Part shown: positions 1 to 64,000 of the stretch, piece by piece
Position numbering within the stretch: position 1 is the first letter of the stretch
Layout: the number at the start of each line of letters is the position of its first letter
Source: Telmatactis stephensoni
Taxonomy: Eukaryota > Cnidaria > Anthozoa > Actiniaria > Isophelliidae
DNA: 64,000 bases
Direction: 5' to 3'
NCBI GenBank assembly: GCA_029948255.1
Contig: JALIZF010001521.1
Coordinates: 186,001 to 250,000 of the forward strand
Notes under the pieces: model-generated
The model's database searches: none
Seen by the model: only the letters and a program-made list of their open reading frames with translations
Told to the model about the DNA's origin: nothing
Translations under genes and position numbers: made by a program

Positions 1-809
1 GACGGGCACTATTCAGTCCCCATCCAATGGATTGATTTTGGTTTTCCTTTCCCAGTACTTAGTATAGACCCATCCAGTGTGCTACTAGCTGTATTAGTAG
101 TACGTCGAGGTCTAATGTGTGTATAACACCTTTCTAATAAATCTCACAATGCTTGTTTTCCACACTTGACATCAAATTATTCTTTTCAATCACCATTCAC
201 ATTGTATAAGTTTCAAAAGAATAAATTTGACGTCAAGCACGGACAACAATACGTTGTGGCATTTATTAGAAGGGTGTATAGATGATTATTCCAAGCTGAC
301 CTCAATTAAATTCACCGCGGGAGAAAAAGTTGTTGCTTAAAGCCTAGATAACGTGATGGATAGCTATTGGTTGGATAAACTGTAGTTTTGACCTGCAGTT
401 TTGGTCTAGTTTTCCATTAATTTGAATAGAGAACAACTCAAATATTTCTCTAAATCTTTTTTTTACCGATTTTTTTTTGTCCATTTGATTGTTTTCAACC
501 TACGTAACCACAGATAACTTTATCCAGGGGATAACCCCAAGAGACCATGATACTTAGTATTATGTCTCTTGATAACTCTCAATATTGCAAATCTGGATAA
601 ATTTTATCCATTGGAAAATGATTTATCTGGGATAGTGCTTATCCAGGCTTCATTCAATAGAAGCCAGGTATGTTAGGTCTCTACAATAAGAGTATTATAT
701 AATCAGTACCTAAAAAACAATAAGCCTTTGTCTCTTTTCTTTTTCACAATTTTGACGTTCTTTGTAACAATTCTTCTACTCCTTCTTTGTTTTCTTCAGT
801 TTGCTTTTA
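1..809. other. AT-rich non-coding stretch
   Basis: I see no supportable gene here. The stretch contains the inverted repeat listed separately at 122-280 and, at about 520-650, scattered copies of a TTATCCAG/GGATAA motif in both orientations that looks like a degraded repeat. The short plus-strand open frame at 728-934 is the complement of the lysine-rich tail of the minus-strand gene that ends at 810 and is not a gene. Confidence 0.5.
122..280. repeat. MITE-like inverted repeat
   Basis: The left arm begins TATAACACCTTTCTAATAAA and the right arm ends in its imperfect complement, ATTTATTAGAAGGGTGTATA. The arms are roughly 60 bp and about three quarters identical, with a short spacer. Size and fold fit a small non-autonomous DNA element; I cannot assign a superfamily. 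Confidence 0.55.
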
Positions 810-2678
810 CTACTTTTTTCTTTTTCTTTTTTCGTCGACGTCATCATTGTCGTTGCAATTTTTTCTCTTTTTCATTTTTCGTTGTAATTTTTCTGTATTT
901 TTGTAGCATCCTCGTGTTTTTCTTTTCGTTGTAGTCTTCGCCGTAATTATTCTGCTTTGTCGTCGCAATGTTTGTAGCCTTCCCTTTAGGTTTTTTATTT
1001 CCGCATGTCTTTTCTCAGTAGGCTTTTCAATTTGGCATTTGCAGGATCTTACTAAATTTACCATGGCATCGATGAATGGTGCTTTACGTGTGGTTGCACC
1101 ATGAACGTCCACTCCAAATGAGACACACATTGATTTTAGTGCACACACCTTAAACTTTCTCAATGTGTGTACATGTTTGCTTGCCATAAAGAGTTCACAA
1201 AGATTGTGGCTTTCAAACACGAGAGGATGCTGCAGATCAATTTGGTTTTGGGCTTCCTCTATCAAATTCTGGAATAATTCTTCTCTTCTGATCGCATCTT
1301 GGTAGTGTGTATCTTCCTCACCTATCTCTTGGCCTTTCTGCGAAGCAGCCAGTCGGGAAAAATATCCTTTGATAGTCTTTGCCTCCAGCCACTCGGGTCT
1401 TTTGAACTTGGTTTTCAGTTCTTCTGCAACGTCAGATGGGTTTGCTTTTGGGTTTCCATCCTTTGTTCCTTCATTAAAAACACGATTGAGGTATTCTTTG
1501 ACCTCCGGGGAAATTCTTACTGTGGTCTTATTTTTCTTGAGAGCCCATCCTTGACAAGGCTGTTCTTGGACTGTGCTGTCGCACTGGTACTGACTTTCAC
1601 CAATCTTCTGACTTTTTCCCTCAATTGAAGTTGTCGTAGCTGCCCACTGTCTTCGGATGGTGTCATATACACATTCCTTTTCAGGTAACATGACGTGGTG
1701 TCCAATGTCCATGTGTTCCTCAGCATCTTCAACCGTGCGGAAAGTCAATATACATGCTGGATCCAAACAGGAATATGCACTTGTGGGATCACTTTCACAA
1801 GCTTTCGATTTTGCTTTTCTTTTCTTTGGTTTTGTCTTGGTAACTTCGTGGCTCCAATCTCCTACTTTCTCCAACCCAGAAATATCCTGTTTGCTTTCAA
1901 AATCTTTAATCTTCATGCCCTTACCAACATCGTACGCCTGCCAAACCCGCATACCGTCTTTGCCAAAGGAAAAGTTATTATATCTGGTAATACTAGTGAT
2001 TTTATTTTTTCCAATAGCCGTTGACATTTTGGAAGAGTTGATGTTACAAACTGCTACTTGAGTGCCTGCAATACCTGGCGGAGACTCAAGTCCTTTTTTC
2101 ACATCTTCTTGCGTTTCAACGTTATTGTTTTCTGCCACATAATTTCTTAGATGTTGCTTGCATGGTGCAATTTTCCGATCACAGAGGTCCTTTCCCACCT
2201 GGGGATCTGAAAAATTGTAACGTATAACCTCGATACCAGTTCGCTTACTTGTAGAATTAATCTTTGACGACAGTGAGGAGTTATGGTAGCAGCCTGCGTT
2301 ATCGCTACAAAGTACTGCGCTCACCACAGATGGATGCGTTTTCTTTACAGCTGCAAGGACTTCTTCAATGATACAGGAGACTGAGAACCAATCTTGCTTG
2401 CAGTTATCAAAGACAGCAACATACGTGTGGATTGTGTGCTCACCATTTCCCTCATCCTGGCAGTCAGGGTGGTTTGAGTTATGAATTATGGCAGAGAAAT
2501 GCCAGCTAAGGCCACGTTTTCCGAACCACTGTGATTGTGTTTCTCGAAACCTCATCGGTACCAGCTTCATTGCCCAGTCATTAATGATAATGATGGTTTT
2601 CTCATCTAGTTGATATAAGGCATCTTGCCTTGCTTAGTCTTGTTGAAATGCTCTAAGAAGATGAGATTTTCAGACCTC
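810..2678 (-). pseudogene. Gene Z, 3' part (transposase-like, C2H2 finger)
   Basis: This is the C-terminal part of a multi-exon minus-strand gene whose other pieces lie at 10250-10993 and 21778-24115. The frame is open from about 2632 to the stop at 810 (586 residues from the first Met). Landmarks in order: an acidic motif IIINDWAMK just upstream of that Met, FGKRGLSWH, an acidic motif CSDNAGCYHN, the motif DPQVGKDLCDRK, a C2H2 finger (Cys-x4-Cys ... His-x4-His) near residue 275-295, the block SPEVKEYLNRVFNEG, and a Lys/Arg-rich tail. The three acidic motifs resemble an RNase-H-fold (DDE/D) catalytic core; that is inference. Two in-frame stops lie in 2632-2675, upstream of the long open frame, so this copy is decayed. 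I recognise the family from memory as a repeated cnidarian protein without a firm name. Confidence 0.75.
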
Positions 2679-2684
2679 AATATT
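2679..2684 (+). repeat. Target-site duplication AATATT (left)
   Basis: AATATT lies immediately outside the left inverted terminus of the element at 2685-10243 and is repeated at 10244-10249. Keeping one copy and removing the element rejoins the gene Z coding frame exactly, so this is a genuine 6-bp insertion duplication. Confidence 0.9.
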
Positions 2685-2885
2685 TATGGCAAGCCGTTAC
2701 TGCCAAAAGCCATTGAGTTTTCAAAAGCTGTCGAAAACGCTACACTATATATTGAGTTACTTTTTTTTATATTGAGTTCTTTAGAAATATGTCGAGATTT
2801 ACAAGTAATATGTTGAGTTACAAACTACTACCATTGAAATCTCGACGAGTTTTTCAAAATTCTCGACGAGATTCTTGAGGAGTTT
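2685..2885 (+). repeat. Left terminal inverted repeat of IS3EU-like element
   Basis: Matches the complement of 10043-10243 with only a handful of mismatches. The inner part holds several copies of the palindromic motif CTCGACGAG (near 2841, 2862 and 2897), spaced at a few tens of bases, which could be transposase-binding sites. Confidence 0.9.
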
Positions 2886-3069
2886 TCCAAAATTCTCGAC
2901 GAGATTCTCGACAAGTTTTTCGAAGTTCTCGGTGACGGGAGCCCAATTACATCGCAAAGAGTCATGGGACACGAGCCCGCTGTAACTTTACAGCGGACAC
3001 AAGTTTTTCATCCTCCATTTTGTAGATTCGTGTTTCAAACGAAGTGATGGTGCTACTCGATGGTACAAA

Positions 3070-6000
3070 ATGAACCCAACAATCCGGCAGTTATTAAATA
3101 ATATTGATTCACTAAGTAAAGAACTCGAAAAGAGTATTTCCAGTGAAGATGAGGTAACAAGGACTTTTAGGACGCCTGGTGTTAGTGTTACAAATGGTAC
3201 TACTGTTCGTGGCCCAGCTGGAAGTAGTAAGGCTGGTGGTAGTACTAGTGGTGTGTATGGCCCCGGTGGTAGCGATGTTACAGTCTCAAACATTGTCCTC
3301 CTGAATGACAAGCCTAAATTTAATCTAACATACAATTTTGCCAAAGTGGGAAAAAGACGTGGAAAAGGTGCGAGTAAGCCGAAATCTCTGGAACGTTTAT
3401 AAAAGATGTCATTCTACTAGCAGGACCAAATGAAGATAGAGTGCCATGCCAAGGCCTCAAAGTCTTGCTCTCTGAAAACCATCACATTGTGTATGGGGCG
3501 ACATTCAAAAAAGAGTGGGACTTCTTGACTCTGTGTGACTTCTTGAAAACCCTGTTCCCATCAAAACTGGAAGAGTTTGATGACTTCACCATTCTGATGC
3601 CTGTGCACTCGAAGCTTATGGAGCCAAATCTACCTCCTGGCCAGCAGTTATCTGGTTTCATGGTACAAAAGGTATTCAAAGATAGGCCACTCTACATAAG
3701 ACCCCAAAAAGATCTATTGGACGTGGGTGAATTTCGAGCAGGAAAGAAAAGAAAAGTTGAGGCAAAAGATAATTGTATGCAATCTGCCAGTATGACACTC
3801 TTGAATTTCATTTTGTTAGTTTCATAATTAAAAAGAGAGATGGAAAAAGTTTGGAAGAAATACCAAAAAAGCACATAATTATAAGCCAATTCACACTGTT
3901 AGATTTGTCTTCAGTGCACATGTGATTTTATCCCAAATCTTTTGTTTAATGCTTCTTTTGTCCTCTTAAACAAAAGATTCGGGATAAAATCGCATGCGCA
4001 CTGAAGACAAATCTAAAAGTGTAAATTGGCTTATAGTTATCGGGAATAATAATTATTATATGATTATAAGTTGGACAACAAAAGAAAATGTGAGTACATG
4101 TATGTCCTAAACAACTAAACATACAGCGAAGAAATGAATGGTAAAAATGACATAAATGGTTGAAAGGAATGATAAGAATAATATCAAGATTTACTTTTCA
4201 AGGCATGTGAGTACATATCAGACGATGATGAAGAAGATGAAGATGAAGATTTAGACAATCCAGCTTTTGGTATCACAGGTAAAAACACATTTATGATGCC
4301 TTAAGAAAGTAGAAATACAATGTATATTACAACAGTTTCTTGAATATATAGAGGTCTAATATCTCAAAAAAATAAAGGTAAAGATACATAATGTACATAC
4401 AACTACTGTCAGTGATAATTTTCTATATATTACATGTAACATATTTGTTTGTATTTTTAGCTTAAGGTCATGCGATCGTGCATTCGCGCGCAGTCATTCT
4501 GCGCATTCTTTTCCCGCGCGCTCAGTGGTTGGGCTTCCTGTGGTGGAACTTTTCAATATGGCGGATAAGGCATTTTGATATTAACGACAAATGTCTAAAA
4601 ATATAAATCGGTGACCTGCCCTGATTTTTTAACTGTAAGTTCATGGTGTCTAAAAACCTCAACATATCAAAAAATGAGGGTAGGTTAATCTACCTAGATT
4701 TTGAGTAAATTGACAAAATGTACAAAACGCACGATCCCAAGTGCCGTTCAAAATCAACAATTCTCGAGATTAAGCTTCTGTAAACTTATTGCAAAATATG
4801 AAAATTGGATAATTTTTTTGTTTTAATATAATTTTGTGTTTATATAGTTACCATTTCCGCTAGTTTTTTCTAATATGACCGTCAAATTGTCCAGAAATAG
4901 TACAAAATTCACATCGTCATCCAATGCGTGAAAATGGCCGTGAACGCCCCTACTTTTAAATTTTATATTTTTTCAGCGATGTCCGTGATCCCCCAATTTT
5001 TTTCCATATTTATAACCTTTCACTCAAAGTAAATGTCTGTGCCGAAAATAAAAAAAATTCATCGATAAAAAATGCACGATCGCATGACCTTAAATTGTTG
5101 TTATACCCAACCTCACAAGCTGTACAGCTTTAAATACTACCATATTTGTGTTTAAAGAAAGTTTTTCATTCATTCATTAGAGGCATCTGAACAAACTAGA
5201 AACATCACTGACCCACCAGAGAAAGCAGCTGAAGGTGCTATACCAACTGTTGATGTTGAGAAACCAGAAGAGAAAACCAAGCCAGATATTGTAACTCAAG
5301 ATGAAGATGACTCCCCAGTGATTCCAAAGCTTAATAAAGACAAACGTGATTTGGAAAGTTCTGACCTTGATGCAGCTATAAAGTGTTGTGAAGAATACAT
5401 TATTGTTAAAGACATTGCTGAACCAGTGGAAATCCTAAGATGTGTTCAATCAGCTGTTAATTTTGGGAGAGATCTTGACACCCGCACAGAGTCAGAAAGT
5501 TTAGAAGGGGACACAAACTTCGTAAACATTGACTGGTATGTCATGATACATTAATCTTGCTACCCCTCAACAATTTCTGATATCACATAAGTGTTTTTGT
5601 TATATGTGTGCTCCCACAACATCTATTTGACATAGTTTATTGTTGTTGTGAATGATTTGTATTAGTAAATTACACAGTTTTAATGGTAAAGAATTAATGA
5701 AAAATACTGTGCATATTTAATTAGAATAAATTAATACCACAAGTGCATAGTGTAATTTCCTTTAATAACACATCTATAAAAAATATGAGCTTAAACTTAA
5801 GATTTGTATTGATTCTTTCATGTATTTTAAAAGAAAATTTCCCGGATGTGTCCACTTAATTAATTGCACAGTATCAAGAAAAATATAAATAAACAGTTCA
5901 TCAACCAATCAGAATCAAGTATTCTTTAGATGTGGTATTACACTGGTAATTGTCATTGTTTATCTATGTATGTAATAAGCTTGCATCTGAGTGTACATGT

Positions 6001-6935
6001 ATAGTTGGTCTTTGCAATGCTTCTTGTCTATTCCTGTTCTAAAAAATCTTGGATGATTAATAGTCTTCAACACAAAAAGTACTGAGTATACCAGACATTG
6101 ACATCAATATATATGCACAATCTCTTTTAGGTACAATGTTCTTAGAAGTGCTCTGGAGGAAATCCAAGAAATTAAGAATCCAAGGCTTACCCTTGAGGTG
6201 TCTTTTTACGGTGAATGTGCACAGGATTCAGGGGGACCAAGAAGAGAATTCTTCAGGTTATTAATGAAAGAGATACAAACAAAGTATTTTGACAAAGGTC
6301 TCAAGGAACACTTGGCAGAAGACTACAAGAATGTGGGCTTACTTATGTCATTAAGTATCCTACAGAATGGTGCTATCCCAAGATTCCTTTCAGAGGACCA
6401 CCTCCAAGAGCTTTTCTGTTCAAGTCAACCCTCTGTGTGCATCAAGAATCTAAGGGAAGGTTATGCTCAACTAGGCCTATATCAAATTGGAAGGGATATA
6501 CCAGCATTCGTATATCTTTTCCGCCCTTCTCCTGCACATGATTTGTCCAGAAGGATGTTGATTCACCTACTGCAACCCAAATTCTCTGAAAATGCATCTA
6601 ACAGCAGAAGAGAAGAGAACACTGTTTATGACTCATTTAATAAATACTGCCGTGAAGTAGCAGCTGGTAGAAGGAAGGATATCTCTCTTAATCATATTCT
6701 TCAGTTTGTGACAGGAGCGGATGAAGAACCGCCACTTGGATTTGGAATCTCCCCATCAATCGATTTCCCAGAGGCAATAGGAGCTGAGCAATTCAATTTT
6801 ATGCCATTTGCAAATACATGTGCAAATATTCTACACCTCCCCAGGCCAACAATGGAGTACAAATTACCCAGTGAAGAATGCCTTTTTGAAATGTACGATT
6901 TAGCATTTGTTAATGCATTCTTTGGAAAAGTTTGA
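3070..6935 (+). CDS. HECT-type E3 ubiquitin ligase (transposon cargo)
   Basis: This gene encodes a protein related to animal G2E3-like HECT ligases, which move ubiquitin from an E2 to a substrate through a catalytic cysteine. Inferred exons: 3070 to about 3770, about 4203-4278 (acidic, run of Asp/Glu), 5181-5535 and 6131-6935; the last three have GT donors, AG acceptors and matching phases. Exon 1 has a Gly/Ser-rich leader, then a region of about 100 residues starting near ILLAGPNEDR that recurs in such proteins. The last exon gives a HECT domain of about 265 residues: FYGECAQDSGGPRREF, then DEEPPLGFG, then NTCANILHLP with the catalytic Cys codon at 6819-6821. A full HECT domain is nearer 350 residues, so the N-lobe is short. 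One apparent single-base frameshift near 3398 splits exon 1. The gene lies wholly inside the element at 2685-10243 and is convergent with its transposase. Confidence 0.82.
3881..4034. repeat. Hairpin MITE in the first HECT intron
   Basis: A 154-bp inverted repeat with arms of about 68 bp: ATAAGCCAATTCACACTGTT at the left and its near complement ending AAATTGGCTTAT at the right. It lies in the intron after exon 1 of the HECT gene. I see no clear target duplication. Confidence 0.7.
4466..5089. mobile_element. TTAA-flanked MITE in a HECT intron
   Basis: A 624-bp non-coding element with inverted ends GGTCATGCGATCGTGCATT / AATGCACGATCGCATGACC, flanked on each side by TTAA (4462-4465 and 5090-5093). 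A TTAA duplication is typical of piggyBac and Kolobok superfamilies; without a transposase I cannot choose between them. It sits between the acidic exon (ending 4278) and the exon at 5181 of the HECT gene, so it is a secondary insertion into the IS3EU-like element. Confidence 0.85.
5536..6130 (+). other. Last intron of the HECT gene
   Basis: The donor is GTATGT at 5536 and the acceptor TTTTAG ends at 6130. The codon for the Trp in the DWYN motif is split across the junction (TG at the end of the upstream exon, G at the start of the next). I see no gene or repeat inside. Confidence 0.75.
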
Positions 6936-7490
6936 AGCAATTTGTTTGAATTTAAGTACATTATGATATACTACATAAGTAGGATTCATTTTTGATAGAG
7001 TGCATTCAGTAAAAAGGTGAAACACCAATGCAAAATCCGAAATTGCTCGCCAATGCTAGGTGAGCAGGACCGGTGAGCAATAGAAAACAGTAGAATTAAA
7101 ATATAGTACAAAACAGTATTCCTAATGTTTCATGCTTTTACTGAATGCACTCTATTACAGCCGTTGTGTTATGATAGCTATTTGCAGTTTTTTTTAATGT
7201 TTACATAAGTAAACATGTTAAAAAATTGTCTCTTTGTACCAGTATTATTTTATGGCCAAAAAAGAGTTACACAATGTTGGTTATGTCACACTAACAGTGT
7301 TCATAGTTAATAATTATAATATGGATATGCAGCAGCTTGCCTTCTCACACAAGGCATATGTTCAGTTTTGTTAAAATATAAAAAGCACTTTATAACATTT
7401 TGTAACAAAGTGAAATAATAAAATTGACTTCTAGTATATAGTATTGTAATATCATCAAGCATAAGCCCTTTCTGTTGGCATGTTACAGTT

Positions 7491-8096
7491 AACTCTCTCG
7501 TAAGGGACCACTTTAGGGTCCAGAGAAAGTGGTTGCTTACGGGAGATGGTTGCTTAAGAGAGAGAAAGACAGAAAGCCCAAACAAAGAGAATCGCAACAA
7601 AGCATGCCAAAACCTGCATTCAAAATTGTCCTTGTGTAAAGGCGGTGTTACACGAGACGATTTTTAACGACGATTTTCCGCGCAACGTTGCAACAACTTG
7701 CAATATTTTGCGTTGCGAGTTTCTGACTTGGATTCAAACACTCGCAATGCGTTGCCGAAGCGAAAATTGCAAGGAAAATCGTTCCAAGTGTCATGTTACA
7801 CGAGAAAGATTTTTAACGCAACGCCGTTGCGCTGAAAATCGTCGTTAAAAATCGTCTCGTGTAACACCGCCTTAACAGCTATGGGTTATACTGTTTTGGG
7901 AAGAATTTGAACATTTCAAATGATAAAAAGTCTTATATTGCTTGCAAAAATTATCAAAAAGCAGTATTGCAATTGCCAGCATGATGCAAAGCTTCTGTTT
8001 TTCTTAGTATGGTCATTTATGGGAGAGGAAAAATGCTGGAAAATTCACAAATTTTAACCCAAAAGGTAGTGTGAGTGGTCGCTTACGAGAGAGTTT
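7491..8096. repeat. Inverted-repeat element (CTCTCGTAAG ends)
   Basis: The left end AACTCTCTCGTAAGGGACCA recurs inverted at the right end (TGGTCGCTTACGAGAGAGTT, 8077-8096). Internal copies of GGTTGCTTACGGGAG and GGTTGCTTAAGAGAG follow the left end. It is about 600 bp, non-coding, and itself contains the Harbinger-type MITE at 7640-7872. It lies between the two convergent genes of the IS3EU-like element. Confidence 0.6.
7640..7872. mobile_element. Harbinger-type MITE (TAA duplication)
   Basis: A 233-bp element with perfect 38-bp inverted ends starting AGGCGGTGTTACACGAGACG (7640-7677, 7835-7872). It is flanked by TAA on both sides (7637-7639, 7873-7875), the 3-bp duplication typical of PIF/Harbinger elements. 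It is nested inside the inverted-repeat element 7491-8096, which is nested in the IS3EU-like transposon. Confidence 0.85.
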
Positions 8097-8482
8097 TATT
8101 ACAGAGTTTATAATTATGGGAAACTGAACTAGAAATTCAAAAGGTGGCTGCCTATGGGAGATTGCTTATGTATGAACATGGTGGTCACTTATGTACAAGC
8201 ATATGCATAGTTTTACATAATGAGATGTCAATTTGATTGCTGTTACCATGACACTGAAAAATAAATACAGTATTGCGATTTTTTTCTTTTTTTTTCATTG
8301 TCAATTAACTCAAACTAGACAAGCAATTTTGATTCAATTGCTTAAAATAACTAGATAAACTCTATTCAATTGAAAAACAAGTTACAAGATACTTTATTAG
8401 AAAAACAAGCATATATAAAAATGTCCATATTCAACGGATTGACACAAGAAGTCAAAACAATTACACTTGGTCACAATAAAAG

Positions 8483-8488
8483 TTTATT
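8483..8488 (-). terminator. Polyadenylation signal of the integrase gene
   Basis: AATAAA on the minus strand lies 27 bases downstream of the integrase stop codon (8515-8517), a normal position for a eukaryotic polyadenylation signal. Confidence 0.55.
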
Positions 8489-8514
8489 GCAGAAGCTTGC
8501 CTTATATTTTAATG

Positions 8515-9939
8515 TTATTCAAAAGTAAGAATAAGTGATCTTGCTGTGCAAAAGTGATTGATCCCTGAGTCTCCATCATCAGTTAGTGGATGTACAGCTC
8601 GTTGGAGTTCAGCTAGTTGATCATCTTCCAAGTTAAAAAGACATTCTGGAACAATGATGTTGTTGTCATCAGTTGTATTGTGTGGCATAACAATTTCGTA
8701 ATCAATCCCATAGCTCTGAAGTTCAGATACATCCTCAAATAGACTCTCAGCTTGGCTTGATAACATGCCAGAATTCCAAAGAGCGAGTGGTGACAAGTGT
8801 TCAGCTGTCCTTATTCCATGATAGTTCCATTGCTGAGTAAATTCACATAGTGATCTTGTAATTCGAGGGACAAAAATATAGTGGAGAATGAAGATGTCAA
8901 CTTCATTATTGGAATCAAGGATTCCATACTCTTCCATATGTTCAAATATTGCTGAATAGTAATGAGTTACCAAACGATTTACTTCCCCCCACAACCGTTC
9001 AATCCTTGTGTTATGTACACTTCTACCAGCTATGAAGCTACCTCTATTTGTGCCCCGACTATCAACCATTAATCGAGCTACATCCCAATTCTCAACTCCA
9101 CGGTCACCTCTTACTCGACTAGGAAGGCCATACTTTTCCACTCCTTGTTTAAAGAATTGTAATGCTGTTTGTGCTAGGTTATTGGTTGCGCATTCTAGAT
9201 GTGTTATAGTACGACTGTATCCATCAATACAGCCATGGATTACTATTCGCCAAGAGATCAGTTTATGATTGCCATCAATATGCCATAAGCAGTTGGGTGC
9301 TCTGACATTGTATACACGGCGCTGTATAGTACAACTTCTCCTAAATGCCCTTCCCACTGGGTCTATCTGTTGTAGTCTTTCCCTTACTCTCCTCCTCTGA
9401 ACAGTGATTCCCCTACTTCTTAAGCCTCCCCGGATGTAGGTTTCACCAGCACCTGGTGTGAGTGATGCTATTTCCTTAAGAACCGTGTCTAGCTCTGAGT
9501 CTGCTATTGTTGAAAAAGTGCGATTTATCCCGAATGCTTTCACACGACGGTATAGAGTTCTCTCACTTATGTTTAGACATTTTCCTATAAGTGACCATGT
9601 CAAACCACTGTCCCTAAGATTCAACAGCTATTCCCTTGTAATAACAAACTTTGGTCTTCCTGACGTTTTTTCTGTTGGAAGTTGATAAGTAGATTCCTGT
9701 TCTTCATGTACTTCAACATCTGAAGTGGCGTTCCATTTTTGGTACGAATAATCATACAGTGTTTTCAAAAGTTCAATGTTTGTGCTATTAGAATGACTGT
9801 TTTCAAGATCATAAATAAAACCAGACAGCACACCTAAGTGGTATTGTAATTCCCTTCTTCGATACTCCACAAACAGTGGGTCAGACGATTCTTCTAGTTG
9901 TTGCAAGACCTTATCAAAACTGGCTAAAAACTGCTTCAA
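8515..9939 (-). pseudogene. Integrase-type DDE transposase (IS3EU-like)
   Basis: This is the catalytic protein of the element at 2685-10243. About 473 codons from 9939 stay in one frame, broken by a single TAG at 9628-9630 where a Gln codon would fit (GRPKFVITRE, stop, [10 protein letters not shown]). In order: a helical N-terminal region; a helix-turn-helix near [18 protein letters not shown]; a second HTH-like region ([17 protein letters not shown]); and a retroviral-integrase-type core. The DDE triad is visible: Asp in LWHIDGNH, Asp in VRGDRGVEN and Glu in TRIERLWGE, with 34 residues between the second Asp and the Glu by my count. The gene is convergent with the HECT gene. All catalytic residues are present, so the nonsense codon may be recent, a read-through site or a sequence error. 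TTG or an internal Met could start a shorter product lacking the first 100 residues. Confidence 0.85.
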
Positions 9940-10042
9940 TTGCTCCCCAAATGATATGTTATCCGCCGCTATATTTGATTGTCGGCGTCAATGGTCAGCG
10001 GTGTATAAATTGTATAAATGGGCTTCCTGTGTCGATATCCTG

Positions 10043-10243
10043 AAACTCGTTGAGAATCTCGTCGAGAATTTCGAAAAACTCGTCGAGATTTCAATGGTAG
10101 TAGTTTGTAACTCAACATATTACTTGTAATTCTCGACATATTTCTAAAGAACTCAATATAAAAAAAAGGAACTCAATATATAGTGTAGCGTTTTCGACAG
10201 CTTTTGAAAACTAAATGGCTTTTGGCAGTAACGGCTTGCCATA
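10043..10243 (-). repeat. Right terminal inverted repeat of IS3EU-like element
   Basis: Complement of 2685-2885, ending CGGCTTGCCATA at 10243. Few mismatches separate the two ends, which suggests a fairly recent insertion relative to the decay seen in the host gene. Confidence 0.9.
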
Positions 10244-10249
10244 AATATT
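10244..10249 (+). repeat. Target-site duplication AATATT (right)
   Basis: Second copy of the 6-bp duplication next to the right inverted terminus; see 2679-2684. Confidence 0.9.
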
Positions 10250-10993
10250 GGCAACAGCAAGCTGGTATTCCCATTTTGCCCTTTCTCTCTGGTCGTCTGT
10301 AAGTTCCAGCTCCTTTGTCTCGATTTTCTCTCCAATACTTTTGAGGGTGTTTTTGATGCTTTGGCAATCGGTGCACAGTAAATTGTGTGAGTGTTGACAA
10401 ACTGATGCTAATTCTTTTTTCTCCGGATCTGATAAAGCGAAGACAGTGCAGTGGTCGGCACAACTTTCATCTGGACCCAAATGACTCTTATATTCGCCCT
10501 TTAGATACTGTTTGCCTGCAGTAAGACCTTGTCCAACCTCACGACCCCAAGACGCTCAAATGTTTCAAATGCCTCTGCCCCAGATGTCGAGGTATTATCA
10601 AGGCCCTGTAAAGACTTCTGCTTTGAGGCACTACAGACCTCCATTATCCGAAAACAAGTGCGTTCGTTCAAGGCTTCCTTGTTCTCACGCTGGCATTCAT
10701 CATGATAAAGGTGTACAATCTTTGTGGTTGTCATAGTGCGGACGAGAGCTGGAATAGGAATTGATTCCCCAGATTGAAGCTTCAATGTTCTCGTTCCAAA
10801 TGCAACATCCTGTAGAAAGGTAGATCACAAGATAAAGTCAATAAACTCATTTACCTTCTTAATATCAAGTCGGCATCGAAATATCTTGTCCTTTTCCAAC
10901 AATTCTCCTGGCCCATGATCCTTTGCATGCTTTCTTGCATTTTTTATCTGTCGCAAAGAGATCCCTGGCAAAAACTGTTGTATTTGGTGCTGG
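10250..10993 (-). pseudogene. Gene Z, middle part
   Basis: Continuation of gene Z between the two large insertions. Read on the minus strand from 10993 it encodes FLPGISLRQIKNARKHAK, then KVNEFIDFIL, an in-frame TGA at about 10822-10824, then DVAFGTRTLKLQSG, VRTMTTTKIVHLYHDEC, KQKSLQGLDN, and after a frameshift near 10545 GLTAGKQYLKGEYKSH, SCADHCTVFALSD, a Cys/His cluster (CQHSHNLLCTDC) and RAKWEYQLAVANI at the IS3EU insertion point. Motif order and content match my memory of intact family members. The next residue across the insertion lies at 2678 in the same frame. One nonsense and one frameshift mark it as a dead copy. Confidence 0.75.
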
Positions 10994-11019
10994 CACAGGG
11001 CGAAATACAAACTTTACAT
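10994..11019 (+). repeat. Left terminal inverted repeat of EnSpm element 1
   Basis: 26 bp, identical to the complement of 21752-21777, starting with the CACAG terminus usual for animal EnSpm elements. Confidence 0.9.
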
Positions 11020-11460
11020 GCTGATTAATGGTGTGTTAAGGTGTGTTTATGGACCCTTTACATACGTTTAATCAGCATGAGTAAAGCTATTAAAGGTATG
11101 TTTACATATCTTTAACATGTGGCAATTTATGATCAGTAGTGGAGGCTTTACTAGTTTCTGTTAAATGAATGTTAAAGGTCCATAAAGGTATATTTAAATG
11201 AATGAATAAATGTTGGTTAAATCAATACCAAAGGTACCTTTAATATGCTTTAATGCGATGATTGAATCTCTGTAAAGGTACCACACCTATATTTTGCTTT
11301 AATGCAGTTATCATAAATGTTCGTAAAGGTATCTTTCAACCCCCAGTAATATCCGTGTAAATGGTAGATTAAGACACCTTTACACACCTTTATAAAGCCA
11401 TTACTTTCATAGCTAATCTGATGTGTATCCTTTAATACACCTCATAGTTTTTTGCTTTTT
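11020..11460. repeat. Left subterminal repeat array of EnSpm element 1
   Basis: Dozens of copies, in both orientations, of a core like TAAAGGTA / TACCTTTA with variants (for example CTTTAATGC, AAAGGTACCTTTAATATGC). A matching array lies inside the right end. Such arrays bind the transposase in plant CACTA elements; binding here is inference. Confidence 0.75.
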
Positions 11461-11913
11461 AGCAAAAATGTACTGGCAGTTGAAACGGTTGATTACTTTA
11501 GTTTAAAAGAGTCGCATAAAAGAACAACAGCTACTAAAGTTAAAAAAAATTTATTTTGAACTATATATTTTCTTATATGATACAAGAGGCAATCAATGAG
11601 TATGATACATGAGTCATCAATAACTAATTTACAGTAAGTGACTAAGGCAATAATAACGATTATTAACTTGATCTTTTGACAAAGAGACTGTCGAGTACTG
11701 TGAGCATTCTATTATCCGGTTTTCGGGAGTGAAAACGACGAAATGAGAATACCGGAACTAAGTTCTTTTGTTCATGACGAAATGCCATATAATAAACGAT
11801 TTATTGACTTCACTTGCTCACTTGGTCTTTTTTGTACGCTGCGCTCGGTCCGTACTGTCAAGACCTCGGTCTGATGTTTCCCCGTACAGACCTCGCGCTC
11901 GGTTAATATTCTC

Positions 11914-13888
11914 TTAGTATTGGTATGCCCAATCAGGGCAGTCTTGGGGCTTTCTCCTTTGAGATGGAAATGCCCCAATCTTTCTTGGTAAAACCCTCTT
12001 TTTAACTAAAGAAGGCAAAGAAGCCATGTGGTGTTTATCGAGCGACTTCTTTGCCTTCTTTAGGTCCTGGCTTTCCCACTGCAATGGCTTCACTGTATAC
12101 GAAATTGTCCGGTAAGGAGCCTCGTCCTATACGTCGCTTTCTTCACTTGACATGTAGTCAAGTCGCAAACAATCAGCAATTTTGGCCTTTTTTTCAGGGG
12201 TCCAGTTTGACTTTCCATCAAGGCTTTTAAGTCGTCGCCCAAGTTTCTAAAAAAGAATTTTCAAGTAATTAGCTACGCTTAAATATTTATAATGCAGTCA
12301 TTCTTAGTTAAGTTACTAAGCAAACATTTTAAAAATAAGAATTGTGCCGAACTTTTACCTCTTTCTTCCTGTTTTGTCTGCGACATGATCTGACGTGTTC
12401 TTCCTGCTTGCCCGAAACCCTTCTCTTCTCGCTAGCTTTCAAGGACCGCATATAGGTCTTGAGGGCAACTATAAAGAAATCAAAAGGCTAGGTATTAGCT
12501 TATATCTAATTGGAACTAATTGGAAACATATAGAAGCAAAATTTTTAATACCGGATTTGTATCGGGCTAAAACAATTTAATTTTCCGTCTCTTGATATGT
12601 GTGGTCCAACAAACAAGGCACCGCGCGTAAGCAATCAAAAAGATGCTTTCTGAGACATAGACGTACCTTTCATTTGGACAACAGTCCATGGACACTTGTC
12701 AGCTCCACCGTAGGAGTGATATATTTCGTCTCTCGTCCTGTTAAAGAGCATGAGGTTGTGCTCTGAGTCATGGCTACATAGTGAAAAGAAAATGAAACAT
12801 ACGCATTAATCAGCAATATTTCAACTTAATCATTTTTATGATTTTATCAAGCGAAGCTTGTTGTTTCTTATTTTAAGATAAAAAAAAAATATTTGAAAAT
12901 TTACCTTTCATCTAAATGTAAGGATAAATTATCGGGATCAGTAGCAGCCATTCTTTTGAGCCGTTGACGAACATCGTTCTAAAACAAAGCAAGGGTCAAT
13001 GTAAGAACAATAATCAAATAAGAATGCAATTAACAAGCAAAGCCAATGAAACAACTTCACTTTAATATGTTTCATAAGACTCGCTTTGTTTACTTTAATC
13101 ACACACAGACTCATTTAATTAACTTAAAATGTTTGCTTTGTTTATGCTAATTCAGTATGTCTTTTACTCTACTGTCCCGTAAAGGGATGTACTGTATTAT
13201 AAATCGAATAGCACGATATACGCTGATTTTCGTTGCCGGTAAATTTGCCTTTTTTATCCGTAAAAGCTTTTCTGTTCACAGGGTAAAAAAATAAATGAAG
13301 GAAGAAGAAATCAGAGTGCCGCAAAATGATTTAGAGTGGACAACGAGGCAAGCTAGAATTTAAAGTAAACAAATGCAATTTTAGGCGGGAACTGAAAGCG
13401 CTCAACTTTACTGTCCAGTAACAGGCTGAATCAAAGTACGCGATATACGCTATTTTAGTTGCTGCATTTGCCCCTTTTTATAAGCATTTTCACCAAACAA
13501 TTAAGCAACACACGAACATCTTGAGCGAGGCAGATAAACAGGATAAATTATCTTGTGCTTCAGTTTAGGCGGGAGCGAAACACGGTTGACTTTCCGCTAC
13601 GAGTCAGTGTACGTATGTAAAAGAAAGAAAATAGAGTTCGCTACTTACACTGCACATCTTCGGCACTTTAACAGCGGCTCCTCCAGTTTGACGGACTCGT
13701 CCTCCTACAGGTCGCGAACTTACGATCCTGTCTACCTTGGAAGAAAGGTCATCCACCTTCTGGGATAAAGCTTGAAGGGCAGCCCTATCTTGAACTTTAT
13801 CTCCTTTAACTTCGTCTTGAAGGGACTTGCTTTCGTCCACTACTTTCTGTAGCAGAACGACTTAGTGATCGGATAGTGAAACATCCAT
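11914..13888 (-). pseudogene. Conserved accessory gene of EnSpm element 1
   Basis: Five exons can be traced on the minus strand: 13888-13649, 12978-12905, 12773-12667, 12468-12359 and 12246-11914, each with GT donors and AG acceptors; the phases that could be checked fit. The first exon gives a coiled-coil-like segment (LQALSQKVDDLSSKVDR). The last exons give LGRRLKSLDGKSNWTPEKK, then DYMSSEESD and VKPLQWESQDLKKA, ending DWAYQY. I remember this C-terminal pattern (YMSSEESD, PLPW-type, a CPxW-like end) from repeated cnidarian proteins of unknown function. A TAA nine codons after the first ATG and a TAG after YMSSEESDV suggest decay. Position next to Tnp2 inside CACTA ends suggests the second element protein, perhaps equivalent to the DNA-binding TnpA of plants; that role is inference. 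Confidence 0.65.
13164..13590. repeat. Diverged ~240-bp tandem duplication
   Basis: Segments around 13164-13404 and 13405-13590 share the same order of motifs: TACTGTCC, CGATATACGCT, TTTGCC, GAGGCA, then TTTAGGCGGGA. They are diverged copies of one unit lying in the first intron of the accessory gene. Confidence 0.5.
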
Positions 13889-14436
13889 GATACTCAGTTT
13901 GATATACACTACTAGCTAATATTAAACGATACCAGTGACAGCGGAAACAGTCAGGCAGGACTAAATAGAGAGCCTGAGTGAGTTGGTTTCATGACATCAA
14001 TTCAATTCATATTTTGGTGGGAAAACTGATGATTGGCTCGTCATACTATCAAAAACAAATATGAATTTGTGAGGAGTAGTGAGTTTCAAAATCACGACAC
14101 AAACATAATCATTTGAAATGTCTTGGGGTTGCTGGAATCACGGCTTCTTTTTCTTCAGGCTACGTAATGTTGACAACTCTTCGTAAATTATTATAAATTG
14201 CCGAACTGTCTCACTTTGAGAGCAAATGAAATGGCTTTTTAGCTCTTATGGGGGGAGGGGTCAGGAAAGGGTAAGATATGCGTGCGCAGCCATCCATGCG
14301 ATCGATTCTTGATCTTGTTCATAATTTGCATCTTGTTGGAAGGAAAGAAGGCAAACTAAGTTTTATCTAGACTCAGAATTTCGATTTTATTTGGTCATTT
14401 TGTGGGTGGAAATATCGTGTTGCAAAACTGGTTGAA

Positions 14437-17400
14437 ATGGCGCATTTTAGCCAGGTATTTCACAAGGCGAGTGACTCACTTGCCACAAGTGGAGTGCAAC
14501 ACGAGCAGGGATTTGATTCACTGCCACCGAGGAATGCCAAACAAAGACGACTTTCCCGCGCAAATACAAGCGATGAAATAAGAGCCAGAAGACGAAAAAG
14601 AAAGCAAAGAAAGCGTAAAGAAGATAGAATATTATCCAAGAAGGAAAGGAAACAGTTAAAGGCAGAAAAGATTGAGGTGAAAAGGAGAAAGATTGAAGAG
14701 TTCATAGAGCAAAAGTCAACATACGCCATTGAGCAGCGCAAGAGAGCGATTTATTTTTGGAAGAAATGGCACCAGCAGCGAAAATCAGATGATAGTGAAT
14801 ACACGTGAGTTTATGTACTACATTTGCACAGAGAATTTATGACGATAATATTAATATTTTGCTGTTTGGATTTGTTTAAGAGATAGTGATGTAAATCAAT
14901 TACATGATCGAGTTACATGTGGCTGGTAGTTTTCTTGTTAAATTGATCCTGAATATAGCTTAGACTAATGATTAATTGAGATTAATTCAGTGAATTAGTA
15001 TTTGTTACTAGAAAGAAAAAGAAGGAAAGTTAATTGATTAATTGAAGTTTTGATCTGATTATCACTTAAGTTTTAAAATGAAGCTTAATTTATCCTTTCA
15101 GACAAATACGTCAAATTGAAAGAATAAACATCAAAAGTTTATCACAAGAACTCAATCTTGGCGAGGGACGATTTGGAGAATGTAAGAAGAAGCTCTACAG
15201 AGGGAACATTGTTGCAGTGAAATACTTCAAAGAATCTGTTACCCCTCAAATGGTTAAAAAAGAGGCCAAACTCATCAATTCTTTTGATCACCCAGGTATG
15301 CATTAAAATTAAATAAAGCTTTGTTTTGCAAACTAGGCATACATTTAGAAGACTTCATCTACAAGCACTCAGTGTAGCCGGTATGTCAAGCTTGGAAAAA
15401 TGGAAATGGAAGGAGAGGGAGAAGGGAAAAGGAAAAAATATAAGCCTTTAATCCAATTTTGAGAACGTGCATTGATATATATGTTATATGTAGTAATCTA
15501 ACTAAACACACTGCTGTCATGTTCAGAGCATCAAGCCTAGACTGAAATGAATGCTGGTTTTATGCCAGTAATGTATTAAAAACACACTTCTTTCTATTGA
15601 ACTAATTTCAAAATGTGAGCATTTTCAAGTCCTTGTTAATTTGCCACATTGATTTCTATTTATTTGAACTGTGACAATGTTGTCTGAAACTAGTGTATAC
15701 ATATAGGTTATTGGTCGACTAACCAGCTAATACAGCTGTGTATTTTTACGAGTCACGCTGTATTTTGGCGAGCCTTTAGGCAAGCCAAAATGCAAGTGAC
15801 AAGTGACTTTTTTTTTGCGCTCGCTTTGCACCGGGAAGCCATTCAAATGTTATTAACCTAATACGGTCTCATATTTTTTTGCGTTCTTGTGCACACTATG
15901 TGCATTCTTTTGAGAATTGTTTAATAAATTAGAATTATAATTTGGATTATACATGTAGAATTATATATTGTATACAGTGTATACAATCATTGTATATTTG
16001 GTTAACAAGGGTCAAAAGCTCTCTAAGAAAGATAGTAATTTACCTATACTTATAAATGACAATTTATTAATTCACAACTCCTGCTAAATATCAAATATGT
16101 CACTTAGAAATATTCTTATTATGAAAAAATGAATAGCATCCTCAACATATATGATCATTTTTATCACTGTACAATAACAAGCTAGCAAATTAAGGATATA
16201 TATATATTTATTATACAATTCTCAAAAGAACGCACATAATATGCACAAGAATGCAAAAAACATAAGACCATATTAGGTTAGTAACATTTGAATAGCTTCC
16301 TGGTGCAAAGCTTGGAGCTAATCAAAGTCAAAAGTAGCAATAAAAATGACATCATTTGTATTGATTTTTGCAGAATTGTATAATAAGTATGTTATTGGTT
16401 GATTAACCAGGGAATACAGCTGTGAATTTTTACTTGTCGCTTGCATTTTGGCTTGCCTAAGTAGCTTGTGACAAAAAGAGTCTAAAACCCCAAATTGAAA
16501 TGTGGCAATAATTTAAATAACTATTGTTTTGGTCTGACTTGCCTCTCACTTATGTTCAAAACACTTTTATTTTTCTGTGTGAATACAAGGCTGGTCAGAC
16601 CAGAACAGTAGTAATTTGTTATTCAATGTAATCAAGCCCAAGGGGGGAGGGTACTCAACCCCCTTTTGGATAGGGTGTGCTGCCAGATGTCTAGAAACCT
16701 GACCCTGTTTAAGACAATTATTGAAAGTGAATAAATTGTATCCTCTTCAAGACAAGAAAATAATCAACCCTCCGATCCATTGCATATGATTAGACAAAAA
16801 ACAGCTGAGGCACTTTTTTTTAATTTTGAATATAGTACCCTATCTAAGACACAGAAAGATGATATGGCTTGGGATCTCATCAAAACTATAGATCCTGTTT
16901 AAGACAATATTTTTGGTAAAATGTATACCCTGTTCAAGACAGCAGGGCCAAAAACCATACCATTTCCAGTGGCACATACCCATATAGCAAATGTATGGGA
17001 GTATCCCCCCCCCAGGGATATCAAGTCTAAAATTGAAAGTCAGTCTAATATTACTGTTAGGCCTAGTTCAAACGTTGCATCTCATATGTGTCGAATGCGT
17101 TGCAAATGAGATGATAATGATAGAAACAAAAGATTTGTCTAATTTGCATTGAATTCAGCACATGTGAGATTCGACGTTTGAACTAGCTGCCTTAGCTTGT
17201 TGAGATGTCTTTCAAGTATAGTATGTTTATTTCACTGTCCTTTTTTCCAGGACTGCCATTTGTATATGGTATATCTACTACTGAGAAACCATATGCTATG
17301 ATCATAGAATTCTATGGCATTGATGGTAAAAATATCACATTAGCCAAAGGTGCAAGGACCAATCTACTTAAGGACCAAAAGAATTGGGCTGAAAGTCTTT

Positions 17401-17810
17401 GGCATTGTGCTCAAGCAATTGCCTACCTACATGAGAGACAATATATACACTGTGATATCAAAGGTGACAATATAGTATTTCATGCCAAAGGGAATAAATA
17501 TATTCCTATCTTGATAGACTTTGGTAAAATGAAAAAGATAAATTCCACTAGGAAATACACCTTGTCTTTAAAAGAACAAGAAACTTACAGGTCTAAACAT
17601 AAACATGTTGCACCAGAGGTCGTAAGAGGAACTCACGCCCACTCCACAGCTAGTGACATATATGCTTTTGGGCTTGTGTTATCACTCATATGCCATTACA
17701 ATAAGTATGAGGACATGAGACTTATTGCTGTTCAGTGTATTCACGGAACCCCACATAAAAGGCCAGGAATTGAAAATATTATTTCTAAGCTTTTCATAAT
17801 TTTTGGTTAA
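14437..17810 (+). CDS. Protein kinase carried by EnSpm element 1
   Basis: A complete three-exon kinase gene inside the CACTA element. Exons 14437-14804, 15102-15295 and 17251-17810 join in phase and give 373 residues. Residues 1-120 form a very basic leader (RARRRKRKQRKRKE, then a helical Lys/Arg/Glu stretch), possibly nuclear targeting. The kinase domain follows: glycine loop GEGRFGE (143-149), VAVK with Lys163, helix-C Glu in KKEAKLI, catalytic loop HCDIKGDN with Asp256, DFG at 277-279, APE at 308-310 and SDIYAFG. Every residue needed for phosphotransfer is present and there is no stop or frameshift. The loop sequence HCDIKGDN suggests a Ser/Thr or TKL-type kinase; the substrate is unknown. 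It is transcribed opposite to the transposase. The second intron holds a large inverted-repeat element (15709-16480). Confidence 0.88.
15709..16480. repeat. Composite inverted-repeat element in kinase intron
   Basis: Inverted arms at about 15826-15935 and 16208-16318 share GAAGCCATTCAAATGTTA..., ...TGCGTTCTTGTGCA and TTTTGAGAATTG with their complements. In addition a direct repeat (GTTATTGGT, AACCAG, AATACAGCTGTG, TTTTTAC) occurs at 15709 and 16391, outside the arms. It may be a non-autonomous element flanked by duplicated sequence or two overlapping insertions. Confidence 0.55.
17063..17186. repeat. Short MITE-like inverted repeat
   Basis: Ends CTAGTTCAAACGT and ACGTTTGAACTAG frame 124 bp, with CATCTCATATG near the left end matched by CATGTGAGAT near the right. 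It lies just upstream of the last kinase exon. Confidence 0.6.
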
Positions 17811-17828
17811 AAAAGTTCAAATCTTTAA

Positions 17829-17863
17829 ACAAGAAAGAAAGAAAAAGAAAGAAAGAAAGAATT
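17829..17863 (+). repeat. (AAAG)n microsatellite
   Basis: Run of AAAG/AAAAG units shortly downstream of the kinase stop codon. Confidence 0.8.
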
Positions 17864-17989
17864 AGAAAAAGGAATCAATTGCTAAACATATTTAGATCTA
17901 TTAGACTTGTTTTTGATCAACTGGCAATTTTATGTTAGGTAGTCATTTTTACAGTCATTATTAACACAAATTATTCAAGGAATTGATAA

Positions 17990-20900
17990 TCAGCAGAAAT
18001 GCTTAATTAAAGAGCTGATAACATATCTTTGTCTACCACTGTCATTTAGCACTGTAGCATGGCAACATTTAGATGATATTTTCTGTACAGGAATAAATCT
18101 TGATGGTCCTCCAGGAAAAGGGACGTCTTTGCATGCAACCATAAGGGGGTTAAAACTGGCATAAATTGTATCATTGCATGACGGGTACCAGGTTACACAG
18201 GCAAAAATGTGTTGACTATAATTTCCATCTAGAACCAGTGAATGTGCAAAAAAATAGTCAACAGTTCCAAATGTTACATTTGATGTACTGGGGTCAATGC
18301 TGCCATCATAACATGGCCATGCTGTTGATCTACTGCTTCTGTGGGCCATCTTTGAACCAAAGTCAAGACCATAAATGTTCATTGTGCCATACTTATTGAT
18401 GCATCTACTTAGATGCTCTAGTGAAATGCTTTTGCTGGGAAACATTAGTTTATATACTTGTAATAGAATACCTGTATCTTCATCATCTAGTAACACTTGC
18501 CTATAGCTTGAGGGCATAACTGCAGAAGTGTTGAACCAGTTAATATCACATAGTGGTAGAGATTCCATCTCATAGTACTGTAGTCGATCTAAAAAGGATT
18601 TGCTAGTATCACAAGGGTTTTGGTCTTTGGTAGAGTCATGAATTGATTCCGTTATGTCACTAAACAAGGGTTGGAAGTCTTCAGGCAAAGAAACGCTTTC
18701 AAGAAATTTTGATGTGCAGAGCTTCCTCATTAACTGTAGTTCTATAGAGATGTTATTTGTAGCAATACTTCCCACAATGCCATTATAACGTTCGAAGCTA
18801 AAACACCAGAAACTTTGTATTGGCCCATAGTCCTCAATAACGTCTTTCAAGTGACAATGCAGATGCATGTTAGGAGTGATGGCTTTGTTTCCATATAATG
18901 ACTGAAATTCTTTACAGAACTTTAACAGTAAGCCATCTGCTTTTAATACATCCGCGTTTGAAACAATAGGCTTACAGATATACCTGCATGCTAAAGTGAA
19001 AGTTTGCCAGCACCTTAAATGTTCAATTCCAAGTATGCCTTTCAAAGCAAACAGGGAATACAATGTTGTCCAGTTTTTCCATTGTTCAGCAGTGTATGTG
19101 CCATAATTTGCAGAAATATTTTTTGGCAGTCTTCCAAGGTGGGGCGGTACATCCAGTTCTTCTATTCTACAGTCAATTTTTTTCAATTGTTGGTTGCTAA
19201 GAATACCTTCATTGATCCACAATTTGAAGACATACTTGGCTGTACCCAGGAATAAATTATGCATAGGATCTATGGCACAAAATCTTATGGCATCAAAGTA
19301 TTCAAGGTCAAGTAAGGATGAATAAAATGCTATGCCATACTTTTTCGAAAGTTCCTGAGCCTTCACTCTTGTTTTGCAATTTTTTATTTTTTTTCGCATA
19401 TTTTCTGTGATCTCTGTTCGTTCGACTTTGCCATTTGCTGCGTTCAAACCCAGAATAATCTCGCTTCTCTCCAAAATTACCAGGAAATTTTTTTAAGCAT
19501 CGAGAACAACCTAATTCTCCACTATGTCCTTTAAAGCCACAAAGTTTTCTTGCCGCAGGGATATCTGACGATGTGCAGAGAATGGCCGCTCGAAACTTGA
19601 GGGGAATTCTTGTTATGCTGTTCTTGATATAAATTCCCGACCATAAGGCATTGAGCTCACTTATGGCAGGCTTCAAAAATTCATTCAGTGTTTTTGGCTC
19701 GTGTTTCATTGATGGAATTATTCCTACCACTATGACATTTCCCCACTTGAATCGTTCTGATCGGGGTAGATTTAAAAGAACAAGATATAGTATACCGACA
19801 GAATAATCTTTTCTTCTTTTCATGGGTTGAAAAAAATCAAAATTCAGCATGAAGCCATAATTCCTAGGGGCATCCAGAAAGGCCTTTCCATCAAAGGTTT
19901 TAAAGTCTTTCCAAAGCTTACCGTCATAAATATCTGTCATGAAGGAGCCACTGTGGTCTCTTTGTCTCCAGTCTTCACACCTCTCTGGAAGAGGTTTTTT
20001 CTGGACAAGATTTTCAAGGGGGTTTATGACACCATTATAGCAATAGTAATGGATTGGATAGAATTTAACGGTCTTATTCTTGAGGGTAACTTTCTTGACA
20101 AGGGGACTGTTACATTCATGGGGTCTTCCTCTTTTATATGATATGTTAGTGCAATGCCTTCCAACAAGACGACCATTTACATTAGCCAAGCATTCATCGT
20201 ACTTATAGCATTTTGTGCATTTGGGACAAACAACAAACTTTGTAAAATTGTCTCTGTCTAAGTTCAGATACTGTCTTACCATGTACAGGGAACAAGGAAA
20301 TGCAGCGATTAAATCTGTCAGGATTTCGTTGGAAATGTGGACATTGAGGGCTTTTAAAAACTGAAGAAAAAATCTCAACAGCCAAGTTAAACCGTTATCG
20401 CTGAGATGACAGTAGCTTTGCCAGATAAGCAGGAAATACAGGGTCCAGTGTAACAGAGATTGTACCACTTGAAACCTCTTTTTAGGCTTTGGTTCTGGTA
20501 AAGGGTCTGGAGTCTCAATATCTTCATTAATTATCGCTTCAGGGACATCATCCCAAAATTCATGTTAGAATGTTAGAATCACTTGATTCGTATTCTTCTT
20601 TTTCGTTGTTTTCTATAGTGTCATCAATATCACTATCATAGACTCCACTTTCAACCTGCAAGAAATAAGTTTCATATTTATATCTAATTCAGAATCAATT
20701 GCACTTGTATACTGCGATAAACTTTATATATACTGTGTTAGACATTTAGCAACTGACTTGACTTAATATTTTGAATGTATATACAATGAACAGCTGTTAT
20801 AAACATACTTACAAACATCTCGGAATTAACTTCATAATCATGTTGGTCGCCGTCTTGTAACGATATTGCAGCGCCAAGAGAATCAGTTTCAGAGTCAGAT

Positions 20901-21043
20901 GATGAGGTGTCTTCTATAACTGAACGGTGCGTTATACCAACAGCTTGTCTCGAGAATAAATTCATGTGTCGTCTGTATGTGGACTCGGAAACATTCTCGT
21001 TACAGTGCGAACAATATATATACCCAGGCGGAAGATTATCCAT
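17990..21043 (-). pseudogene. Tnp2-type transposase of EnSpm element 1
   Basis: This is the transposase that would cut and join the CACTA ends. Exon 1 (21043-20813) starts MDNLPPGYIYCSHC, a Cys/His finger, and ends with a good GTAAGT donor. Exon 2 runs 20655-17990. It shows a Cys-rich segment (CPKCTKCYKYDEC), LGCSRCLKKFPGNF and the family hallmark IDPMHNLFLGTAKYVFK, followed by a long C-terminal region (HLHCHLKDVIEDYGPIQSFW). Two lesions are visible: an in-frame stop near 20565, beside a short tandem duplication of CTAACATT, and a frameshift between about 19390 and 19340, after which the frame is open for nearly 490 codons to the stop at 17990. The protein is therefore broken in this copy although both parts are well preserved. 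It is divergent to nothing else in the element and points toward the kinase 3' end. Confidence 0.82.
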
Positions 21044-21369
21044 AGCAATTCGTGAAATCAGAAAGTAGTTAAAAGTAAAGCAGCACATAAAATGTAGAAC
21101 GTATCTGGACAACAAGAACCGATAAACAATTGAGTATGATCTGGTAAGGACGCTAAAATGTTTGTTTGTAACATAGCAACGATATGTTACCAACAGCAAC
21201 GTGATGCTAAAATGACAGCTAGGAAGCCGGCGTATGAAACCAGTAGAAAGCTAGTTCAAAAAACCTGTAAGACTTCAAACTACAACTTAATTTAGTTACA
21301 TTTATATAATTTAATAAATGATTTTGAAAACCTAGCCTAGTATGTAATTGTAATTGCTTTCGCAATTCA

Positions 21370-21751
21370 GATTATACAAGGTCTCTTTAAAATCTTGTTA
21401 AAGATGTGTAAAGGTAACTTTAGGTTTGTATAATACATTGCGTAAAGGCTTGTTTTGGTACACTGGGGACCGTTTCGGAGTATACCATAACAAACCTTTA
21501 CACAATGTGCTATACAAACCTAAAGGTACCTTTACACATCTTTAATACAACAGTAAATGAGATTTTTTCCTTCTATACCTTTACTTCCCTTTAATAATAT
21601 TTATTAGGTGTGATTAAATGTTGGATACATTTAATCTGCCTTTGCGATGTTGATAAAGGAGAGTAATGCCGAGTTTGATTTAATCATGTTTAAATTATGG
21701 CTTAAAGGGACGCAAGATACCTTTAGCACATTTAATGCACTGATTAAAGGT
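21370..21751. repeat. Right subterminal repeat array of EnSpm element 1
   Basis: Mirror of 11020-11460: repeated TAAAGGTA / ACCTTTA / TTTAAT units in both orientations, including the palindrome-like pair CACAATGTGC and AAACCTTTACACAATG near 21490. Confidence 0.75.
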
Positions 21752-21777
21752 ATGTAAAGTTTGTATTTCGCCCTGTG
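21752..21777 (-). repeat. Right terminal inverted repeat of EnSpm element 1
   Basis: 26 bp, perfect complement of 10994-11019, ending CGCCCTGTG. Confidence 0.9.
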
Positions 21778-24115
21778 CATGGCTGTATTTAGTGCTAATA
21801 AGCGATAATATCTGGGTTTTGGTCGACTTGTTTTGGCACTCCTTGTATGCAAGCAAAATCGCTTCAGTACCAATATCTAGTGGGCAACTATTGTCAGCAC
21901 TATTTGCTTGTTGGCGATGATGTATTATCGCTTTCCACAGACTTTCTTCCTGTAAGGGTGCAATGGTACCTAGACCAGCGATACCACCTCTTCAGCTTTT
22001 TCTGTGTACTCTTTTTTGGTTCTGTCAGAAAGTGTTTGCCAATCTACATCAACGAACTGCTTCAAAGGTTCAAATTCCCCTTCAGATATGAGACTAAGAG
22101 TATTATTCAGAGCTTGCAAGTTTTTCCTTTCTTGCTCACCTTCCGGCAGGAACATGCTACTTTGTTCTTCTTGTGACGAGCTACTAGGAGCAGAAAATGC
22201 TGAGCCAAGTGAGACATGGTGTACATTATCTGGCAGGCGCAGTCTTAATTTCCTGGGTACAGATTTTGGAGTGTTTGATATTGTAACTTGTGCTGGAGTG
22301 ACTGGTATCTCAACGACAAGTCGCCGACACGTACTACAAATAGCTAAAATGGAAAATTAGTAAATAGTTATGGTTTTCTCAACAGCATATGCACACAAAG
22401 ACAGCTTATGAGGCAGCTCACACTCACAACCACTAACATGAATATTTTTTGTGTACACATTTTGCGGTAATTATGTTTACGTACCAATTTTCTTGCCATC
22501 GTGCTTATAATTACAATGACATTCTCTAAAAAGTACATGCATTTTTGATCATAGTTTTCAAGCTGGTAAACCGTTGTGCCTCAATAGAGAGGTGAAGTAC
22601 TGCGAAGTTCCAATATAGTGAACTTCAACGATCCTTTAATTTCATATATTATCAACAGCGCAAACAGTCTTACCTGAACCTATAGGAACAACAATTCCTG
22701 AGCTCTTATAGATAATATCTGCCATGGTTTTATTTATCCGTCTTGGACGTTTTAGTATATTCGCCATTCGTTTAAAACTCTTTGAAGCTCCTCTTTTGTT
22801 TGTATGACAAGGATGACAGCAGTTGTCCTATCGCAATATGACCATCAAATAATTATTGATAATTACTGGAGAGCTTTTCAAAATCTAGATGCTAAATTAT
22901 AAAACGTTGTGATTTCTTCTTTTGGTTACCTTTGCTTTGAACATTGTTGTGAGATTAAAACGATGCTTGGGACAGATTATAAGTTTTGTAGTATCCACGT
23001 CTTCACAGGCTATTCCTGCTCGGTTTAGAATCAGCTCCCATTCTGAGATAACTGTCTCATTACCTAGCAAGCACAAGAATTAGTACAAGTTTCTTTCATT
23101 CGCTTGTTCAATTATTCAGCCATCCATCTATCCTTCCATTCTTCAAACCATCTATTCATCCATTATCCATTCATTCATGCATCCATTCATTCATTCATTC
23201 ATTCGTTCGTTCGTTCGTTCGTTCGTTCTATAAATCATCGTTTCTTTCCTTATTTTTTTATATTTCTTTCTCTCGTTTTAATTATCTTTCTTCGTTTCTT
23301 TCTTTCTTTCTTGCTTTCTTTCTTTCTTTCTGCCAAACGCTTTATTAATGAAAATTTTGAGCTTTCATGGCTCAGATCGAGAAAGTCAACGGTTGAAACT
23401 TTACTCTCCTCCTCTCCAATCAATCCCCACCTTTCCCCAACACCAAGAAAAATGATCAATAGTTTTGATAAAACACATAGCGAAAACAAAGTTTTCAACA
23501 TATATCTTTAAATAATTTTCTGATTTCATAAAACCGAAAAGCATATATCCCTATAAAAATAAATTAGATTTAAAATTAGTAATTTTGTTGTTTAAAAGAA
23601 ACCCTTCCTTTAGCACAATAAAAATTATGCTTATACATATTGACTATATGCGACTTGAAATGTACATATATTTTTTGTCAATTTCAATTCAGGGTCACAA
23701 ACATCACCATAATTATTTATCGATATACAAGACAAATAACTATGTATCTTCTTTATCCTTTTTTACATGGACTTAACTGAATGTTTCTTTCTTCCCCTTT
23801 CGCAAAAACCGTAGGTCATGTCATGGCAAACTGGAAAAAGTAGGACGTTCGGTATGTCATGCTCGTCGTACGTCCTTCCGTTATTCCTGTACGTAAAAAC
23901 GTACTGAGACTTGTAAATAAGACAGTGTTTTTCTGGTTAAACCGTAAGTTTATCGTAAATGTGTCTTACCATTATTGCCCGATGAACATGCTCCATCAAC
24001 AGCTGGACGCCCCCTGCTCCCAGAAGCACTTGATCCTGGATACTTTTCCTTTAGCCACTGCCCATTCCACAGCCCCACACTGATCGTCTTTATCGCCAAA
24101 TGAACAAGATTCCAT
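21778..24115 (-). pseudogene. Gene Z, 5' exons
   Basis: The upstream exons of gene Z on the minus strand. Exon 2 (23063-22930) encodes NETVISEWELILNRAG and IICPKHRFNL. Exon 3 (22827-22675) encodes DNCCHPCHTNKRGASKS. Exon 4 (22343 to the EnSpm insertion at 21777) begins ICSTCRRLVVEIP and continues to KKEYTEKAEEVVSL, AILLAYKECQNKSTKTQIL and ISTKYSH at the insertion point. Phases join exons 2, 3 and 4. The CPKH, CCHPCH and CSTC groups form a probable zinc-binding module spread over three exons. A frameshift lies near 21973. A first exon at 24115-23970 starting MESCSFGDKD is possible, with a donor that fits exon 2, but the frames disagree inside it, so the start is uncertain. Confidence 0.68.
23104..23335 (+). 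repeat. Compound microsatellite (ATTC/GTTC/CTTT)
   Basis: Runs of CATT/ATTC, then GTTC units near 23200-23228, then TTTC units near 23290-23330. The open frames across it encode only Ser/Phe/His-rich repeats and are not genes. Confidence 0.85.
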
Positions 24116-25929
24116 TGCTATTTTTGATTCCGCAGTTGAATTATTGACAATAATTGAGTATTAACATAAAATTACGTAAGACTGGAAGCTATTGGACCCA
24201 GTTCCCTATCGGCCAAATTCATGATGGCGGACAAATATCAATTGAAAATGGTTGTCGAAAGTTTTTTCGACGTCTTTTATATGTTAGAATACGGACAAAG
24301 AACGTTTTTCTCAACATAATAAAGAAGATGAATATCATATAAACTTTCAACACCAAACAGGAGAAATGTTTACAGCCACTCGACGATTTGTCGAGCCGGG
24401 GAATGAATTTGATGCAGCTACAACAAGAAATGCTTCATCGTACATGTTCAACTGTATTAAGAACTGGCTTAGACGTTAAGAAAAATTCACAGTGGTTCTC
24501 ACACGGAAGTTGATCAAAATGTATGGCTTCAAGAATTTCGAGGAAGATGCCAGACTACCTATAGTTGTCAAATCAATTCAGACTTGAAGAATTTCCCCTC
24601 CAAACCAATCAGGACCTTGAAATAAGCTCAGGTCAGCTCCAGTATATTATGAGTGCTTACATAGACAGTATTTCATGCACTAAACTGCTTAGTTCTGAGT
24701 TAACTGTACTGTAATTGTAGTATTTTATTTTTAATTTGGATGAAACCCTTTTGTGGTGCAGTTTTTCACTCAGTTCTTTGGCAATTTTAGAGTGTAAGGT
24801 AGCGTGTACTCACTCAAAAACAGCCTATTACAGTATATCCTAAATCAATAAAGTCCAAATAAAGTATTTGATGTGTTGGAACTTAAGTAAAGCAAGTATG
24901 GTTATCAAATTAATGCTTGAGAGAATATGTAAATTTTGTGAAAGTGTGCTGTTAAATGGGTCTTTGAAACACTTAAAAAATGAATGGGCCAATTTTTTCT
25001 CAATTGATTTTGAATCTACTTACATTGGGTTACTACCTGATATAAGTATCAATTTCAGCTAATAAGGCAGGCCAAAAATATAAATTTTTAAAGTTTGGCA
25101 ATTTTGACTAGTGATTTTCTTTTGAAAATTTAGCCAAAACTCGACCCAGGCTCTGCTCTGCCAGAACCATCTCTGGCAAACCCACACCTATGAATTGAAA
25201 TAGTCTTTATAGTAGAACAGCACCATACAATTGATTAGTTAATAAGCTTTGTGTGGATAGTTTTATATTAGGCCAAAGTTACCCCTTCAAATATGGGATT
25301 TTTGATGACCCAAAGGCTCAAAATGGGACCCCCCTGAAACTCATGAACTAAAATTCAGAGGACCAAACCAAAATGGCTTTTGGAATGTCTCATCAAGACC
25401 AACTTCTGGGGTGAGTTTCATCAAAATCGGCTGTCCCCCATTTCAAAAGTCTGGAACACTTTCTCTGTCAGGGACACTTAATAGTTCTTGGTCTTGTGCT
25501 TTAAAGTAAAGAGAATTCTAGTGGATGACTTTGATGGAGACATACGACCACGCCCAGTATGACATGACAGATGCTTCACAGTTCTTAGTCTTGTGCAAAG
25601 GGAGCCCAGCAGAAAATATCGTTTGCCTCACGTATTTACATCCGCCATTTTGATTTTTTTAAATAGCCGCTGAACAAACATATCGCTTTCGTGAACGAGC
25701 CCCAAAGAGGCGAACCGAGCTGACGAGCCCCAAAGGGGCGAGAGGGAATGAAACTGTGGGAGGCGTGACGTGAATAGACCAATAAGATTTTAGAACTGGG
25801 GGGTGTGTCTTAGTTTGATGCTCGTAGTAGTTTCCTTGGTTACATAAACAAGGAATTTTAGGTATGTGTGGTATTTTTGTGTTGACAAACGGGATCTTGG
25901 GATATATTTTGACATCTTCGAGACATGTG
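24116..25929. other. Non-coding stretch
   Basis: I find no supportable gene, RNA or clean element. There are duplicated phrases around 25490 and 25580 (AGTTCTTGGTCTTGTGC / AGTTCTTAGTCTTGTGC), and a CG-richer segment at 25680-25790 containing two near-copies of GACGAGCCCCAAAGGGGCGA. Confidence 0.5.
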
Positions 25930-25936
25930 TATTACA

Positions 25937-26094
25937 AGAAATGTTAAGTGAAAATCAGAAGTGTCTTTATATCTGGTAAGGCAGGTAGTGGAAAATCGTT
26001 CTTGCTTCGGAATGTAATCGAAAATTTACGTGTTCATGGCACAAAATTTGCTGTTACTGCTCCGACAGGAATAGCAGCCGTAAATGTTGGTGGT
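25937..26094 (+). pseudogene. PIF1-like helicase fragment
   Basis: Encodes VFISGKAGSGKSFLLRN followed by FAVTAPTGIAAVNVGG, the Walker A loop and the next conserved block of PIF1-like helicases (the family in Helitrons and in repeated animal genes). The frame leaves the family pattern after VNVGG at a GTGGTATT sequence that could be a splice donor. I find no further helicase motifs downstream, so this is a single exon or a dead fragment. Confidence 0.7.
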
Positions 26095-26249
26095 ATTTAC
26101 TTTTTCATTCAGATCATTTTGGTAACGTACCAGTTGAACACTAAGATTCCGTCTGAGAAGGTTACATCATTGGCATCTTGATGCAAGTGAGTTCGATAAA
26201 AAATAAAAACAACTGGTAGCTCTTCTAATGTATTTTTTTTGCTCGTTAC

Positions 26250-27023
26250 CTTTGATGTCAATTTCTACTGTCTTGTGCATTGAACCAATGATCTCACCAT
26301 TTAAATTTATTTCTCTAGTATTCTCTGGAAGAACAACATAGGATGGATTTTGGACTGCTGAGCATATTTTTGTTTTTTTAACATCTCCAATGATCAGAAG
26401 AAAATCTTGAAATTAGCTAATTTGATCAGGTACTGCAGGGATATCAGAACACGTGGCATGTACTCCAGCATATGAGGATGCCCAAGAAAGATCAGCAAAC
26501 TGTCCTAAAAGTTTGCTTATCATCAATCAACTTCCGTTCATAATAGCACATCTCACATTTATCGCTTATCAATAAGGGATTCCATGGATCGCACAGGGTT
26601 TGATGATTCTGCACATCTTGCAAAAGATTCACGTAGGAATACAAAGTAGACCTCAACAAGCAAGGAGGAACGTTCTCTTTGTTTTGGTCATCACGCTCGA
26701 TGACTTTGACATTCACGTAAACATATCTAATGTGACAATTAAGACATAATAGATTATATTTATACATAAAAGTTACTGTCCTTTGAAAAGGTCATGAAAT
26801 CTCAGTGTTAACATGTGTTAAAGGATACTAAAATTCGTTTTTCAAGCCAGAGGATCTCCTCTTTTTCCGCTCACAAGTGACAACTTCACTTTGAAGGATT
26901 TTGGCAAATGTTGCGCTGTTCAAGCGTCGAATATTTTGTTTTTCGCAAGCGTCGTTGAATTTCGTGTAAGCTTCTTCGACTCTTATTTGGGATCCTGGTG
27001 ATTGGCAAAAAAGTGATCTTACC
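26250..27023 (-). pseudogene. RFX-like winged-helix gene, 3' part
   Basis: An exon at 27023-26828, preceded by a TTTTTTTAG acceptor, encodes VEEAYTKFNDACEKQNIRRL, then NSATFAKILQSE and RKKRRSSGL, a pattern like RFX-type winged-helix DNA-binding domains (FGKIIRS-type core). Farther on, 26767-26250 encodes VIERDDQNKENVPP, NHQTLCDPWNPLL, a Cys pair (CEMCYYERK), SWASSYAGVHATCSDIP and QNPSYVVLPENTREINL. A frameshift near 26510 and an in-frame TAA near 26412 interrupt the second part. The link between the parts rests on my memory of the order in family members. The function is unknown beyond probable DNA binding. It is convergent with the PIF1-like fragment. Confidence 0.55.
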
Positions 27024-27683
27024 CTAAAAAAAGTAAATCTTCAATTAGTTGTTTGATATGTAAGTTCATTTTAAGCTGCCTTAACTTATTTTACCGGGAT
27101 TAAAGTCATTTAAATACGTCCGTCCTAGGGCAAACATAATAGTAACCGTTAAAGCCAGCAATATAAATCGAATTTTGAATAACTAAATTCATAAATACTC
27201 ATATCTTTGATTTGATTCAAAGTTAATATCAATTTGGAAATATCTTGCCTTTATAGTCGAGCATCAAATAAGCTTATGAATATTCAACAATCGTTCGATT
27301 TAAATTTGAAATTCAAATTTTCTGAATTTAAAATTCCATATTACTCGTATTTACGTTTGGCTGTGCAAATCTTGCTCCCGCGATGAATTATTCATGTTCG
27401 GTACAAGTCTAACCCGGCATTACGCCGAATATAGAATCCAATTCACTTTTTTTGCCTCTTGTTCCTATCAACGGCTCTGTTCTTAGCAATCTGCTACGAG
27501 GATAAGCCAGGGCTCGTTTGGTCAGCGGATATCACAAATAATTCAAAATGGCAGATTCAAATGGTTTCAAACAATATTCTGCCGTGCTCCGTTGCTTGTG
27601 CTTATACGTAAAGAGAGTGCTAGTGGATGACTTTTCAGTAAGAAATTACATCCTGCTGTGGATGTTGAGAGGTTTGGTTTATT
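27024..27683. other. Non-coding stretch
   Basis: Very AT-rich between 27120 and 27340. I see no gene, RNA or clear repeat. Confidence 0.5.
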
Positions 27684-28635
27684 TTAATTGAACTTACTCT
27701 CGCAACTTTTGCAAAACCAATTTCATCACTTTGGTGTAGTTGTCATTGAGGTACAGAGAAAGTGATACCAATTCAAACACCGATCACAGGCAACTAACTA
27801 TTGGCCATCTTTGATTATTTGGGTTTTTTTTGCATGTTTTGCACACCCATGAACACTCTTCTTTCTTTTTTTTACCTTTTAGCCACGCGTCTTTGTTGAA
27901 ATATCTTTCTATTCTGTAAATGTCAACATGTTGAACATCACGTATAGTGTCTAGTATGAGGTTAAAGTTTCAAAGTCATTGACGGTTAACAGTTCTGTCC
28001 CAATCATTGCTTCTGCTTTGAGTCTATGGTTTGTAATGCATTCAAGAATTGTCTTTGTCTTGTGGCTTCATTTTAATAAAGGGTGCCAAGGAATGGCTGC
28101 TACCTTTCCTTTTTTTGATTTTGGAACTCCTATGACTGTGACTTCTGCTCCTTTCGGCCGTCCATGTCTTATCATTTTTGTTGGCATTTTAATATCACTA
28201 AATTTAGAATATTTTGTACTTGATTTAACTTGTCATATTTCCAGTTAGCTTTTTGTAACTCAGTTTGTCTTGTGGAAGTATGTACTTGTTCATTTGTCAA
28301 TTCTTCTGCCATCTGAAAGTTTTGTTCCATAGGGCTTTGTTCATTTTTTTCTTTTTTTCATTTCTTGTTTCCTCATTCCTTTTGTTTTTGCCTCATCCAT
28401 CTGCATTGTTTATTCTTTTCCATTTCATCTTGACTTTCATGAAAGAGATCTTGTTCTCTTTTCCGTTTTATTTCCGTTTTCGTTTCAGGCTTCCTCTTGT
28501 GTTTACTCAGGATTTGTCCTGACTTGCACCAAAGGCATCATCAGGTTCTTTTTCTTTTGACTTTTTTCTTTGTCCCTTTTGCTTTTCCTCAACGAACTGT
28601 TCAATCTCGTCTTCCGAATCATTTTCTGCAACGAT
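27684..28635 (-). pseudogene. PHD-finger gene, 3' part
   Basis: Read on the minus strand from the EnSpm boundary: acidic/basic segment ENDSEDEIEQFVEEKQKG, then an AT-hook-like HGRPKGAEVTVIGVPKSKK, KTILECITNHRLKAEA, VDIYRIERYFNKDAWLK, and a PHD-type zinc finger with Cys pairs in VCKTC and CDRC, then NWYHFLC and WFCKSC. The stop is at 27684-27686. At least three frameshifts or stops (near 28500, 28060 and 27955, and a TGATGA inside the finger) show it is dead. GRPKGAE plus a C-terminal PHD finger is an arrangement I remember from repeated cnidarian proteins whose N-terminal part has a SWIM finger. The 5' continuation lies beyond the inserted EnSpm element at 36262 onward. Confidence 0.68.
28633..28635 (+). 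repeat. Target-site duplication GAT (left)
   Basis: GAT directly before the CACAG terminus; repeated at 36259-36261 directly after the CTGTG terminus. A 3-bp duplication is standard for EnSpm/CACTA. Confidence 0.85.
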
Positions 28636-28660
28636 CACAGGAAAAAAATGTGATTTCCCA
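28636..28660 (+). repeat. Left terminal inverted repeat of EnSpm element 2
   Basis: 25 bp, perfect complement of 36234-36258. Confidence 0.92.
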
Positions 28661-28735
28661 AAATGTGAAAAAAAGGGGATATTATGGGGAATTATTTGGG
28701 AATTTCAGCAAAATGGGAAAGTGATACCAAAACCA

Positions 28736-29118
28736 ATGTTGGGACAACAAAATCCCAGCAATATCCCAACTTCGGGAATTTGTTGTCCCAACAATAACCC
28801 AACATAAGGAATTTGTTTTCCCAGTAATAACCCAACATAAGGAATTTGTTGTCCCAGTAATAACCCAACATAGGGATTTTAATGTCCCAGTAATAACCCA
28901 ACATAGGGATTTTAATGTCCCAGTAATAACCCAACATAGGGATTTTAATGTCCCAGTAATAACCCAACATAGGGATTTTAATGTCCCAGTAATAACCCAA
29001 CATAGGGATTTTAATGTCCCAGTAATAACCCAACATAGGGAATTTGTTGCCCCAGTAATAACCCAACATAGGGAATTTGTTATCCCAACAATAACCCAAC
29101 ATAGGGAATTTGTTGCCC
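28736..29118. repeat. 33-bp minisatellite (left subterminal array)
   Basis: About eleven tandem copies of a 33-bp unit containing AATAACCCAACATAGGGA. Because 33 is a multiple of three, two minus-strand frames stay open across it (186 and 136 codons) and would give an 11-residue Trp/Cys-rich repeat. I treat those frames as a by-product of the array. Confidence 0.88.
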
Positions 29119-29378
29119 CAACAACTTTTCTTAATTCTAGAAATAGAAGCATGGCAAACAGTAAAATAATTTGAATCTCTTTACTGAAATTCTTGTAAAC
29201 TCTGAAAATAACATCATTTGTTTGCACTTGTGACAATGTCATATAAACAATTTCAACAGACTTTTCCTAACGGTACTTTGACACATTGTAAATTACAAAA
29301 TATCGCTTGTTTGCACTTGTGATAATCATATAAACACAACATACACTCTCTCCTAACTTCAATTACTTTTAATTTCAA

Positions 29379-31547
29379 TTACAATGCAATTTCTCTGCAA
29401 ATAACAACATCATCTGTTTGCACCTGTGAGGGACAATCAAGATGATTTTTTATGTTACAGTACCCTGCCTTTAGAAGTTTCCTTATCATTACTGACATAA
29501 CTTCACTGGTTGAAAGTGCTGTCAAGCTCTTGGATGGTACAAGAAACTTTTTTTTTAAAACATCAACAAGATCTCTAGATAGGTTCTTCCCAAACACTCC
29601 TTTAATGATAGCTTTTCTTATTTTCAATGATAAGTCTTGAACTAGTTCACCTTCAGGGCTTGGAGCTTTGGGGCTTGGAGTTTTAGGGCTTGCAGTTTTA
29701 GGGCTTGGAGTTTTGGGGCATGAAAACTGGGTTCCACACCAATCATCATCACTGCCACTTATGACTGGTTCAGTGTCTCCACTACTGTCACAGTCTCCAT
29801 CTTCTCACAAGCTTGGCTCATCTTCTACTGAACTTTCCTAACATAGAGAGCATATCCATCAATAAATCAAAAGTAATTAACAATAAATGATAGCCATGAA
29901 TGTAACACAATTTAGAAGGTAAGTTAGATATATTTACCTCTGAACTAAAAGTCTAAAAGTCACTGGTTGTGTGAGTGGGGGAGATGGCTGAGAACTTGAA
30001 AGCTATAGTAAGAAAAAAGTATTTATAAGAGTTGACAATATTGACGGGAATGCGCCTAGTCTCAAACCTTTACTGTAAATAATATTACTGCATAAACTTT
30101 AAAAGTTGGTTTCTTGATCAAATGATCAAAAGGAGTACCAAGTGAACAAATACGAAAGAGTTGATTATTTAGACAAATTAACAGAACAGAAAATACACTA
30201 CAGCGGATATTATTACCTCACCAAGTGATGGACTTTTTCGTTTTTTATAACGGCGTTGTTCATTGAAGAAACTTTTTACATGTTTCATGATGCCATCTTT
30301 ACCAAAGTTAATTTCAGGTATGCCACACTCCTTTTCGATATCCTCTGCAAATTTCTCAAGTTGTGCCTTTAATTCCGGGGAATTAAATTTTGGAAAAAAG
30401 CCTTTCCACCTATTACTTGCAAGAACCCCAATTTTTTTACGCCTAGATAAAATAGAATTCGATATCGAGTTTTTAGCCGTTCATGCTGTCGGCCGCCATT
30501 TTGAATTGGGACAAACACGCCAGAATTATTAGAAATTCCCATCACTTTGACTTCCTGTAACTCCTCTCTTTTGGATTTTGGATGGATTTTCGAAATTTTG
30601 CACTTTTTGAAAAGATAACGTCGATCTTTTTTAGGACGCTTACTGTGATGAAAATTAGAAAGCTATTTTTTGAGAAAATATTTTTTTGTTTTCCAAATAA
30701 AACATTTGGCACGCAAACCATTCGTGAAAAACAGGGTGTCTCAAAAAACGTAGTTAAAATACTTGCATTGCTTTTATTTTCAGTCCTACAACTGGTGTCC
30801 ATATAGCTGCTGTTTATTAAAGCTTAAATTTTGAAAATCCATCAAACCAGAGCGGAGTTACGGGAAGTCAAAGTGATAGGAATTTCTAATAAATCTGGCG
30901 CGTTTGTCCCAATTCAAAATGGCGGCCGACACTGGTCTAAGTTAAGTTTTTGGTTCTTCCTTCAATCGGACAAACAAACTGAATGGATAACATTCATATT
31001 TACTCCCTCATATGCTTACTTTGTGAGGTAGAGTTGCCTCATGTCGGGTTTGAGTTGAGATAAATCTGCCATGCTTGGTTTGAGTGGAGTAAGCGTAATA
31101 GTAGTTTTGGCGCCAATTCCGCCATCTTGTTGTCTCAGAAAATCAAATTCATGCTTGAAACGCACTGCTTTTCCATTCCCAGCCTCACAAAGATCGGGGC
31201 ATCTGCCTCCCTGTTAATCATATCGACTATTGACAACTCATTGTCAACCTCTTCACCTAGTTTTAAAGACAAACACAATCATTAAGCTTACATGGACCAC
31301 TCTTCCAGGATTTCATATGAAGTCATTTTTTTATAAAAGTCGTAGCATACTCACGTTTGAAAGCTGCCAAAACTTCTTCACCTAATAAATCTTTTATCTG
31401 GGTGCTGATGTTGTTTACATTCTCAGTGCTTGTGTTATCTTCCTGATTCACAATGCTTTCGTCGAGACCCTCCCCCGCCATGTTGAAACCTTCGAAGGAG
31501 AACACGATTTCCAGGAAAGAAGATGCAAGATTGGATATGTTCGTCAT
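29379..31547 (-). pseudogene. Accessory gene of EnSpm element 2
   Basis: Minus-strand exons are visible but not all junctions resolve. The first (31547 to 31355, donor GTGAGT) contains MAGEGLDESIVNQED and QIKDLLGEEVLAAFKR. A second block at about 31225-31030 encodes NGKAVRFKHEFDFLRQQD and LTPLKPSMADLSQLKP. A third at about 30445-30217 encodes KKIGVLASNRWKGFFP and HVKSFFNEQRRYKKRKSPS, resembling the DNA-binding end of BEN-like domains. The last, to 29379, contains DSSGDTEPVISGSDDDW, four short PKTPS-type repeats and LVQDLSLKIRKAIIKGVFGK. One TGA interrupts the last block. A 447-bp inverted repeat separates the second and third blocks. Position opposite Tnp2 suggests the element's second protein; the role is inferred. 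Confidence 0.52.
30488..30934. repeat. Inverted-repeat element with GGCCGCCATTTTG ends
   Basis: Arms at about 30488-30575 and 30842-30934: TCGGCCGCCATTTTGAATTG at the left and CAATTCAAAATGGCGGCCGA at the right, continuing inward with GGGACAAAC, AGAAATTCC and CACTTTGACTTCC. The arms are about 85 bp. It interrupts the accessory gene region of EnSpm element 2. Confidence 0.75.
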
Positions 31548-31718
31548 CGCGCGATCTCATTGGTGAATTTTCCTGCCTTTACTCGAATTTTTCTAACAGA
31601 AGCAACTATTGGTAGTTTTTCCCGCCGTTGAAAATCATTGGTCAATATGAGCGTTCTTCCTATTGGTTAATAAGTCTCAAGCTTGGGTTTCCTGTGGTAA
31701 TGAAAATGGTGGGCTGAT

Positions 31719-34700
31719 ATGAATCGACAAGATGACAAAGATGAATTCGATGTTGAATTTTGGTCAAGAAAAGAAGTATCATCTTGCAACTGTACTGCAT
31801 TGTCTTATAGACATGTTCATTGTAGGTGTTATCGCTGCAAAGGAAGAGCCATTACAAGAACAACAGAACTTCGGCATTGGAGAGAAGCTCGTTTATCATC
31901 TTCATTTTACAACTCAAAAGAGGACGATGCTTTTGGAGGAAATACATGTACCAGTGGAGAAAATAAAACACCTTATGTCCAAATGGAAACAGCTGAAAAT
32001 AACAATTAACAGGCATTTGAAATTGATGAAGATATGTTAATAAACCACGACACAACATGCAGGGAAAATGATATGGACGATGACTCAGACGATGAAGAAA
32101 ATCAAGGAAACCCATATAAAAGACTTGTTACAAAGGCTGTTTTACAAGCAATGACTATTATGGATAGTAGTGGGTCTTCAATTAAAACATTCGAAGATAT
32201 TTTGAATTATGGAAAAACAATGTTATTTAGTAATCTTGATCCAGATGTTGATGAAAATATTTTGTCTTCTCTATGGCCAAAAAACTGGTTGGAAGTACAG
32301 TCTCTTTTGAAGGAAGAGGGATTCTCTGACCCGAAGGAATATTATGTTTGTATTTGTCGAGAGGAGAACGTTTTAACAAGAAATGGAAAGACAACTAAGA
32401 AGTACCAGTATTCCAATAAGTGGAGTATTATGGAGAGCAAAGATGAGCTTTGCCCAAACTGTGGAAAATGTGGATACATTAAATATTACTACCTAGGTTT
32501 ACATGAAAAGCTAAAGAACTGGTTTCGGAATCCAGGAATGTGTAGAAAAATGCTATCCCATTGGAATGAAAGAGAACACTGGTTGAGGAGAAACACAAGT
32601 TGGCCCTTAAAAAATGAGATTTGGGATGGGGAAAGATGGTCACAATTGCAGTGGTTTTGGGACCACAATCAATCATGGACTCTCCCAGCAAGGTGTGTGG
32701 AGTGCCTCGCTGTTATTTCACCAGACACTATCAATTCCTCTCCCAAAGATAATAATGATATGTCATTGCTTGAGTGTCCTGAATGTTTAAAAATGTTTAC
32801 ACATAAAGCTGAAGTGGCTAGGGGTTCTCCTTTGAATATATCATTGATTGGACACTGGAATGGATGGCAGCCATTCAGTACCAGTTCCAGAAGTTGTGGT
32901 TCACTTTCAATAGGAAATATGTACAAGGCAGATAGATCACATGTTAATGAAGTTTATGTTATTGGTTTTGTCCCATGTACTTCTGTACCAAAAGGTGTAC
33001 CAGAGGTTTATGACCCATTTATACAACCACTTATTGATGACCTTTGTGAAGGCTTTATTCATGGGTTTCAAGTGCCTTATCCTTCAAATATTACTGTTCC
33101 TGACTTTGAAACACATGAAACTGAAACTGTGCGTGTTATGTTACTGTGCTGGATGGCGGATCACCCCGGACAGTGTGAGTTTGGAAAGTTTTTGAACCAA
33201 GGAAAGTGTGGTTGTAGAAGATGCAAAGTGATTGGTCAACAAGGTCTTCTATCAAACGACTACTACTATGGTAATAATCGTTTTCATACTAGGTATCCAT
33301 GGGAAAAAAGAGATGTCACAGCAGAGGAGATTACATTTTTTGATCTTGATAACAAAACCAGAACAAGTGTAAGAAAGCAGCTTTTTTCAGAGAAGGGGTT
33401 TACTGGAACTCCATTCTTTCATAAATATTTGTATCCCCTTTATAAGTTTGATTGTTTATATCACATGGTTTATGACATTTTCCATACACTGCCACTAAAT
33501 ATATGCAAAAACCAAGTTCAGAGACTACTGCAGCTAGATTTATTAGATACTTCATATTTAGATGAGCATATTACACAATTTCCTTGGAGCAGGGAACTGA
33601 AACAAGGACGTATTCCAACTGCAGTTGGCAAAGAATGCAAAGGCCTTCGACATTGGAAAGCCGAATCATTTCAAAAAAATTATTTTTCCAATGCTAGAGT
33701 GCATTGTAGAGGATAAGATCTCAAACGTTAAAGAACTTGAAATTATAAGCCTAGTTGCTCGTTTAACAGAACTGCACTTTTGTAGTGGAAGAGATGGATG
33801 GACGGATACCATGATAGAACTACATAGGAGACTGGCACAAACACTAAGCATAAGAATTGAAGAGACACAAGGGCTTGAAATGTGCACCATTTTAGTACAC
33901 AACATAACACATGCCCATGAAGATCTAATAAACTTTGGATCATCAGACAACTACTGGTGTTCTGTATTTGAAAGAGCTGTCAAAGAATATGTGGGACGCT
34001 CACATAACTGTAAAGGACTAGAGATGACATTTGCTAAATCAGAATGCAGAAGAGAAAGATTGAAAAGTTTGGAGCAAGTGCATAGTGTTGTCCCCCTCAA
34101 TGAAGGTTACCAAATGATTCAGGTAATTAATAGATACATATTATTTTAAGTATTATTGACCACTGATCAATTCATTCATTCATTTATTTATTATCAGGGG
34201 ATTGTCAAGTCTGAGGATGAAGCCAGGAAAGTTTGTACAGTGAATGAATATGATGCATTGCTAATTGGCTCAACAAGGAATGTTGTAGAGTTAACAGAGG
34301 ATGAATGTTTTGAAATAGATTGTCTCTTATCCCTCCCACAGCCTGTTGCATCAGTATCTAGAATTGCATCTACTTCTAAGAGATGTTTCTTAAGTAATGT
34401 TGGATTTAATGGCACAGTCTTATCAAGTCATGAAAATATTGTTGTTTTATTGGGGGACAGTGAATGCATTGTTCAGATTAACAGGTTCCTGCTGATACGA
34501 TATGGAGAGAACAATCAAGATATATTAATTGAAGGTTTTATTATACCATTTAACAAATCCTTTGAAGGAGAAATTGATGTTAACTTTTGGAGTGGCTTTT
34601 TCAAAGTCCAATTAAAACCCAATGACAATACAGCATTCTTTTTAGCTAAGAGTGTAAAGAGAAAGGTGATGTTGTACAAGCATGCTCAGACAAATCTTCA

Positions 34701-35013
34701 AACAGTTGTTGACTATGATAGACGGCTGAAAGATGTTCCAAACCTTTTGGTTCCTGTGTACCCAGTAAAAGATGACATGTTGTTGATTCAAGGCGAGAAA
34801 CAAAGGGATATTTGGTATGGAAGAGTGTTAAGTGTGGATTTGTCCAAAAAAGAAGTGGAAGTGCATTTTTTTGTGGAGAAACAACAGCATCCAAATAGAT
34901 TTGTTAGAGAAAGCTTTTCAAGACAAGCAAGAAACACTGTGATTTTTGATTCCATACTTGGTATTGCAAATGGCCATTGGATGAGTGGAAGCACTTGGCA
35001 AAAGTCTATTTAA
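31719..35013 (+). pseudogene. Tnp2-type transposase of EnSpm element 2
   Basis: Plus-strand transposase gene. The N-terminus (from 31719) has a conserved Cys-rich motif, SSCNCTALSYRHVHCRCYRC. After an in-frame TAA at about 32008, the frame reopens and gives CPNCGKCGYIKYY, LECPECLKMF, SLIGHWNGWQPF, KCGCRRCKVIGQ and the Tnp2 landmark FDCLYHMVYDIFHTLPLN. A frameshift in an A-run near 33672 is followed by the continuation to DLINFGSSDNYWCSVFERAV and an exon ending at 34122. An intron (34123-34197, GTAATT...TTATCAG) leads to the last exon 34198-35013. The long A-run makes the frameshift a candidate sequence error, but the TAA argues for decay. It is divergent from the accessory gene with about 170 bp between them, a probable shared promoter. 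Confidence 0.82.
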
Positions 35014-35139
35014 AATTCATTTCAGACAATGCAAATGTACATTAATGTAAGTCATTTCTTGGGAATCACTTTTTAGATTTTCCAAATATCAGACAAAATT
35101 TTGGATACAAATATAATACAAAGTGCTTTAAGATTACAA

Positions 35140-36125
35140 TTAGATCCCATTAGTGGGATTTGATTGGGAAAATACAGAAATTCATTCCCAGTTGTGGGGA
35201 TTTCTTGGGAATGAATTCCCATTCCATTCCCATCAGTGGGATTTCAGTTTCCATTTCATTCCCATTAGTAGGATTTAATTGGGAAAATACATAATTTGAT
35301 TTCCAGTTGTAAGTATTTGTTGGGAATTCATTTCCATTATATTCCCGTCAGAGGGATTTTAGTTTCCATTCCATTCCCATTTGTGGGTTTTAGTTGGAAA
35401 TATGTTCCCATTCCATTCCCAAATATGGGATTAACTTGGAAATATGTTCCCATTCCATTCCTCAAATGTGGGTATAAGTTGGAAATATAGTCCTAATTCC
35501 ATTTCCCAAATTTGGGAATATTATGATCATTCCATCCATTTCCATCAATGGGATTTGATTGGAGAAAAACATGTACTTTTATTCCCAGGTTTTGGGTATA
35601 TTAGGGATGCAATTCCCAATCCATTTCCATTAATGGGATTTGATTGGAGAAATACATTTATTTTATTCCCAGGTTTGGGTATTTATTGGATATCAATTCC
35701 CATCCCAATTCCATCAATGGGATTTGATTGGAGAAAAACATGTCTTTTTATTCCCAGTTTTGGGTATTTATGGGGAATCAATTCCCATCTCATTTTTATC
35801 AATAGGATTTGATTGGAGAAATACATGTATTTTATTCCCAGTTTTGGGTATTTATTGGGATGCAATTCCCATCCATTTCCATAATGGGATTTGATTGGAG
35901 AAATACATGTATTTTATTCCCAGTTTTGGGTATTTATTGGGAATCAATTCCCATCCATTTCATAATTGATTCGATTGAGGAAATACATGTTAATTTTTAT
36001 TCCCAATTTTGTGTATTTATTAGGATTTAATTGGGAAAATACAGAATTTCATTACCAGTTGTGGGTATTTCTTGGGAATGAATTCCCATCCTATTCCCAT
36101 TAGTGGGATTACATTTGGAAAAGAA
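35140..36125. repeat. Right subterminal array of EnSpm element 2
   Basis: About twelve diverged units of roughly 60-90 bp built from GGGATTTGATTGGAGAAA, TTTTATTCCCAG, TTTTGGGTATTTATTGGG and AATTCCCATTCCAT. They resemble the left array in their CCCA/TGGG cores. Open frames across them are not genes. Confidence 0.85.
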
Positions 36126-36233
36126 AATCTATTGATTATTTGGTCCCAATTATTTCCCAAATCTGGGTTTAGTTTTCCCTATTTTTTCACATGGTTGGGA
36201 ATTTTTCCCACCCATTTCCCAAAATTTTTAAAC

Positions 36234-36258
36234 TGGGAAATCACATTTTTTTCCTGTG
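36234..36258 (-). repeat. Right terminal inverted repeat of EnSpm element 2
   Basis: 25 bp, perfect complement of 28636-28660, ending TTTTTTTCCTGTG; followed by the GAT duplication at 36259-36261. Confidence 0.92.
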
Positions 36259-36261
36259 GAT

Positions 36262-36470
36262 ACCTTGTTCTTTTTCCCGTTTTCAGTGTTTCTGTTGTAT
36301 TTGTTTCCACGCCCACTTTTACCTCGTCCTTCCTTTGCATGTATTTGTCTTCTTCATCATGACATCTGTCGTCCATTAGCTCTTGTACTTTTTCCATCTG
36401 CTGTCATTTTGTTACTCTCGATTTTGGTTTAACTCAAGGCTTGTCTCGATCTGACATTTCGTTGTCGAGT
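36262..36470 (-). pseudogene. PHD-finger gene, part upstream of EnSpm insertion
   Basis: On the minus strand this is the sequence that meets 28635 once the element and one GAT copy are removed. It gives an acidic/basic open frame (ELMDDRCHDEEDKYMQRKDE, then TLKTGKRTRY) of low complexity like the acidic segment on the other side. The frames on the two sides do not match, in keeping with the other lesions. A TSDRD-type Met lies further up near 36455, but I cannot show a start. Confidence 0.45.
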
Positions 36471-36479
36471 TATAAGGGG

Positions 36480-37680
36480 TTGTTATTTCACGATGACGTC
36501 ATAAAAGTGACGTCACTAATAACCATTAAAAGCCATTAGATGCCATTGGAAACGGCAAGTGATGATGCAACGAACATGTATTACTTTTATGAAGTGTTTC
36601 TACGTAACTAAGTTAAAACTTTTGGCCATCGAGCTTTATTAGGGATATTTCAAATTATCGGTGACATCATTATGACGTTAGAGGATTTTGCTATATATTC
36701 TTATTAATGTTTCTAATACTTATCTTCAAAAAATCAAAAATGTAAAAACATACGATTTTGAGGACTTCGAAGCTCTTTTCACTATGCAAAGTATAAGAAC
36801 AACCGAACTTCAAACAAACTAGATGCACACGTGCGTTCACTTGTGCCCCGGGAGCCCCTCAGTGACCGGCCCCATTCGTACTCTTCCCCGAGCCGTTTCA
36901 CGCACTCTTCACCATTCTGGCAAATAGTTAAGACCCTTTTTGAATCGGCTTATAAACTTAAACTAAAGAATATCTGATTAGTCAATTTGTCTGTCAGCAG
37001 CTATTAGTGTTTGCCCTTGTCGTTCTATTATCATACATGAGTATTATACTCATACCGACATGCAAAAATATTTCCTGCGAATATACCAGTTTATTCAACT
37101 TTTTATTTCACTGTCTCAATTGTTTGCTGTAAAGACTTCTACAACGGCGTTTTTGACACAATAACAAATCGTGTATTTTTTCATTCATGTTTCGGAAGTT
37201 TTATACATGAATAAAAGACGTTACGTGACCAAAAGCGCAATACAAGGTCAACTTCCATGCAATGGTCTGCTTCAGAATTCCGTTACTAAAACTCAGTACA
37301 AAAACCTCCCAAGATCTCTTGAATGCTTGAATGAGGAATATAATTGACTTGCTTCTATGTATGTTTGTTTAGCAACATGTAGGATGAGAAATTCGTAGAT
37401 TCCTAGCTCATAGGAAATAGTCTTTATCGCGAGCCACTTCCTTTCAAGTACTCCATTTAGAGTTCGATATTTGGTCAAAGTATTGGAGATGAAGCTCAAA
37501 ATAACAGCCCATTCTGAAGCTCTTATAAGTATATAGGTATATCTCGAGTTAAAAGCTCCAAATTACATTTTCTACTGCAGGAAAAGCCTGTCTCTGAAAG
37601 CTATTTTCTTTACTACTTTCTCCTACTGAGACCGAGTAGGATTGTGGGTAAAAGCTCGCACAAATTATCAAATTATAATT
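36480..37680. other. Non-coding stretch
   Basis: I see no supportable gene. Two palindromic TGACGTCA-type sites (36493-36515) lie in a short imperfect inverted repeat. The 68-codon open frame at 37293-37499 has no recognisable pattern. Confidence 0.5.
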
Positions 37681-37687
37681 TGCAATA

Positions 37688-39000
37688 GTGAATGAGACGA
37701 TTATGCCTCGTCCGTTGAGTGAGGACTTACGCTTGCGAATTATTTGGCAGCGAATATTGTTAGGCCACACAGTAAAAGAAGTTAGCCAGTCCCTTGGCAT
37801 ATCAGAAAGGTCTGTTGAGCGAATTTCAGGAACATATTTGGATACATCAGATGTAAAACCGTTACAGATAGGTCACCCAATAGACTCCGTCAGTTTCAAT
37901 GACGATGAGCAGCTCGTTATGATGGAGGCAATTTTGAAAAGCCCTGACCAAGAGTTATCAGAGATTGGAAGAGAAATAAGCCAGGTACACGGTAACCTGT
38001 ATGCATATTCTACAATACACTCTTACTTGACAAGGAATGGTGTTACGAAAAAAAAAAGGTGAGAATTTCTGAATTCCCATGTCTGTTGTTGTTTTATGTA
38101 ATTAATCACCATTCACATACAAAAACATACTCTAACTTGCTTTGCTTTTATTTTCTGAAACTAGCTGACGATTATAGCTTAAGAATGCAGTTTATAACCA
38201 ACCTAGTACAGTTAGAGCCTGAAATGTTTGTCTTTCTTGATGAAAGTGGATTCGTAAGTGTGACTGTTTTACATTGTTTTACAAATTCCTGCAAGCTATA
38301 AAATGACAAAACAAGTTGTTGTTTGTTTGTTTGAAGGAGAAATGTCTACTTCTTCAAACTTTGTACGGTCCTTCCTTGTAATATAGACATCTTAAATATG
38401 CAATATCACCATTCTCGCGCGTTTTCATGCTACACCACCTCAAAATATGACAAATAACAGCGTTGATGTTAGCTATGGCCGTAACCGGAAGTCGAGTAAA
38501 AATAACACTTTTTCGTGCAAATATTACGTATTTTTAAAAAGCTGCACCAGGTAGTCTTAAATACAGTTGGCAAGCTAAGACATTAATCAGGTTAAAGCAA
38601 TATTGTACCAATGCCTGTAACTGTATTATTGAACTACCCGTGCGCCCAGAAAGTTGTTCTGAAATCTGCTTTTCGGCTATATTTTTCATATTTCGCATGT
38701 TGATACTCTATATATGGTCTTCTAAGTTAATACATGTAATAAAAAGTGGGGTTCACCATTCTCGTTTATTTTGTAAAACATCCTTTTAACGGGGCTAAAA
38801 ATGACGCTTTTCGGTGCCGCGCTTATTTGAGGGTGGCGTATCTTTAAACAGTCTACTTTTACAGGACCGAAGGATATCAAGAACGCATTGTTATATTTTA
38901 AGGGGTTACCGTGCCGAGGTACAAAGAGTACAATGTAATTGGTCCCCAAGGATAACTGCTATTCCTATAGTTTGGACTGGAAGGTTTCTGGATCTTGCAG
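37688..39000 (+). pseudogene. Tc1/mariner-like (IS630-type) transposase fragment
   Basis: Exon 1 (37688-38058, donor GTGAGA) encodes an N-terminal paired-like DNA-binding region: MPRPLSEDLRLRIIWQRI, VSQSLGISERSVERI and LSEIGREISQVHG. Exon 2 (about 38165-38253, donor GTAAGT) encodes RMQFITNLVQLEPEMFVFLDESGF, with the first catalytic Asp in FLDESG. Exon 3 (from 38865 after TTTTACAG) begins DRRISRTHCYILRGYRAE and runs to RITAIPIVWTGRFLDL. The expected second Asp and final Asp/Glu blocks are not found downstream, and the exon 1/2 phase does not fit cleanly next to a run of A, so the gene is truncated or dead. Confidence 0.68.
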
Positions 39001-39099
39001 ACTCAAACTCGTCTCTGGACATTACACCCCATTCCTGTAAATCTTTCATCATCTTCAACAGATGTAAAATCTTTTCTCGTATGCTAAGCTAGAAAAAAA

Positions 39100-39900
39100 C
39101 CTTCACTATTACTCTCAATGAAGTTTCATTGCGAAAACCCTTGTAACACGACCTGCAATGCAAATGTTTCATCAACCAATCAGGTGAAAGGGTTGGAATT
39201 TAGGTAAAGGTCGATTTTATCAGAAAACTTCAAATCACAAATCCAACTCGGGAAGTTTGTTATTGTTGGTCGCTATAGAAGGGTTTTCACAGTAAGTAAT
39301 AGAGTTGGGCGGGAGGCACTGTGCTGTAACCATAAATAGTAACCAACAATTTGAAAACATTCAAACTCTTCCCAATTGATAAAGGTGGGGTAATACAAGC
39401 AGCAAAATTGTGTAACTTGTCGTGCAACATTGTTGCATTGCAAGTTGTAAAGCGATGTTGCTCCAATTATCGAATCATCTCACGTGCAACTCGTCACGCA
39501 ATTGTAACAAAAATCGATGCTGTAGGTTGCAAAACTTTGTTGCACAAAGTAGAAAGTGGCCACTTTCTAGAATTTATAAATTACTACTCAGAATACATTT
39601 CTTTGTTCCGGAATAATAGATTTCTCATTAATAAGCTTCTTCCCTCTATTGGAGTTATGGTCTCTTTTGTCATAGTAGAAAGCAACGTGAATAAATTTTC
39701 ATCAAGGTAGGGTCATAACTGATTGCACATGTAAAAATTGAAACCCTGGTCAGGTGCGGGATGATCTTCGACATTCATGTAAATTATTTAGAGAGTTTTT
39801 GTCATAAAAAACGTATTACTTAGATAAAAATACTGAACTACTAGAGAACTACAATCCTGGATTGTTACAAATAGAATGAAATGAATTATGAAAAAATAAG
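39100..39900. other. Non-coding stretch
   Basis: No gene supported. The part at 39385-39550 contains repeated TTGTAAC/GTTGCA words in both orientations and looks like a degraded inverted repeat. Confidence 0.45.
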
Positions 39901-40399
39901 TTCTTACCGTCATCAACTTCTGATAAAGTGCTTGCATTTGCGGGGAAAGTGTTTGAAGTAACTGGACTTGTTGTTGAGGTAATTGAACTGGTGGAACACG
40001 TGGAAGTGCTGTTGGAGGTAACTAAATTGGTGCGCCCCTTAAAAAATGGTCTGTTTGGTGGTACATCCTCATCCTGGTGTATTCCTTGTGCCTAACAAAA
40101 GAAAAAAAATTAAACAAAACAATACGCCTTGTCTTGGCATACTCTACTTTCAAACCGAAAACACACAGCACAAAAGACGAGTACTAGTACTTGGAACTTT
40201 GGAACTTTTGGAACTTTGTTTATTTTTGCCAGTAAATAATAATAATATTACACATCACAATACTATAATAAAATTGGCGAGGAAATTTGACATAAAGCCC
40301 AATGGCTTATCAAAACTTGTCAAATCTCCTCTTTACATTTAAGCTATGCTGACAAGATGGCACGGTACAGTTGTGTATTTGAATTATTTAGTTCCATAC

Positions 40400-40555
40400 A
40401 GTAGCCAGCTAGATCATAGATTTTTTTTACAAAATATATTTTTAACAATAAGTTTTTTACAAATGGATTGTTTACAATAGATTTTTTTTACAATATTTTT
40501 TTTTTACAATAGATTTTTTTTACAATATATTATTTTTAAATAGGAGTCTTATAAC
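40400..40555. repeat. AT-rich tandem tail (TTTTTTTACAATA)n
   Basis: Imperfect repeats of a unit like ACAATAGATTTTTTTT. It abuts the 3' side of the minus-strand LINE fragment and may be its microsatellite-like tail. Confidence 0.65.
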
Positions 40556-40559
40556 ATGA

Positions 40560-41520
40560 GGTAATCATTAGTAATGTGAATACAGATCTTTTTTAAGCTT
40601 ATTGATAAAGGATGGAAGTGAAGTGCTATTTATAAGTTCATTATCTAATTGATTAAAAAGCAATGGACCTTGATATTTTATCGAAAACTGACGAAGCTTA
40701 GTTCGAGCAAATTTTATATGAAAAAAAATCTTACATCTCGTATTATAACTATGAACTTCATTTTTAATTGTGAGCATATCTTTAAAACAATTAGGAAGAA
40801 GATCGTTTTTTATAAGAAAACATAAATTTCCCTATTTGTAGTGTTTTGATATCATGGAATTTCAATAACTGTAAACTTTTGAATATTGGACTGGTGTGAG
40901 CAAGGAAAGTGCTCTTGTTAATTACTCTTATGGCGCGCTTTTGCAACACCACAAGTCGTTCAAGATTAGAAGGAAAAGTACTAGCCCAGATCATATTACA
41001 ATACTGCAGATAAGGATTGACCATAGAAAAATACAACATACGCAATGATGATTTGAATAAGAAAAAACCTGATTTTCTAATTATCCTTATAGACTTTGAA
41101 ATTTTATTTGCAACGTGAGCTATATGATGTTTCCATGAAAGATGTTCATCAATAACAACACCCAAAAAATAGTTTGTTCAACCTTTTCTATTTCTTTACC
41201 ATTAATAACAATGCATATGTCTGCAGGAATCTTTCTTTGTCTGGGGCTAAAAATCATGAATTTAGTTTGCAATAAGCCAAGACGAAAATTTGTTTATTTC
41301 GTGATTTATCATTTCAATAAGGAAAGTAAGATCTTTGTGAGAAAATAGCAAGTTGGTGTCGTCAGCAAATAATATCAAACTAGCTAATGCTGAAACATTA
41401 CAAATATCATTGACATATATCAAAAACATCAAGGGACCTAAGATTGATTCTTGTGGAACGTCACAGGAAATAGGTTTCAAAGATGATGAAGTATTATTAT
41501 AATACACAAATTGTCAGTTG
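40560..41520 (-). mobile_element. 5'-truncated non-LTR retrotransposon (reverse transcriptase)
   Basis: Minus-strand fragments give the core of a LINE reverse transcriptase: VPQESILGPLMFLIYVNDI, then the catalytic LILFADDTNLLF, then GVVIDEHLSWKHHI (thumb region), RVINKSTFLAHTSP and YNTRCK near the C-terminus. Order and content fit jockey/CR1/RTE-like elements; a finer call needs comparison. A frameshift lies near 41160-41260 and another near 40790. The 5' half is missing, as usual for LINEs, and the copy lies in the intron between 40092 and 41632 of the accessory gene. Confidence 0.85.
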
Positions 41521-42387
41521 CAATAAAATTCATGATAAACTGTACACTGTAAAATAGAGAGAAAAATAATGTAATGACGTCTTATGCTAGTCATCTCTTA
41601 ATAATTATTCTAATTATTTACATGCATATTACCTCATTCTCATAAACTTCTAATCTTTTTTTTAGATTTTCTTTTCTGATATCACTTAAGGGATATTTTC
41701 TTGCACTGATCTGTATTTCTTTCTTTTCTATTCCTGAACCATCACTCTTTAAAATCAGCTTGGTGTGATTTGTTTCTACAACAGGTAATCCAAGATTGTA
41801 GTGGCCTGATGCTATTCTTGCCTTGATGTCATCCTTTATGGCTTTGTTTGGGCGAGGCACCAGGATGGAAATCTCCTTGCCTGTCTGCTTTAGTATGGCC
41901 CTCCTCACACGAACTGTGAAATTGAAACATGAATATGGTTTTGGAGCTCATTGATACTATAGTAAGAACAATATACATAGAACTTAAGGCAATTCTATTT
42001 TCTTGTGATGTAACATATTTGAATAACTAGTATATTATAACATTTCTTTTAACCATGAGGAATTATTTTTATCACTGAGCACTATGAAATAATTACCTTT
42101 GCTTTTGGGGTTGTCATAAGGGCTTACATCTATCCCTTGTTCAACCAAGAACTGCTTTAAAATTTGACCACCATTGGCTGGAAATTAATCAGACCCCTTT
42201 TTACATATTTTGTAACGTCTTGCCATTTTCGTCCAGTTCACAGGCTCATTAGGCCAGCTGTTGACATCAAGTAGCAGTTGCTCTGTGTCACCTTCTATCA
42301 GTTTGGGGGAATGAGATTTGGTCTTTTTTTTCCTTTGAGAATCGTTCCCTTGCATCCTTTTTTTATATCCTTTTTTTATTCAAATGC

Positions 42388-42630
42388 TTAGTTGAGCCGT
42401 TGCTTTTTTCTTATTGCAAAAGAAACTCTTTGTCCCAAATGGACATTAACATCTGTTTTAGACCATTTTTCTTCAATTGCCCTCTTCATGCCTCGTTTAA
42501 TTTCTCTTGACTTGTTTTTTTCTACAGGTGTTTCCTTCCTGCTGAGTTGAGCTTCTGGTACCAGGCTTATCACCTCGGCGAATGATTTGCCAAGTTTGTC
42601 ATTCCACATGGTGTTCAGGGTTTGGAACAT
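42388..42630 (-). pseudogene. Upstream segment of the copy-3 accessory gene
   Basis: Encodes FQTLNTMWNDKLGKSFAEVI, EAQLSRKETPVEKN, REIKRGMKRAIEEKWSK and HLGQRVSFAIRKKQR before a stop. It lies directly upstream of the exon at 42363-42097 in the same orientation and may be the preceding part of the same protein, cut off by a stop or frameshift. I cannot assign a domain. Confidence 0.45.
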
Positions 42631-42689
42631 TGATTGGCCTATCTCCTACCTCCTTTTGCTTTGGCTGGGATGAAGATGGCAGTATCTCT

Positions 42690-42940
42690 TTTTGAATATT
42701 GGCTATCCCTTACCAAAAAGAAGCACACAGAAGCATGCTTCAAATGTACTTAAAGCATGCTTCAAATGTGCTTCTTGTTAAAAAGGCATATTTGGAGCAT
42801 GCTTCAAAAGTGCTTCAACAAAAACTGCCTCATAAAAGAAGCACTTTTGAAGCACATTGAATGTGCGCCAAATGTGCCTCAAGTTATGGGCTTGTTCATA
42901 ATCACATGGAAGCACTTTTGAAGCATTCGTCTTTTGAAGA
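42690..42940. repeat. Array of AGCATGCTTCAAA repeats
   Basis: About ten copies, in both orientations, of GAAGCACTTTTGAAGCA and AGCATGCTTCAAA. The density and mixed orientation resemble the subterminal arrays of EnSpm elements, so it may mark an element end between the accessory gene and the Tnp2 fragment. I cannot find a CACxG terminus here. Confidence 0.7.
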
Positions 42941-43324
42941 ATGGAATCCAATGTGAATTATGCAATATGCTATACAAGTCGTCATTATGCTTAGTCTAGT
43001 ATGCAAACAAAGTTAGGCACCAACCTTAAATTAATTACAGGTTCAAAGGCTGTGCCTGTTACTACAAATACAAGATCTCCTAATATAATCACCATAAGGC
43101 TTTTTTCGTACATTAACCTCATCAAAGAAATAAAACAAAATTTAAAAATTTAAAGTACTTAATTTATTTAAGCTACATGTTTGTTTATTACAACATCAGG
43201 CTATAACCAATATAATATATAACATTAGGTACCTCTTGTAGCTATCCAAATTACTCTATCACAATGAAATCTAGTCCGCTTGAAAAAGATTAAAAAATTT
43301 GTCCTGAATGGAGCAGTTAAATTG

Positions 43325-44034
43325 CTACTCTCTCTCCACCCTATTGGGGGCAAGGCAGACAAAATCTAACTCATAGTTAAAAGAAACAAAAACACATAAA
43401 GACACTATACTTGAAATGGGAAATGCAAACAATTTGCTTGTACACTTAACTGGAACGATGTGATGTACTTTGGCATTCGTGAATTTGTCCCGAGACAATT
43501 CAAGTTCTCCCTTTTCCAGTTTTTTTTTTTTTTTTGCAACAGCTAGATAATGCGGTGTGCTGCAAATGCCACATGGGGCCGAATTTCTACAAAAAATTGG
43601 ATTACCACATTTGACAAAAGCTTTCACAAAATATTGAACTGAAAAATATTGTGTACAATCTTCTACTAAAGCAGAAACAGTGTAGTTGTTGCGTTTTGTT
43701 ACAGGCTTATAATCTTGACTATGGTTTATTTCTCCATTTAAAAATATTCGTTTGAATTTCAAAATACTTGTTTCTTTCAGTTGCCCAATTGCTTTTTCAA
43801 CTACTGTCTTGTCCTGGCCAGTGATAAATAAAAACAGGACTGTGACCAAAGTGGGCCTAGATCCTTGACCTTTTGGACTAAATGAAGAAGTGAATGACAG
43901 TTAGAGGTTTCATATCGTTTGCCATATAATGCTGACATATTTAAACAAAAATGTTTCAAAAGTAAAGAGGCCTTTTGTAGATCAGTGCCAGAGATGGAAT
44001 CTTGAAGTAAAATATAATTTGCTTCTACTAACAA
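43325..44034 (-). pseudogene. Tnp2 transposase C-terminal remnant (EnSpm-like copy 3)
   Basis: Minus-strand reading gives LKHFCLNMSALYGKRYETSN, SLLHLVQKVKDLGPLWSQSC, then after a frameshift near 43830 ITGQDKTVVEKAIGQL and a C-terminal tail with CGNPIFCRN and PCGICSTPHYLA. The HSLLHL...DLGPLW...SCF pattern is the part of Tnp2 that follows the PMHNLFLG region. The N-terminal two thirds are absent: upstream is unrelated sequence with a tRNA-like element. Confidence 0.7.
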
Positions 44035-44367
44035 AAATAATAATAATAAAAAACTTTTATATCTTATACTTCGTCATAAATCAGAAAGTTTCTTACAGGG
44101 TAAAGGTCACACTGTTTTTTTGTTTTCTTTGCTTAAAACTTTTAAGTTTAAATTAACAGTCGCCATATTTTTTTAAAAACCGTGAATGAGCCGAAGATTG
44201 ATTATGCAGATTTTATGATAATTACCAAGTCATTCCCACAATTCTGTTAGGTCTCAGATTCAGATTCAGATTTCAGACCGTCTACGTTTTTCGTAACAGG
44301 TATATACATTTACATTCCTATGTGGTATACAATGAACCCAACATAATGACCTGCTCCCAACGTATGT

Positions 44368-44439
44368 GGCTTCATAGCTCAGTTGGTAGAGCACCGCACC
44401 GGCATCGCGGAGGTCATGGGTTCGAATCCTGTTGAAGCC
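44368..44439 (+). tRNA. tRNA-like sequence, probable SINE head (GGC loop)
   Basis: A 72-nt cloverleaf: acceptor GGCTTCA pairs with TGAAGCC (7 of 7), D-arm TAGCTCAGTTGGTAGAGCA with a good A box, and T-arm GGGTTCGAATCC (B box). The anticodon stem has a mismatch and the loop reads CCGGCAT, giving GGC (Ala) but with C rather than U at position 33. The atypical loop, no CCA and a downstream tail (AATTTTTTCGGGCTC...) that I remember as repeated in coral transcripts point to a tRNA-derived SINE head rather than a working tRNA gene. Confidence 0.65.
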
Positions 44440-44985
44440 CCAAATTTTTTCGGGCTCTTCAAATGCAATTGCCTAAATTGCTCACATTTCCACGATGATC
44501 ATTCATTATTTCATAGTTGCATTACCACGGATCAATCCATATGTATATACACACTCTTGGTCATCTGGCCTGTGGGGTAATAGTTGACAACAAGGACAAC
44601 TGCATGGCTCAGGTGATTTTGGTTCAGGGTTGACGTTATCTGTGCTTTGTTTTGCTACAGATATCAAAAAGAATTGAGACTGAATAAAAAAGGGTAATCA
44701 ACATTAAATCAAGTACATAGCAACAATAGAACACTAGAAAATTCTTGAATGTGAATGGTTGTTAGCCTTGCATTCGGACAACTAACTCTCAGTTAATCAT
44801 GGAGATGCACGCAGGCTAGAATATTGTGTACAATAAAATACATCATTAAATTAACAGGCCTCATTTTTATCATTTTCTTTAGAATTTTATAAAGTCATCG
44901 ACAATCTTATGAGCTTGTGAGCTTCCTACATATCAAATTGAAAAGTTACGCAAAAGTTAACTTACGTCGTATTCAAAACTCATTC

Positions 44986-45447
44986 TCAAAAGACGAGAGG
45001 TTTATCTATCGAAGAACAAGAAATTTTCAAAAAAATAATTTTTGGGTAGTTTTCTAAAATCATTTCAATGATGTCTAAGGTTAACACTGAACCACCTAGT
45101 ACTAAATTGAAAATGCCAGTTATTTGCATAGTTGCTATGGGGAGTTGATTTTCACTTGAAAGAGCTAAACCATTCAATGACAGCATTTGAAGTTTTGTCA
45201 AATGCTTGATATTTTCTAATACACTATTTTCGTTCAGCTTGGAACAGTTTTCAAAGTATAGGTATTCTAAATTATAGATGTTATACAAAAAGCCGATGTT
45301 TGTCAAAAGATCTTGACCACTATCAATGTGGGAAATCATCCACTCATCTATGGGGATATTATTCCACAGGCTATTTGTTTCACACACCTCTCACCATCTT
45401 TTGCACACTTTGTACAAGGAACTCATAATGACTTCAGCTGAAGTATA
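44986..45447 (-). pseudogene. F-box/LRR-like remnant
   Basis: Minus-strand frame beginning SSLYKVCKRW, an in-frame TGA near 45390, then EVCETNSLWNNIP, which is the end of an F-box (VCKRW...CETNSLW). Leucine-rich repeats follow with about 25-residue spacing: NLEYLYFENCSKLNE, TKLQMLSLNGLAL, IFNLVLGGSVLT and PKIIFLKISC. F-box/LRR proteins bind substrates for SCF ubiquitin ligases. The single exon, missing F-box start and TGA suggest a retrocopy or decayed exon. Confidence 0.6.
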
Positions 45448-47359
45448 CTAGAAGATTTTCACCAGAATTTCATCTGGTAGCGCGGGATTACTAAATCACG
45501 GAATCAGCGGAATCAAAGGAATCAACAGAATCAAATTAAAACATTGAATTTTGTAAAATATGCTAAAATTATAAAGAAAGGACAAATGAAACAATGGACG
45601 GGCTAGGGGCTGACTCCAATAGACTAACAACTCAGTGATTTTGTGCGCCATAATGGATCAATGTGTATACTTACAACCAAAATCTCTTGAGAATATGCAC
45701 ACCAGGGACAATGTGATAACAAGAACACGACCTTAGCTCAAACTATGCCTTACCCATGCCTTACCTATGCCTTACCTGACAGGAAGCCCAAAAACGTTCT
45801 GTGGGTCTTCCGGTCTTCCTTTACAGAATGACTCCAATAACAATGTTGCATTTATTTGTCTAGAAAATGTAAACCAGGGACAATTAGTGACATAACAAGA
45901 AGACAATCTTTTATTTCAAATATCAACTCAAATTAGACTATGCATTTACCTTAGATCTTTTCCTGAAATCGAAAAATGTTCACGTATTTATGGCATTTTG
46001 TTATATTAAATGCACAGATAGCCCAATACCATTAAAAAATGAGTAACGACAACTCTTGGGACTATAATTTATTGTTTATTGCGGATACTTTTTTATCCGT
46101 AATAGTTGGTTGTCCATAACCCAACAATTGACTGTATTGTGCTCCTTTGCAGCTGCTCTCAGCATATAAAATCACCACCGACACTAAAAACATCGAAAAA
46201 TGCAGGCTGCAATGGAGACTACTGGGCAGGTATTCTATGGGAATGAAAATGAAAAACCAATAAAACGAAATAACGTTGTCAATAGCAAATAACAACATAA
46301 ACAAATTGCCCTGAAAGCAATAACTTTTTGAACTCGTGGATTGCAAATCCACAAGTTTTGTGATGGGTCAAATACGCAAATGTGTCAGCTTACTACATCG
46401 TGTATGACAACATGAAATGGCAATATTCAATCTATCTATTGTCTAACTAGAATGGTGCCATACATAAAGTAGTAGCCTATTGTGTAACTCACTCACTCAC
46501 TTACTTTCCTGTAAACTTCCAGTCTGTCAAACTTTACTTCCACTATTCCCGATAATACAATACAGTGTTAATGTCCATTCTAATAATTTCCGGGATCAGT
46601 TTTATACTTTGATGAGAAGCTTTGAACGTAATCGGTTTTAAACTGTTTTAGATTTGTGTACAATATGGTGCTGACTATACATATCAGTATAATACTCGAG
46701 GACTTTGACGAGAAGCTTTGAATGTAATGTAACTGTTTTAGATTTGTGTACAAGCAACAATTTTTAGGTACAAGATCTCATCTCAGTAATACAAGTTTTT
46801 AATATGACCCTCAACTTACCTCATGCTCTACACTTCTCTACACTCCTCATGGGTCGGATGTTACGTGAAAATGCTAATAAATATTTTCTTATTTCTTGCA
46901 ACATTTTTGTACTGAACTACTCTCAGCTCCCTCATGCAGCTTGGAATAATGTTTTTCTAATTTTCATAGCATCTCCGTTGAGCTGTTCAATACTCTGATA
47001 TGAAAACCTTCCTGAATTGGCTTTGTTGCTGTCATCAAGGAACAAAAATCGTCGCAAGTCCAACATGAACGAGTCATCCAAGCATTTTAGTGTTTGTACT
47101 CTATCAGCACAAGAGTAAATGGTGAAATAAAAAGCAAACAAAATCATATTTGAGTACGAACTGCACCTGCCGAAACGGCTGGCCGTGAGTGGAACTGCTA
47201 TGGTCTCGCTAGGAAAATGGCATCAAGTTTGATGGCTATCAAGAGTTATTTTATGGAGTAATTTATTTTATTCATGGTGACACTTGGTACATGTGCATTT
47301 GCACGTGTTAGGATACAGCCATAAATCAACTATATATATACACAAAACAAAACACTCCA
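45448..47359. other. Non-coding stretch with diverged direct repeats
   Basis: Two pairs of direct repeats: GACTCCAATA...CCAGGGACAAT...ATAACAAGAA at 45608-45735 and 45830-45915, and GAGAAGCTTTGAA...GTTTTAGATTTGTGTACAA at 46610-46662 and 46710-46755. An 11-bp tandem run of CTATGCCTTAC-type units lies at 45743-45778. The minus frame at 46932-47147 is open but unlike anything I know. Confidence 0.5.
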
Positions 47360-47365
47360 GACTGT

Positions 47366-47421
47366 AAATAGCTCAGTGGTTAAGTGGTTAACGTTGCCGA
47401 GTTCGATTCCCACCTGTGATT
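47366..47421 (+). repeat. Degenerate tRNA-like SINE remnant
   Basis: AATAGCTCAGTGGTTAAGTGG (A box) is followed after a short gap by GAGTTCGATTCCCACC (B box). The anticodon arm is missing, so this is an internally deleted tRNA-like unit, not a tRNA gene. A T-rich tract follows. Confidence 0.5.
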
Positions 47422-47772
47422 TGTTTACTTTTTTTTCTTTTTTTTCTTTTTTTTGTGTTTGTTTTCTTATTCTTTTGTTTCATTCTTTTTTTGTTCTTTG
47501 ATACCCAAATCAATTATTTTTTGCTAAAAATTCCATTAGCTCATATTATCAATATTTAACTGACTATTTAAAAATTCCTTTAGATGCTTTACAGGTGGAC
47601 CTAATCTTAATGTTTAATTTGCGAGAGCAATATAATGATCTATTATTCAAAAAATATAAATTTCTTCAATTGATATATATTCTATTTAACTAAAATTTAT
47701 TTTGGGGCTTCCTGTGGTCATTGTTATCGGTCAATCTACGAGTTACTACGCCATTGGCGGGTTGATTTCAAT

Positions 47773-48014
47773 ATAGTGGTACCTCTATTAAGTGCCTATT
47801 AAACGGGGTACCTTCCATTTTATTTTTTCTCTTAGAACGCACATTTTTTTGTTTTCCTTTGTTTTGTACCTATCTTAAACTACCAACCTCTATTTCACTG
47901 CCACTTTTAATTGCTGTACTCCTTTGTTTTTTATCTCTATAAGACGGACAGCCTGTATTAAGCAGCCACTATTAAAAGTTTCTAGTGTGGCTGCTTATGG
48001 AGGTACCACTGTAT
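47773..48014. repeat. MITE-like repeat with AGTGGTACCTC ends
   Basis: TATAGTGGTACCTCTATTA at the left is matched inverted by TTATGGAGGTACCACTGTATA at the right (about 240 bp). Inside are short direct phrases (TATTAAG, CAGCC). No coding potential. Confidence 0.6.
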
Positions 48015-48295
48015 ATGTTTTCATTTGGTTTGGCACTGTGAAATGATAACGTGTGAAGCAAAAAGTACCTAATTTGTAACTTCTAAATACTTACTTTGTA
48101 ACAATGTTCAATTGTACCTGTGTAGAAAGATTCCAGTTTGGAATTAAACTGTGCTCAGCCTTGGCCTCAAATTAAAGGCAAGTAATTTTTATCAAGTCAA
48201 AGCCCGTTAAATTTTAAGGAACATATCATGTGTGAATAAGACGATAAAGAGATCTGAAGATTGTTTGAAATAGTCTCCTTCACGGTTTTCTATTC

Positions 48296-48419
48296 TTAAC
48301 ATGAAATTGAGGCAACCATTGAGCATACAATGATAGAGACAGTCTTTTGTCACATTAAACAATGGCTTATGTATGTCTCTATCATTGCATGCTCAATGGT
48401 TGCCACAATTTTATGTTAA
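48296..48419. mobile_element. TTAA-flanked palindromic MITE
   Basis: Inverted arms of about 45 bp (CATGAAATTGAGGCAACCAT and its complement) frame a short spacer. TTAA lies at both ends (48296-48299, 48416-48419), the duplication of piggyBac/Kolobok-type elements. Its termini differ from the TTAA element at 4466-5089. Confidence 0.75.
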
Positions 48420-48693
48420 AAATAGGTTACTTTTGAAGATGGCGCAGGGAACACTGAGGGAGACTATTACACTGGTTTCTTTGAATCTCGGCTCAGGCTG
48501 AATGACAGAGAATTCAACACTGGAGTATTACAGAGATGACCTACTCAAGGATGCCAAATCCGTCTTTCAAATGATCCCAATGGGCTTGAGTCAGCTTTGG
48601 CCTGATCAACTGACATACAAGATATTTTTAGATGGAAATGTTTCCAATCTTTCTTGATAACGATCACTCGGGATGAGAGGAAGAATATCATAC

Positions 48694-49560
48694 CTTAGCA
48701 GCTAAAACAAAATCATGCTGTTGAGAAGGTATGTCTGGTGGTGTTCGGATAGAACAAGAACAACCATAACACTTACTTGTTTCGTGTTTGTTTAGTTCTT
48801 GACAGGTATTGCGCCTTGATGTAGAATCATTACAGTTCGATGAGTTCCTTTGGTGACAAGAGACATTCCCTTTTTGACCAGCACATCTCAGATTTAGATT
48901 TTGTGTTGCCTGTTTGTATTTGTTTGTGCATTTTCCATTGTCCAAATGCCATTTCAAAAATGCTTTTAGACAATCGTTTATTTCCGCACAAGCCACGACA
49001 TGACTGCAAATGAAGTGTATGCTAAAATTCTTGCAGTTGCAAGAAAGCCTCCCAGACTGATCATATAGTGTTACTTGCTGTGAATCCTCTTTATTCGACA
49101 TGGACCTCAAGACAGAAAATTTAAAGATGCCTTCGGAAAGGCAGGGAGCTGGAAAAACACTTCTTTTGGCATTCTTAATTAACTCTGCCGCAGTTGACCA
49201 GATATTTTTGAGTGTGTACTTGATCACTGTTATGCCTAAGTTGTTGTAAGCTATTGAGACATAGCCACTATTGGCAAGCCCAGAAGTTGGAATGGTTGAA
49301 GAGTAGAAGTGGAGTTCTGACACAGTCAGAGTTTCAGCTCATTTTAAAAGGCTTGTCTTTGGGTTTGAGACATTTTAAAAAAGTCTTCACATTTTAGCTG
49401 GTCATTGAAATCGGAATGCACGAAATATTTTTCTGTGAAGTTACATAGGGCTTTATTGATGTCTGCATTTTCAGCCTTAAGAAATAATGACAATTCTTTT
49501 ATCATAACTTGCACTTTCAACAGAAACCTAATATATTATCAAAAAGTGCTGTTAAAAATT
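48694..49560 (-). pseudogene. SWIM zinc-finger gene fragment
   Basis: Minus strand: KVQVMIKELSLFLKAEN and FTEKYFVHSDFNDQ, an in-frame TAA near 49335, then an open frame from 49323 with SGYVSIAYNNLGITVIKY, FKFSVLRSMSNKEDSQQ and the SWIM finger LSCNCKNF...FICSHVVACAE (Cys-x-Cys...Cys-x-His). It ends at a GTATGA donor after VLAAK (48694). SWIM fingers occur in Mutator-type transposases and in repeated cnidarian SWIM-PHD proteins. It may be the 5' part of the gene whose PHD end lies at 27684-28635; that link is conjecture. Confidence 0.62.
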
Positions 49561-50615
49561 TTACCTGGACCCGGTTGCTCAAAAGGCGATATTAGCGTTA
49601 ACCTAGGATTTTATTTACATTTTTTAATTCGCTTTCACACTGAACTGAGCCCTGAAACCCTGATCAAGCATTGGCATTCGATTGCCATTTGGAGGTCAAA
49701 CCAGACAAGCATGTGAGGTTGAGATATTTCATAGTCAAGAATTTGAAAAAACAAGCAGTATATTTTTTACATTTATTGTTGACAAAAGAAGAAATATTTT
49801 TTTAAATGGAACTGTGTGTAGTAACCCATAAAATCTAGGATTCTTTGGTTAGTTTTTGGAGCAAATTGAACCCGGCTGGGGCTTTGAATTCTGTCCAGCA
49901 CCGTGTCACATGCGAAGAACAAAAAAGGAAGCATTAAAATCTTTTTTAAATCGCAAAATATTCAACAAGAAATGTCCTTGTTTGGAGTTTACAATTTTTA
50001 CGATCTACTTAAGTATTGTAGTTTACAATACTTATGATCTATTTGGAGTTTACAAACTGCTCCCCACCCTCCCTGAAAAGAATGTTACCTGCATCAAGTT
50101 CAAACTAAGACCATATCCAAGTTTCTGAAAAAGCTCATCCGTGTGATGTGGTATGGCATATAGTACAGCGGCCTCGCTAAAAATCGTTCGTTTTGTGATA
50201 AAAGCATGGAACTTAGCACAGTAAGCCTATAAGTAGTATCGATCATGTTCTGACATAATGCCAACTGGAACTTTGATGTTTAGGGGGAAATTGGGTGTGG
50301 TCTCATTATATTAGGAATGGAATCGAGGCTACATGGTTAAAAATTGGTTTAATGTTACCTATCATGCATTTTTTAAAATGTATAAAATATTAGGGTTCGA
50401 TACAAAATGACAAAAAATATCGATTTTGACATCAAAATAAAAATACTGCTAATATCAAGCGAAGGCACGTGACTTATGACGTCACTATATAAATAGTAAG
50501 AGATAGAATTTGTAAATAGTGTTTCTTGCGAATTTATATATATATATATATATTCACAGTATAATCTAGTGATATTTCCTCAAAGTGTTTCAGACTACAC
50601 AGGAAAAATAGTGTT
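49561..50615. other. Non-coding stretch
   Basis: No gene supported. A short (TA)n microsatellite lies at 50535-50552 and phrases TTTGGAGTTTACAA / TTTACAATACTTATGATCTA repeat around 49980-50055. Confidence 0.5.
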
Positions 50616-53600
50616 CTAATTGTCCTGGAAACAGTTTCCCCCACAGTTGCAAAGCGCTGTGCAAACAAGACTTGCCTTTACACACTTGCAGTGTCCTTTG
50701 CATCCTTTTTTACAGCCACAGCGTATTAGCTCGTAACATGTTTCTTGGGCCTGGGGTAGGAGAGTCCAAACTGGTCTCCATTGTTTGTCGTCTTTTTCCC
50801 AACCCCACTCTGAAGGACTTAGAAGGATTGGTTTCGCTATCAGAGCGTTTCCCCAAATGTGACCTCCTTGGTAAACAGCACCCCTGGTATGTTGAAGCAA
50901 TGCTGCTTGGGTTGGTGGAATGTTCTCAATGGTTCTGTTGCCTTTGGCGAAGAGTTCCTGTCTTCCTTGGTTGACTTTGGTGTGTGAGGTAGTTTTACTG
51001 TACAAAAGCACAACAAACCGCTCAATCATAACCATTTCCTGCTTAGAAATCTCAGCTGGGGCCACCGCCAACGATGTTAAGGTACTTGTGATCTCAGGGA
51101 ACACATTCCACACTTCCCAGGCCGTAATTGTTTCCTCTACCAGCAAGGAAAGAGACTGTGTCGCAGCCAGTTAAAAAGTGGAACATTGGAAGTGCCTTGC
51201 TTTGCTGTGGCCCTAGTTTTTCGGCTATGGGATGTAGTGGAAATGTTTGCCTGTTCCAAAAGCAACCCAAGTTTCATCTGCATCAAAGTCCTGTACTTTA
51301 GATATGGCCAATACAACTACATCTGTGTCAATAGTTCTTATAAGAACTATACGGTAGCCACAACTTGAAGCATGGCGTGCATGCAGTATTATGCGTGTAT
51401 CTGCTTCATGGGAGCACTCTGACAATGAAATGTCTGCCTGGGGAGAGCTGAGTACAAACTGACCATAAGTCGAACGAATGTGCTTCCCTTCGATGCTGAT
51501 GGCTTGCAATTCTCTTGCCATAAGTCGAAGAAGTTCTGTCTTATCATTAACACGAAGGAAAGTATGCCAATTCTTTGGTATCTTGCTTGATGCCTCTACC
51601 CTTATACGAGTGCCTGTTCCTTGACTCTCTCTCGCAGATGACTTCAAGCTGTCCTCAAGATAAACATCCCAGATTAGATCTACCCTCTGCACAGACTCTA
51701 GATGCTTTAGGACATGAGGGATAAAGACACGATCAGCATATTCCTGAAATGTTTGTGCAATTCCAGGTTTCAGCATCTGTACCAGGACGGCACCATCTAT
51801 TATCATAGCATCAACACGCGGAGCTTCTCTAGTTGTCTCTGCCAGTTTCTCCAGGCATCTGACCACATCAGATTTTTTTCCCTTCCCTTAGTTTTCCTGC
51901 TTGAAAAAGTGAAGGTGGGAAGGGCTGGTTTTCGTGTTTAAAAAGGCTTGGAGATTCCCATCGCAATTTTGACAGGCGATGTACAAACGGGAAAAGAGCG
52001 AACAGTCACTCTTGAGTTGAACAACCCGCTTGTTGTTAGAGATTTTCTTCTGTTGTTGTGCTTAAAAGAGTGGTAACTTGTTTTTCTTTATAGTTTCTGT
52101 GACAGGTTTTGTTCGTTCTTGAAATCTTTCTGTTACAACCTTTTTGTACTGGTCCTTACCAATAGAAAGGGCTTTCCTCAGAGTATTGACTACGTCTGGA
52201 TTCATGATCTGCTTAGAATCAAAGGCAATTAGATCGGTGGTTTCTTCCTCAAATGGATTTCCAAGTTCTTCAAATGCAGAGACAAGTGCCACAACATCCT
52301 TCTGGAAGGAAGTTTGGAAACCCAAATGCTGTTCATGATGACAATTGGAAGACTGATTTCGTGCTTCATCAAATGACGCTTCAAATTCTTGGACAACTCT
52401 CGCGATTTCAGGTCCAGCAACCATCCACCGTTGTAGCGCCCCAGGGTCGCTAGTTAGGCCAATGGCCCCTTCTTCTCCTTTGACAAGAGCATTTTCCTGC
52501 TCATGAGCATGATCAAGAGCGATTGCTGAAAATGGATTTCCTGATTTGTGAGCAACAAAGGATCCTTTCTTGAAGTGTTCATGAACTTCAGGGAGAGTGG
52601 AAGATAGAGACTGTAGATCTCGTACGTGTACAGACAGTCATCTAGAATAATTGATGTGATCTAGTGCGAACATCCATGGGACAATTGATGCAAGTGACTT
52701 CTTATAAAGAGCAAAGTTTCCTTCCCTAATTGAGCGCACCAGCTGAAGAACAGTCAGCTCAAGAGATAGGACACGACTCCAGTATTGGAATTGGGGACAC
52801 ATATCATCCACCCATTTTGTGAAATCAAGGGAAGTTTCATTTGATTCAACGCTCTCTATGTAGCCTCTGTAGGCTTTGTGCTGTAAAACAAATAAACAAG
52901 CGGCCGTTATCTGGTGGGCACGTCTCATTGTTGTGAGGTGACTGGCTTTAAGGGACAAATCGGCTATTCCACTTGTACACACTTCTGCAGCCACCAGAGC
53001 AGCAGTCCATCCACTTCCCTCAAGCCAATCTCCAAGCAGTTTGAATGCACCAATCTCAAGATGAAGACCACCAAGCATGATAAAGAATTTGTTTTCTCCA
53101 TGGGTCAAGGGCCAATTCCACTGGATTTGTTTGGCAATTGCATAAAGTGGTTGATCAAGTGCAATTACAGGGGGCTGTCCCTCATTGACCAGATTGATGG
53201 CTGCCTTAATTCAAAGCATGAAGAATCATGCTAACGGAATGTGCCTCCTCTTGAAACATTGGAAGAAGGGAAATTATTGCAGGCCGATAAACAGTAGTTA
53301 TTCGATGAGAGGCATGGAATGCTCCCCAGGAAACGTACTCCCCCTTCTTTAAAGTATATTCTTCTGATGTTTTTTTCCATGACAGCACACAACCAGCTTT
53401 CTTCTTGTTCTCTCACAATGCTTTCTTCAGCTGTGGTATCAACAATTTGCAGATTTGCATTCGATAACTGGGGAACAACTGGGTCTTGTACAGTTAAGAT
53501 GGCAGGAGGCACATTGCAGTAAACCAAAGGTAACAGCTGAAAATAAATGATTATTATTATATTATTACCGTATCAATATTTTTTGGTAATTAATGAAAAA

Positions 53601-55709
53601 TCTGCACCATACGGTAAGTGGTCGTTAACTGGGTTAGTCAACCACTTACTGTTACCGTACTGTCACCTTAGCGCTACTTTACCAACCAGTTAAACCAACA
53701 ATTACATTAAATAATTAGCGATACTCAATTTGAAACAAAACTCGAAAGAATCATGATTTCCTTTTTGTGTGCGCTAAAGCATCTCTTCTGAATGTGAGGC
53801 GATTGTAGGCAAATTTGCATGTTAGTATTTTGCCACAGCATTTTCAATCGATTGTTATCACTAAACGCATTATTTTGTCTCTACAGTTTACACAAGATAC
53901 CGATAAGAGAGTTACTGTTTCATATTTCAACGCTGAACAACAACATGTACAGTCAAACCATGTGCTGGATTACGTGATTTTGTACTTAAGAAAATCATAA
54001 GATTGTTTGAAATCCAACAAACGTTTTGACTGCATGTAAAGTTTTTATTTCAGTAAAATACCTATAGTCTTTGCTGTTTGAACAGGTTTATGAACTACAT
54101 TGGTTTCTCTCTCACTTCACTAATTATCTTGCATAGGGTGCTGTACTATTGAGATTGCTGTCCCATGAAATGAATCAGATGATGTAGTGGAGCTTGGATT
54201 GTGATCGATGTTGTCCACAGCCGCAGTTGTGAAGAGATTTTTTCTTAGTTTTGGAGGACAAACTACCCCTTCCTGTTCGAAGCGGGCAGTTACTGCATTT
54301 GCCATGTCGGTGGATATATCCAGCACTCGATCATACGAGATGCACAAACCAAGCTTAAGCAATGCATCAACAAGAGTTCTCTTTCTAGTTTCGCCATGAA
54401 TCTTTAGAGCCGTGTAGATTGGTAATGGACACTCTATCTCTCGATTGTGGTGCTTGGTCTTTCCTTACGAACTTTGTTTACACATGTTGAACGTCAATAG
54501 CTGTGCAGTCGTCAATGACGCTGTTTTCAACTCTCTCTCTTCCTCAGTTCCACCATTATCTATCTTACTTGGGCCTTCAAGAATCATTTCTACAAGAGCA
54601 AGAACTGATGCGGGAACAGAATCTTTTTGGCAACCACGCCTGAATGATCGATTGAAAGATTGCTTAATTGCAATCATATCTCTGCGGACAATCTTCGCTG
54701 CTTTTGCCATATGTAATGCTTCGGAATCGTAGTCAACTTCGCAAGCCTTTTGAATGGCAGATCCAACGTCATTATTGAACACAAAGAGCACGTGCTTACC
54801 TTGTGTATAGGCTCCAAGTCATTTTACTGATGCTAAAAGGCGCTCCTTCAGTCTTGTAGAGTTAATGTTAATATCAGACTCTGGTATTCCTAGATCCTTT
54901 AATCTTCCAGCATATAACTTGGTTAAGTCAGCAAGCTTGAAGACGGGAATAATTTTGCTGTCTTCACGAAACTCTTCCAAGTAAGATACAAGTGAAGCAA
55001 ATGCAAGACCATGTAACGAGGAAAAGGATCTTTCCTCGTTTGTTTTCAGCTTTGTCTCTAATGTACGAACATCATTGTATAATATAGACAAACATTTGGC
55101 ATGATACATTGCATCGATAGCCACCATGTCGCAAGCAGAAAGTTTTACAAGCAAGTCGCTTCTCTGAAGCTTCACAGCACTTCTTCGGACGTTCTCGTCA
55201 AGTTCAAGAGTAGAGGCTTTATGAAGACCTGATGATCCCGCTACATCATTGCAAAAAATACAGCGTGCTTCGTTGTAGATTTGGCCAAGTCCATCAGCAC
55301 TTGCTCGCCTGGTATTCTTGGGACTAAAACTACTGTATACATCAGATGATGACTCCTTATGCTTTTGTGTTCTTTTAAGTTTTGTTGCATTGATTTTGTC
55401 CTTACAAGATACATGCCAGGAAGCTTTGTTTTTCAGGAATGTGTTATATAGCCCACTTCCATCATCCAACTGGTTTTTATGAACTTCGAATGGCATTTCA
55501 TTGATATTAAAGAAACCCTCAACATACTCTGCCATTCTTTGATAACCAGCTCCAAAGTCTGGTCTTTTGGACTTTGCTGGGCATTGTAGATTTTCATTTT
55601 TGTTATCTTGGCACAACATACACATTGACCAGTTGATGCTGTCATGCTTGTCCTCCACCTTGTGATCCACGTTATATGACTCTAGTGCCACAAAGGGTCT
55701 TTTCGACAT
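50616..55709 (-). pseudogene. Large PIN-like/CXC family gene, decayed
   Basis: One minus-strand gene of a family I remember as repeated in cnidarians. Exon 1 starts MSKRPFVALESYN (55709) with Cys pairs (CMLCQDN, CIFCNDVAG), LSACDMVAIDAMYHAKC and LGLCISYDRVLDISTD, then NIDHNPSSTTSSDSFHGT to about 54120. After an intron, from about 53537: LPLVYCNVPP, KKGEYVSWGAFHASH, NKFFIMLGGLHLEIGAFK, QFQYWSRVLSLELTVLQL, MFALDHINYSR, EADTRIILHARHASSCGY, IRTIDTDVVVLAISK and LPMFHFLTGCDTVSF. It ends in a Cys-rich CXC-like tail, CGCKKGCKGHCKC...CNCGGNC. EADTR, DTDVV and TGCDT look like the acidic core of a PIN/FEN-type nuclease (inference). Stops near 54828, 54464, 52636 and 52060 and frameshifts near 53400, 53190 and 51150 show it is dead. 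Confidence 0.72.
53611..53663. repeat. Short hairpin in an intron
   Basis: TACGGTAAGTGGT...GTTAACTGGG and its near complement TAGTCAACCACTTACTGTTACCGTA form a 53-bp stem-loop in the intron of the gene above. Confidence 0.5.
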
Positions 55710-58440
55710 CTAAAAACAAGAAAATAGTTTTGTAACCCTTTGAATAATTATATTTTCATCGTAGGGCATGTGCGTACCTCATTATACTAACATGAAGGTT
55801 AATACCGTGCAGAAAGAACTGAGAACAGTGACTCTGCCAAAGGTCTGAGAAAAAATAAAAATATCGTTCAAATTTCATAAAAACTTGCGTAGAAATTCAT
55901 TTTTCAAGCAAATTTTGGGGTACCCTGATACCTTAAGGTGTTTTAACTTCAAACCTTGGGTCAATTTTCTGTCAGCTGAGAAAGATAGAACATTTTCCCT
56001 CTTTTTGTAGGGTTATGGTTCCGTCTCTAATTTTTCACAGTTTAATCTGGATGCTTTGGGACAAAAGGAGGTTACTTCAGTAAAACATGGAGCCTCATTA
56101 CAGGTTAATCATTTCAAACATCTTACCCACCTTCATGATGTTAGAAACAAGTACTGTTTCTTGTCATAACGTCAAGGAAAGTATGGATCAATGTCAATAA
56201 ATTACTGGGCACCGACACACTGCAAGCGCAGAAAATCATGCTAGACAAAACTGCCTTTAAGTGACTGGTGGATAAGAGGCTGGCGAAATAATGATCTTAG
56301 ACTCATGTCTTTCATTTTCTCGGCTGTGGCCTCTTTTCTCTCTGGCAAATTGTCTGTAGATACTTCTGCCATTGCATTTCAAAATATCTAATTCAATATG
56401 TTGACAGCTCATTCAGTGTATTTATAACTCATCAATGCTTACTTTTAATCAAAGATTTAATAACCATTTTCTTCTTTCATGAGCTCTTTGACCATGTTTA
56501 AAAGCACGGCTGAATTGTGAGCACTGCCAATGCTGTCAGAAAATAAAAGTAAAATAAAATAAAAAAGAAGAAAAGAAAAGAATAAATGAATAAAATCAAA
56601 GGCTCCCTGTGGAGAACTTGTGTATTTACCACAGGCAGTCCAGGCTCAACTGCTGTACGCTATCTTATGGTGCAAAAATGGATGGCTATGGGTTCGACTC
56701 TTGATGAATTGTACATTGCATCACGGTCAAAGGTGCCATATGGTGGCCGAGGAACGTCACATTAAGTCATAACTGGAAAGACAGAAGTGAACCTATGACT
56801 TTGATTTGACAACTTACCCCTTACGGCATGTCAATTACCACTTATGACATGTCACTTCCCACTTACGAGATGTCACTTACCACTAACGACATGTCACTTA
56901 CCCTTGTGGCTTGCCACTTGAGGTTTTTCACTTACCACTTGTGCAGGCTGTGGGCGCACTATGATCGCAAAGTACTATGGTCATATTCAAAAATCTTCAT
57001 CATTTGCTTTCAATCGTAGAGTAGAACAGAGTTCCGACAAATTTTCATCTAGCATTCTCGCGCCTCGACATTCACATTTTGATTAGAAAAAATACATTTT
57101 GTCTTTTTTTGACAGATTATACAAAGAAGGAATGATTTTTGGGAAGAGAAATTTGAGCTAGAATGTTTGCATAAATCCAGTGAGCTGTTTGTTTAGACCG
57201 TAATGTGGTCCAGACTAAAAGTATTATTTAATGTCCCCACTATTATAATCAGGACTCTTTGGCCATGAAAACCTACAGATACTTTTAAAAAAAATGTAAA
57301 TTTATTGGCTATATTACCCAGGCCGCAAATGCCCAAGCCGCAAATGTTTCTTTTCCTATGTTCATCCTCAGCTACTTCTGATTGGTTCGTTCTAAGTCAC
57401 CCTTCATTCATCAGTCCTCTAGGAGGCGTGAGCTCCTCGAAGCTGGGGAATAAAGACTTGGGCAGGATTTAATGGCGGACAATGGCTGGAGTACAGCTTG
57501 AGCAGTAAAAAAAGCAAAGTTGAGCTTTTTACTTGAGGCATACCCAACTCCATTATAAGAGCGTTACAATGGACAGCTATTTTGAACTTGAAATTCTACG
57601 ACCAAAAAATGAATTCTAAAGGGACTTCTTCAAGTCGTACACTTTCCCCGTCTCAAGCATCAGATGTAAGCCAGAATTGGCGAGCTCTTATCATGAAAGC
57701 AGAGTGCCCCTCACAGTTCTTACTGCATATGTTGCTAAACGAACAGCAATAGAGGGAAGTCAATTGTATATTTCCCATCAAACAGTTATGAGAGCTAATG
57801 GGGCTGGTTTTTGTACTAAATTTGAATATCGAAAATGAAGGAGACTGAAGTTCTGTGTTGTACATGCTCTGATGATCTGATATGCGTGTTTATGTTTTCA
57901 TATTAAAATATGAAAGAAAAAATGTAGATGAGTAGTTACTATGTTAGTGAGTCGGTTGTAGAGCCTTTACAACAAACAATTCAGATGATAAGTGAAATAT
58001 AATCAACTTAAAGAACAAGATATTCGCTAGAATTTTACGAGGTCTTAAAGAAAACAAGACTTTTGGAATGTGGGGTCAAGGCGGATTGGCAAAAATCTGT
58101 CACGGAGCTCTGAAAGATAAGTAGGGCTTATTTAATATTGTATTTTAATATTGTGAATGAAATATAGTAGTCTTTATTTTACTATATAGATATTGGGAAG
58201 TCTTAAGATCATACTAGTGTGCAATAATACCAAATCCCGATATGCTGAGAGCCAAGTAAGATTCTTATCAAAGGCTGGGGTCAAAGTCGTCACCCAAGGT
58301 TGATTGTACACAAACGTGCTGAGCGTTTGTGTCAGTACTTCAGATCGATAGAATAAAATGAGAGATTGAACACTCTATGTGGTTGAATTCTATTTGTCTT
58401 TGGTTTGATCATTGAACATGTCTAAAAATGTAAATAATTT
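55710..58440. other. Non-coding stretch
   Basis: No gene supported apart from the minisatellite at 56808-56940. An A-rich tract lies near 56545-56600. Confidence 0.5.
56808..56940. repeat. ~21-bp minisatellite (CATGTCACTTACCACTTA)n
   Basis: Six to seven diverged tandem copies of a unit like GACATGTCACTTACCACTTA. The open frame across it gives a repeated YDMSLPT-type peptide that is a by-product. Confidence 0.8.
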
Positions 58441-60725
58441 GACCGTCACAGTAGACTATTTATATGGCATGGTAAATTGATACAGTTCATTAAGTGGGAC
58501 AGTTCGGGCAAAATTAAGAGGGTTATTAAGACCTCTCCTAACAGGGCCTCACCTTGGGCACGAGTGAACGCACAAGTGCGTCTAGTGTTGAATTGCATTG
58601 GAATATACTTATAGTTGTTCCAAGTAAAATGGATTCGCAAAGTGCAATGATCATGAGGTGACAGAGCTGAGGTGACATGGAGGTTGATCCAACGCAAATA
58701 TAAAATGTGATTTCCAAACTTCAGTTCTCTCTAGGAATGTACCCATATAATAATTGAAAGCCTAATTGTTAATAAGAATTAACTGCTGCTGTATTTATCT
58801 CAAGTTTAAGTGTGTAAGCGGACTGAAGTGAAGTATTGTGTTGAATGAGTCTATTCGTCATGCAATTCAGTCTAAAATTCAGAGAATATCGTCTTGGTAC
58901 TGAAGTCCATCTTTCCCGGCCATCATTTTCTCATCAAACAAAGAATAAATCAAAAGAGAACTGTAATTTGGGTCCAGTTTGATGCAATTCTCATCATCAT
59001 TATTATTATTAGATATTTTCATAGTCACTGAGCTGAGTTGCTAAGCAGAGTTGTATTAGAAAACTTGAGTGTTTGAAAAATCTAGTTTTACCAAAATGTT
59101 TGCTGGCTTTAAAACTTGATGGATGATTCCCTTTTCACTTAGAACGCCTCTTCATTTACCTTTGTGTATAGGATTTAATTCCGGGACTTGTCTTTTAAAG
59201 CTAAACATTAGGGTTTTTTGTCACATCTTATTTCTAGGGTTTATAGTTGAAAGCCCTAATGATTAGGGAGCGAGAATGTAGTCTTTTCCGCAAAGCCCTA
59301 ACAAATAGGTGAAAAGTAAAATATTTCTCATTATTAGGGATTCTGGCTGAAATAACGAGGGCATGTTTGTGATAAGAGTATCTAAAAATAGGAAAGTTAA
59401 TCATTGACCTGCACAATGTAATTCTGATTTGCGCACAAAAAGTGAAGCGTGATATAAGTATAAGTGTAATTGGTATATAAAGCAATAAGACCAATCCGTT
59501 TTCTCTAAATTACATTTTATGCCAGGTCATTATGTTGTGTCAGCTAAAAATTGCTTATAATTTTATTCTTGTGTCTGTCATCATGTGATCCGAGCCATAA
59601 ACTATAATTCTAGCGTTATAGTTCGATCTATTTACCTTTAAGATTGTTCAGTTGCATGTGATCCACCAATTAGTGATAAAAAGCTTCTTCTGTGTTAGAC
59701 CATCGAAAATATTTTCCATGATTTCTATGTTTTCGATGTAAACAATGGCATAAGTTTGAAAGCAGCATGCAAAGCGAGCTAATGTATATTTCCTGTCTCC
59801 ACTTCCCTGCTGGCCGAGTCTCAACAAAGGAAATTTCTTTGCTGAATTGTCATGAAAGAGACTGCTAGCTGGGAAGTCTTCATTGCCCTTCACTTCGTTG
59901 TGTACAATTTATTCTGAGATCTAATCTCGACTTAGCAATTGAATGCATTTCCGATTTCTTACTTGAACTGAGCATTTGTGTAGCCAGATCTTAGCGTTAG
60001 GGATTGCAGCAAAAACGCCCTGATCATTAGGTATAATGAAGATCACACAAGTTACTTGACTTAGCCCTAATGATTAGGTGTTTTTGTGGATAGACATTAC
60101 AGAAGGGGCCGCTGCCAAATCTGTTGTTCACCAGACCGGAATGAGTAATACCTGAAATTGATATGTTTCCCTTGAGATATTTTAGTCGTTTGATTTGATA
60201 AATCAATTAAAATGAGAATTTTTAACCGAAAATTCTAACCTTCATAGCAACTCCAGTCATAGTCCACAAGTTGCAAAGTCTTGGGTCCTTTTATATCATT
60301 CTGGAACGAAAATGAATTACATACCGCGTTTATATAAAAGAAAGTCTAGCTTGAAAAAAGTAAGTGATTTTGTCTTTTTCCATCTTCTTGAATCCTAGCT
60401 TCCCTTGCTTCTAAAAGAGGTTTCTTGCCGATGTGCCGTAGCGCATCAACAGTTGACAGTCAACTGAACGAGTATGTGTGTCGTATTACACATAGTTTAT
60501 TTTATTCATCTGAACTAAGTTCAGCCTTATTTATTTTTCCAGACAAAAATACAAATCATTCTACTTTTACATTTATTGTCAGACAATAACTAATAATGAG
60601 ACATCAAGCGACGTATTTTGTTGTTGATACCCCGACCATGAAACGTCATGTGAAGTTACTCTTTTACAAACTGTTGACTGATAATCTGATTATCGTATTT
60701 TGGGTGGTAATTTGCTAGGTTCGAT
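58441..60725. other. Non-coding stretch with CCCTAATGATTAGG motifs
   Basis: No gene supported. Between 59210 and 60090 at least six copies of CCCTAA(T) or its complement occur, several as the palindrome CCTAATGATTAGG (near 59255 and 60068). The copies are scattered, not tandem. Confidence 0.45.
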
Positions 60726-61684
60726 TATATAATAGAATTTTACGAGCGCGCGATCTGATTGGTCAATTAGCCATACTTTATCAGAGTACAAATAATAGAA
60801 GTGACGTCACAAAATCAAAATCTTTTACTCACAATCTTTGTTGTGAGTCCTTCAAGCCTATTTCATTCGCAAAGTAAGCAAAAATTCCTTCAGTAAACAC
60901 AATAAAATTTATTCCTTTATTGCACAATCCCTGGCGACCAAGTCCAAACAAGTGAAAATTCCCGCCATTTTCTGTTAGCGGACGCGCGCGTTTGTACACC
61001 CGAACTTCGGGAAAAGGTAATGCGATGAAAGAAAAGCAAACCTCTTTGCTTTTAAGTTTATTTTTACGCAAATAACACGGAAAAAAAGACAGCAAATGTA
61101 AATGACCTTCAGGTTGTGGGTTTCAAGGCAAAGCTGACGTCTTCTATAAACTGGAACCAAAACTTTTGGAGCTGTAAAATATAATTTGTGAGCTTTTTCG
61201 ATCGAGTATTTTGGATGTTTGTCGAGGAGCTACAGTCTTCACTCAACGTTGTAAAAGCAAGAATGTACTTAAATCTGAGTCTGAGACTCATTCAATATTT
61301 CTACGATTTCTGAAAACAACAATTTGAAGTCAACATGCTCGTTGAAGACGACGACAAGAAGTTTTCTACTTATCAGAATCCATTTTTGTACCGATAAGTA
61401 CGCCTCGCCAACTTTGAAGATTCTGGATGTATTAAAACCTCAGTTTGGATCATGTCAGGCAAGATAGATTTTGGGGAAATCTAATCACCGGTTCAAAATA
61501 AATGAGGTAACTTAATGAATTACGTAGAATAAAACACTATAGAAAAACTATTTTTTGCATAATTTTGACGATATGATAGTATCCTGTGAAATTTTGTCGA
61601 TTCAATGTCGAAAGACGCGCGCTCTGTTTACCTAAATTTTTATTCTCAGTTTTGCTTTCTTTGCTCGTAAAATTCTATTATATA
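60726..61684. mobile_element. Non-autonomous element with TATATAATAGAATTTTA ends
   Basis: Perfect 22-bp inverted ends (60726-60747 and 61663-61684) starting TATATAATAGAATTTTACGA, with GCGCGC just inside each end (60747, 61615). The 959-bp interior has no convincing gene; the open frames at 60829-61291 show no known pattern. Flanks are too AT-rich to define a duplication (TA or TATA is possible). Confidence 0.7.
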
Positions 61685-61688
61685 AAGC

Positions 61689-61869
61689 AAATAAATAAGG
61701 CTAGGCTGTGGTTTATACTCTGATGAAACACTCCTGAAGCTGTAAAACACTCAAAAAGCTATAGAAATCACTCGCCTACAGCTCGTGCTTTCTATAACTT
61801 TTTTCGTGTTTTATACAGCTCCAGTCGTGCTTCATCAGAGTATAAACCACAGCCTAGCCTTATTTATTT
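61689..61869. mobile_element. Palindromic MITE with AAATAAATAAGGCTAGGC ends
   Basis: 181 bp folding into arms of about 40 perfect base pairs (AAATAAATAAGGCTAGGCTG at the left, its complement at the right) followed by less perfect pairing. It begins only 4 bp after the element at 60726-61684. Confidence 0.75.
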
Positions 61870-62173
61870 GTTAATTATCAGCTGACACTTTTAAGTAAAT
61901 TTTTTTACAGACGAAATTAAGTTTGGCAAAATAACGAGAGATTACATGCTCAAAAGGCTTTTAATCTAAAATAATTCTTGAGAAATTAATCAATTCTCTT
62001 TGACATTTATTGTTGATAAACATAAACAACCTCACAGGATGAGTTTGTCCTGGGCTCCTACCCATGCAAGGTCCCATAAATGCTCCCTAAAATCATCCCC
62101 TTCTACTCTATTTTTTTGGCGAAATATTTTTTGTGGTATATTTTGTGGGCTGTCTCCATTTCTTTGAAATTTT

Positions 62174-62419
62174 CTATGCCCAGTGCACTACTTTCCTTGC
62201 TGATTTTTGGTTGGTAGAAGATGAATGTTTCCCTTTCACTGGTTTCAGCCATTCTACTGAAGGTTGTTTTTCGATGACTTCCTTTATGCTGCCCACATAA
62301 AATTTGCCATTATTGTAGGCCACCTTTCTTATGAAAATTTTACCCTCTTTCAATTTGTAAACGTAATGAAAGTTTTTGACAATACTATTTAGCTCAGATA
62401 TCACGTTCATTACTTCCAA
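62174..62419 (-). CDS. Short unidentified ORF
   Basis: An 81-codon frame (KEGKIFIRKVAYNNGKFYVG, then KEVIEKQPSVEWLKPVKGKH, ending ARKVVHWA). The composition is protein-like (alternating charged and hydrophobic residues), and it could be an exon of an unrecognised transposon-related gene. I cannot name it or show splice sites. Confidence 0.25.
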   Translation of the reverse strand: MEVMNVISELNSIVKNFHYVYKLKEGKIFIRKVAYNNGKFYVGSIKEVIEKQPSVEWLKPVKGKHSSSTNQKSARKVVHWA

Positions 62420-62633
62420 CTGATAATATCTAAAGCCTTGATAAAATTACTACTGAAATACAAAAAAAAGAAAAAAAGAAAAAAAAAACAAAGGGTGAGG
62501 TCCCAAACATCACTGTGAACTCATAAGACTGGGTTGAGGATGGTGTTCGTGGTGCGCAATACAAAAGTTAAGCAGACCAAAACCTGCTCACTGTCGGGTC
62601 TCGAATGCCTCGGATTTTTTTCTATTTAGAGGA

Positions 62634-63760
62634 ATGAATTCATTAAAATCTGGTAGAGATATGGCTTTTATAGCCCATAAACTTGGTGAAATCACAGACG
62701 AGGAACTTTTACTTCTTTTGAATGAAAATTACTTGAGAAATCCAGAATTTTGCTATGACGTTTATGATCGATTTGACCTGGAAAAGATGGAATAAGCTGA
62801 ATGCAGAGCCGAATTTAGAGTAGATAAGCATGATATTCCACTCCTAGCGGAAGCTCCTCAACTTCCAGACAGTTTCAGATGCCAGCAAAGAACAGTTGCA
62901 GATGGTATTGAGAGACTTTGCATGCATTTAAAGTGCATGAGTTTTCCATGTCGCTATAATGACATGATCTACTGACTTGGAAGACCTGTACCTGTGGTTA
63001 GCATGGTTGTCAATGAAGTTACTGATTTTATCTACCAAACTCATGGCCATAAGCTTATTCAATGGAACAACCTATTAAATCCTACTTCACTTGAAATCTA
63101 TGCCGATGCCATATCAAGAAAGGGAGCTGCTTTGGAGAATTGCTTGATTTTATAGATGGTACGGTTCGTCTGATCTGCAGGCCAAATGAACACCAGCGTA
63201 TCGTATACAATGGACACAAAAGAATGCATGGAATAAAATTCCAGTCTGTTACAGCACCGAATGGGTTGATAGCAAGCTTGTATGGGCCATTGTACTGTTT
63301 ATCTATGCTTTTCATAAATGTAATCCCACCTCCTCCAAAATCAAAAACCAAAAACAAACAAACAAACAAACAAAATAATAATCAAACTCATACACAATAC
63401 TAAATATCATTTCGTTTTTAGAGAGTAAAAAGCATGATGCTGGCATGTTGAGAGATTCTGGACTCCTAGCTCAGTTGGAAAGCTATGCATTCTCCCCAAA
63501 TGGTTGACCTCTCTGCCTGTATGGGGATCCTGCTTATCCCTTAAGAGTCCATCTTTAGGCACCATTGCATGCAAGGCTAACCCCTCAGATGCAAGCTTTC
63601 AATTTGTCCATGAGCAGAGTCAGAGTCTCTGTCGAGTGGGTCTTTGGTGATGTTTTCAAGTCATTCAAATTTATGGATTTTAAAAGTAACTTAAAAATAG
63701 GCCTGAGTACAATAGGCAAAATCTCTAAGAAATGCAATCATCAGCCATTCCTTCGTTAAA
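62634..63760 (+). pseudogene. HARBI1-like Harbinger nuclease
   Basis: Plus-strand remains of a PIF/Harbinger DDE nuclease. From MNSLKSGRDM at 62634: ITDEELLLLLNENYLRN, ECRAEFRVDKHDIPLL, QWNNLLNPTSLEIYADAI, ISRKGAALENC, then after a frameshift near 63145 LDFIDGTVRLICRPNE (first Asp) and RIVYNGHKRMHGIKFQSV. An intron (about 63313-63420, containing an AAAC microsatellite) leads to SKKHDAGMLRDSGLL, LYGDPAYPLRVHL (second Asp) and RVSVEWVFGDVFKSFKF (Glu). The full DDE set is visible. In-frame stops lie near 62792, 62972, 63508 and 63556, so it is dead. A TAA-flanked Harbinger MITE elsewhere in the window (7640-7872) has no sequence link I can show. Confidence 0.82.
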
Positions 63761-63794
63761 TGGCTTTTTAATGACTTAGAAGAATAGTTTGACT

Positions 63795-64000
63795 TGAGAA
63801 CCAAAAAAAGATTTCCAGCTGAACGAGTTGCTCGTCCATTTGATTGTTGTGAGTGGACGGACAATTCAAAAGTATGTCAGCACGACCTCATAACAGTCCA
63901 CCATTTTAGGCCCGACATTGTGATTTTGGAGCTGGGTACAAACGATCTCACAGAATGTCAACCTGAAGTTAGAGGTTCTCAGTTAGAAGAGCTTGTGAGA
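63795..64000 (+). CDS. SGNH-hydrolase-like ORF, cut by window end
   Basis: The frame is open to the end of the window and encodes CCEWTDNSKVCQHDLITVHH, then RPDIVILELGTNDLTECQ. The block RPDIVILELGTNDL is the GxND block of SGNH/GDSL-type hydrolases, a domain I remember in many repeated cnidarian ORFs. The start and the catalytic Ser block would lie upstream; they are absent here because the decayed Harbinger gene precedes it. It is probably a fragment. Confidence 0.55.

Follow-up and report, generated by a model that had tools for sequence, protein, structure and literature searches.

A kinase gene within a CACTA-type element

The window analysed here is a stretch of 64,000 nucleotides from Telmatactis stephensoni, lying on a contig designated C438. 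It contains a CACTA-type element of 10.8 kb (positions 10994-21777) that encloses a protein kinase gene. The element is delimited by terminal inverted repeats on the left (10994..11019, + strand, beginning CACAGGGCGAAATAC) and on the right (21752..21777, - strand), which match perfectly over 26 bp, or over 27 bp if the next base is counted. The end motif is found exactly twice in the window, in inverted orientation, against an expectation of 0.07 matches. Inside the repeats lie subterminal regions (11020..11420 and 21390..21751) carrying the 8-mer TAAAGGTA, with five copies in the left 0.45 kb, six in the right 0.4 kb and none in the 9.9 kb between; two more occur in the 53 kb of the window outside the element. 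As the 8-mer is present at both ends and absent between them, the ends are attributed to one kind of element.

Two further genes flank the kinase, both on the opposite strand. To its left is an accessory gene (12050..13889, - strand) with several exons delimited by eye from the translation and two in-frame stops; its first exon matches sequences on three other contigs (C673, C151, C132) with 38-41% identity and E-values of 1e-17 to 1e-18. This gene is arranged head to head with the kinase, with 547 bp between the start codons when the accessory start is placed by eye. To the right is a Tnp2 transposase gene (17990..20564, - strand) that matches the Pfam domain Transposase_21 (PF02992, E=1.6e-16, 60.6 bits against a cut-off of 28.6) and whose frame is broken twice, at about 19.39 and 20.57 kb. 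It is convergent with the kinase, tail to tail, with 179 bp between the stop codons. Its best relative is 70% identical over 86%, and Paramuricea is represented among the Tnp2 matches. A possible 5' exon of Tnp2 (20738..21250, - strand) is suggested by an open frame only, which has no Pfam match.

The Tnp2-type transposase, the terminal inverted repeats and the subterminal motif repeats at both ends place the element in the CACTA / En-Spm superfamily. Inverted repeats in this superfamily typically begin with CAC, and the literal CACTA is found in only part of it; it is absent from the ends CACAGGGCGAAATAC of the present element. The ends of an Aedes element are given as CCCAGTCAAC in PMC1636069. 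The target duplication of 2-3 bp was detected at two other copies (C673 and C151) but not at the window copy, where the bases beside the ends are TGG and CAT. The missing duplication would suit a reading in which a kinase gene of the host lies between two insertions that are unrelated to each other. Against it stand the subterminal repeats, common to both ends and absent between them, and the copies described below leave it a negligible probability.

The sequence-only reading of this locus had stressed that an intact kinase sits beside broken neighbours. The description is accurate, but the contrast is not remarkable: four lesions in about 3.4 kb predict 1.3 in the kinase, which would escape all of them with a probability of 0.26. 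Intactness beside broken neighbours was accordingly rejected as evidence of selection. A nested insertion bringing the kinase into the element was also considered and rejected, as the stretches flanking the gene have no direct 9-mers in common and only A/T-rich inverted ones.

Several other features were recorded in the window. A second, more distant Tnp2-like gene lies in pieces at 32010-35013 (+ strand); its Transposase_21 match, with E=0.0018, does not reach the curated cut-off, and no kinase relative was matched beside it. A small Tnp2 fragment at 43831-44010 (- strand) is 36-47% identical to relatives among the matches listed. There is a 370-aa open reading frame (ORF) with an integrase core domain at 8515-9627 (- strand; rva_4, PF24764, 1.7e-78), a 277-aa ORF with a HECT ubiquitin-ligase match at 6102-6935 (+ strand; PF00632, 3.2e-06), a 33-bp tandem repeat of 11 copies with two open frames at 28753-29120, and a tRNA match at 44368-44440 (+ strand; Rfam, 58.5 bits).

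The kinase gene and its predicted product

The kinase gene (14437-17810, + strand) consists of three exons that join in phase across GT/AG borders, free of lesions, and encodes 373 amino acids followed by a stop. Exon 1 (14437..14804) encodes a basic N-terminal region, exon 2 (15102..15295) the glycine loop and catalytic lysine, and exon 3 (17251..17810) the catalytic loop, DFG, APE, the C-lobe and the stop codon; the latter two are supported by a 17-row alignment of relatives in addition to the joins, and exon 3 also by Pfam. The second intron contains inverted repeats at 15704-16460, perhaps a small nested element. The protein matches the Pfam domain Pkinase (E=7.9e-28) and possesses the motifs GEGRFGE, HCDIKGDN, DFG and APE, and in the 17-row alignment Lys163, Glu177, Asp256, Asn261 and Asp277 are nearly invariant. 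The complete kinase domain and its catalytic residues identify it as a eukaryotic-type protein kinase, which bears out the earlier description of an intact three-exon kinase inside a CACTA element. All five kinase motifs tested were also recovered in two relatives within the same genome (C673 and C459), and four of the five in a third (C244, APE unmatched). The residue preceding the catalytic aspartate is a cysteine, which makes the enzyme a non-RD kinase. As it has HCD in place of HRD, it probably lacks an activation-loop switch.

The N-terminal 135 residues contain 39 Lys/Arg against 18 Asp/Glu. When compared alone with 39 relatives, they match three (P0032, P0001 and P0009, E 4e-24 to 4e-15), two of which are Dendronephthya proteins; the remaining 36 gave no significant match to this region. 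A structure model of another relative, P0017, built from a 27-row alignment (pLDDT 88, pTM 0.70), has a 73-residue helix (14-86) followed by a full kinase fold. On the basis of the complete catalytic residues, the Lys/Arg-rich N-terminus and the long helix modelled in P0017, we infer that the product may function as an active nuclear protein kinase.

Copies of the element in the same genome

The kinase is a regular component of this element. Searches covered the 483.5-Mb assembly of 1782 contigs, in which a 14-base end motif gave 13 matches on 10 contigs and the reversed control gave none. Element genes were detected on five of these contigs, and all five (C438, C118, C151, C673, C132) carry the kinase; in four of them (the window, C118, C151, C673) matches were obtained to the ends as well as to the genes, which lie at a different site each time and in one constant order. 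The kinase is enclosed by the two ends of a single element, and its transposon-borne nature, proposed from the window alone, is supported by these contigs.

The C118 element is 97.8-99.8% identical to that of the window, with similarity starting at the outermost base on the left, and the flanks are unrelated. Its right terminus is damaged, and the sequence compared omits about 0.4 kb close to this terminus. The C118 kinase has an open frame, with two synonymous and three nonsynonymous differences from the window, and the C118 Tnp2 is free of the frame breaks seen in the window. A diverged subfamily is represented by C673 and C151, where a pattern search located the end motif and tblastn the three genes (for the accessory gene, its exon). 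Their kinase is 54% and their Tnp2 63% identical to those of the window, and the three genes follow the window's order. The two copies are 99.7-99.8% identical to each other, with similarity starting at the element end and differing flanks, and have 3-bp target duplications (TTA/TTA at C673, CTA/CTA at C151); the second element end was located at C151. In C673, Tnp2 is a single frame of 901 aa and the kinase is open beyond its second ATG; kinase exon 3 of C151 carries an insertion. The two subfamilies share one gene order, in which the kinase adjoins Tnp2 tail to tail and the accessory gene head to head. Since the whole unit recurs at another site with other flanks in C118, and likewise in C151 and C673, the reading of a host gene caught between unrelated insertions is ruled out, and the kinase is not peculiar to the window copy, being found in C118, C151, C673 and C132.

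The other contigs with the end motif are less complete. The C132 contig breaks off within the kinase, after the accessory exon, kinase exons 1-2 and part of exon 3. Here the end motif is 8.6 kb away from the kinase, across sequence that was partly covered, and 7.8 kb away from the accessory exon, compared with 2.9 kb in C673. On the remaining five (C18, C341, C378, C404, C464), kinase, Tnp2 and the first accessory exon are absent from the 3 kb inward of the end motif; in three, the match to the known ends extends for 110-843 bases, and two share the motif only. No kinase appears among the matches listed for these five; as their second ends were not found, kinase-free elements are possible there.

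Further Tnp2 lineages and kinases in other surroundings

Pairing of the kinase with Tnp2 extends beyond these two subfamilies. Among the matches listed, equal kinase scores were obtained at four places (C244, C1564, C188, C476). Two of them, C244 and C1564 (loci L054 and L055), are 99.6% identical over 5.9 kb, being recent copies or possibly haplotypes, and have the kinase tail to tail with Tnp2. On C459, the kinase is likewise convergent with Tnp2, with 2.5 kb between. Element ends were not found for C244, C1564 or C459. Of six loci picked later from the kinase search, five have Tnp2; the remaining one, on C132, stops short of where Tnp2 would lie. Across the four lineages (window, C673, C244/C1564, C459), kinase identities of 30-54% accompany Tnp2 identities of 39-63%; the two are correlated (r=0.92, p=0.01; rank correlation 0.77, p=0.07) over six non-independent pairs, with the third lineage represented by the C244 kinase and the C1564 Tnp2. 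These values suggest that kinase and Tnp2 have diverged roughly in parallel.

Related kinases are also found in other surroundings. The kinase protein matches at least 115 stretches of the genome (exons rather than genes, with 110 of 1251 candidates scored). Nine family kinase loci of 9.9 kb each were picked from a Pfam listing before their neighbours were known, and a Tnp2 match was found at one of them, compared with none of 11 non-family kinases. At seven of the eight family loci without Tnp2, ORFs that look mobile to us, and may be so, adjoin the kinase; an integrase-like ORF was also noted by eye at L020, a non-family control.

Some of these neighbours recur. An ORF of 660-770 aa with a CEPMHDL motif adjoins the kinase at three loci (L021:6893-9124, L022:7096-9087, L026:467-2782), the L021 and L022 versions being 45-46% identical to that of L026. 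A Pfam scan of the L021 and L026 ORFs gave no match; to our eye the motif resembles the DPMHNL motif of Tnp2, and the ORF is perhaps a distant transposase. Three other loci share a 160-aa ORF (L028:6210-6692, L030:7108-7593, L033:6686-7186) with 29-36% identity and no Pfam match. L030 and L033 also have related ORFs (L030:8914-9900, L033:8628-9899), with a Ulp1-protease match in L030 only. Judging from these shared ORFs, the three loci possibly constitute another type of kinase-bearing mobile element. At L029, a DUF7869 domain adjoins the kinase.

The abundance of kinase stretches, the lack of a Tnp2 match at eight of the nine first loci and the variety of mobile-looking neighbours would all agree with a host kinase family that has spread through cnidarian genomes and been taken up repeatedly by transposons as passive cargo. 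We regard this as quite improbable, given that the same kinase-Tnp2 arrangement and roughly parallel divergence are seen in four Tnp2 lineages, that the kinase is on all five contigs with ends and element genes, and that its protein appears to have been under deep constraint (see below).

Kinase family and origin

Protein databases contain 38 proteins that match the window kinase. An organism is named for six, all cnidarian: Dendronephthya (twice), Montipora, Pocillopora, Desmophyllum and Exaiptasia. In a 47-row tree, which was built without P0009, P0027, P0030, P0032, host kinases of the same genome or a reference kinome, the family forms one clade of 36 (support 100/99) that is set apart by a stem of 1.13 from the 11 other kinases, which were taken from the lower end of a search listing. 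The clade includes a public model from Pocillopora verrucosa named 'cyclin-dependent kinase 1-A-like'. Two of 227 fetched proteins, P0027 and P0030 from other sources, combine pieces of both kinase and Tnp2. They may be gene-prediction or deletion products, but they place the two genes near each other in sequences beyond the window.

The sequence-only reading called for a kinase tree to find the donor family. The tree shows a well-separated clade; in structure and profile searches for a donor, no kinase group stands out. Among the 50 listed fold matches, the nearest solved structures are 16-23% identical to the kinase. By profile, the nearest are 7t6f, a Src-Abl ancestor, B-Raf, TAK1 and ABL; we take 7t6f to be a JAK-type tyrosine kinase and the Src, Abl, B-Raf and TAK1 structures to be TK/TKL-like kinases, which makes such kinases the nearest solved structures to the window kinase. 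Searches of IMG/VR with the window kinase, the window Tnp2, a coral-type Tnp2 (P0163) and a 19-base end pattern returned no loci, and the kinase profile A2 returned 14 distant kinases whose best segments are 24-46% identical. A search of prokaryote contigs with P0017 gave no related loci.

The suggestion that the kinase was captured recently from the host is not supported, given its separate clade (36 of 47 rows), the N-terminus that it shares with two Dendronephthya proteins and its divergence roughly in parallel with that of Tnp2. It is the pairing with Tnp2 in further lineages and this parallel divergence that lead us to treat the kinase as an old resident gene.

Selection on the kinase

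The evidence for selection depends on the depth of comparison. Between the window and C673, the kinase has pN 0.316 and pS 0.80 over 361 codons, and Tnp2 has pN 0.19-0.27 and pS 0.79-0.92; synonymous sites are saturated at this depth, and so exact dN/dS values are unobtainable. The protein was likely constrained during much of the divergence between window and C673, to judge from these proportions. Comparisons of recent copies (window-C118, C673-C151, C673-C132) gave no sign of constraint on the kinase: C673 and C151 differ by one synonymous and four nonsynonymous codons, and C673 and C132 by none and six. Few and mostly nonsynonymous changes of this kind are as expected for decay after insertion.

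It is conceivable that the kinase is an inactive passenger in the window copy and that only its ancestors worked. The broken neighbouring genes and the preponderance of nonsynonymous changes between recent copies favour this reading. We consider it rather unlikely, as the kinase has an open frame in the window, in C118 and, counted from the second ATG, in C673. The probabilities that we attach to the alternatives in this article are not mutually exclusive.

Proposed role

We conclude, with some confidence, that the kinase is a long-standing resident gene of a CACTA-type (Tnp2) family which most likely regulates transposition by acting on element proteins or chromatin. Its targets would most likely be the element's own proteins, Tnp2 and the accessory protein, or alternatively the chromatin bound by them, and their phosphorylation would set the timing or strength of element movement. 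The control of the Mos1 transposase by host PKA makes it plausible, by analogy, that an element's own kinase could tune a transposase, an accessory protein or chromatin. If the kinase was indeed kept until synonymous sites were saturated, phosphorylation would seem to pay for the transposon.

A resident kinase could instead act on the host, for example in anti-silencing, the cell cycle, DNA repair, or selfish addiction or drive of the Spok kind. This is in keeping with the basic N-terminal region, which suggests a nuclear protein, and with the location of Spok genes, which combine nuclease and kinase domains, inside the giant transposon Enterprise (PMC12693581). We judge a host-directed role unlikely. 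No nuclease or toxin-like domain was detected among 39 relatives scanned with Pfam, in which ten models matched, namely kinase or kinase-like phosphotransferase models, YrbL-PhoP_reg (four members) and Transposase_21 (one member). The window kinase itself matches only kinase-type models up to E 0.1, a nuclease domain of the Spok kind being absent.

Regulation by a resident kinase may extend beyond one element family. Tentatively, and with the balance of probability slightly against it, we propose that the whole cnidarian kinase clade is transposon-encoded. The kinase would belong to the regular gene set of more than one family of DNA transposons, both CACTA/Tnp2 elements and those that have other large ORFs or a Ulp1-like protease. 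It would have been passed down together with the transposases over long evolutionary times, and the elements would use it to regulate their transposition or host silencing. If true, viral kinases would have their counterpart in transposons. Counts of expanded kinase families in coral and anemone genomes may partly include mobile DNA. Tnp2, the accessory protein, the kinase and the ends provide a defined gene set for testing the benefit of phosphorylation.

Comparison with known systems

A kinase in a CACTA element is not described among the open-literature matches listed, and a Repbase entry is possible; we file the kinase-bearing element as a new form of CACTA element. SmTRC1 of Schistosoma reportedly encodes a Tnp2-type transposase. 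According to PMC1636069, it resembles the window element in belonging to the CACTA / En-Spm superfamily and in having short inverted ends and short target duplications. The present family differs in its 3-bp target duplication, compared with 2 bp in seven of 14 SmTRC1 copies, in ends that read CACAG, and in having the kinase gene as a constant component; the main text on SmTRC1 (PMC1636069) nowhere uses the word kinase. Enlarged En/Spm elements with four to five ORFs in the red alga Chondrus crispus, as reported in a review (PMC6431247), are likewise multi-gene CACTA elements, but a kinase is mentioned nowhere in that review.

Two other systems offer parallels. Spok in the fungal Starship transposon Enterprise is, like the window kinase, a kinase-domain protein carried by a transposon; the transposon is of another type, however, and Spok, which has a nuclease domain, acts as a toxin-antidote driver (PMC12693581). 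The Mos1 transposase is phosphorylated by host PKA, which blocks assembly of the transposase complex and its nuclear entry (PMC3902898). Both cases would join phosphorylation to the regulation of a transposase and nuclear entry, with the difference that the kinase acting on Mos1 is the host's PKA, whereas that of the window is encoded by the element itself.
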